Virus record (IMG/VR): IMGVR_UViG_3300044620_000152
Coordinates: 1-30,496 of that record
DNA: 30,496 nt
Direction: 5' to 3' (one strand)
From: a virus
The notes beneath the pieces were generated by a model, which saw only the letters and a list, made by a program, of their open reading frames with translations, was not told where the DNA came from and searched no databases. The number at the start of each line of letters is the position of its first letter. Within the stretch, counting starts at the first letter, position 1. Shown in pieces: positions 1 through 30,496 of this stretch. A program made the position numbers and the translations under genes.

Positions 1-296
1 AAGAGCAATCTAATCTTCAGAACTTTGTATCAAAGTTTTTGAATGATGAAGGTTATCTTAAGGACGCTGAATCTTTCCATCGTGCTATTGCAGTGGCTTC
101 GAACCCAGAGAAGTTTGCCAAGTTCTTCTATGAGAAGGGAATGGCAGACGCGGTTGACAATGTGGCTAAAGAGTCTAAAAATATTGACATGACTCGACAA
201 GCTACACAAGTTACACCAGCACCAGGTTTCAGAGTTACAGCTTTAGATGATGATCGTGGCAACAGATTAGTAATTAGAAACAAAAACAAAAACTAA
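1..296 (+). CDS. C-terminal end of a scaffold-like virion assembly protein (partial)
   Basis: The reading frame is open from base 3 back through the window edge, so this is the last 98 codons of a longer gene. The first ATG-like codon inside the window (TTG at 39) is probably not the real start. The visible part contains a helical stretch with the pattern FLNDEGYLKD..FHRAI..ASNPEKFAKFFYEKGMADAV and a basic tail ending NKNKN. It stops 5 bp before the major capsid gene, the usual place for a scaffold or capsid-assembly gene in tailed phages, and I recall this helical pattern from the gene upstream of the capsid gene in crAss-like phages. The scaffold role is inferred from position and helical character only. 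It could also be the end of a protease-scaffold fusion. Confidence 0.6.
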   Translation, partial: EQSNLQNFVSKFLNDEGYLKDAESFHRAIAVASNPEKFAKFFYEKGMADAVDNVAKESKNIDMTRQATQVTPAPGFRVTALDDDRGNRLVIRNKNKN

Positions 297-301
297 AAAA
301 A

Positions 302-1699
302 ATGTCTGGAACATTACAAGCGAGTCCTGGTGTTGCAATTTCACCTAGCTCAGTAAAGGCAACATTGCCTACAAACTACATCACTAACTTTGACTTCTTG
401 AATCAGTATCTTCCTGATACTTATGAGAAAGAATTCGAGCGTTATGGAAACCGATCTATCGCGTCTTTCTTGCGTATGGTTGGTGCTGAACTTCCTTCTA
501 ACTCTGACTTAATTAAGTGGGCAGAGCAAGGTCGTTTGCATACTAAGTACACTTCTCTTACAGCTGTTGGAGCTACAGGTGGTGATGATAGCGTTACTTT
601 TGACATTGGTACTGGAACTTGTGTTTTCAGAATTGGTCAAACTGTATTCCTATCTAATAATGCATCTGCATCTTCTGCTTATAAAGGAATCATCACTGCT
701 TTGCCTGCTGCTGATCGCTTTACAGTAGCTTTCTACAATGCTGGTGGTATCGCAACTGCTGATACTGGTGCTACATTTACTGCATTTGTTTATGGTTCTG
801 AATTCAAAAAAGGATCTAACGGAATGAGTGGTTCTTTGGAAGCACAAGATAGCATCTTCGAAGTATCTCCTATCATCATCAAAGATAAGTATGTTGTATC
901 AGGATCTGATATGGCTCAAATCGGATGGGTAGAAGTAACTACTGAGAATGGTGCTACAGGTTATTTGTGGTACATGAAGTCAGAGCACGAAAACCGTCTA
1001 CGTTTTGAAGATTACATGGAAATGTCAATGGTAGAAGGTGTTCCTGCTGAAACTGGTTCTGGAGCTATTGCTGCTACTGGTGACTTAGGAAACAAAGGAA
1101 CTAAAGGTTTATTCTACGAAATCGAAAACAGAGGAAATGTATGGGCTGGTGGTAATCCATCTGCTTTAGCTGACTTCGATACTATCGTACAGCGTCTTGA
1201 TAAGCAAGGAGCTATCGCTGAAAATGCATTGTTCTTGAATCGTCAGTTCTCTTTTGATATCGATGATATGTTGGCTGCTCAAAACTCTTACGGAGTTGGT
1301 GGAACATCTTATGGATTGTTCGATAACAGTGAGCAAATGGCTTTGAATCTTGGTTTCTCTGGTTTCCGTAGAGGTTATGAGTTCTACAAAACTGACTGGA
1401 AATATCTTAACGATGCTACTCTTCGTGGTGGTCTAGTTGGTGGAGCTGTTAACGGAGTATTAGTTCCTGCTGGTACAACTACAGTTTATGACCAAGTTCT
1501 TGGTAAAAATGCTAAACGTCCATTCTTACACGTTCGATTTAGAGCTTCTGAGACCGAGAATCGTCGTTACAAGACTTGGATGACAGGTTCTGCTGGTGGA
1601 GCTGCTACTAGCGACTTAGATGCAATGGAGGTAAACTTGTTAACTGAGCGTGCACTTTGTACACTTGGAGCTAACAACTTCTTTATCTTCAAAGGATAA
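302..1699 (+). CDS. Major capsid protein, crAss-like HK97 fold
   Basis: This 465-aa protein resembles crAss-like major capsid proteins: an N-terminal segment (TNYITNFDFLNQYLPDTYEKEFERYGNRSI), an inserted beta-rich domain at about residues 80-165 (LTAVGATGGDDSVTFDIGTG through FTAFVYGSEF), then a long capsid body ending in NFFIFKG. It would form the icosahedral shell around the genome. The start is the ATG after an A-run, with no Shine-Dalgarno motif. Codon use differs from the neighbours: it prefers TTC, ATC, TAC and CGT where nearby genes use TTT, ATA, TAT and AGA, which fits very high expression. A terminator follows, so capsid mRNA may end here while read-through feeds the next genes. Family assignment is by recognised pattern, not alignment. 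Confidence 0.85.
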   Translation: MSGTLQASPGVAISPSSVKATLPTNYITNFDFLNQYLPDTYEKEFERYGNRSIASFLRMVGAELPSNSDLIKWAEQGRLHTKYTSLTAVGATGGDDSVTFDIGTGTCVFRIGQTVFLSNNASASSAYKGIITALPAADRFTVAFYNAGGIATADTGATFTAFVYGSEFKKGSNGMSGSLEAQDSIFEVSPIIIKDKYVVSGSDMAQIGWVEVTTENGATGYLWYMKSEHENRLRFEDYMEMSMVEGVPAETGSGAIAATGDLGNKGTKGLFYEIENRGNVWAGGNPSALADFDTIVQRLDKQGAIAENALFLNRQFSFDIDDMLAAQNSYGVGGTSYGLFDNSEQMALNLGFSGFRRGYEFYKTDWKYLNDATLRGGLVGGAVNGVLVPAGTTTVYDQVLGKNAKRPFLHVRFRASETENRRYKTWMTGSAGGAATSDLDAMEVNLLTERALCTLGANNFFIFKG

Positions 1700-1720
1700 G
1701 AATAAACACACAATAAATAC

Positions 1721-1751
1721 AGAGAGGGTCTTTATTGGCCCTCTCTATTTT
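1721..1751 (+). terminator. Intrinsic terminator after the capsid gene
   Basis: AGAGAGGG at 1721-1728 pairs with CCCTCTCT at 1739-1746. The stem extends inward by one U-G and one C-G pair around a TTTATT loop and is followed by ATTTTA. It lies 21 bp after the capsid stop and would trim or attenuate capsid transcripts. Confidence 0.8.
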
Positions 1752-1771
1752 AAAAATTTAAATTATATAAA

Positions 1772-2551
1772 ATGGAAAAGTTACAAATTAAGAGAGTTGC
1801 TCTCGAACCGAAAGACAGAACTTATATTCTGAAAAATAATCAAGCTCCTTTAGCTTATTATATAGCATCAAAAGATACTCCTAGAAAACGTCTACTTTAT
1901 TTTTGTGAAGAGACAAATACAAATCACCCATTACGTTACGCTCGAAATTCAAATAGCCCTTTTCAAGAAGAGCAAGACCAAAATGTAATTGTTGAGCCAA
2001 TTGTATTTGAGGATGGTGTATTAACAGTTTCTAGAACAAATCCTGTACTACAACAATTTTTACATTATCATCCTGGAAATGGAAGTGAATTTTTTGAATT
2101 TGATAATGAAAAAGATGCTGAAGAAGATATTGAGTCAATGTACTCTGAACTTGATGCACAGTTGGCCGCTAGAGATTTGGCTGCAAATGACTTTAATACA
2201 TTAGAAGCTGTTGCTCGTATTTTAGTTGGTGGCCAGGTTGATAAAATGAGTAGTGCTGAAATCAAGAGAGACATGATGATTTACGCAAAGAGATATCCGC
2301 AAGATTTCTTGGAAGCGGTAAATGATCCATCATTAAAAGTAAATAACATTGCAGCAAGAGCTATATCCGATGGTTATTTAGTATTAAAAAATCATGGTAA
2401 GGATTTGTATTTCAATTTAAAAGAAAATAAAAAGAAATTATTAACAGTTCCGTATGGTGCTAACGCTGCTACAGTTTTAGCTTCATACTTGCAATCAGAT
2501 GAAGGTGTTGAACTGTATCAATTCTTAGAAGATAAATTATCAAATAATTAG
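1772..2551 (+). CDS. Conserved crAss-like virion-block protein of unknown function
   Basis: This 259-aa soluble protein has the N-terminal pattern LQIKRVALEPKDRTYILKN..PLAYYIASKDTPRKRLLYF, then RPLRYA-like and SPF..EQD segments (here HPLRYARNSNSPFQEEQDQ). I recall similar proteins directly downstream of the capsid gene in crAss-like phages. An acidic stretch follows at about residues 108-125 (FDNEKDAEEDIE), then a helical C-terminal half. No enzymatic motif is visible. Its place between the capsid and head genes suggests a head or assembly role, but that is inference. It ends with TAG, which argues that TAG is a true stop in this phage and not reassigned as in some crAss-like groups. Confidence 0.7.
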   Translation: MEKLQIKRVALEPKDRTYILKNNQAPLAYYIASKDTPRKRLLYFCEETNTNHPLRYARNSNSPFQEEQDQNVIVEPIVFEDGVLTVSRTNPVLQQFLHYHPGNGSEFFEFDNEKDAEEDIESMYSELDAQLAARDLAANDFNTLEAVARILVGGQVDKMSSAEIKRDMMIYAKRYPQDFLEAVNDPSLKVNNIAARAISDGYLVLKNHGKDLYFNLKENKKKLLTVPYGANAATVLASYLQSDEGVELYQFLEDKLSNN

Positions 2552-2559
2552 TATATTTG
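2552..2559 (+). promoter_or_regulatory. Bacteroidota -7 element before the small head gene
   Basis: TATATTTG matches TAnnTTTG, the -7 consensus of Bacteroidota housekeeping promoters. It starts right after the TAG stop of the previous gene and would give a leader of roughly 25-30 nt before the ATG at 2590. No TTTG is visible at the expected -33 distance, so the call rests on the -7 match and position. Confidence 0.5.
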
Positions 2560-2589
2560 CGTTGTTATTAATAATTAAAACGTTTTAAG

Positions 2590-2910
2590 ATGAACAGAAA
2601 ATTTTTACAATTTACGATTGGAGCTGCTGATGCACTTCCAAAAGCGTTGATTTCAGCTAATGCTGATTATTTAATTACAATGCCATCTACGTCTACATTG
2701 GTTTTGACTTCTATTGGAGGAGTAGCTACCGCTGACGTAATTACTATTACATTTACTACTGCTGATGCTACTTATGCATCTCACTATGCTGTAGTTAATG
2801 CTTTAGCTTTAGCTAATAGCGCAGCATCAAATCCTGATGCTATTATTGTTCCTGCATTACCATTGGTTGGTGCAACTCAACAGTTAATTACATCTGTAGC
2901 TATTGCTTAA
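2590..2910 (+). CDS. Small head protein, candidate auxiliary/decoration capsid protein
   Basis: This 106-aa protein is rich in Ala, Thr, Ile and Val and predicted to be mostly beta-strand (LITMPSTSTLVLTSIGG.., DVITITFTTADATY). It has no Cys and few charged residues. Codon use leans toward the capsid gene pattern, for example GCT and ACT. It is the only gene of the block with both a promoter-like element upstream and a strong terminator downstream, so it is probably made as a separate abundant transcript. Size, composition and position fit a capsid decoration or auxiliary head protein. The assignment is inferred; I see no signature motif. Confidence 0.65.
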   Translation: MNRKFLQFTIGAADALPKALISANADYLITMPSTSTLVLTSIGGVATADVITITFTTADATYASHYAVVNALALANSAASNPDAIIVPALPLVGATQQLITSVAIA

Positions 2911-2934
2911 TAAGTTATCAAACTAGAAAGGAAG

Positions 2935-2961
2935 AGGCACTTATTATAAGTGCCTTTTTTT
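2935..2961 (+). terminator. Strong intrinsic terminator after the small head gene
   Basis: A perfect 9-bp stem AGGCACTTA/TAAGTGCCT (2935-2943 with 2947-2955) has a TTA loop and is followed by a run of T. It sits 25 bp after the stop codon and isolates the head gene from the adaptor genes. Confidence 0.9.
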
Positions 2962-2964
2962 ATT

Positions 2965-2972
2965 TATCTTTG
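2965..2972 (+). promoter_or_regulatory. -7 element almost touching the next start codon
   Basis: TATCTTTG matches TAnnTTTG and ends 5 bp before the ATG at 2978, directly behind the terminator. Transcription starting at the usual distance from this element would begin at or next to the ATG, giving a leaderless or near-leaderless mRNA. No clear -33 TTTG is visible. Confidence 0.5.
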
Positions 2973-2977
2973 TAAGT

Positions 2978-3697
2978 ATGATAAACGAAGTTAGAAATAC
3001 AGTTCTGTCTATATTAGCAAAAGACAATCGAGGATATATAACTCCATTTGAATTTAATCTATTTGCTAAACAAGCACAACTAGATGTATTTGAACGATAT
3101 ATCTATCTATATAGTAATGCAATTATTAAGCAAAATCAAAGAGCTCATGGTGAAGGTTATGCTGATGTACCTAAAAAAATATCTGAAGTTATAGATACTT
3201 TTTATAAAGTAATTTCACTTACTTATGATGCACCGTATTTTGAAGTACCATCGGATAGTTATTTCGTTCAGAAGTTAGTTTTAAATAATAAAGAAATAGA
3301 GAAAGTAAGTCAACAAAAAATTCTTTATTTATTGGCATCAAACTTAACCGCACCATCTGTTTCTTATCCTGTTTATACATTGATGGATAATGATGGCACA
3401 ACTACATCAAGAGCAAACTTTATGGTATATCCTAATACAATAACTGCAAATGTAGATGCTCATTATTTAAGGTATCCAAAAGAACCAAAATGGACTTATG
3501 TTGCATTAGGGCCGAATAATTCAGATCCATTATTTAATCCATCTGCTGTTGACTATCAAGATTTTGAATTACCAATGAGTGATTTTTCTGATTTAGTTGT
3601 TAAGATATTACAATATGCTGGCGTATCAATAAGAGAGCAAGAAGTAATAGCGGCAGCTAAGGCTGAAGAGTTACAAGAAATACAACAAAAACAATAA
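2978..3697 (+). CDS. crAss-like ring/adaptor protein (head-tail connector)
   Basis: This 239-aa protein begins MINEVRNTVLSILAKDNRGYITPFEFNLFAKQAQLDVFERYIYLYS, a pattern I associate with the ring (adaptor) proteins stacked under the portal in crAss-like phages. The N-terminus is helical, the middle is beta-rich with PSDSYFVQKLV and YFMVYP-like strands, and the C-terminus is a charged helix (REQEVIAAAKAEELQEIQQKQ) typical of connector proteins that dock on the portal ring. It is followed after 3 bp by a second ring protein. Which ring of the crAss001 collar it equals cannot be settled here. Confidence 0.7.
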   Translation: MINEVRNTVLSILAKDNRGYITPFEFNLFAKQAQLDVFERYIYLYSNAIIKQNQRAHGEGYADVPKKISEVIDTFYKVISLTYDAPYFEVPSDSYFVQKLVLNNKEIEKVSQQKILYLLASNLTAPSVSYPVYTLMDNDGTTTSRANFMVYPNTITANVDAHYLRYPKEPKWTYVALGPNNSDPLFNPSAVDYQDFELPMSDFSDLVVKILQYAGVSIREQEVIAAAKAEELQEIQQKQ

Positions 3698-3700
3698 TAA

Positions 3701-4609
3701 ATGGCATACATTACTAACTATCAATATTATACTAACAATGGTATAATACCTGAAGATATAAACTGGGGTTCATATCAATATGTTAGCCTTGCTGATATAG
3801 TAAACAATTTTATGCTTATGTATGTTGGCAATGATAAACTTGTTAATAATGTTGAGCGTTATACTGTTTTATTTCATGCAAAAAGAGCCATTCAAGAACT
3901 TAACTATGACGCTTTAAGAAATATTAAGGTACTTGAGTTGCAATTAGGCAGTCAATTAAAAATGGTATTGCCTCCTGATTATGTTAATTATGTAAGAATA
4001 TCTTTATTAAGAGAAGGTGTATTATTACAACTGACTGAAAATAGAACAATATTATCAGCTACTGCGTATTTACAAGACAACAATCTTGACATTATTTTTG
4101 ACTTAAATGGAGAAGTTGTAACAGGAACATCTAAAGTTGATATAATGAGACAAGATGCTCAATTATATACAGGTCCAGGTCCTTATAATGGTTACTATGG
4201 ATGGCCTTATAATGGCGATTGGTATTTTGGTTATAATATTGGTGGTCGTTATGGTTTAGCTACAGATGAAGCAAATAGAAATCCTAAATTCACTATAAAT
4301 AAAGCAGCTGGTGTAATTGACTTTTCGACTGGAGTTGAAGATGGTTACATTGTACTTGAGTACATTTCAGATGGAATGGAAAATGGTGATGATTCTCTTA
4401 TCACAATCAACAAATTAGCTGAAGAGTATATTTACAATTATTTAAAGTGGGCTATTTTAAGTAACAAAACAGGTGTACAAGAATACCTTGTTAATAGAGT
4501 TCAAAAAGCCAAAACAGCATCTTTACGAAATACAAAAATAAGATTGAGCAATCTGCACCCAGCGAGATTACTTATGTCGTTAAGAGGTCGTGATAAAATT
4601 ATAAAATAA
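3701..4609 (+). CDS. crAss-like ring/adaptor protein, P22 gp4-like position
   Basis: This 302-aa protein contains LADIVNNFMLMYVGNDKLVNNVERYTVLFHAKRAIQELNYDALRNIKVLELQL at residues 29-83 and a PPDYVNYVRIS motif, both recurring in crAss-like connector proteins. A Gly/Tyr/Trp-rich loop (YNGYYGWPYNGDWYFGYNIGGRYG, about 164-187) precedes a C-terminal helical region that includes LAEEYIYNYLKWAIL and a basic tail. It likely forms the ring between the portal-side adaptor and the muzzle. Its stop codon shares its last A with the ATG of the muzzle gene, so translation is probably coupled. Ring number is uncertain. Confidence 0.7.
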   Translation: MAYITNYQYYTNNGIIPEDINWGSYQYVSLADIVNNFMLMYVGNDKLVNNVERYTVLFHAKRAIQELNYDALRNIKVLELQLGSQLKMVLPPDYVNYVRISLLREGVLLQLTENRTILSATAYLQDNNLDIIFDLNGEVVTGTSKVDIMRQDAQLYTGPGPYNGYYGWPYNGDWYFGYNIGGRYGLATDEANRNPKFTINKAAGVIDFSTGVEDGYIVLEYISDGMENGDDSLITINKLAEEYIYNYLKWAILSNKTGVQEYLVNRVQKAKTASLRNTKIRLSNLHPARLLMSLRGRDKIIK

Positions 4610-7600
4610 TGGAATTAAAAAAGACTTTTATTGCAGGTAGGATGAACAAAGATCTTGATGAGAGACTTGTTCCTGATGGTGAGTTTATTGATGCATTAAA
4701 TGTAACTATTGATACTACATCTGGATCTAATATAGGAGCTGTTTCAAATTCACTTGGCAATACACTGGTTACAAATATCCAAACTTTAGTGGAGGATGAA
4801 GGTATCACTTATGTTGGTTCTAATGCTAAAACAATAGGAGCTGTTACTTATGAGGCTGACAACTTAATATATTGGTTGGTTACTAGTGATACTTTTGATG
4901 CTATATTTGAATATAGTGAGTTATTCCAATTTACAAGTATTGTTTTATTGTGTACTCAAGGACAATTAAACTTTAATAAGAACTACCCTGTAACTGGTAT
5001 TAATTTTATTCCTATATCTGATGGTGAAGGTCCATTTATATATTGGACAGATGGTTTAAATCCTCCAAGAAGAGTAAATGTTTCAAGATGTAAAGGATAT
5101 ACAACTGATGATCCTAGAATAGTTGAGGATATAAATGTTATATTAAGACCGCCATTATATAGCCCTAAAATTGATTTGAGTTTTAGTACAAACATTGATG
5201 CTTCAAACAACATACAAGAAAAGTTTATTTATTTTTCATATCGTTTTAAATATAAAGACAATCAGTATAGTTCTTTAGCACCATTCTCATCAGTAGCATT
5301 TCATGCAAGTGGATTCGCATATGATTACAACACAGGTGACAACAAAGGAATGTTAAATAAATATAACATAGTTGATGTAACATTTGATACTGGAAATGAG
5401 TTTGTTGAACAAATTCAGGTTCTTTACTTTGATACTTATAAATTAAATGTTTATATAGTTGAAAATTATAATAAAGATGATTTATCGTTATTAGATAACT
5501 CAAAATATACTATAACATTTTCAGCTAATAAGATTTATACTCCTTTAGAATCAAGCGAAGTAACAAGATTATTTGACAATGTACCATTAAGTGCAAAGGC
5601 TCAAGAGATAATTGGTAATAGACTAGTTTATGGCAACTATGTTCAATTTAGAGATATTGTCAATGCTAATGGTATAAAAATTATTCCTGATTATACTTTA
5701 TCAATTGAAGATGAAATTATAACAAATGAGCCAAAAAAGACATTTAGAAGTGACAGAGATTACGAAATAGGTATTGTTTATTTAGATGAGTATGGTAGAA
5801 TGACTACTGCTTTAACTAGTAAACAAAATTACATATATATACCTCCAATAAATTCTGATACAGCAAATTCAATCAAAGTAACTTTAAACAATGAACCTCC
5901 ATTTTGGGCTACAAATTATAGATTTGTAATAAAACAAGCTCAAGGGGATTATTACAATATATTTCCAAGAACTTTTGTAGTTGATGATGTATTTAGATAT
6001 TTTTTAATTAATGAGTCTGATAGAGACAAGATTACTATAGGTGGATATATTATTTTTAAAACTGCCAATGGTATTGCAACTCATTCAAATAAACAATTTA
6101 AAGTTCTTGAAATTGAATATAAACAAGCTAGTTCACCATTTACAATTGAAGGTTTATACTTTAAGATTAAAGCTGATCCAATTGATGTATTTTTAGATGA
6201 GCCTACATCTCAATCATTTAGTACTTTTTCTACAGGAAGAGGTCCTAATTATGTTGCATCGCCTGGAGTAGACCCAAAAAGCCCAGTAATAAATAGAGTA
6301 AGTTATGTTCAATTTAATAATGCTTATTATTCTGGAACAGGAGACAATACTTTAATTTTACCTAGTCAATCTGGAGTACCTAATATAAATGCAACTTATT
6401 CAGGTAGCGTTCAATTACCAAAAGATTATAGGCTGACCGTTAAAATAATGCCTAATTCAACTAATCCAAATTCACCGCCAAATGAATTTAGATATACATT
6501 TGTTCCTGATGGAGATACTGGATACAACTTATCAAATATTGCGATTCCATTTGGATCTACTTATACTATTTCAATAACGCCAAGTATTAGTTTTGATTTA
6601 TATTTTGGTAATGGAAATTATAGTCAAGGTGATTTATATTGTTTTAATATAAAATCAAACTATATTACAACTGGAGCATCTTTTACTCGAACAGTTGTTA
6701 ATACACTGTCAAGTTCTTTGAATGGTATACCTACAGATATTAGTGATACAATGGATGGTATTGATCCAGATGACTATGGAGGACATTCAATACTTATATA
6801 CAATGGACCAATATATCCAGGTGCTGCAATAGAAATAAATATATTAGAAGATAAAATTCCTGGTTCTGGGCCAATAAGAAATCAAAACAATAGTTGGACA
6901 AGTGATAACTATTACAAGAATTTAGAAGAGTGGTTTTGGAAATCTGGAGCATATCAAACATTTAAATATAAAGATCAGTCTGATACGTTAGTCACATCTG
7001 CTAATAATATAACATTTAGAAAATCTAATACATCTATTCCTCAAATTGACGGTTCTTCTGGGGATGACACTAATTACATTGTTGAAAATGCAGGTGGATT
7101 TTTAGCCTTATTGGTAAGAGGGGTAAGTGATAGAGATTTATCAGATAGAAGTTTAATAACGGCTCAATTAAAAATAACTCAAACTCCTACTATTCAACTT
7201 TCAGCCGAAACAGTACCATTAGAATCAGATATTGATATATTTTACGAAATGCGTAAGACTTATCGAATAGAAAGTGGTAATCACAAAGTTTCATGGAGAT
7301 GGAATGATTATACTTATGGTGATGCTTGGCCAAATGTTCCTACTGAGTTTGATTTTTTCACAGTGTTAGGACCTGCTACTCCATTTGGAGATGTTGCTAA
7401 TGATATGATGCATTCATTCAATGCTGGAGAGAGAGTATATGTTAAAAACGATGATCCTTTGGCGGCATTTGGTCCGCCTAGTGGTTATTATGAAATACTT
7501 TACGTTATAAATGAATACGCTATTATAATTGATTTGCCAGGTCCATTACCGTCAGGATTTGCTACAGGCAGTGTATTCTATCAGTCATGGGAGAGCGATC

Positions 7601-8637
7601 AAGATTTAAATGCATCTCCATCTCCAGTTTCACTTGTAGTTGAGTTAAATAACGTAACATCTGATAACTCAGATTTCAACGCATTTGCTTTTGGTAATGG
7701 TGTTGAGTCGTATAGAATTTATGATAACTTCTTGAGACCTACAATGAAGTATAGCCCAAGAGCTACAAGTGTTATCGAGGATTACAAACAAGAGTCTAGA
7801 ATATCATCTCTTTGCTATAGTGGTATTTTTAAGGGAGATACATCTACCAATAGACTAAACTCTTTTAATTTATCTCAAGCGAACTTTAAGAATTTAGATA
7901 AGCAGTACGGACCGATACAAAAGTTGTACGCTCAAGATACCAATCTAATGGTATTACAACAGGACAAAATAACGTCAGTTCTTTATGGAAAGAACTTGTT
8001 AGTTGATGCTGTTGGTGGAGGTCAGGTGGCCTCTGTACCTGAAGTGTTAGGTAATCAGATTGTTCATCCATCTGAATATGGTATCAGTAACAATCCTGAG
8101 AGCTTTGCCAAGTTTGCCAATATAGTTTTCTTCACAGATGCTAGAAGAGGTGCTGTGCTTCAAATGGCAGGTGATCAAGTCATTGAAATATCTGCAAATG
8201 GTATGAAGAACTATTTTAGAGATGAATTAAAAGATAACCCAAACACTCAAAAGCTTGGAATGTATGATCCATATAATGAGACATATGTGTTATCATTTAC
8301 AGATGTAACTCAAGGTACTTGTCAATTGTCTATTAGTCAAAATAATAGAACTGTTACTTGGGGAACTGATGGAAATTCTTATTTTATGTTTAGCATTATG
8401 TCTAATACATATTGGGCGATTACATTAGAATATGGTGGAGTAGATACTGGATGGGTTAATATATTGATTGATTCGGGTTATGGTGATCAAGATATTTATG
8501 CGTATATTGATAGCAATGATTCGGAGGCAGTCAGATATGTTGATTTTATAGTTGAGTATTGCGATGGATCTACGGCTACATTTAGATTGTTCCAAAATGG
8601 AACAGAACTACCACCACCACCAGAAGAAGAACTTTAA
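4609..8637 (+). CDS. Muzzle (tail tube/stabilisation) protein with C-terminal BACON-like domain
   Basis: This 1342-aa protein starts MELKKTFIAGRMNKDLDERLVPDGEFIDALNVTI, the signature I know from the crAss-like muzzle or stabilisation protein (counterpart of P22 gp10), which closes the bottom of the tail. Beta-rich repeats follow, consistent with a propeller plus insertions. The core propeller segment near residue 1218 (YDPYNETYVLSF) is then interrupted. Residues about 1237-1335 look like a BACON domain (SNTYWAI, W-VNILIDSGYGDQDIYAYID, RYVDFIVEY, FRLFQNG), and the protein ends in PPPPEEEL. The usual C-terminal muzzle sequence is missing here but appears in the next gene, so the muzzle seems to be split in two. 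The BACON domain may bind glycans or mucin. Confidence 0.75.
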   Translation: MELKKTFIAGRMNKDLDERLVPDGEFIDALNVTIDTTSGSNIGAVSNSLGNTLVTNIQTLVEDEGITYVGSNAKTIGAVTYEADNLIYWLVTSDTFDAIFEYSELFQFTSIVLLCTQGQLNFNKNYPVTGINFIPISDGEGPFIYWTDGLNPPRRVNVSRCKGYTTDDPRIVEDINVILRPPLYSPKIDLSFSTNIDASNNIQEKFIYFSYRFKYKDNQYSSLAPFSSVAFHASGFAYDYNTGDNKGMLNKYNIVDVTFDTGNEFVEQIQVLYFDTYKLNVYIVENYNKDDLSLLDNSKYTITFSANKIYTPLESSEVTRLFDNVPLSAKAQEIIGNRLVYGNYVQFRDIVNANGIKIIPDYTLSIEDEIITNEPKKTFRSDRDYEIGIVYLDEYGRMTTALTSKQNYIYIPPINSDTANSIKVTLNNEPPFWATNYRFVIKQAQGDYYNIFPRTFVVDDVFRYFLINESDRDKITIGGYIIFKTANGIATHSNKQFKVLEIEYKQASSPFTIEGLYFKIKADPIDVFLDEPTSQSFSTFSTGRGPNYVASPGVDPKSPVINRVSYVQFNNAYYSGTGDNTLILPSQSGVPNINATYSGSVQLPKDYRLTVKIMPNSTNPNSPPNEFRYTFVPDGDTGYNLSNIAIPFGSTYTISITPSISFDLYFGNGNYSQGDLYCFNIKSNYITTGASFTRTVVNTLSSSLNGIPTDISDTMDGIDPDDYGGHSILIYNGPIYPGAAIEINILEDKIPGSGPIRNQNNSWTSDNYYKNLEEWFWKSGAYQTFKYKDQSDTLVTSANNITFRKSNTSIPQIDGSSGDDTNYIVENAGGFLALLVRGVSDRDLSDRSLITAQLKITQTPTIQLSAETVPLESDIDIFYEMRKTYRIESGNHKVSWRWNDYTYGDAWPNVPTEFDFFTVLGPATPFGDVANDMMHSFNAGERVYVKNDDPLAAFGPPSGYYEILYVINEYAIIIDLPGPLPSGFATGSVFYQSWESDQDLNASPSPVSLVVELNNVTSDNSDFNAFAFGNGVESYRIYDNFLRPTMKYSPRATSVIEDYKQESRISSLCYSGIFKGDTSTNRLNSFNLSQANFKNLDKQYGPIQKLYAQDTNLMVLQQDKITSVLYGKNLLVDAVGGGQVASVPEVLGNQIVHPSEYGISNNPESFAKFANIVFFTDARRGAVLQMAGDQVIEISANGMKNYFRDELKDNPNTQKLGMYDPYNETYVLSFTDVTQGTCQLSISQNNRTVTWGTDGNSYFMFSIMSNTYWAITLEYGGVDTGWVNILIDSGYGDQDIYAYIDSNDSEAVRYVDFIVEYCDGSTATFRLFQNGTELPPPPEEEL

Positions 8638-8645
8638 TAATTTTG
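8638..8645 (+). promoter_or_regulatory. -7 element between the two muzzle genes
   Basis: TAATTTTG matches TAnnTTTG. It follows the muzzle stop directly and ends 4 bp before the ATG at 8650. It could add separate, near-leaderless transcription of the C-terminal muzzle gene. No -33 TTTG is visible, so a chance match in AT-rich DNA is possible. Confidence 0.4.
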
Positions 8646-8649
8646 TGAT

Positions 8650-9945
8650 ATGTGTGATTGTATAAAAGTAACTTATCAATTAGTAGGTGAAGATCCTGTA
8701 ACGGTGGAGGTGTGGAGTGTAGCAGATGAATATACCACAGATGAATTTAAGATATTAAAAGATGGTACCAATTGGATAGTACAAGCAATTGAAGAAACAC
8801 CCGTTGTGGGTTGTGATTGTATTAAATTTAATTATACACCAACGGGAGGTTCACCACAAACTTTAACTTTATCTCCGACAGGAACATTAAATGGAAAAAA
8901 TAAATATGATTTTTTAATTGCTGGGGTTGCCCATACTGTTTTTTGGAGTAACAGCGCTGGCTCATGGAATTTTAATAGAGTTTCTCCATCTACAAATTAT
9001 GCGTTTTTTGGAGTAAATAATACTTGTCCTTTTGGAACTTATACACTTTTAAATTTACTAACATTTACAGCAGTTTCAATAACTCAATGTACTGAATTAG
9101 TAACTTACGCCACCCTTTCAGAAGACACCCCTTGCCCTTTCGGTACTTACACAATCGAAGAAGGTAGCATCTTTGAGTCGTTTGTAGTGTCAGAATGTAC
9201 ACCCCCACGAAAAACAATAACATACTCAAAAATATCTGAAGGATGGAATTCATTTTGGTCGTATTCACCTGATTGGATGACAGAAATGAATAGTATTTTT
9301 TATACTTTTAAAGGTGGTGAATTATGGAAGCATAATGTAAATACTACTAGAAATAATTTTTATGGACAGCAGTATCCATCAAGTATACAAACAATTTTCA
9401 ATACTGATCCATTAACGGTCAAGGTGTTTAATACGGTATCTCTTAATAGTACACATCCTTGGACGGCTAATGTATATACCAACATAAATGACGGAAGTGT
9501 TGACTATACATATTTTATTGAGAAGGAAGGTCAGTGGTATGCATACATAAGACGATTTGACAATACGATTGACGTTAAGGCTTTATCTACACAAGGAGTA
9601 GGATTGGCTGATAGTGTTGACTCGACAACACCATCTGCTGTTGTATTAGACTTTTTATTTAAACTTGACTCAAGTATTAGTATTGGAGATAAGTTATATA
9701 AAAATTCAAGTGGTACATTGGTTCTTGTTGGAACGATAACTAACTTGTCATCTAACTCAATTACAGTTGATACTACTACAGGTAGTATTCCACTTACAAC
9801 TGATTTCTTAATATGTGTTAAAAACAGTCAAGCTGAATCATTTGGAGCTAGAGGATATTATATGAATATCAATTTAGAAAATGATTTGACTGAACAAGTT
9901 AAGTTATTTGCTGTTGGAACTTCATTATTTAAAAGTTTTATGTAA
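8650..9945 (+). CDS. Separated C-terminal muzzle part with duplicated small modules
   Basis: This 431-aa protein has three parts. Residues 1-118 hold two modules that both begin with CDCIK (residues 2 and 55). Residues about 122-197 hold two 36-aa modules, each with CPFGTYT (126 and 162), a later Cys-Thr and a closing TY..LS/IS motif. From about 198 the sequence (EGWNSFWSYSPDWMTEMNSIFYTFKGGELWKHN..RNNFYG.QYPS) and the end (ARGYYMNINLENDLTEQVKLFAVGTSLFKSF) match what I recall as the C-terminal part of crAss-like muzzle proteins. The propeller therefore appears to be completed by a second polypeptide. The Cys-rich modules are probably surface-exposed adhesion units, which is inference. The second CPFGTYT copy lies in locally C-richer DNA. 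Confidence 0.65.
   Translation: MCDCIKVTYQLVGEDPVTVEVWSVADEYTTDEFKILKDGTNWIVQAIEETPVVGCDCIKFNYTPTGGSPQTLTLSPTGTLNGKNKYDFLIAGVAHTVFWSNSAGSWNFNRVSPSTNYAFFGVNNTCPFGTYTLLNLLTFTAVSITQCTELVTYATLSEDTPCPFGTYTIEEGSIFESFVVSECTPPRKTITYSKISEGWNSFWSYSPDWMTEMNSIFYTFKGGELWKHNVNTTRNNFYGQQYPSSIQTIFNTDPLTVKVFNTVSLNSTHPWTANVYTNINDGSVDYTYFIEKEGQWYAYIRRFDNTIDVKALSTQGVGLADSVDSTTPSAVVLDFLFKLDSSISIGDKLYKNSSGTLVLVGTITNLSSNSITVDTTTGSIPLTTDFLICVKNSQAESFGARGYYMNINLENDLTEQVKLFAVGTSLFKSFM
9025..9240 (+). repeat. Two tandem 36-codon modules with CPFGTYT
   Basis: The peptide CPFGTYT recurs at 9025-9045 and 9133-9153, 108 bp apart in frame. Four of the seven codons differ, all at silent third positions. The same protein also repeats CDCIK at 8653-8667 and 8812-8826, 159 bp apart. 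Conserved peptide with diverged codons suggests old or imported modules rather than recent tandem duplication. Confidence 0.75.
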
Positions 9946-9950
9946 ATTTG
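9943..9950 (+). promoter_or_regulatory. -7 element overlapping a stop codon before the GNAT-like gene
   Basis: TAAATTTG matches TAnnTTTG. Its TAA is the stop codon of the preceding gene, and it ends 3 bp before the ATG at 9954. As at 2965 and 8638, it would give a near-leaderless message. No -33 motif at standard distance. Confidence 0.4.
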
Positions 9951-9953
9951 TGT

Positions 9954-10355
9954 ATGGAAGTTCGATTCTTAAATGATGATGATTATAAAACGTTATCGTC
10001 ATGGTGGAAAGAATGGGGGTGGACACCTCCGCCAGCTGATATGTTGCCACAAAATGGCAAAGGAGGCGTGATGGTTCACAAAGATGGCTTTGAGATATGT
10101 GCTGGATTTGTTTACTTTACAAACTCAAAAACAGCTTGGATAGAATTTATAGTTTCGAACTTTCAATATAGGGAAGATGATAGGCATGAAGCTCTTGAAT
10201 TTCTTATAAATGTATTAATAGAGATGGTTAAAGATACTGGAGATTTTAAATACATTTATACATCTTTAAAAAGCAAAAGTCTAATTGACAGATATAGCAA
10301 TTGTGGTTTCCAAAAGGGAGACAGTAATTGCCAAGAAATGGTTAAAATATTATAA
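9954..10355 (+). CDS. Small GNAT-like protein in the virion block
   Basis: This 133-aa protein has the layout of a short GNAT acetyltransferase: MEVRFLNDDDYKTLSSWW, PPADMLPQNGKGGVMV, the strand pair AGFVYFTNSKTAWIEFIVSN, a helix with REDDRHEALEFLINVL and the ending SLIDRYSNCGFQKGD, which resembles the usual last GNAT strand (LIxxYxxxGF). The acetyl-CoA loop (Q/RxxGxG/A) is not obvious: YREDDRHEA stands in its place, so activity is uncertain. Similar proteins are common in phages. I chose the ATG at 9954 over the in-frame TTG at 9948 because the promoter-like element covers the TTG. It sits between the muzzle and cargo genes and ends 1 bp before the next start. Substrate unknown. Confidence 0.6.
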   Translation: MEVRFLNDDDYKTLSSWWKEWGWTPPPADMLPQNGKGGVMVHKDGFEICAGFVYFTNSKTAWIEFIVSNFQYREDDRHEALEFLINVLIEMVKDTGDFKYIYTSLKSKSLIDRYSNCGFQKGDSNCQEMVKIL

Positions 10356-10356
10356 C

Positions 10357-11001
10357 ATGGCAGCAGTAACAGGCACAATAGTAGCTTTAGGTGGTTTAGG
10401 TTTGAGTGCAGCTCAAGCAATCAAGGCCAATAAAGATATGAAAACAGCTTCACAGGCAGCAGAAAAAGCAGCAGGTGAACTTAAAAACATCAAAGAATTT
10501 AATGCGTTTAAACAAGTTCAAGTTCCCACTTTGGGATTTGATTTGGCGCAACAATCACAAGCTCAAGCAACTACACAGGCAGTGCAGGCATTACAAGGTG
10601 CTGGTGCAGCTGGAGTTATTGGTGGAGTTGGAAATGTTTTACAGGCTACAAATGAACAAGCATTGAATTTAGCTGCTCAAGCAGGTCAAGCACAATTTCA
10701 AAGAGATATGTCACAAGCTGAAGCAGAGCAAGGTATTCAAGCAAGAAAGCAAGAGCGTGAATTTATGATTGGATCTAATGCATTACAAAGTGCTCAACAA
10801 CAAAGAGTAGCTGCTGAAGAAAACCGTAATGCCGCTATTGAAGGCATGTTTACTTCACTTGGAAGTGCTGCTACTAGTGCTGCTGGATTAGTTCCTTTGT
10901 ATAAGCAACAACAATATGCTGAAAATGCTAATTGGACTACTAACAAAGTGACGAATCCATATATGAGTCAATTTATGAGCCCAATTGAACAACAACCTTA
11001 A
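10357..11001 (+). CDS. Cargo-like internal virion protein, Ala/Gln-rich
   Basis: This 214-aa protein starts with a hydrophobic, glycine-containing segment (TGTIVALGGLGLSAAQAI, about residues 5-22), then a helical region very rich in Ala and Gln with heptad-like spacing (KTASQAAEKAAGELKNIKEF; SQAQATTQAVQALQGAGAAGVIGG; NEQALNLAAQAGQAQFQRDMSQAEAEQGIQARKQERE). This is the style of small ejected proteins such as T7 gp14, which insert into the host envelope. The longer frame back to 10285 overlaps the previous gene; the ATG at 10357, 1 bp after that gene's stop, is the better start. Together with the next two genes it resembles the crAss-like cargo set. The role is inferred from composition and position. 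Confidence 0.6.
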   Translation: MAAVTGTIVALGGLGLSAAQAIKANKDMKTASQAAEKAAGELKNIKEFNAFKQVQVPTLGFDLAQQSQAQATTQAVQALQGAGAAGVIGGVGNVLQATNEQALNLAAQAGQAQFQRDMSQAEAEQGIQARKQEREFMIGSNALQSAQQQRVAAEENRNAAIEGMFTSLGSAATSAAGLVPLYKQQQYAENANWTTNKVTNPYMSQFMSPIEQQP

Positions 11002-11004
11002 AAA

Positions 11005-12450
11005 ATGGCAAGCAGATATAACGAATATACAGGATATATACCAGCTACACCGATAGACTGGGCTAAACTAACTGGAGGACTAGTTACTACCATACAAGGT
11101 ATTGGTGCTGAAAGACAAGCTGAAAAAGCTGCTTTAGACAAACTCCAATCAGACAATACTAAAATACTTCAGAATACTGAACTAGGTAAAAGCCAAACAT
11201 TAAACCAGTTGATATTATCTGGTTCAAATGACGGTAGACAATCAATGATGGAATGGAATAGACAATTAAAGGCTGGTCAAATTACTCCATTAGAATATAA
11301 GAATAGAATTAATAACTTGATGGATAGTTGGTCAACATTTGCAAACACTGCAAAGGGATATGATCAACAAATGCAAGAGGCATTAAAAAGGCAGCAAGAA
11401 GGTTTAGGTTCTGGATTAGAGTTAGAGTTGAATAATAGAATTGCTCAATTGGGTGATTTAAGAAACAAAAAAACACAGGTTGATCCTAATAATGGCAATT
11501 TTGTTATTGGTCAATTAGATGAAAATGGTTTATTTGATCCATCAAGTGTAATGGATTTAAGATCTATATCTCAACCAGGAAATATAATTGACAATAAAGT
11601 TGACTTATCATCAATTGTAGATGAAAAAACAAAGGGTTGGGAAGATTGGACTATTGAGCTTGGAAACAAGACAATTACTGATGCTTTACAAAATCCAGCT
11701 ATTCAAAGAGCAAGACTTGATTTAGCAAATGGTGTTTTAAATAATCCTAGAGCTATAACAAGTGTACTTAAAGACAACACTGACGGTGATTATGACTTTT
11801 ATTATAGTGAGAAAGATTTAAACTCTAAAATTCAAGATAGAATAGTAAAAGAAAATGAGTTAAATAAACAATTAGGTAAACCTGCTTTAAGTGGCGACGC
11901 TTTAGATAAGTTTATTGAATCTGAGAAAGAAAAGTTTATATTACTTGCTCAAGATGATCAAGGTGTTTATCAGCCTAATTTGACAAATAAACAAATTGAA
12001 AATGCAAGGCAAACAGTTTTGGATTCAATTGATTCAAGATTAAAAAGAAAAGTTGAACTAGACGAACCTCAATACAGAAGTAGCGGAGGTGGAGGCGGAG
12101 GTAGCCGAAAAGAAGAAAAGCCTATTTCAAATATAGCTAGTAAGGTTTATAGTGCTATACAAATATCTGGAAGTAATCCTAGAGAAGCTGAAATAAAATT
12201 AAGTGAAGCATCAGGAGGAGAATATATATTTAAGTTTGAATCTGATGGTTTAAATGTGTATAAGGCTGGAGATAGAGGTCAATTAGAAAAACAAAATTCA
12301 GTTCCTTTTAAGGGTAATAAATATGCTGATAATTTATATAGATATTTTCCAGTAAATGATCAAGAGTGGATAAATGACTTAAATAAATTAAGACAAGGTG
12401 GAGGATCATCAAGAGCAAGATCAGGAGATCCATTAGGTTTAGGAATTTAA
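11005..12450 (+). CDS. Cargo-like internal virion protein
   Basis: This 481-aa protein starts MASRYNEYTGYIPATPIDWAKLTGGLVTTIQGIGAERQAEKAALDKLQ and is mainly helical and coiled-coil-like to about residue 350. A Gly-run linker (SSGGGGGGSRKEEK, about 358-371) separates it from a C-terminal domain (ISNIASKVYSAIQISGSNPREAEIKLSEASGGEYIFKF..). A second Gly/Ser/Arg-rich tail ends the protein. It has no enzyme motif that I recognise. Position between the small Ala/Gln-rich protein and the giant polyvalent protein suggests an injected cargo protein like those packed in the crAss001 tail. The start follows the previous stop after 3 bp with an A-run only. An 11-A run follows its stop. Confidence 0.55.
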   Translation: MASRYNEYTGYIPATPIDWAKLTGGLVTTIQGIGAERQAEKAALDKLQSDNTKILQNTELGKSQTLNQLILSGSNDGRQSMMEWNRQLKAGQITPLEYKNRINNLMDSWSTFANTAKGYDQQMQEALKRQQEGLGSGLELELNNRIAQLGDLRNKKTQVDPNNGNFVIGQLDENGLFDPSSVMDLRSISQPGNIIDNKVDLSSIVDEKTKGWEDWTIELGNKTITDALQNPAIQRARLDLANGVLNNPRAITSVLKDNTDGDYDFYYSEKDLNSKIQDRIVKENELNKQLGKPALSGDALDKFIESEKEKFILLAQDDQGVYQPNLTNKQIENARQTVLDSIDSRLKRKVELDEPQYRSSGGGGGGSRKEEKPISNIASKVYSAIQISGSNPREAEIKLSEASGGEYIFKFESDGLNVYKAGDRGQLEKQNSVPFKGNKYADNLYRYFPVNDQEWINDLNKLRQGGGSSRARSGDPLGLGI

Positions 12451-12460
12451 AAAAAAAAAT

Positions 12461-15400
12461 ATGCCATTAGATTATACAGAATTTGCTAAAAAAATAAAAA
12501 CTAAATATCCAGAATATAGTGATGTTGATGATTTAACTCTATCAAAAAAAATGGTTGAGAAATATCCAGAATATAAAAATGAAGTTTCATTTGAATCATT
12601 AAAAAAAAAAGGGGTTTCACAATCAACACAAAACAACGGAGTTATTTCATCGGACAAATCCAAGACGGAAAATCAAAAGCATTCGGAATCTTTATCTTCA
12701 GTAAATAGATGGGCTAATGTAACTGAACCAAAGGCTACACCTAGCAAATATAAGACTGACGATTATATTGATGTAATAGAGAATAAGCCTCTAAAGAAAA
12801 AGAAAGTTGTATCAGTAAAACCTGATCAATATGTTCCTGAAGTAAAGGTTACTGAAATTGATGCTCCTACAGAAAAGGAAGCTGAAATAATGATGGAGGA
12901 AGATTTCGGTAGAAAGGAATTTGATGCCTATCAGAATATCAATAAGATAGACAAAAATATTGCTTTTAAAACTGAAGATGAGGCTGTAGAGGAATTAAGA
13001 AAGAAGTTTAAGGGTAGTGGATTTATTTTCGAAACTACTGGTGTAGGTAACAAAATAAAAATATCTACATCTACAAATGGTGGGTTGACTACAATAAACT
13101 CGAAAGAATTTGAGTTAGTTCCTTCAGCGTTGTATGGCCAATCACAAACTGGTATGCCTGTTGCTCAAGCTGAAGATTTAAATAGAATAAGCAACGATAA
13201 ATACAACGAGATTGTTGACTTCATGAGCAAGTCAATACTAAAGAAAACAGATAAAGATTTCTTAAAAAAGGACGTAAAAGATTACGGTCAACTTGTCAAT
13301 TTAATGGCTGAGAATCCGTATAAGTATGGTGAGGAGTTTTTAAATCAATATGATACTGACAGGTGGTTTGACAATCAATATAGAGACCTTGTTATTGAAT
13401 CAAAAAGTCTTAAAAGAGATGAAGATCAACTATTAGCTCAATATGATGAATTTATAAAAAATCCAACTAGTCCAAAACAAGAAGCGGAATTAAAAAATAA
13501 AATAAATTCTCTTGATGAAAGAAAGAATATACTAAAAAGTAAATACGATGACTTGGGTAGATTGAATGAAAAGTTAAAAGTATCTTCAGCAGTATATTAT
13601 AAAAATAAAGAAAAGCAAGGTAATACGCTTGGTCTAATATCTAAAAGTTTTATAAAAGGTGCTTTTAATATGGAGAAAGCACTAGCTGGAGTAGCTGCTG
13701 ATGTGATGCCTTATGTGCTTCCAGAGGGGTCTTTAATGCCAGATGTTCAAAGAGAAAAATTGAAGGCATCTGGAATGAGTGAAAATGAAATAAAAGATTA
13801 TGCATCAAAACAACTTAGAAAACAAATAGTTCCTCAAATAGAAAAGGGGTTGACTGATTTGGTTTCATTTGGAACTACAGATGAGTATATTCAATCTAAA
13901 GATAGAAATGATTTAGAAAAAGTAGCTTCTTTTTTATCAGAAAGTATTGGTACTGCAATATCAGCAGGAGGTAATCCTGCATTGCAAAAGGTAGCATTCT
14001 TTAGTCAATCTTATAATGCTATTGAGGATGAGATGAACTCTAGTCAGTTTGATGGATTAAATCAATTTGAAAAAAAGTTAATATCCGTTCCTTATGCAAT
14101 GACAATAGGTGCATTAGAGAATTTAGGGTTTAAGTTCACAACTGGTGCAACAAAAAGCCCACTATTTAATAAGTTGGTAAATAATATAGTTTTTAGAACT
14201 TTCTCTAACTTACCAAAAGATGCATCAGCTACATTAATGCAGAATGAATTAAAAAGAAATACAGCAGCTATGCTAGCTAATGCTGGATTAAGAATAGCTG
14301 GAGGTGCATTAGTTGAAGGTGCTGTTGAAGGTACTCAACAATTAGATGAGATAGCAATAAAGAATATATCTAACGCTATAACTGATAAAGATTACTTTCA
14401 AAATGTTCCTGATATTACAACAGCTAAAGGAATTAATCAAGCAATTGGTGCTGCCGCTACTGATGCTTACTATGGTGCTCTAGGTGGTTTAATTATGTCC
14501 GCTGGATCTGAATCAGTTTCAGCTATTAGAGAAGGTTACAGTAATAGAAAAAGCGATGATGACTTTGCTGTGTTTTCAAACTCATTAAAGGATAATAATC
14601 TTAGATCATCTATTGAGTCAGATATTAAATCCAAAATATTAAGTGGTGATATAACAAAGGAAGAAGCAAAGGCTCAGATTGAGTCAATGAATAAATCATA
14701 TTCAATATTGCAATCTATTCCTGACAACTTAAGTTTAAGGGATCAAAGAGATTCATTTAATTTGATTCTTGAAAAACAAAAGATACAGAAAGAAACAGAA
14801 GGAAAAGACCCTGCTCTTGTTGCTGCTCAAACAGACAGAGTAAACGAGATTAATGATGAACTAAAAACAATAAGTAAAAATGCCGTTCAAGTCGAAACAG
14901 CAGGTGAAATTCCTGTACAGCCAGAAACCGCAGTTGGCGGAGAAGTGGCGCAAGGAGAACCCCAAGCAGAACCTCAAGTCGCTACCGAAGAAGGTGAAGC
15001 AGCAGTCCAAGAAGAAGTAACTCCTGTTGGAGAAGTATCTCTTCCAACCGATGAAATAGGTAGGCCTGTAGGTAGTAAGGAATATAAGTCTGGTGTTAGT
15101 CAAAAGAAAGGTAGAACTATAACTAGAACTACTCCTGACGGAACAAAAATTAGAGGTACATTTAAGATTGTTCCTGCTAGTGAATTAATACCTAGTCATA
15201 ATCCAAATACATTTGGTAAGAATGAATCCTTCCCGCAAAACAAAGAAGGTAAAACAATAAATGATAGGGATTATGAAACTGACAAGCCTGCTCAATCGCA
15301 AGTAATTGACATAGCTCAAAACATTGACGAGAGAGCAGTTACACAAACTCCTATTGTATCTAAAGAAGGTATCGTTTATGACGGTAACAACAGAACGATG

Positions 15401-18400
15401 AGTAGACAATTAGCGGCTCAGAATAAAACTGATGAAGAGTATCTTCAAGCGTTACGAGATCAAGCTGATATGTATGGGCTTACTGAAGAAGATGTTAATG
15501 CAATCGAGAACCCAACACTTGTTTTTGAGGTTGAGGATAATTTGCCATTTGACACAAAGACTATGGCAATGTTTAATAAGCAAGAGAAGAAAGCGCAAGG
15601 TCCACTTCAAAGAGCTGTTGCTATAAGTAAAAGAATTTCAGATAGAGCTAAAAGATCATTAGCTGGTTTATATGAAGGTGTTGAAATTCCAAGTGACGTA
15701 ACATCTGATCCTAAAAACATGAAGCAAGCTATTGATATTTTAATTCAAGAAGGCTTGATACAGACAGTTGAGATACCTAGATACCTAGATAAAGGAGTTG
15801 CTACTGCTGATGGGGTTAGTTTTCTTGAGGGTGTTGTAATGGCTGCTAGTTTGAACGAAGATAGTATTAGAGAATTATCTGTTCCTGGAATGGGCGACAT
15901 TAAAAAAGTAATACTTAAAAATGTTGTAGGATTGATGCAGAATGCTGCAAAAGGAAATGATAGTCTAACTCAAGAAATAACTGGTGCTATACAAATAATA
16001 CAAAAGGCTAAGGCCGCAAAAATAACTGTAGAGGACTATTTGTCTCAATATGATATGTTCAAGGAGAACCAATATACTATTGGTGAAATGAGCATGGCTT
16101 TATTGTTGGACACAAAGAAGCCGACTGTATTTAAAAATTTCTTAGCTAACTACAATGAAAGTGTTGGAGTTGAAAATATATTTGGAGAGGATACAAGTAA
16201 AGAAGCAATATTAAATAATACAATAAGTACCTTAATAAGTGATTATGGAAAAATCAAAGAAAATCTTGAGAGTATTGCCGAAGAGCGTGCTAAGCAAGTT
16301 GTCGAAAGTGTTGAAGAAGTTGGATCAATCGAAGAAATAAAAGACTTAGACGTAACCGACAAAACAAACTTGCAAAAAGTAAAATCATTCCTTGATAAAT
16401 TAGAGGATGATCTTGACAAGTTTGGTAAAGAAACACTTGGAGTAAACTTACCTGTTGCTGCAATGAAATTAATCATTAAGGCTTTAAAAGTATCTGTGCA
16501 AGCAGGTATGACTTTGGAACAAGCCATTAAAGATTACGCTCAGAAAAATAATGTTGATGAGAAACGAATCACTGACTCGCTATATAGCGTGTCAGACTTT
16601 CAAACTCGTAAAACAAGAGAACGTATTACTGGTGAGAAACAACCTGCTGTTAAAGTAAGTGAGGAAGCAAAACAAGCAAAAGAAATTACTAAGAAAAAAG
16701 TAACTAAGGTTGTTATCGATGAGTATAAAGCAATGATTACTCAGATTAAGTTGGAGGCGAAGGCAGCTCGTGAAGCAAAGGCAGACTTAAATACCAAACG
16801 TAAAATGTTGGCTACTGCTATTAGCGGTATGGTTAAGACTGGTAAAATGAAAGCTAGTCAGGCTGCTGTATTGGTTAAACGAGTTAGCAACCTTAACCTT
16901 GACAATCCTGTAATGGTTGAGCGATTTACAAATTACGCTCAAAGAGTATTTGAAAGAGCTGACTACCAACAAAGATTAGATGATGCTTTTGCTATTAGGA
17001 AGAGAATTCGTAAGTTATTAAAGACTGACAACCAGGCTGAAGTTGTTGCTATGGCTAAAGAATTTACTTCTATTGACCCATCACTTGTTGAAGATATTGA
17101 TGCTTACATGGAGATGGCTGAGAAAGTTAAGAATGCTGTTAAGCCATCGCGAGTAAAAGGTCTTGATGTTGTTATGAAAGAAGCAGCAAACATTGCTGAG
17201 ATTTCTGAATATACAAATGAAGAGATTGCAAGACAAGATCAAATTAAGAAAGATGAGTTATTAGCTACTTATGATTTCTTGGAAGGCGAGATGTCATTGA
17301 AAGACATGCAAGATGTTATCAATGCATTGAAAGATCCAACAAGTCAAATGGATACTACTGAAAAAGAGAAGTATGTAAAAGACTACTTAAACGGTAGATT
17401 TGGTATCATGTCATCAATACTTGATACAATGTTTAAGACAGGTATTGATCCTATGACTGGAGAGGAAATAATATTTGACGAGAAACAAAAAGAATTAATT
17501 AAAAGAGCATTAAAGATTGACCTTAATGAGATGTCAGTTAGAGATGCTATCAAAATTGTCGAGAGTGTAGAGAACTTCATTACCAACCAAATTACAAGTG
17601 GTCTTGAGGCGGCTGTTAGTTCTTATGAAGGAGCTACAAATAGCAAACAATTAGTTGATAAAGGAATAAAGGCTAAATCTTTGAGGCTATTCTTTAGTAA
17701 TTATGTTGGTAAAATATATAGCGAACAATTGTTCTCTCTTCCTATGTTAATGGAGAAGATGTTTGATGGTGTTACTAATTCAATTGATGTGATGAGCAAA
17801 ATGGGATTAGTTAAACTTATTAATGGAGTCAATAAAGCCAATAGACAGCATAATGATATTTTAGATCAGTATGTAAAGCAACCTTTCTATTCTACAAAAA
17901 ATGCTCTTGGTCGTTATGTTATGAATAAAGGTTTCATGGATGCTGAGAATGTATACGAAAGAGGTATGCTTGCATTCTTAAAAAGAAATTTAGTTGGTAA
18001 GCCATCTGAAATGAAAGCAGAGTTTGAAAGAAGGGTTAGAATGGTGCAAGAATCTATCAATAAATTAACTGAAGATGGGGATGCCAAAGAACAAAAAATG
18101 GGGGAACTCTATCAAAAGATTTATGATAAATTAGGTGTCGCGGAAATGGACATGGAGGTTATTAATGCCAATGCATCAAAAAATAATTTAGATGCTGTAA
18201 ATTGGTGGGTTAATCAATGGTCTCAGCACTATTCTGATTTATCAGATATTAGTTTATCTGTTTACAATACTCAACTTGGAAGTGATTTAAACTATACACC
18301 AGATAAATACAAAAGGTTATCTTCAGAAAATCAATCACTTGATGAAGGAGCAGTTGAAAGAAATGGTGCTTTTGCTATAACAATTGATTACACTGATAAG

Positions 18401-20251
18401 AAAAAGACTGGTGTTTTAATGGAAACAACAAGGCCAAATGTTATGCCTGATGGTAGATATATTAGCCTTGATTTTGATACTAATAACTCAAAAGCATTAA
18501 AGGCAGCTTTGGTTGATATTAATACAGCTTCTGCTATTAGACAAGTTGATGGGTTTATTAATTCGAAGTCATTCAAAAAGTTAATTCCTGAGTCTGAAGA
18601 TAGATCAATAATGACTAAAAGAATTAATACTTACATTAGAAGATCAAAAGGTAAAAGCATTGTTGCATCTGACACGATTCAATACTTAAACAAATTAACA
18701 AATTATATCACGTCTCTTGGTGTTGGAAAGGCTTTGGGTGGTATAAGTCAAGCTGTTAGTCAGACAATACCAGTAATGGTAAACACTGTAGTTAACTCAG
18801 GAAGGTTTGTCATAGCCGATGCTAAATTTAATGAGTGGTTAAATAAATCAGGACTTCCAATTTCAAATCGTGGTCTTGAATCACAATCAACAGTTGATTC
18901 AATTGATAGAAAGATTGATATGACAGGAACTGGAACTCAAGAAGTATTGAAAGCAATTGCTGACTTAAATCAATGGTATTTAAAACAATTCCTGGTAAGG
19001 CCAGATGTATTTGTTGCTAGATCATCATTTAAGTCTTACTACTTACAGAATTTAAAAAGAAGAGGATTGAGTACTGATATTGATTGGACTACACATGAAA
19101 TTGACATGGAGGCTGCTGAGTATGCTCAAGCTATGATTGATAGGCAACAAAATATATCTGATCCAATGTTGGCTGGTGAATTTTTAGCAAGCGATGATCC
19201 AATAAAACAAATAACTAGAAAAATAGTTCTTCCATTTGCATCATTTATACTTAACCAAAAGGCAAGAATGTATAATGATTTAAATACAATAACAAGTAAA
19301 ACTGCTACGAGTGAAGATAAAGTAATTGCAAGAAGATCATTGGCAGGACTAGCTGCCGAACTTGCAACATTCCAATTAATAGGATTTGGTGTAAGAAGAT
19401 TATATGATATGATTGCAGCATCATTGCTTGGTGATGATGAGGATGAAGAGGCGAAGAAAAAGAAAATGATTAATGCTACTAAATACCCTATTAAAAGTAT
19501 TGTTAATGATATTGTGTCACCACTTCCAATGACAGACTTTATATCAACATGGGGATTAAACAAAGCATTAGCACAATATCCTTGGATGAGTGATAAAGAA
19601 ATAAAGGATGCAGTTGAAAGTAGAAATAAGGTTTTAGAATTAAAAGGCGAGCCTACTATGACTGAATCTGAAGAAAAAGAATTTATTGCTAAGATTAAAG
19701 AAGAAGCAACATATCAAGTATTTGAAGATGACTTTGATAGGAGTTATGGTATGATTGGAATTGCTGGAAGTACTTATCAAGAGTTAGCTGAAATATCAAA
19801 ATTATCAACCACAGGTGAATTTACAGATGAGTATCAAGGTAGAGAAACAACTAAGAAATTATTAGAATCTGATCGCGAAAAAGTAAAATACGCTGTTCCA
19901 TTTTTAATTGCATACTCTACTGGTGTGCTACCTAAAGATGTTGGCTCAATTAGCAAAAACTACGTTAATAGAATCAAGAAGAAAGCTGTTACAGAAAAAC
20001 AATACGAACGATATGAAACTGTACAGAAAGATCTTGGACGTAATCTAAAATCTTGGGAAATACAACTAGTTAAAGATAAGAAGGAATCCGAAACAGCCAT
20101 TTCCGAAATAGAGTTCATCGAAAGAAATGGCGGATTGACAGAACGTCAGGGAAGAGAATACCTAAAAGTTATGAAGGCTATAGGTGAGCCGAGTATTTCA
20201 GATTTAACAAGAATTAAGAACGGTGAAACAGCCGATCAGATTTTAAAATAA
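12461..20251 (+). CDS. Giant polyvalent cargo protein with DdrB/ParB-like domain
   Basis: At 2596 aa this is the largest gene. The N-terminus has two FA.KIK.KYPEY..VDDLTL-type units. Residues about 390-700 are helical with several small hydrophobic patches. Residues about 803-865 form a low-complexity Glu/Pro/Val/Gln linker. Residues about 865-1060 match a DdrB-like ParB fold: VPASELIPSHNPNTFGKN, INDRDYE, IVSKEGIVYDGNNRTMSRQLAAQ. Near 1300 a segment (LDKLEDDLDKFGKETLGVNLPVAAMKL) recurs in phage polyvalent proteins. Long helical regions and a hydrophobic stretch (about 2292-2323) followed by DDEDEEAKKKK complete it. Such proteins are thought to enter the cell with the DNA and protect or prime it. 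No DxDxD polymerase motif was seen, so it is probably not the crAss-like virion RNA polymerase. Confidence 0.7.
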   Translation: MPLDYTEFAKKIKTKYPEYSDVDDLTLSKKMVEKYPEYKNEVSFESLKKKGVSQSTQNNGVISSDKSKTENQKHSESLSSVNRWANVTEPKATPSKYKTDDYIDVIENKPLKKKKVVSVKPDQYVPEVKVTEIDAPTEKEAEIMMEEDFGRKEFDAYQNINKIDKNIAFKTEDEAVEELRKKFKGSGFIFETTGVGNKIKISTSTNGGLTTINSKEFELVPSALYGQSQTGMPVAQAEDLNRISNDKYNEIVDFMSKSILKKTDKDFLKKDVKDYGQLVNLMAENPYKYGEEFLNQYDTDRWFDNQYRDLVIESKSLKRDEDQLLAQYDEFIKNPTSPKQEAELKNKINSLDERKNILKSKYDDLGRLNEKLKVSSAVYYKNKEKQGNTLGLISKSFIKGAFNMEKALAGVAADVMPYVLPEGSLMPDVQREKLKASGMSENEIKDYASKQLRKQIVPQIEKGLTDLVSFGTTDEYIQSKDRNDLEKVASFLSESIGTAISAGGNPALQKVAFFSQSYNAIEDEMNSSQFDGLNQFEKKLISVPYAMTIGALENLGFKFTTGATKSPLFNKLVNNIVFRTFSNLPKDASATLMQNELKRNTAAMLANAGLRIAGGALVEGAVEGTQQLDEIAIKNISNAITDKDYFQNVPDITTAKGINQAIGAAATDAYYGALGGLIMSAGSESVSAIREGYSNRKSDDDFAVFSNSLKDNNLRSSIESDIKSKILSGDITKEEAKAQIESMNKSYSILQSIPDNLSLRDQRDSFNLILEKQKIQKETEGKDPALVAAQTDRVNEINDELKTISKNAVQVETAGEIPVQPETAVGGEVAQGEPQAEPQVATEEGEAAVQEEVTPVGEVSLPTDEIGRPVGSKEYKSGVSQKKGRTITRTTPDGTKIRGTFKIVPASELIPSHNPNTFGKNESFPQNKEGKTINDRDYETDKPAQSQVIDIAQNIDERAVTQTPIVSKEGIVYDGNNRTMSRQLAAQNKTDEEYLQALRDQADMYGLTEEDVNAIENPTLVFEVEDNLPFDTKTMAMFNKQEKKAQGPLQRAVAISKRISDRAKRSLAGLYEGVEIPSDVTSDPKNMKQAIDILIQEGLIQTVEIPRYLDKGVATADGVSFLEGVVMAASLNEDSIRELSVPGMGDIKKVILKNVVGLMQNAAKGNDSLTQEITGAIQIIQKAKAAKITVEDYLSQYDMFKENQYTIGEMSMALLLDTKKPTVFKNFLANYNESVGVENIFGEDTSKEAILNNTISTLISDYGKIKENLESIAEERAKQVVESVEEVGSIEEIKDLDVTDKTNLQKVKSFLDKLEDDLDKFGKETLGVNLPVAAMKLIIKALKVSVQAGMTLEQAIKDYAQKNNVDEKRITDSLYSVSDFQTRKTRERITGEKQPAVKVSEEAKQAKEITKKKVTKVVIDEYKAMITQIKLEAKAAREAKADLNTKRKMLATAISGMVKTGKMKASQAAVLVKRVSNLNLDNPVMVERFTNYAQRVFERADYQQRLDDAFAIRKRIRKLLKTDNQAEVVAMAKEFTSIDPSLVEDIDAYMEMAEKVKNAVKPSRVKGLDVVMKEAANIAEISEYTNEEIARQDQIKKDELLATYDFLEGEMSLKDMQDVINALKDPTSQMDTTEKEKYVKDYLNGRFGIMSSILDTMFKTGIDPMTGEEIIFDEKQKELIKRALKIDLNEMSVRDAIKIVESVENFITNQITSGLEAAVSSYEGATNSKQLVDKGIKAKSLRLFFSNYVGKIYSEQLFSLPMLMEKMFDGVTNSIDVMSKMGLVKLINGVNKANRQHNDILDQYVKQPFYSTKNALGRYVMNKGFMDAENVYERGMLAFLKRNLVGKPSEMKAEFERRVRMVQESINKLTEDGDAKEQKMGELYQKIYDKLGVAEMDMEVINANASKNNLDAVNWWVNQWSQHYSDLSDISLSVYNTQLGSDLNYTPDKYKRLSSENQSLDEGAVERNGAFAITIDYTDKKKTGVLMETTRPNVMPDGRYISLDFDTNNSKALKAALVDINTASAIRQVDGFINSKSFKKLIPESEDRSIMTKRINTYIRRSKGKSIVASDTIQYLNKLTNYITSLGVGKALGGISQAVSQTIPVMVNTVVNSGRFVIADAKFNEWLNKSGLPISNRGLESQSTVDSIDRKIDMTGTGTQEVLKAIADLNQWYLKQFLVRPDVFVARSSFKSYYLQNLKRRGLSTDIDWTTHEIDMEAAEYAQAMIDRQQNISDPMLAGEFLASDDPIKQITRKIVLPFASFILNQKARMYNDLNTITSKTATSEDKVIARRSLAGLAAELATFQLIGFGVRRLYDMIAASLLGDDEDEEAKKKKMINATKYPIKSIVNDIVSPLPMTDFISTWGLNKALAQYPWMSDKEIKDAVESRNKVLELKGEPTMTESEEKEFIAKIKEEATYQVFEDDFDRSYGMIGIAGSTYQELAEISKLSTTGEFTDEYQGRETTKKLLESDREKVKYAVPFLIAYSTGVLPKDVGSISKNYVNRIKKKAVTEKQYERYETVQKDLGRNLKSWEIQLVKDKKESETAISEIEFIERNGGLTERQGREYLKVMKAIGEPSISDLTRIKNGETADQILK

Positions 20252-20306
20252 TCTAAAGCAATACCGTAGCAATAGTTAAGTTTGCTTAGGTCTGATTGTA
20301 TAAGGA

Positions 20307-20346
20307 AAGGGTGGTATCGTATTTCGATGCGCACCCTTACTTTTTT
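20307..20346 (+). terminator. Terminator ending the virion block
   Basis: AAGGGTG (20307-20313) pairs with CACCCTT (20332-20338); inside it GTATCG (20314-20319) pairs with CGATGC (20325-20330) through one U-G pair, leaving a bulged G at 20331. Six T follow at 20341-20346. It lies in the 148-bp gap between the convergent blocks and may also stop leftward transcripts, though its T-run there is weak. Confidence 0.8.
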
Positions 20347-20399
20347 CTTGTCGTAGATGTAGTTTTCTACAACAGATATCATTTCTTCAACTGTAACCA

Positions 20400-21509
20400 C
20401 TAGAACAGATGTGTTAACCTGGCAACTTGACCATGCTCAGGGTGATGAATAAATCCCTCAACTGCTTTTGGTGCATGCGTGTAACCATTACGATAATGCC
20501 AACTGTCAGAACCACTTGGCGAGCGTAATGTCTCTACACATACAGACATATAGTCCTTTGAAACTTTATGATGCAGATGATGTGTGTATACATACCTGTG
20601 TTTACACTCATGCCACGATGATCCAGCCTCATGTGCCATCAATAAAGGCAGGTCTGTATTTTTAGCACCATCTCCATGCGTACATCCAATTAAGTTATTG
20701 CCATACGTAACATACTTACGATGTTTCATGTCATTGTCAAAAGTAACTTGTTTGCATTTACCAAACCATGCCTCAACGCATTGCAACAACATAAAGCCAG
20801 ACATGAAATCATGGTTACTTGGATTGTACACAACATGAACATCAGCTACTGTCATTAATGTTTCAATGATTTCAATCAGTAGTTTTTTAGCTGTTATAAA
20901 GTTATCGTACCACATACCATCAGTGTCTTGTGGTGTACCGCTTGTTGTTGTGCGTTTTGGGTTGTCAATATGCAATATGTCGTTTCCTGCTATAAAAATA
21001 ATCTTGTCAATATTAAAAGATACTGACTTATTTAATATACCATGCAAACCTTCGCGAACTCTTTGAACAGCTATCTGCATATTGTACTCTTCACCAGTCT
21101 CAAAGCTAGAGCATATCTTACCAATATGAATATCAGAAGGATCAAATACAAGGCAGTGTGGATCGTACGATACCTCTCTTTTAAATGCAGGGTATCTTGG
21201 ACTCCACTTAGATACTTCGTCTATTAAATCTTGTTTGAATTCATCATAGTTGAACTCATCATCTTTCTTGACATTTATACTAAAGTGTTTCCCTTTGTGC
21301 CAATAGTGGCTAACCTTACTGAAATCTATTTCAGCAGCCTTACATGCTTCATAAAGCCCTCTGTCTTTTGTCCAGTTATATATATTTTTCTGAACTGAAT
21401 TAAAGCTTTGATTTAATCCAAACTCTTCTATTATTTGTTTAGCTACTTCTGATGCACTTTTACCTTCTTCAAAAAAAAGATATGCAGCTCTATTCCGATA
21501 TAATTTCAT
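20400..21509 (-). CDS. Calcineurin-like metallophosphoesterase with N-terminal helical region
   Basis: This 369-aa protein shows the ordered metal-binding motifs of the metallophosphoesterase superfamily: DxH (DPSDIHIG, D126/H128), GND (AGNDILH, 175-177), NHD (NPSNHD, 232-234), GCTHGDG (275-281) and THHLHH (309-314). Residues 1-60 are a separate helix-turn-helix-like region (SASEVAKQIIEEFGLNQSFNSVQKNIYNWTKDR). Relatives in phages are annotated as DNA repair phosphoesterases. Likely substrate is phage or host nucleic acid, but this is unproven. Its ATG lies inside the last 20 nt of the 56-codon gene upstream, which suggests coupled translation. It is the last gene of the leftward block, converging on the giant virion gene. 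Confidence 0.8.
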   Translation of the reverse strand: MKLYRNRAAYLFFEEGKSASEVAKQIIEEFGLNQSFNSVQKNIYNWTKDRGLYEACKAAEIDFSKVSHYWHKGKHFSINVKKDDEFNYDEFKQDLIDEVSKWSPRYPAFKREVSYDPHCLVFDPSDIHIGKICSSFETGEEYNMQIAVQRVREGLHGILNKSVSFNIDKIIFIAGNDILHIDNPKRTTTSGTPQDTDGMWYDNFITAKKLLIEIIETLMTVADVHVVYNPSNHDFMSGFMLLQCVEAWFGKCKQVTFDNDMKHRKYVTYGNNLIGCTHGDGAKNTDLPLLMAHEAGSSWHECKHRYVYTHHLHHKVSKDYMSVCVETLRSPSGSDSWHYRNGYTHAPKAVEGFIHHPEHGQVARLTHLF

Positions 21510-21660
21510 GTGTTCTGTCTAGATCTCTCAAAACTCTTATTAGGTTTTGAATATTTAATTTCATTTCTTTATAGTCAGCATCAACTAAAGATTCGTATAT
21601 GCAATCTGTAAGATCATTAATCTCAGTCATTACTGCATTCACATAGTTGATGTTCTCCAT
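21490..21660 (-). CDS. Short 56-aa protein directly behind a strong promoter
   Basis: This frame reads MENINYVNAVMTEINDLTDC then a helical, charged remainder ending HEIISE. It stops with TAG at 21490-21492, overlapping the phosphoesterase start by 20 nt. The ATG lies 8 nt after a TATATTTG element that has a matching TTTG at 19 bp spacing, the best promoter in the window. Acidic/basic helical make-up fits a small regulatory or DNA-mimic-like protein, but no family is recognised. It fills the only gap between the phosphoesterase and the promoter, which supports it being real. Confidence 0.65.
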   Translation of the reverse strand: MENINYVNAVMTEINDLTDCIYESLVDADYKEMKLNIQNLIRVLRDLDRTHEIISE

Positions 21661-21668
21661 TTTGTCAA

Positions 21669-21699
21669 CAAATATATTACTTATTAATATTATAACAAA
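21669..21699 (-). promoter_or_regulatory. Bacteroidota-type promoter, leftward
   Basis: Read on the minus strand: TTTG (21699-21696), 19-bp spacer, TATATTTG (21676-21669). This matches the Bacteroidota -33 TTTG and -7 TAnnTTTG elements at standard spacing. Transcription should begin about 21660-21665, at or just before the ATG of the 56-aa gene. It overlaps the end of the upstream gene at 21677 and would drive the short gene and the phosphoesterase. Confidence 0.75.
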
Positions 21700-21946
21700 T
21701 ACCTGACAGATATTTTTTTATAATTATCTCATAATTAACTTTATATTTGCAAAGATTTTCTCTCTTTATCACTTTTTTTATGAAGTACTCATTAATAACT
21801 TTTAGGTTGTCATCTAAAGCTATTGGTATATTTTCCAAAGTTTTAAAAACTTTAGGTAGTTTTGAATTCATAGAGATAGGAATAGCTTTTAGTTTGACGT
21901 CTGCGCAATAAACACCTTTAATCTTCGATGCTGATTCCATATCCAT
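21677..21946 (-). CDS. Hypothetical 89-aa basic protein
   Basis: This is a small Lys- and Ile-rich protein (KIKGVYCADVKLKAIPISMNSKLPKVFKTLENIPIALDDNLKVINEYFIKKVIKRENL..) with no recognised motif. It overlaps the gene upstream by 29 nt, as elsewhere in this operon, and the end of its frame lies on the promoter for the downstream pair. Two start codons (ATG at 21946 and 21940) are possible. It fills the space between well-supported genes on the same strand, which is the main support. The AT-rich 3' part could be chance coding. Confidence 0.5.
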   Translation of the reverse strand: MDMESASKIKGVYCADVKLKAIPISMNSKLPKVFKTLENIPIALDDNLKVINEYFIKKVIKRENLCKYKVNYEIIIKKYLSGICYNINK

Positions 21947-22157
21947 TTAATATATCTCTTATCTCTTCTCTTAACTTATCAGCAAAATCCATTTCTTCTG
22001 TAGTAGCTTGCCTATTTTCATAACTACCATACTTAACTACAGATCTTAAATGTTGGTCTAAATCCCAGACAGCTAGTTTCCATTTGTAGCCATCTAATGC
22101 ATCTCTTGCATCATCTTTCTCTTCGAACGAATCGAATTCTAAAATTATTTTCCCCAT
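21918..22157 (-). CDS. Conserved small phage protein of unknown function
   Basis: This 79-aa acidic protein reads MGKIILEFDSFEEKDDARDA then LDGYKWKLAVWDLDQHLRSVVKYG, ending in a helix (MDFADKLREEIRDILNGYGISIED). I recall this D-A-L/WD-D.LR..VKYG..LREEIR..L...GI pattern from many phages and prophages, where it has no established function. The conserved Trp-Asp-X-Asp-Gln core suggests a folded domain. It starts after a 25-bp gap with an A-rich leader on the minus strand, so it may head a small subunit of the operon. Confidence 0.7.
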   Translation of the reverse strand: MGKIILEFDSFEEKDDARDALDGYKWKLAVWDLDQHLRSVVKYGSYENRQATTEEMDFADKLREEIRDILNGYGISIED

Positions 22158-22182
22158 GTTTTTTTATTTATTATTAGCGGAA

Positions 22183-22386
22183 TCATATATTTTTATCTAT
22201 ATTCCGAGAGTTATAATCAATTATAAATCCTACAAATACAATTATATTCATGCCCACTGAAGATATTATCTCAGTGACATCATCGTATACATTAGTAGAT
22301 AAATGAACATGACCAACAACCCAAAAAGGTATGGCTAAGTTCTGACTTATCCAAACAATAGTGTACTTTATTAATCCTTTAGCCAA
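22183..22386 (-). CDS. Hypothetical small membrane protein
   Basis: This 67-aa protein has two hydrophobic stretches: YTIVWISQNLAIPFWVVGHV (about 8-27) and IISSVGMNIIVFVGFII (about 40-56), separated by an acidic loop with NVYDDVTE. That is consistent with two membrane passes. It overlaps the upstream gene's 3' end by 16 nt. Small membrane proteins in the early region of phages often act on the host envelope or in superinfection control; nothing here identifies which. Confidence 0.5.
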   Translation of the reverse strand: MAKGLIKYTIVWISQNLAIPFWVVGHVHLSTNVYDDVTEIISSVGMNIIVFVGFIIDYNSRNIDKNI

Positions 22387-22580
22387 TTTCTAAATGCTAG
22401 GCCCATGTTGTCTAATTGATATAAGAACGCTCTATGTTCCTCATCATTCTCTATGTCCATCTTTTTATAAAGCTGGTCGCTATTTTTTAGGACCTCTTTT
22501 ACAAAATCATTTCCAGCTTTTTTAATTTGTCGGACATAAACATTTGGATACACATTTTTAATGTCCTCCATGAAGTCCAT
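22371..22580 (-). CDS. Hypothetical helical protein, start uncertain
   Basis: A 69-aa version starts MDFMEDIKNVYPNVYVRQIK, then helices with NDFVKEVLKNSDQLYKKMDIENDEEHRAFLYQLDNMGLAFRNWLKD. A longer frame begins at 22649 but would overlap the preceding HTH gene by 92 nt; the ATG at 22580 (or 22571) gives a 23 or 14 nt overlap like the others in this operon, so I prefer it. No family is recognised. Confidence 0.5.
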   Translation of the reverse strand: MDFMEDIKNVYPNVYVRQIKKAGNDFVKEVLKNSDQLYKKMDIENDEEHRAFLYQLDNMGLAFRNWLKD

Positions 22581-22878
22581 TAGGACTGGCAAAATACTTA
22601 CCAAGCTCGCCAGTTTTTTCTCGTTCGATATAAATTTCTCTTTCTCCATCGCTTAAACTATTAAAATCATATTCTTTTTTATTAAACATTTCTTCTTCTG
22701 TCTCGTAGTATGGTCCGTCTTTATACCCTAAGTCTACCTTGCCATAGTGTCTGACAAGTATACCTCTTATATATTTTTGAACTATACATACTTGAACTCC
22801 TGTTATTTCACTTATTTCATCTAATGTTTTTCCTTCTGCACATAATTCTTTGATTCTAGATTTATTCTTCTGGAACAT
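22558..22878 (-). CDS. Small helix-turn-helix protein
   Basis: Residues about 6-37 (SRIKELCAEGKTLDEISEITGVQVCIVQKYIRG) form a clear helix-turn-helix of the resolvase/sigma-like kind (G.TLDEIS..TGV....V..YI). The C-terminal half is acidic (DGPYYETEEEMFNKKEYDFNSLSDGEREIYI). It is therefore a candidate DNA-binding regulator of the phage or a small accessory factor. The frame extends upstream to 22920, but the ATG at 22878 gives a 17-nt overlap with the nuclease gene rather than 59, and starts right before the HTH. It could be the protein that binds the nearby dyads, which is speculation. Confidence 0.6.
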   Translation of the reverse strand: MFQKNKSRIKELCAEGKTLDEISEITGVQVCIVQKYIRGILVRHYGKVDLGYKDGPYYETEEEMFNKKEYDFNSLSDGEREIYIEREKTGELGKYFASPNGLHGGH

Positions 22879-23131
22879 TATAGAATTGTGTACCATCGTA
22901 GACTGATGCTTTAACGCCATGATTGTTTAGTTCTTTAATTCTGAATACTTGTAATGGTCTAGGTTTTTGGCCAGGTCGCTTGACTTCAATAAACTCAACA
23001 TCTGAATTCTTAGGTATCGCCAATAGGTCTGGTATGCCAGTCTTATTGGTGACAGATAGCTTGATGACATAGTAACCATCCTTCTCAAGTTGCTTGATTA
23101 ATTTAGATTGTATTTGCTGTTCTGTTGCCAA
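22862..23131 (-). CDS. VRR-NUC family nuclease
   Basis: From the TTG at 23131 the protein is 89 aa. It has the compact PD-(D/E)XK layout of stand-alone phage VRR-NUC proteins: N-terminal Glu in ATEQQIQ, GIPDLLAI (Asp35), FIEVKRPG (Glu49, Lys51) and the downstream PLQ..R (Gln61). These nucleases cut DNA, often branched structures, and phage members serve in replication or recombination. The frame runs back to an ATG at 23191, but those 20 residues cross the promoter and inverted repeats and do not resemble the family, whereas MATEQQIQSKLI is a typical family start. A TTG start is therefore favoured. Its end overlaps the HTH gene. Confidence 0.8.
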   Translation of the reverse strand: MATEQQIQSKLIKQLEKDGYYVIKLSVTNKTGIPDLLAIPKNSDVEFIEVKRPGQKPRPLQVFRIKELNNHGVKASVYDGTQFYNVPEE

Positions 23132-23162
23132 TATTTGCCAAATATATAGATTATTGGCAAAT
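23125..23162 (-). promoter_or_regulatory. Promoter -7 element inside a repeated TTGCCAA operator
   Basis: Minus-strand TATATTTG (23146-23139) lies 7 nt before the TTG start of the nuclease gene. It is embedded in an inverted repeat: ATTTGCCAA at 23133-23141 with TTGGCAAAT at 23154-23162 (9-bp arms, 12-bp gap). A third half-site TTGCCAA lies at 23125-23131. The overlap with the promoter suggests repression by a dimeric regulator. No TTTG at the standard -33 distance. Confidence 0.5.
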
Positions 23163-23180
23163 GTTTGAAATAAAAACATA

Positions 23181-23215
23181 ACAAAGTGCAAGCGAAACTA
23201 TCGCATCGCCTGCAC
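23181..23215 (-). terminator. Terminator between zinc-ribbon and nuclease genes
   Basis: Minus-strand stem GTGCAGGCGA (23215-23206) pairs with TCGCTTGCAC (23195-23186) with one G-U pair and a 10-nt loop, followed by TTTG and a T-rich stretch. The pairing is better on the minus strand, so it probably ends transcripts from the gene at 23233-23511. Confidence 0.65.
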
Positions 23216-23232
23216 GACTGTTAGTGGCAATA

Positions 23233-23511
23233 CTAATCAACATCATCATTCCATAAAGGATGGCCACATTCATCACAAAAACCAACTCTAATTTCTCTAT
23301 TATCCTTTTTTACATTTATCTCTCCACAATCTGTACATACATATACTTTAAAACCAATCGGTAAAGTACTACCACTAACATCATGTTGGCTCAATGCTAG
23401 TTTCTCCTCCAGCCAATCGGCATAAGCAGGTATGTTATCGCTAAATATTAAATCTGTTTCACGAGAATATTCAATTCTCAACTTTATTCTTTCTTCACTT
23501 ACTTTATTCAT
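23233..23511 (-). CDS. Small zinc-ribbon protein
   Basis: This 92-aa protein has an N-terminal charged helical half (VSEERIKLRIEYSRETDLIFSDNIPAYADWLEEKLAL) and a C-terminal zinc ribbon: CTDCGE (Cys59, Cys62) with FCDECGH (Cys79, Cys82). Two CxxC pairs about 17 residues apart would bind one zinc ion. The first half resembles small phage proteins that end in WLE.KL. The function is unknown; possibilities are nucleic-acid binding or a protein-protein adaptor. It lies between the terminator on one side and the cassette-like element on the other, so it marks the left border of that insertion. Confidence 0.6.
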   Translation of the reverse strand: MNKVSEERIKLRIEYSRETDLIFSDNIPAYADWLEEKLALSQHDVSGSTLPIGFKVYVCTDCGEINVKKDNREIRVGFCDECGHPLWNDDVD

Positions 23512-23559
23512 TCTAATCTATTTTTAATTAATAATTCGCACTAAGCCAACATGAGGAAC

Positions 23560-23574
23560 GTTATATGAAATGCC
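23560..23574 (+). repeat. Left inverted end of the cassette-like element
   Basis: GTTATATGAAATGCC. Its inverted partner at 24852-24866 differs at one base. It lies 48 bp outside the left copy of the A-rich inner repeat. Confidence 0.65.
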
Positions 23575-23638
23575 TTGCTGACCGTTTTCAATTGAAGTTC
23601 CGTGAAGGAAAAACAAAAAGAAAAAAGCCACCGCACTT

Positions 23639-24790
23639 TTAAAATAAGGTAATTTCATTTTTACTTCTCATTTCATTTATTGGTAATAATAATTCTTCAT
23701 ATCCACTTATACTTTCTCCTATGTATTCGTGGCAATAAGATGCTCTTTCTAATCTATTTCTTGCTGACGTGTCAGATGAACTACTTGATTTATGTCTTAT
23801 TTTACCATTCATTGCCGTTCCTCTCCATTGTTTGCTTCTATTAAAGTAAACTCCTAATGCGGGGTTAACTGTTTTTATAAAACACAATCCACCCATATTT
23901 CTAATTAAACCCCCACAAAACTCTGACAGTTTTACACCTAATCCCATCCCTTGAAAGTCAGGCATTACAACTATTCTGCTTATTGCAAATCCATTAGCAC
24001 ACCCCTTTCTTGGTTGGTTAATTATTGCTACAATTCCAATAGCTTTGTCGTTCCATTCAAATAATAAAAACTTACAACTCTTATTTACATCTTCGGTTAA
24101 ATAATGATGCTTTTTGAAGAAGTCCCAAGTTTCAGCCTCGACTCTACTAACTTGTAATGTGATTTGTGGTCTGCCTTGCCGAAGCCAGTCGCCTCTTTCG
24201 AGTACGCCTCCTTTTTGTGGTGAACAAGTCCAATCAGGCATTAACCATTCTAATATGTCGTAATGACAAGATGCAACTATTATCCTTTTGTTTTCTCTAC
24301 GAATATATTTCTGTAAAGCAAAACTCATAGCTTTTGCAACATCTCTATCTACAACAGAAGTATATTCATCAACTAAAATTACTTCACCATCTTTTGCAGA
24401 TGCTACTAAATAAGCTAATGTTGCTCTGTATTGTTCGCCATTTGATAATGTGTGAAATGGTCTTAACCAAGTAGGAACAGAACTCAATCCCATTGAAGTT
24501 AAAACTAATGTAGCATCTTTTGGGTCTAACCAATCAAAGTTACTAATCAATGGTTTTTCTGCATCAAAGTTTACCTTTTTTACATCGCCCATCTTTTTTA
24601 ATATAGTAGTTTTTCCACTTCCACTACCTCCTAAAATTACTCCAATATTCCAATCAAAGTTTTTAGCTTCTCCTAAATTCATAGGAATGGATACAGATGT
24701 TTCTTCTCTGTTCTGAATATCAAATGCTTCATACACATACTCGGTGTATTTATCATTCAGTATTTTTGTTTTTAATTCAATATTTGCCAT
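23639..24790 (-). CDS. ABC-type ATPase fused to a GNAT acetyltransferase
   Basis: This 383-aa protein has two domains. Residues about 40-205 are a soluble ABC ATPase: Walker A GGSGSGKTT (54-62), signature LSNGEQ (115-120), Walker B VILVDE (137-142), H-loop SCH (174-176). Residues about 210-383 are a GNAT domain with HHYLTEDVN, FEWNDKAIGIVAI and the acetyl-CoA loop SRIVVMPDFQGMGLG (271-285). There are no membrane segments, so it is not a transporter. The combination matches COG2401 (ABC-type ATPase fused to predicted acetyltransferase), whose function is unknown. The GNAT half resembles Mom-like DNA-modification enzymes, so a role in modifying phage DNA or other anti-defence action is possible but speculative. 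It sits alone between inverted repeats, unlike the tightly overlapping genes around it. Confidence 0.8.
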   Translation of the reverse strand: MANIELKTKILNDKYTEYVYEAFDIQNREETSVSIPMNLGEAKNFDWNIGVILGGSGSGKTTILKKMGDVKKVNFDAEKPLISNFDWLDPKDATLVLTSMGLSSVPTWLRPFHTLSNGEQYRATLAYLVASAKDGEVILVDEYTSVVDRDVAKAMSFALQKYIRRENKRIIVASCHYDILEWLMPDWTCSPQKGGVLERGDWLRQGRPQITLQVSRVEAETWDFFKKHHYLTEDVNKSCKFLLFEWNDKAIGIVAIINQPRKGCANGFAISRIVVMPDFQGMGLGVKLSEFCGGLIRNMGGLCFIKTVNPALGVYFNRSKQWRGTAMNGKIRHKSSSSSDTSARNRLERASYCHEYIGESISGYEELLLPINEMRSKNEITLF

Positions 24791-24851
24791 CGCTTTTTTT
24801 CTTTTTGTTTTTCTGTTTAGTGTTCCAATTGGGCTTTATCTTAAATAAGTC

Positions 24852-24866
24852 GGCACTTCATATAAC
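24852..24866 (-). repeat. Right inverted end of the cassette-like element
   Basis: GGCACTTCATATAAC on the plus strand, i.e. GTTATATGAAGTGCC on the minus strand. It is the inverted partner of 23560-23574 and runs straight into the attC-like hairpin. Confidence 0.65.
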
Positions 24867-24952
24867 ACGGGTTTGGCAAAAGTGGGCAGAAACATTCTGC
24901 TAAAATTGAGCATCCTACAAGCCCACCTTCGCCAAGCCCGAAACCGTTATAA
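24861..24952 (-). repeat. Long attC-like imperfect hairpin
   Basis: Outer TATAAC (24861-24866) pairs with GTTATA (24946-24951). Inside, 17 of 20 positions pair between 24868-24887 (core TTTGGC and GTGGGC) and 24921-24940 (core GCCCAC and GCCAAG). On the minus strand two of the three mismatches become G-U pairs. The loop holds a perfect nested hairpin GCAGAA-ACA-TTCTGC at 24886-24900. Two-block arms, an extra-base asymmetry and TATAAC/GTTATA ends recall attC sites, although GTTATAA does not fit the strict GTTRRRY core. It forms the 5' leader region of the ABC-GNAT gene. Confidence 0.6.
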
Positions 24953-24997
24953 ATAATTGGTTTCACCCCCTGTATAGATAGTTATCCTATCAGATGC

Positions 24998-25013
24998 TTA
25001 AGGTCAGCCTTAA
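24998..25013. promoter_or_regulatory. Short dyad TTAAGG-TCAG-CCTTAA
   Basis: This is a perfect 6-bp inverted repeat with a 4-bp centre in the 323-bp non-coding stretch at 24791-25113. A weaker dyad GATAG/CTATC lies at 24977-24991. Both lie upstream of the ABC-GNAT gene. Either could be a regulator site or an RNA hairpin in its leader. Confidence 0.35.
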
Positions 25014-25051
25014 CTATTAAGGAAGCCACCTCCAACTATTTATAACAACAA

Positions 25052-25112
25052 TTACACCCAATCGGGTATAATTTTAGTTAACAGATGATGTATTATACCT
25101 ATTCGGGTATAA
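25052..25112. promoter_or_regulatory. Pair of 20-bp operator-like dyads
   Basis: TTACACCC-AATC-GGGTATAA (25052-25071) and TTATACCT-ATTC-GGGTATAA (25093-25112) share the same layout: 8-bp arms, 4-bp centre, identical right arms preceded by TC. Their starts are 41 bp apart, close to four helical turns, so two dimers would bind the same DNA face. Neither is followed by a T-run, which argues against terminators. They lie in the region upstream of the ABC-GNAT gene, 2 bp past the stop of the gene ending at 25114. Confidence 0.55.
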
Positions 25113-25113
25113 A

Positions 25114-25407
25114 TTAATCGTCAATCTTACTTGACGGCCCACATCCTAAATACATCTCTATTCTAAAACCTTTGGCTTCATAGCTTTTAAATTTATTTTT
25201 TTTGATATGTGACTCAACAATTTCTTCGTATTTAATTCGATCCAACTTGTATGCATTGTAATCAATTACTTTTTGCCCTAGCTCATTAACTGGAGCATTG
25301 GCAACCAACTCATCAAAGTCAGCTGATGGTGTTGCTTCTCTGTACAATTCTCTGTAGCAATCCATTGCTGCATCAAATAATTTCTGTTCTCTCGTTTTTC
25401 TTTTCAT
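25114..25407 (-). CDS. Hypothetical 97-aa helical protein
   Basis: This starts MKRKTREQKLFDAAMDCYRELYREATPSADFDELVANAP, then NELGQKVIDYNAYKLDRIKYEEIVESHIKKNK and a beta-like end FRIEMYLGCGPSSKIDD. I recall the pattern EL...ATP..DFDEL...A..NE.G.K.I.Y..Y.... from small conserved proteins in Bacteroidota phages, function unknown. The frame reaches 25476, but the ATG at 25407 reduces overlap with the helicase gene to 35 nt and fits the family start. It is the last gene of the replication operon before the non-coding region. Confidence 0.6.
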   Translation of the reverse strand: MKRKTREQKLFDAAMDCYRELYREATPSADFDELVANAPVNELGQKVIDYNAYKLDRIKYEEIVESHIKKNKFKSYEAKGFRIEMYLGCGPSSKIDD

Positions 25408-26620
25408 AATCTTTCTTAAAAATGTTAATAGTATATTTTTTCTTTGCTTTAACGGTCTTGTATATTTTATCTTCAATGCCGCCTTTTGAGAATACCCAAT
25501 AAACTTTATTAAACTTACGCTCCATAGTAGTTAATCGGTCGCGTGCTTGCCAATAACTTGTAGCACTAAAGTCAATATTATAAAATACCAAGTAGTCAGC
25601 ATTTTTTAATGATATGCCCTCACGCCCTGATATAATTTGTAAAGCTATATTCTTATCAGTTGAATCAAACTCATCAAGTTCAGTAGTTAAACTATCACCA
25701 AACACTTGCTGAAGTGCGCTAAGCTCTTCTTTAAACTTATAGAATATGCCTATCTTATGATCTGAAAACTTCCACTTTATACATTCAGCTTTAGTGGTAT
25801 CAATAACCATACTGTTACCGCTCTCAAACTTAACTGTGCCACTCCATAATTGGTGTAATTTCTGCATTAATTTTACTGGCGTATCGGCCAATATAACTTC
25901 GTCCTTGCCTTCGACAACTAAGCCTTTCTCAAGTGTTTTAATAATTTGTTTAGTTCTATCAGTCATATCAACATACAATACTTCCTCTTCAATCTCAGTA
26001 GAGAATCCTGCCTGCTGTTGTGTAAATGTAATAACATAAGGAAAGATTGCAGCCATTATTTTAATCTCATCGCCTTTTGAGTAGTCATTCACCATAAACC
26101 CATTTATCTTGCGCTGAAACTTAAATACATAGTCATCAGCCCATCGGTAGAAGTTAACATAATGTCTGAACGGACTATAGTTAGATACCCAAAACTGATG
26201 ATATATCTGACTGAATGACTCTGGTGTCATTGTTCCTGATAGAAATATCATTGGCTTGTCAGCGAACATCTGCTTGTAGGTCTTAGTTGCTAGCCCTGGT
26301 TTTGGAAATGCTCCGAACCTATGGTGCTCGTCATGTATAACTAAGTCGTAGTTAGTATCTTCTAACTTATGCATTGACTCATCATTCGTTACAATTAAAT
26401 CAAACTTATAGCCAAAATTATTATAGTCATTTAGAATACTTGATACAGCCTTCTTTTTAGTTAGAAATAGAGCTCTTTTTGCTCCGTATAGTTTTGCTGT
26501 TTCTAAAGCTGTCAAAGTTTTCCCAGTTCTTACTTCCATAGAAATGTAAACAATTTTGTTTACTTTCAATATGTCAACCGCCCTGTTCGCTATGTTGATT
26601 TGATAATCCCTTAGTTCCAT
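25373..26620 (-). CDS. SF2 DNA helicase, SNF2-like
   Basis: This 415-aa protein carries the helicase motifs in order: Q-motif-like LRDYQ (3-7), motif I VRTGKT (30-35), motif II DEHH (97-100), motif III FLSGTM (about 129-134), and a C-terminal RecA lobe with LQIISGREGISLKNADYLVFYN and motif VI-like YWQARDRLTTMERK. The DExH box and QARDR are typical of SNF2-type phage helicases, which are ATP-dependent DNA translocases used in replication, recombination or anti-defence. At 415 aa it is a minimal version with no additional domains. It overlaps its upstream neighbour by 47 nt and its downstream neighbour by 35, as part of one operon with the primase-helicase. Confidence 0.85.
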   Translation of the reverse strand: MELRDYQINIANRAVDILKVNKIVYISMEVRTGKTLTALETAKLYGAKRALFLTKKKAVSSILNDYNNFGYKFDLIVTNDESMHKLEDTNYDLVIHDEHHRFGAFPKPGLATKTYKQMFADKPMIFLSGTMTPESFSQIYHQFWVSNYSPFRHYVNFYRWADDYVFKFQRKINGFMVNDYSKGDEIKIMAAIFPYVITFTQQQAGFSTEIEEEVLYVDMTDRTKQIIKTLEKGLVVEGKDEVILADTPVKLMQKLHQLWSGTVKFESGNSMVIDTTKAECIKWKFSDHKIGIFYKFKEELSALQQVFGDSLTTELDEFDSTDKNIALQIISGREGISLKNADYLVFYNIDFSATSYWQARDRLTTMERKFNKVYWVFSKGGIEDKIYKTVKAKKKYTINIFKKDYEKKNERTEII

Positions 26621-26903
26621 CTTCTTTCATTTTATTTACAACATAATTCACTTCTTCAATTGTCTCAGCATGCAATTCTTTTGCATATTCCAACCAATTT
26701 AACTGCCGTTTGATTTCTCTAACGCTATAGTCAGGAACGAATGATACCGACTCAATCTTGCCAGTAAGAAAGTCATGAGCTTCCTTATAGTCTCTACACA
26801 TCCTTGAAAGCTCATTTTTTCTTCTTGTGCCATGCTTGGCATATCCATGGAGCTTCTCGGTAAACTCCAATCTTTTTCTAATTATAGACTCACAGAATTT
26901 CAT
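26574..26903 (-). CDS. Hypothetical helical protein between primase and helicase
   Basis: This 109-aa, strongly charged helical protein (MKFCESIIRKRLEFTEKLHGYAKHGTRRKNELSRMCRDYKEAHDFLTGKIESV; LNWLEYAKELHAETIEEVNYVVNKMKED) may form a coiled coil. It has no catalytic motif. Its ATGA start overlaps the stop of the primase-helicase by 4 nt, and its tail overlaps the helicase start by 47 nt, so it is translated with both. A replisome accessory factor, such as a helicase loader or clamp-like adaptor, is one guess from position only. Confidence 0.6.
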   Translation of the reverse strand: MKFCESIIRKRLEFTEKLHGYAKHGTRRKNELSRMCRDYKEAHDFLTGKIESVSFVPDYSVREIKRQLNWLEYAKELHAETIEEVNYVVNKMKEDGTKGLSNQHSEQGG

Positions 26904-29263
26904 AACTTAAGATTTAATTGTTCATCTTCTTTAACTACAAATTCAATATTCTTTCCAAGAGCATTACGAGTTACTATTGGTTTCTTGCCAAATGCAAACT
27001 CACCATAGCTATCAATCCATTTATAGAACCTGTTTTGAGATACTTTATACCTACCATAATTACTATAATCAGGGTAGTCCTGCGTAAATGAATTGAATAA
27101 GTCTTGTCCTAATGATTTCATCTGTGGCCTAGTGTAAACATTATCTTTTGATGTAGCCCACTCCCAAAAATCAGAACTTGTCTCAGCAATAAATTTACGT
27201 GTTTTTAAGTTCTTGAACTCACTACGTACCAATCCTTTGTTTAAATAAGACTGCAAGTTAGCTATCATATAGTTGTCAAACTTATTCCACTCATACTCAT
27301 CCCATCCGCTGAATAACATGTGACCAAACTCACTCTCAGGTGTAAAAGACTTATTGTAATGCTGCTTGAACTCAAGATCCCACTTACGTCTCTCAAACGA
27401 GTTACCTGCACCCTTAATCGCATAGTTAGTTGTTATGACAATCTTTGGTGATCGTTCAAATGGAATGTGTATCTCGTCCTTGTTCTTCTTCTCAAGTGTT
27501 ATACCTTCAGTGATTACTGAGAACAATCGCTCAAACTCAAAGTTCTTACTAACATCATCAAACACCAACACCTGCGTATCAACTTGAACTCGCTGATATG
27601 GAAATGACTTTTGGAAACTGAACCCCTTGCCATCAATGATGACCATCTTTTTCATGTGACTTACAGACTTTACAAAGATACCCTTACCAGTACCACCTTC
27701 TGGATTGTCGCTTATGACCTCATCGTTCAATATAACAGCAGGACAATAGCTCGCTGGTTTATAACTATGCATCAAGTAACCTATCGTTGACTCAACTGAT
27801 TTAACTCGCTCATTGTCATCGCCTGAAATATTTGTGATGAATCTCTTAAATTCACAATCAACATATGATGTCTCTAAGAAGTTTCTCTTTATCTTCTGAT
27901 CTTCCCAAACAATACCATTCAAGTCCTTGTAGTCAATCTTCTCAACGCCTCGTCTTGTTACCTTGACAGCGCAATTGTTATAGTATAAGTAAGCTGTCTC
28001 TGAGTCATCAGTCATAAACCTGCTGTCTACATTTGTTATGAAGTTCAAGAAGTTCTCAGTGAAGAACTTAGTATTCATTGCAAAGAAGTTATATATTGAC
28101 ATATCTCCAGTACTTTCGATATACTTTAATATGAAGTCCTTTATGACCTCTTCACTTGAGTCTGTTATAACATTGTCTTTAACTCTAACAAATACAAAGT
28201 TCTTTGATCCCTCAGGGTAGTACTTATAGAATCCCTCCTTAGTCAAAAAGTCTCTGAACAGATTAGGCACTAACTCAATCTTACCTTTAGATGATTTTGT
28301 CCAAAACTCATTTGGGTTGGTCTCACTAACAATCTTGTCAATAATCTCAACTGGCACATCTTCATTACGCTCAATAACTTCTTTGATTGGAGTACCGTTC
28401 TTTATATCGTTCTTTATTGCTACAGTCTTGTCGATGTCCTCGTAAAACTTAGTGTTATGGTTGGATACATTCTTGTAACCGCTCTGAATGATTGATGGTA
28501 TCTCATGAGCCATGTCTCCATTAATATCATACGATTCAATAACTGATCTTGCTGTTTCTTTGCTTATACCAAACTCATTGAACGCGCTTGCTAATATGTA
28601 TAAGTTGTTGTTGCGTTGACCAGGTATCATTCCAAAGTTCTTATCCCACCATAATGACAACCGTCTTATAATCTCATTATCATCGGTAACTCTTATCATC
28701 TGCTTGACAACAGGCTTATATTCATCAGAGTTATCCATGTCTGACCATATTAATGACAACTCATTAACATGTATATCAGGATCATGAGACTCATAGCACA
28801 CCCGACTGATGTTTTTACATGTAACGTCAAACTCATCGCAGTCATAGTACTTCTTTAAAGCATTGAAGTATTTCTTATGATTCATTGGGTCTTTTGGAAT
28901 CCTAACCAATACCTTAATGCCATCTCCAGATGGTGAGGTAAATACACAGTAAGAATATTTGTCTGAGATTAATTCTTCTCTCTTTTGGAACAAATGCTGA
29001 TTGTCTCTGAACCCATCAAAGTCAATGCATATTATTCCACTATGCTCTATAATAGCATTGTCAGCTCGCTTTGAGAATGTACCTGAAAAACAAATAGCAG
29101 GTAACTTTTTCTTCTTTTCATTCCTTGCTCCTTTCTCTGTCTCTTTGCGTACATCTTCTACAAGCTCTTTTGATTTGCCATTCTTTATTCTATCAATGGC
29201 TACACTTACATCAACATGGAATGGTGTCGATGTCTCGTTGATTGTCTTGAAATAAGTTATCAT
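26900..29263 (-). CDS. Primase-helicase: VirE/BT4734-like N-domain plus SF3-type ATPase
   Basis: This 787-aa protein begins with a domain like the Bacteroidota BT4734/VirE N-terminal type: IICIDFDGF (Asp81, Asp83) followed by FTSPSGDGIKVLVRIP (108-123) and SRVCYESHDPDI, the arrangement of a primase-polymerase-like active site. A central linker follows, then a helicase core: GGTGKG Walker A at about 523-528, VLVFDDV Walker B at about 565-571 and the sensor-like strand PKIVITTNYAIKG. The C-terminus (about 700-787) looks like a winged helix that reads DNA. It should unwind and prime phage DNA. The start overlaps the DnaA-like gene by 53 nt. Confidence 0.8.
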   Translation of the reverse strand: MITYFKTINETSTPFHVDVSVAIDRIKNGKSKELVEDVRKETEKGARNEKKKKLPAICFSGTFSKRADNAIIEHSGIICIDFDGFRDNQHLFQKREELISDKYSYCVFTSPSGDGIKVLVRIPKDPMNHKKYFNALKKYYDCDEFDVTCKNISRVCYESHDPDIHVNELSLIWSDMDNSDEYKPVVKQMIRVTDDNEIIRRLSLWWDKNFGMIPGQRNNNLYILASAFNEFGISKETARSVIESYDINGDMAHEIPSIIQSGYKNVSNHNTKFYEDIDKTVAIKNDIKNGTPIKEVIERNEDVPVEIIDKIVSETNPNEFWTKSSKGKIELVPNLFRDFLTKEGFYKYYPEGSKNFVFVRVKDNVITDSSEEVIKDFILKYIESTGDMSIYNFFAMNTKFFTENFLNFITNVDSRFMTDDSETAYLYYNNCAVKVTRRGVEKIDYKDLNGIVWEDQKIKRNFLETSYVDCEFKRFITNISGDDNERVKSVESTIGYLMHSYKPASYCPAVILNDEVISDNPEGGTGKGIFVKSVSHMKKMVIIDGKGFSFQKSFPYQRVQVDTQVLVFDDVSKNFEFERLFSVITEGITLEKKNKDEIHIPFERSPKIVITTNYAIKGAGNSFERRKWDLEFKQHYNKSFTPESEFGHMLFSGWDEYEWNKFDNYMIANLQSYLNKGLVRSEFKNLKTRKFIAETSSDFWEWATSKDNVYTRPQMKSLGQDLFNSFTQDYPDYSNYGRYKVSQNRFYKWIDSYGEFAFGKKPIVTRNALGKNIEFVVKEDEQLNLKL

Positions 29264-29555
29264 ATTCTTCGATGTCTTTTAGATATTTTGAATCTTTAAT
29301 TTCCATGTATATATTATGTTTCTTGACACCATGAATAATGGTTGCATGATCTCTACCAAAATATTCACCAATTTGTTCAAACGTCAAACCCATCTCTCTC
29401 ATCTTATTATATAAGAAATACCTCTTGTGACTTTTTGGTTGACTTCTAGATGTTACATTTAAATTATCTTGTTCTATAAGAACCATTATTTTTTCTAGAA
29501 ATTCACTAACATCATGATCCTTCATAAGAGATCCGCAGTAACTACATCTTTTCAT
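29211..29555 (-). CDS. Free-standing DnaA domain IV-like protein with N-terminal CxxC
   Basis: This 114-aa protein ends in the DnaA DNA-binding domain pattern: SHKRYFLYNKMREMGLTFEQIGEYFGRDHATIIHGVKKHN (about 42-81). GRDHATIIHGVKK matches the DnaA signature GRDHSTVLHA with its DnaA-box-contacting residues. The AAA+ ATPase domains are absent. The N-terminus instead has CSYCG, a possible half zinc site. It should bind DnaA-box-like sequences, either to recruit host DnaA to a phage origin or to act as a competitor. It lies directly upstream of the primase-helicase, which favours origin recognition. The gene overlaps both neighbours. Confidence 0.75.
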   Translation of the reverse strand: MKRCSYCGSLMKDHDVSEFLEKIMVLIEQDNLNVTSRSQPKSHKRYFLYNKMREMGLTFEQIGEYFGRDHATIIHGVKKHNIYMEIKDSKYLKDIEEYDNLFQDNQRDIDTIPC

Positions 29556-29922
29556 CTTCTCTATATTTTATTTCTTTTCTAATTAAATCTAAATGCCAAT
29601 CAGCACCGCCATACTCAAGCACTGCCTGTAGGTAGTCATCATCCATTTCACATATTGGAATATATTTTAATGGCTGTAACCCATCCTTACCACGACTGCC
29701 TCTAGTTGCGTACTGCCTTACAAGTTGAAAGTCATCATCTGCATACACACCATGATGCACAACCTTATGCATCTCCTTAGCACCATACCTTACGTAATCT
29801 AATCCACCATCTACCATTGCCTGATTTGAACATTGGCAAGTCTTATAATCATGCCTACTATAACTAACTATAGTCTCTAGGCAATCTAAGCATGTTACTG
29901 CATTATAAACTAACTGTCTCAT
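29542..29922 (-). CDS. Conserved phage zinc-binding hypothetical protein
   Basis: This 126-aa protein starts with paired cysteines in CLDC..TIVSYSRHDYKTCQC (Cys11, Cys14, Cys33, Cys35), the pattern CxxC..SRHDF..C.C..AMVDGGLDYVR that I recall from a widespread phage family without known function. The Gly-Gly-Leu-Asp-Tyr motif after the cysteines is present (DGGLDYVRYG). The C-terminal half has CEMDDDYLQAVLEYGGADWHLDLIRKEIKYRE. It overlaps the DnaA-like gene by 14 nt and the upstream gene by 4 nt (ATGA), so it is co-transcribed with replication genes. Confidence 0.7.
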   Translation of the reverse strand: MRQLVYNAVTCLDCLETIVSYSRHDYKTCQCSNQAMVDGGLDYVRYGAKEMHKVVHHGVYADDDFQLVRQYATRGSRGKDGLQPLKYIPICEMDDDYLQAVLEYGGADWHLDLIRKEIKYREDEKM

Positions 29923-30395
29923 ATCTCAAAAAAATTATCGTTCCACGTTGATACTTTGGTTTCGCCATCTATCCATGGCCATGTACTCTTTGCTTTATCG
30001 TAATCATTATTGCAGTACTTCTCAAGCCATAACTTTTGCTCGTAGTACTTATCAGTTCGATCATCAGTTGGTGATACCAAAAACATACAGAACTGCCATC
30101 TGAAAAAGTATATGTAGAAAGCTGGAGACCATTCATATCTTGGTGTGTCATACTTATCCTTCCAACCTAACCTAATTTTTTTAAACATGATTGGCCAACC
30201 TATCTGTATCCAATAGTACCTGTTGAACAACTCTACAATCCAATTCTTAGATCGCCTTACCATTGGTGCGCTTGCTGGGTCTTTTATCTTTCGTATCGTT
30301 ACTATATTCCTATCGAAATTTATAGGCATAAAGTAAGGACATCCATGTACTATCTTTCCAAAGTAGTATTTCTTAATTGGTTTTTTTAGTTTCAT
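29919..30395 (-). CDS. Conserved Trp/Tyr-rich phage hypothetical protein
   Basis: From the ATG at 30395 the protein is 158 aa and rich in aromatic residues: KKYYFGKIVHGCPYFMPINF, then NWIVELFNRYYWIQIGWPIM, LGWKDKYDTPRYEWSPAFYIYFFRWQFCMFLVSP and EKYCNNDYDKAKSTWPWID. I recall similar single-domain proteins in phages with no assigned function. The start at 30395 is preferred to the ATG at 30407 because its ATGA overlaps the stop of the gene upstream. No membrane segment is certain, since charged residues interrupt the hydrophobic runs. Confidence 0.65.
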   Translation of the reverse strand: MKLKKPIKKYYFGKIVHGCPYFMPINFDRNIVTIRKIKDPASAPMVRRSKNWIVELFNRYYWIQIGWPIMFKKIRLGWKDKYDTPRYEWSPAFYIYFFRWQFCMFLVSPTDDRTDKYYEQKLWLEKYCNNDYDKAKSTWPWIDGETKVSTWNDNFFEI

Positions 30396-30496
30396 AATAT
30401 CTCCCATTTAAAATCAAATGTTTCTCCCATTGTATCTCCTACATCATTGTTATGTAGTATTAACATGGTACTTTCTTTATCATTCAGAAGTGACTT
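30392..30496 (-). CDS. C-terminal end of an upstream gene (partial)
   Basis: The minus-strand frame is open from the window edge for 34 codons and reads ..SLLNDKESTMLILHNNDVGDTMG..FDFKWEIL, ending with TGA at 30392-30394. The stop overlaps the next ATG (ATGA), the junction type seen elsewhere in this operon. Too little remains to name it. Confidence 0.5.
   Translation of the reverse strand, partial: KSLLNDKESTMLILHNNDVGDTMGETFDFKWEIL

Follow-up and report, generated by a model that had tools for sequence, protein, structure and literature searches.

Classical integrons are built of the integrase IntI, the site attI and attC sites. In phages, according to the sections consulted of Qi et al. 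2023 (PMC9892861), CALINs are found in virulent phages, Polaribacter phage P12002L among them, and of six phage attC sites tested, IntI1 recombined five with attI1; in the part consulted of the IntegronFinder 2.0 paper (PMC9024848), few integrons are recorded in Bacteroidetes. The locus described here resembles the phage CALINs, as those sections present them, in that attC sites cluster without an integrase and methyltransferases occur among the cargo, and on visual inspection hairpin, leader, gene and trailer follow one another in P12002L in the same order; among its genes are one for a methyltransferase and one that is Mom-like, and its hairpins were not picked by our own scanner. In P12002L (L380) two cassette groups (29140-29265 and 37180-37320) end at a common flank starting AACGGATAAAACAAG, which is perhaps a duplicated docking site. 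With classical integrons, as the portion consulted of PMC9668308 has them, the locus has in common the R boxes, the hairpin sites, the single-gene units and the insertion at an R box, but it differs in that its gene lies in reverse orientation to attC, an integrase in cis is absent and the host recombinase has no IntI-specific segment. Treponema integrons, in the part consulted of PMC3607928, are likewise atypical in orientation, but there intI is the part that is turned, and here it is the cassette genes, with respect to both attC and an attI-like site. While phage CALINs are thus already known, we found no published report of inverted phage cassettes, of a constant cassette frame or of empty and filled phage docking sites in the literature covered, preprints and most subscription journals being outside its scope; in the sections consulted of PMC9892861, neither a comparison of empty with filled sites nor a constant frame was found, and gene direction relative to attC is mentioned only as 'divergent directions' in P12002L.

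The DNA analysed, called the window in the following, is the whole stretch of 30,496 nt of an IMG/VR virus record; all coordinates refer to it, and the array is read on its minus strand. Its gene content as seen by Pfam and PHROGs includes phage structural and replication genes, and among the structural genes lies a small ORF of the phage family phrog_17252 (9948-10355). Our results revealed that the inserted stretch is a whole cassette array occupying 25052-23223 on the minus strand and consisting of three integron-like units, the ABC-GNAT unit being the middle one; the limits of 23538-24952 given in a preliminary description of this DNA were too narrow. Along the minus strand the order is unit C0, the hairpin attC_A, unit C1 with the ABC-GNAT gene, the hairpin attC_B, unit C2 and a last hairpin at 23226-23173, the docking hairpin or attC_C. 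Unit C0 (24946-25046, 101 nt) has no notable ORF and, by comparison with L002, L023 and L031, seems to have lost its own hairpin. Unit C1 (23560-24866, 1307 nt) is the cassette body carrying the gene for a 383-aa ABC-ATPase/GNAT fusion (23639-24790; phrog_11143, E 1.3e-134), for which Pfam Acetyltransf_1 scores above the cut-off and ABC_tran just below it. Unit C2 (23220-23379, 160 nt) contains the second half of a 92-aa ORF (23233-23511) whose two halves meet in frame at the R box of attC_B. The flanking phage genes, likewise on the minus strand, are one of phrog_13954 (25114-25476; PHROGs match and alignment) and one for a VRR-NUC nuclease (22862-23191; Pfam PF08774), which comes after the helicase in relatives. 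Two operator-like palindromes (25051-25115) abut the left junction, and L003, L004 and L019 retain them next to their empty sites; one of the two extends into the docking R box.

As for the ends of the units, 20,782 pairs of GTT/AAC ends lie 50-2000 nt apart on the minus strand of the window, and only five of them reach at least 13/15. Three of these five, both 14/15 pairs included, fall within the 1.9-kb stretch and are the ends of C0 (14/15), C1 (14/15) and C2 (13/15), and two others elsewhere in the window reach 13. The inverted ends 23560-23574/24852-24866 pointed out in the preliminary description are real, as are its inner inverted A-rich tracts, which hold a perfect 19-nt inverted pair (23608-23626/24795-24813); its left 'half-site' exists too, but as one arm of a longer second hairpin, the other arm of which is at 23381-23402. 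This second hairpin is attC_B (23373-23566, minus strand; left arm 23533-23554), a long attC-type hairpin with a fold of -19.3 kcal/mol and the start of the 92-aa ORF in its loop; as far as the R box, this hairpin is found again in L322. The attC-type hairpin attC_A (24860-24952), on the 5' side of the C1 gene and travelling with C1, belongs to a family present in viral contigs and Bacteroidota genomes and has a folding energy of -20.0 kcal/mol for the minus strand and -16.3 for the plus strand; it ranked first in the window with our own hairpin scanner (33.5, the best of six shuffled windows giving 31.5). By our criteria attC_A, attC_B and the docking hairpin all have RYYYAAC/GTTRRRY boxes around a two-arm hairpin, and the latter two, not picked by the scanner, are defined by comparison with relatives. 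Since a naive R-box/hairpin scanner gave seven hits in the window versus 3.5 per shuffled window, single-site statistics were dropped in favour of comparison between genomes. An Rfam search of the sequence gave no match, and ARAGORN found no tRNA.

The comparison of relatives is based on 43 related loci from a search with the neighbouring helicase, in six of which (L002, L003, L004, L019, L023 and L031) both flanks can be aligned right up to the site. These six are the informative relatives, and in each of them homology ends exactly at window positions 25052 and 23223. The site is empty in L003, L004 and L019; it is filled in L002 by two DNA methyltransferase units, in L023 by one and in L031 by a short stretch without notable ORF, and the units of these three differ in ends and frames. 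A further relative, L044, has only the right-hand break in common and carries small ORFs inside. The junction sequence GTATAAC/TAA is common to empty and filled sites, and since in the empty sites the flanks overlap by TAA within GTATAAC, the crossover is placed inside an integron-type R box (RYYYAAC). The comparison of empty and filled sites accordingly shows site-specific insertion at an R box and not insertion at varied sites with target duplication, as a single site is used in the six informative relatives and the empty sites give no sign of target duplication beyond the one R box. The docking hairpin (23173-23226, minus strand) at the right edge is common to the window and seven relatives, namely the six above and L044, and occurs at empty and filled sites alike; 99.0% of the pair cells of its stem hold, which is weak structural proof because there is just one compensatory pair in nearly identical sequences. 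In L006, L007, L014, L018 and L041 the neighbouring genes are present and the full docking hairpin is absent, with apparent remnants of it in L006 and L018, and more distant relatives have other genes at this place. As a separate matter, L031 (444-2666) and L034 (4735-6936) have the helicase gene in two parts, divided at about residue 100 and about 0.9-1 kb apart; an intron, an intein and an assembly fault are candidates.

The cassette body C1 has a frame that stays constant around changing genes, and its 15-nt ends are present in eight viral loci, the window counted. The first 78 nt (the leader, 24789-24866, reaching about the start codon) are identical at 75-77 of 78 positions in L143, L152 and L162, and the last 78 nt (the trailer, 23560-23637) at 75-78 of 78-79; the interiors, despite the nearly identical leader and trailer, give no blastn match with that of C1. 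A scan with the trailer only, which is independent of the hairpin, found 28 viral stretches, 17 with a complete cassette and 11 without a recognisable leader in the sequence examined. In 13 of the 17 complete cassettes the same hairpin end lies upstream, other hairpins taking its place in four, and the sequence beyond the trailer varies, which means that the gene lying 3' of the hairpin moves together with it in most cases. The 19 longest ORFs in the frame, those of the window and L162 included, make up 11 unrelated families. When 395 Bacteroidia genomes were searched, nothing beyond short weak matches to the trailer came up, in 16 of them, and attC_A was matched over its full length in one, G001.

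The hairpins of the attC_A family have an asymmetric core, with TTGGCGAAGG in one arm, against which the direction of the neighbouring genes can be read. A direction-blind pattern gave 44 viral and at least 118 genome stretches, the latter including chance matches in other phyla. By a strict second-arm rule 123 of 178 core-motif hits have no second arm; the polarity count was made with a looser arm rule on 97 hairpins, 38 viral and 59 from genomes. Of the viral hairpins, 30 are flanked on both sides by ORFs that follow the direction of the core and none by ORFs opposed to it on both sides; six more have an ORF with the core on one side and no ORF seen on the other, and two are mixed. Among the genome hairpins 37 have ORFs against the core on both sides and only two with it on both, besides 13 against on one visible side, four mixed, two with on one visible side and one without ORFs. 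Fisher's test on 30/0 versus 2/37 gives 1.6e-17 with kinship among the contigs ignored; the viral count includes related contigs, since L044 and L156 are one contig counted twice, L130, L147 and L164 are the same cassette, and several contigs give two hairpins each. A second genome sample (15 hairpins in 20 loci) contains eight against on both sides, three against on one visible side, three mixed and one with the core. This last hairpin, and one of the two of the first sample, share their contig with portal, terminase and tail tape-measure genes, which marks the contig as phage. The core-bearing strand gives the more stable fold in all 38 viral hairpins and in 38 of the 59 from genomes. Judging from these gene directions, the cassette genes in viral contigs are inverted relative to attC as compared with chromosomal arrays. 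The gene being reversed relative to the attC-type hairpin, the hairpin comes to stand 5' of the gene with which it travels; in fact the ABC-GNAT gene has no attC of like polarity at its 3' end, but runs with the core of attC_A. Bacteroidota chromosomal arrays (L305, L308, L311 and L318) share the attC_A-type hairpin family with the locus, but their genes run against the core, and they have a recombinase, which is absent from the window. In the Vaginella chromosomal array L305, two 208-aa ORFs (2290-2916 and 11908-12534) are identical in their first 25 residues and adjoin the same kind of hairpin.

An attI-like flank, AAC-T..TAT...CGCAA, follows 17 of 19 phage arrays (all except L130 and L142) and, when scored by leave-one-out, ranks among the top 0.7% of AAC contexts; flanks leading into another hairpin were excluded from the scoring, as were L135 and L162. 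The same profile fits the stretch beside the recombinase in the host arrays L318, L311 and L308 (three of three, chosen by eye), where the genes point away from the attI-like site, whereas phage genes point towards it. The docking site of the window was itself considered as an attI-like site of this kind and rejected, as 4.9% of the background scores as high. No match to a tyrosine recombinase (PF00589) was found in the window, which is a fragment, nor in 17 of the 19 virus records, G030 and G031 having one each. The one in G030 is a phage-borne protein of 277 aa (L303, 1198-2031) about 10 kb from its array and 34-39% identical to the host array family. On the host side, Xer-like tyrosine recombinases at 16 loci in 15 genomes are related, sharing 37.7-64.9% identity with the L311 enzyme where they align with it, and attC_A-type hairpins lie near the recombinase in only four of the 16. 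The L311 recombinase aligns to IntI4 at 12-202 and 248-318, the segment between being skipped, and none of the 15 host genomes has an integron-integrase match (TIGR02249) above the cut-off; in the part consulted of PMC8138268, the integron-specific insertion is described as not fully conserved in its subgroup. Of the features of a complete integron, neither an integrase in cis nor the IntI-specific additional domain was found.

With regard to cargo, DNA-modification enzymes account, by Pfam or PHROGs matches, for 22 of the 30 cassette ORFs scanned: methyltransferases for 19, Mom proteins for two and a TET-associated glycosyltransferase for one. The scan covered part of the cassettes, and its first ten ORFs had been picked partly for a methyltransferase-like look. 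In view of what such enzymes commonly do, the cargo may have an anti-restriction role, and the ABC-GNAT protein, by its association with this cargo, might share it. Relatives of this protein are found in 64 phage records and in at least 80 viral contigs, and most of those among the matches listed have no flanking hairpin of the attC_A kind. Kinship of the protein with Mom was considered and found no support (hhalign probability 3.5%), and a PDB profile search returned weak ABC and GNAT hits only. Another ABC-GNAT gene, in L071 around 3001-4149, has inverted repeats of different sequence on both sides and is perhaps an independent cassette. A different feature of the array is the 92-aa ORF, which begins in the loop of attC_B at 23511, crosses the R box in frame and ends at 23233. 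Its N-terminal half is found in L322 up to the R box and its C-terminal half in L321 and L323, where other N-termini precede the shared second half with the switch again at the R box. These four examples suggest that protein modules may be joined by the same R-box recombination.

On this comparative evidence taken together, the locus is most probably an integron-like cassette array at a phage docking site, mobilised by an integron-type recombinase acting in trans. Passive capture, in which the phage would have acquired a piece of a chromosomal integron array through illegitimate or homologous recombination, as proposed in the sections consulted of Qi et al. 2023 (PMC9892861), and the piece would have been immobile there since, is in keeping with the commonness of attC_A-type hairpins in Bacteroidota genomes; we consider it very unlikely in view of a site empty in three relatives and otherwise filled in three more with R-box junctions, of a polarity opposite to that of chromosomal arrays, and of the short weak trailer matches in Bacteroidia. 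Homologous recombination between common leaders and trailers is another source of changing genes, as the frames would offer about 78 nt of homology at either end of a gene, and such mosaicism within a frame may well add to the diversity of ORFs; as the explanation of the whole it is very unlikely, for it accounts neither for the empty sites and their R-box junctions nor for different frames at one site.

A non-autonomous, MITE-like transposon with inverted repeats, carrying single genes and served by a transposase in trans, appears the least probable of these explanations and indeed highly improbable. The inverted ends and A-rich tracts, together with the constant leader and trailer around unrelated genes, are what such an element would show, and the preliminary description had named an element of this sort as its alternative. 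However, that inversion is confined to ends and tracts, as the complementarity of the whole leader to the whole trailer in the window (59/99) is not above the best of 300 shuffles (0.598); moreover all six informative relatives use one site, the empty site is one R box, ends and frames differ at that one site, and the hairpin family is found in arrays adjoining tyrosine recombinases. The leading proposal of the preliminary description, an integron-style mobile cassette captured by the phage, fares better: it had suggested looking for an empty site in related phages and for the same ends around unrelated genes, and the former was found in L003, L004 and L019 and the latter in viral contigs, so that the relatives do not all carry the gene here without conserved ends, nor are the ends restricted to this locus. 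The lack of a tyrosine recombinase in the window agrees with it as well, but the cassette is one unit of three, and compared with chromosomal arrays its gene points the other way with respect to the attC-type hairpin.

For the array mobilised in trans, the mechanism could be as follows. An integron-type recombinase would be supplied in trans in the host cell, the likeliest enzyme being the Xer-like tyrosine recombinase that adjoins arrays of the hosts. Acting on a cassette circle, it would fold attC in single-stranded form and recombine it with the docking R box, by which the phage would gain, lose or swap genes one at a time. The cassette genes, lying in the direction of the phage operon, would be read by phage transcription, and as the scanned cargo is mostly DNA-modification enzymes, the swapping probably aids escape from host restriction. 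On a broader scale, we give about an even chance to the view that Bacteroidota phages have a cassette economy of their own, with recombinase-less docking sites, either attC-like or attI-like, a pool of genes inverted relative to attC and a constant frame for unrelated anti-restriction genes, all set in motion by a Xer-like recombinase of the host, an enzyme without the IntI domain; this pool would be separated from the chromosomal one by its polarity, and R boxes could join protein modules in frame. If this is true, phages exchange DNA-modification genes singly by way of the gene-capture machinery of their hosts, and they provide a natural test of integron-type recombination without the IntI-specific domain. 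Moreover, the polarity rule predicts that new phage cassettes would join the promoter-distal end of the transcription unit, unlike those of bacterial integrons, and that the phage and chromosomal pools would seldom mix.

Follow-up and report, generated by a model that had tools for sequence, protein, structure and literature searches.

The window analysed here, a stretch of viral DNA of 30,496 nucleotides (IMG/VR record IMGVR_UViG_3300044620_000152), raises the question of what a gene that joins an ABC ATPase to a GNAT acetyltransferase does for a phage. The sequence-only reading had recognised such a fusion at positions 23639–24790 and had suggested that its product might modify DNA. The fusion itself is confirmed: an intact open reading frame of 383 codons lies on the minus strand, the plus-strand translation of the same interval being broken by many stops, and AlphaFold2 models the chain with confidence as a pair of domains (pLDDT 91.6 for the whole, 91.2 when the GNAT half is modelled alone). 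The gene and its parts are as follows.

23639–24790, minus strand: ABC ATPase–GNAT fusion (P0001), 383 residues, defined by the reading frame, profile matches and AlphaFold
24227–24790, minus strand: ABC ATPase half, residues 1–188, defined by ABC motifs, alignment and predicted structure
24176–24226, minus strand: linker, residues 189–205, with nothing longer than A5 and no homopolymer slip site
23642–24175, minus strand: GNAT half, residues 206–383, defined by PF00583, alignment and predicted structure

The ABC half contains a Walker A motif at residues 54–61 (G54-GSGSGK60), the signature L115-SNGEQ (115–120), Walker B D141 with the catalytic E142, a D-loop VVDR149 (D148/R149) and the H-loop H176. 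In an alignment of 70 members drawn from viral and prokaryotic contigs, G54, S56, G57, G59, K60, L115-S116-x-G118, D141-E142, D148-R149 and H176 are invariant or nearly so, as are F225, H229-Y230, R272, P277, Q280-G281, G283, G285, P310 and W322 of the GNAT half, which carries the acyl-CoA loop Q280-G-M-G-L-G285 (QGMGLG, 280–285) and a further motif, H229-Y230-L231. The claim that all ABC motifs and the acetyl-CoA loop are intact thus holds for Walker A and B, the signature, the D-loop, the H-loop and QGMGLG; it does not extend to the Q-loop, where the family alignment has no conserved Gln and the conserved residue is F85. The GNAT half matches PF00583 above the cut-off. The identity of an ABC transporter was rejected, the PF00005 score being 24.5 against a cut-off of 25 and no permease or other membrane partner being present among the window genes scanned. 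An Rfam search of the window gave no match. Elsewhere in the window, at 9948–10355 on the plus strand and among virion genes, lies a small protein that looks GNAT-like by eye.

The protein belongs to a large family. PHROG 11143, whose function is listed as unknown, matches residues 3–361 with E=1e-134, 64 named phage records from very different hosts encode a homologue detectable by tblastn, and scans found the fusion at no fewer than 591 viral and 432 prokaryotic-genome loci (at least, in both cases), which excludes chance as the origin of the reading frame; the best-scoring prokaryotic-genome matches are mostly from Planctomycetes. Homologues include those of Tenacibaculum phage pT24 (58% identity over 98%) and Nonlabens phage P12024S (57% identity). 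With full-length homology and with the ABC motifs and acyl-CoA loop intact, the window protein is an ABC-GNAT of the pT24 type (PHROG 11143). For an ABC-GNAT of pT24, which it names as QAX98348.1, a 2021 paper citing Iyer et al. 2013 predicts acylation of DNA bases (PMC7824862). The DNA-modification idea is therefore a published prediction for the ABC-GNAT family and not a new one; we found no report in the literature of an experimental test of it. What is new here is evidence from allelic exchange.

This evidence comes from comparison of the window with a sister contig, L255, and involves the following features.

23224–25051, minus strand: exchangeable segment holding the ABC-GNAT gene and a zinc-ribbon-like reading frame, delimited by comparison with L255
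23233–23511, minus strand: small reading frame within that segment, 92 residues, CxxC...CxxC, zinc-ribbon-like
25052–25071, no strand: operator-like palindrome TTATACCCGATTGGGTGTAA, 20 bp, next to the exchange point in the flank that stays constant
25093–25112, no strand: second operator-like palindrome TTATACCCGAATAGGTATAA, 20 bp, 41 bp from the first
24863–24949, minus strand: attC-like TAAC...GTTA element, a long imperfect palindrome (stem of 23 bp) upstream of the ABC-GNAT gene
23179–23223, minus strand: TAAC...GTTA palindrome bordering the exchangeable segment on its downstream side, common to L255 and a further relative, L276

The flanks of the segment are 97.6% (25052–27688) and 99.7% (20882–23223) identical in L255, and between them the 1.83 kb of the window is replaced by 1.76 kb (2638–4401 of L255) that lacks an ABC-GNAT and encodes two N6_N4 DNA methylases (PF01555). 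L276 has one N6_N4 methylase in the same slot. PF01555 occurs in only two of 36 helicase-related records, L255 and L276, and all three of the genes concerned lie within the slot. Since L255 is a metagenome contig of 6.7 kb, the exchange rests also on a cultured pair of phages and on two further lineages. P12024S and P12024L are sister phages of one host with slot flanks 96–99% identical; between primase and helicase, the former has an ABC-GNAT and the latter a Tet_JBP protein, a TAGT glycosyltransferase and an N6_N4 methylase. Among Arthrobacter phages, EastWest has an ABC-GNAT where Martha has Mom, the shared neighbours (gp73/68, ParB, a DNA-binding protein and the sliding clamp) being 65, 55, 80 and 45% identical. 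In Porphyromonas, phage006a has an ABC-GNAT and a formyltransferase in the slot that holds Mom in phage014a, and the two preceding tail genes are 95% and 76% identical. In every exchange seen, across four phage lineages, what takes the place of the ABC-GNAT is known DNA-modification machinery, and in two of them it is Mom. It is mainly on this that our verdict rests, and the suggestion that the gene product modifies DNA gains support from these allelic replacements.

Two qualifications apply to the slot. Mutual exclusivity with Mom or with methylases was discarded as evidence: Aeromonas phage PX29 (L085, NC_023688) carries both Mom (36312–36908) and an ABC-GNAT, so that one does not everywhere simply stand in for the other, and in VmeM-32 and Enterococcus 9184 methylases are encoded at other places. 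A slot of this kind can also house cargo of an unrelated nature, and in many relatives it is empty, which tells against a role in base modification.

The palindromes at 25052–25071 and 25093–25112 have no others of their kind in the window, where about 0.1 would be expected. They had been described as the gene's own operators; the palindromes are real, but they lie in the conserved flank that the window has in common with the methylase-bearing L255 and so belong to the slot. They are likely candidate operators of whichever cassette occupies it. The attC-like TAAC...GTTA palindromes border exchanged genes in the window, in L255 (2635–2705, 3539–3587 and 4402–4446), in L276 (2734–2792 and 3558–3602) and in L009. 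Counted across the window, they are no more frequent than in shuffled sequences; they are notable for their position and, in the case of 24863–24949, for stem length as well. They do not mark ABC-GNAT flanks in general (1 and 3 of 121, the level of shuffles) and are peculiar to the close kin of the window, where integron-like cassette exchange at the slot would be a lead to follow.

Neighbouring genes in relatives provide a second line of evidence. Outside the clade of the window, 46 of 66 genome loci have a ParB-like gene within four genes of the ABC-GNAT, almost always as its immediate upstream neighbour, and six of six P335-like viral loci have one as well; PF02195 matches five of six phage examples, two of these below the curated cut-off. 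ParB also adjoins Mom, in phages Appa and Martha, and this common neighbour supports base modification. No ParB above the Pfam cut-off was found in the window or in the kin covered by the search, Bacteroidetes phages included (P12024S, pT24, VmeM-32 and PX29), and in the window's own clade we found neither ParB nor a swap with Mom. Either the enzyme can do without ParB, therefore, or it works in another way in the window clade; the absence of ParB from the window, like the joint presence of Mom and ABC-GNAT in PX29, counts against the proposed role. In one subclade (NHagos, Komp_PAO1_1 and Porphyromonas; L090, L093, L094) a formyltransferase (PF00551) is encoded directly downstream, and the transferred group may accordingly bear an amine that is later formylated, giving a formylated aminoacyl product. 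The aspartate decarboxylase PanD is directly downstream in Jace and L167 and next to or near the ABC-GNAT in L092 (gp87), L167 and L248; here the transferred group may derive from beta-alanine, or PanD may serve beta-alanine/CoA supply.

The GNAT half had been said to recall Mom. As a statement of family membership this did not stand. PF25680 (Mom) has no match in the window at E<=1 and none in G000, hhalign of the window GNAT with the Mom profile gives a probability of 0.3%, which is not significant, with HHYL opposite the HYS of Mom, and the Foldseek list is led by ordinary GNATs. Among the best 50 of 308 Foldseek hits (E<=0.001), the closest solved folds to the GNAT half are RimI, PaiA and Naa50/Ard1, together with Naa60, and Mom (8bv8) is absent. 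The lead of RimI, PaiA and Naa50 in these 50 hits formally agrees with the outcome that had been named as refuting the proposal, a structure closer to ordinary GNATs. Little weight attaches to this comparison, as Mom itself is a divergent member of the superfamily and any GNAT query would probably bring up the canonical ones first. Sub-cut-off PF25680 matches (E about 4e-4 per genome) do occur in the GNAT halves of the relatives Pmp13 and P335, and both Foldseek lists contain TmcA (2zpa), at ranks 23 and 40; both observations favour base modification. As a statement that the two enzymes work alike the comparison survives: the window protein, though not of the Mom family, probably acts as Mom does, by an acyl transfer to a DNA base that is in this case assisted by ATP.

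The nearness of the GNAT fold to protein N-acetyltransferases (RimI, Naa50/Ard1 and Naa60 within the best 50 hits) is evidence against a DNA substrate and raises the alternative that the enzyme is a counter-defence factor acetylating a host protein, such as a restriction subunit or RNA polymerase, with the ABC half as a target-binding or regulatory module. There is a parallel in phage GNATs such as Rac, which PMC7824862 describes as acting on RNA polymerase. We consider this reading unlikely, since the partners and replacements of the gene are DNA-modifying and not protein-targeting enzymes, and since one conserved enzyme serves phages of many bacterial phyla, for which a universal substrate such as DNA fits better than a specific host protein. 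The presence of TmcA in both fold lists, and the logic that it shares with the window protein of an ATPase and a GNAT acting on a nucleobase, also speak for the acetylation of tRNA or another RNA during infection. The ATPase, however, is of the ABC type, whereas TmcA has a helicase-like one, the genes that replace the ABC-GNAT encode enzymes of DNA, and no recurrent RNA-processing neighbours were seen in the loci examined; this makes an RNA substrate quite improbable. Equally hard to sustain is the idea of a cargo gene for a metabolic GNAT, acting on small molecules or linked to CoA, with an ABC half that is a remnant of a transporter-type ATPase, for which the accessory slot and the PanD genes of Jace and L167 speak, but against which stand the lack of any membrane partner found, the coupling of ABC and GNAT across hundreds of phages, even in different frames, and the conservation of the ABC dimer-interface motifs.

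Overall, we favour the reading of the window gene as a phage DNA-base modifying enzyme that masks the phage genome by ATP-assisted acyl transfer, and we give it a probability of about 0.72. What was observed here comprises the intact family motifs, the confident two-domain fold and the repeated allelic exchange with known DNA-modification genes. The genomic context supports DNA as the substrate, which we infer, as we do the transfer of an acyl group, a part for ATP and the protection of phage DNA. The exchanges (L255, P12024S/P12024L, EastWest/Martha and phage006a/phage014a) and the published prediction in PMC7824862 support this reading. In the mechanism that we envisage, the ABC half would dimerise on ATP and grip and distort the phage DNA, or flip a base, and would let go of the DNA on ATP hydrolysis. 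The GNAT half would move an acyl group from acyl-CoA to a base amine, the likeliest target being the exocyclic amine of adenine or cytosine, and the acylated bases would hide the phage genome from host restriction.

In some relatives the two halves are not in one frame. At 98 loci, ABC and GNAT share a frame in 63, while the GNAT is in the -1 frame in 30 and the +1 frame in five, a few of the last arising from split or broken reading frames. The shifts fall mostly at one place, the ABC/GNAT linker, at slip sites such as T_TTT_TTT and A_AAA_AAA, with A_AAA_AAG in Enterococcus 9184; some T-run sites escaped the automated search but can be seen in the codons themselves. Isolates with a shifted frame, which is -1 in P335 and Javan141 among others, are P335, Oenococcus unk162, Enterococcus 9184, Thomasclavelia TR-TP2, Streptococcus Javan141, Javan523 and MismyG; in P335 and unk162 the GNAT frame lacks a usual start codon ahead of its core. 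In a quick tree most of the recoded sequences group with P335 in a single supported clade. Linker homopolymers are present in records L091, L095, L096, L088, L097–L101, L298–L377 and L378–L380.

The run CAA AAA AAA AAT, with exactly A10, is codon-invariant in 46 distinct in-frame genes of median identity 69%. Only nine of 150 conserved degenerate columns are codon-invariant, four of them at the A10 block, and one extra A in the run turns the next codon into a TAG stop (L336, L350, L377). The invariant A10 and the stop that follows an extra A suggest selection for slippage, be it transcriptional or ribosomal, and the pattern suggests that programmed slippage in one clade gives rise to the ABC protein by itself as well as to the fusion. 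Some of the A9 or A11 cases may stem from homopolymer indels in metagenome assemblies. The window has no slip site, and the 89 genes of its clade have no codon-invariant linker block. A limited check of one survey and one review found no mention of slippage at the ABC-GNAT linker. We regard as evenly poised the broader proposal that ABC-GNATs form a separate class of ATP-assisted phage DNA acyltransferases, swapping with methylases, TET/glycosyltransferase cassettes and Mom, in one large clade of which slippage on A9–A11 or T7–T9 sets the ratio of ABC alone to fusion.

If the favoured reading is correct, ATP-dependent acyl chemistry would join the known disguises of phage DNA, and there would be an explanation for a gene that sequence records commonly label ABC transporter, hemin importer subunit or siderophore transporter. 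The linker slip site of relatives would be unusual too, as an instance of recoding within an enzyme of DNA modification. The near-isogenic cultured phages P12024S and P12024L, which have the same host and slot and different cassettes, make the prediction directly testable.

Among known systems, the pT24 ABC-GNAT is the nearest, having the same architecture over the full length at 58% identity. Its gene is interrupted within the GNAT half by an in-frame stop (L082, about 6760) and is annotated as two coding sequences, whereas the window copy is uninterrupted; the stop may reflect a pseudogene, a sequencing error or recoding. In P12024L, a sister phage with the same host, the place of the P12024S ABC-GNAT is taken by a hypermodification cassette, but its chemistry, oxidation of the base by TET/JBP followed by TAGT glycosylation, is unrelated to that proposed here. 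Mom of phage Mu (8bv8), a methylcarbamoylase, is like the window protein a member of the GNAT superfamily with an HY motif near the GNAT N-terminus (HHYL in the window protein, HYS in Mom). It shares both slot and ParB neighbour with the Arthrobacter relatives of the window gene, and the slot only with those of Porphyromonas. Unlike Mom, the window protein has a fused ABC ATPase and a canonical QGxGxG acyl-CoA loop and is without the ELNRMW and SFAD motifs. TmcA, the tRNA(Met) cytidine acetyltransferase, is larger and has a tRNA-binding tail, and its ATPase is helicase-like; membership of the TmcA family was rejected since the ATPase half of the window protein matches ABC domains instead. TmcA nevertheless has an ATPase followed by a GNAT in one chain, the domain order of the window protein, and a nucleobase as its substrate, and by analogy we propose that the ATPase and GNAT of the window protein may act jointly on a DNA base much as those of TmcA do on a tRNA base.
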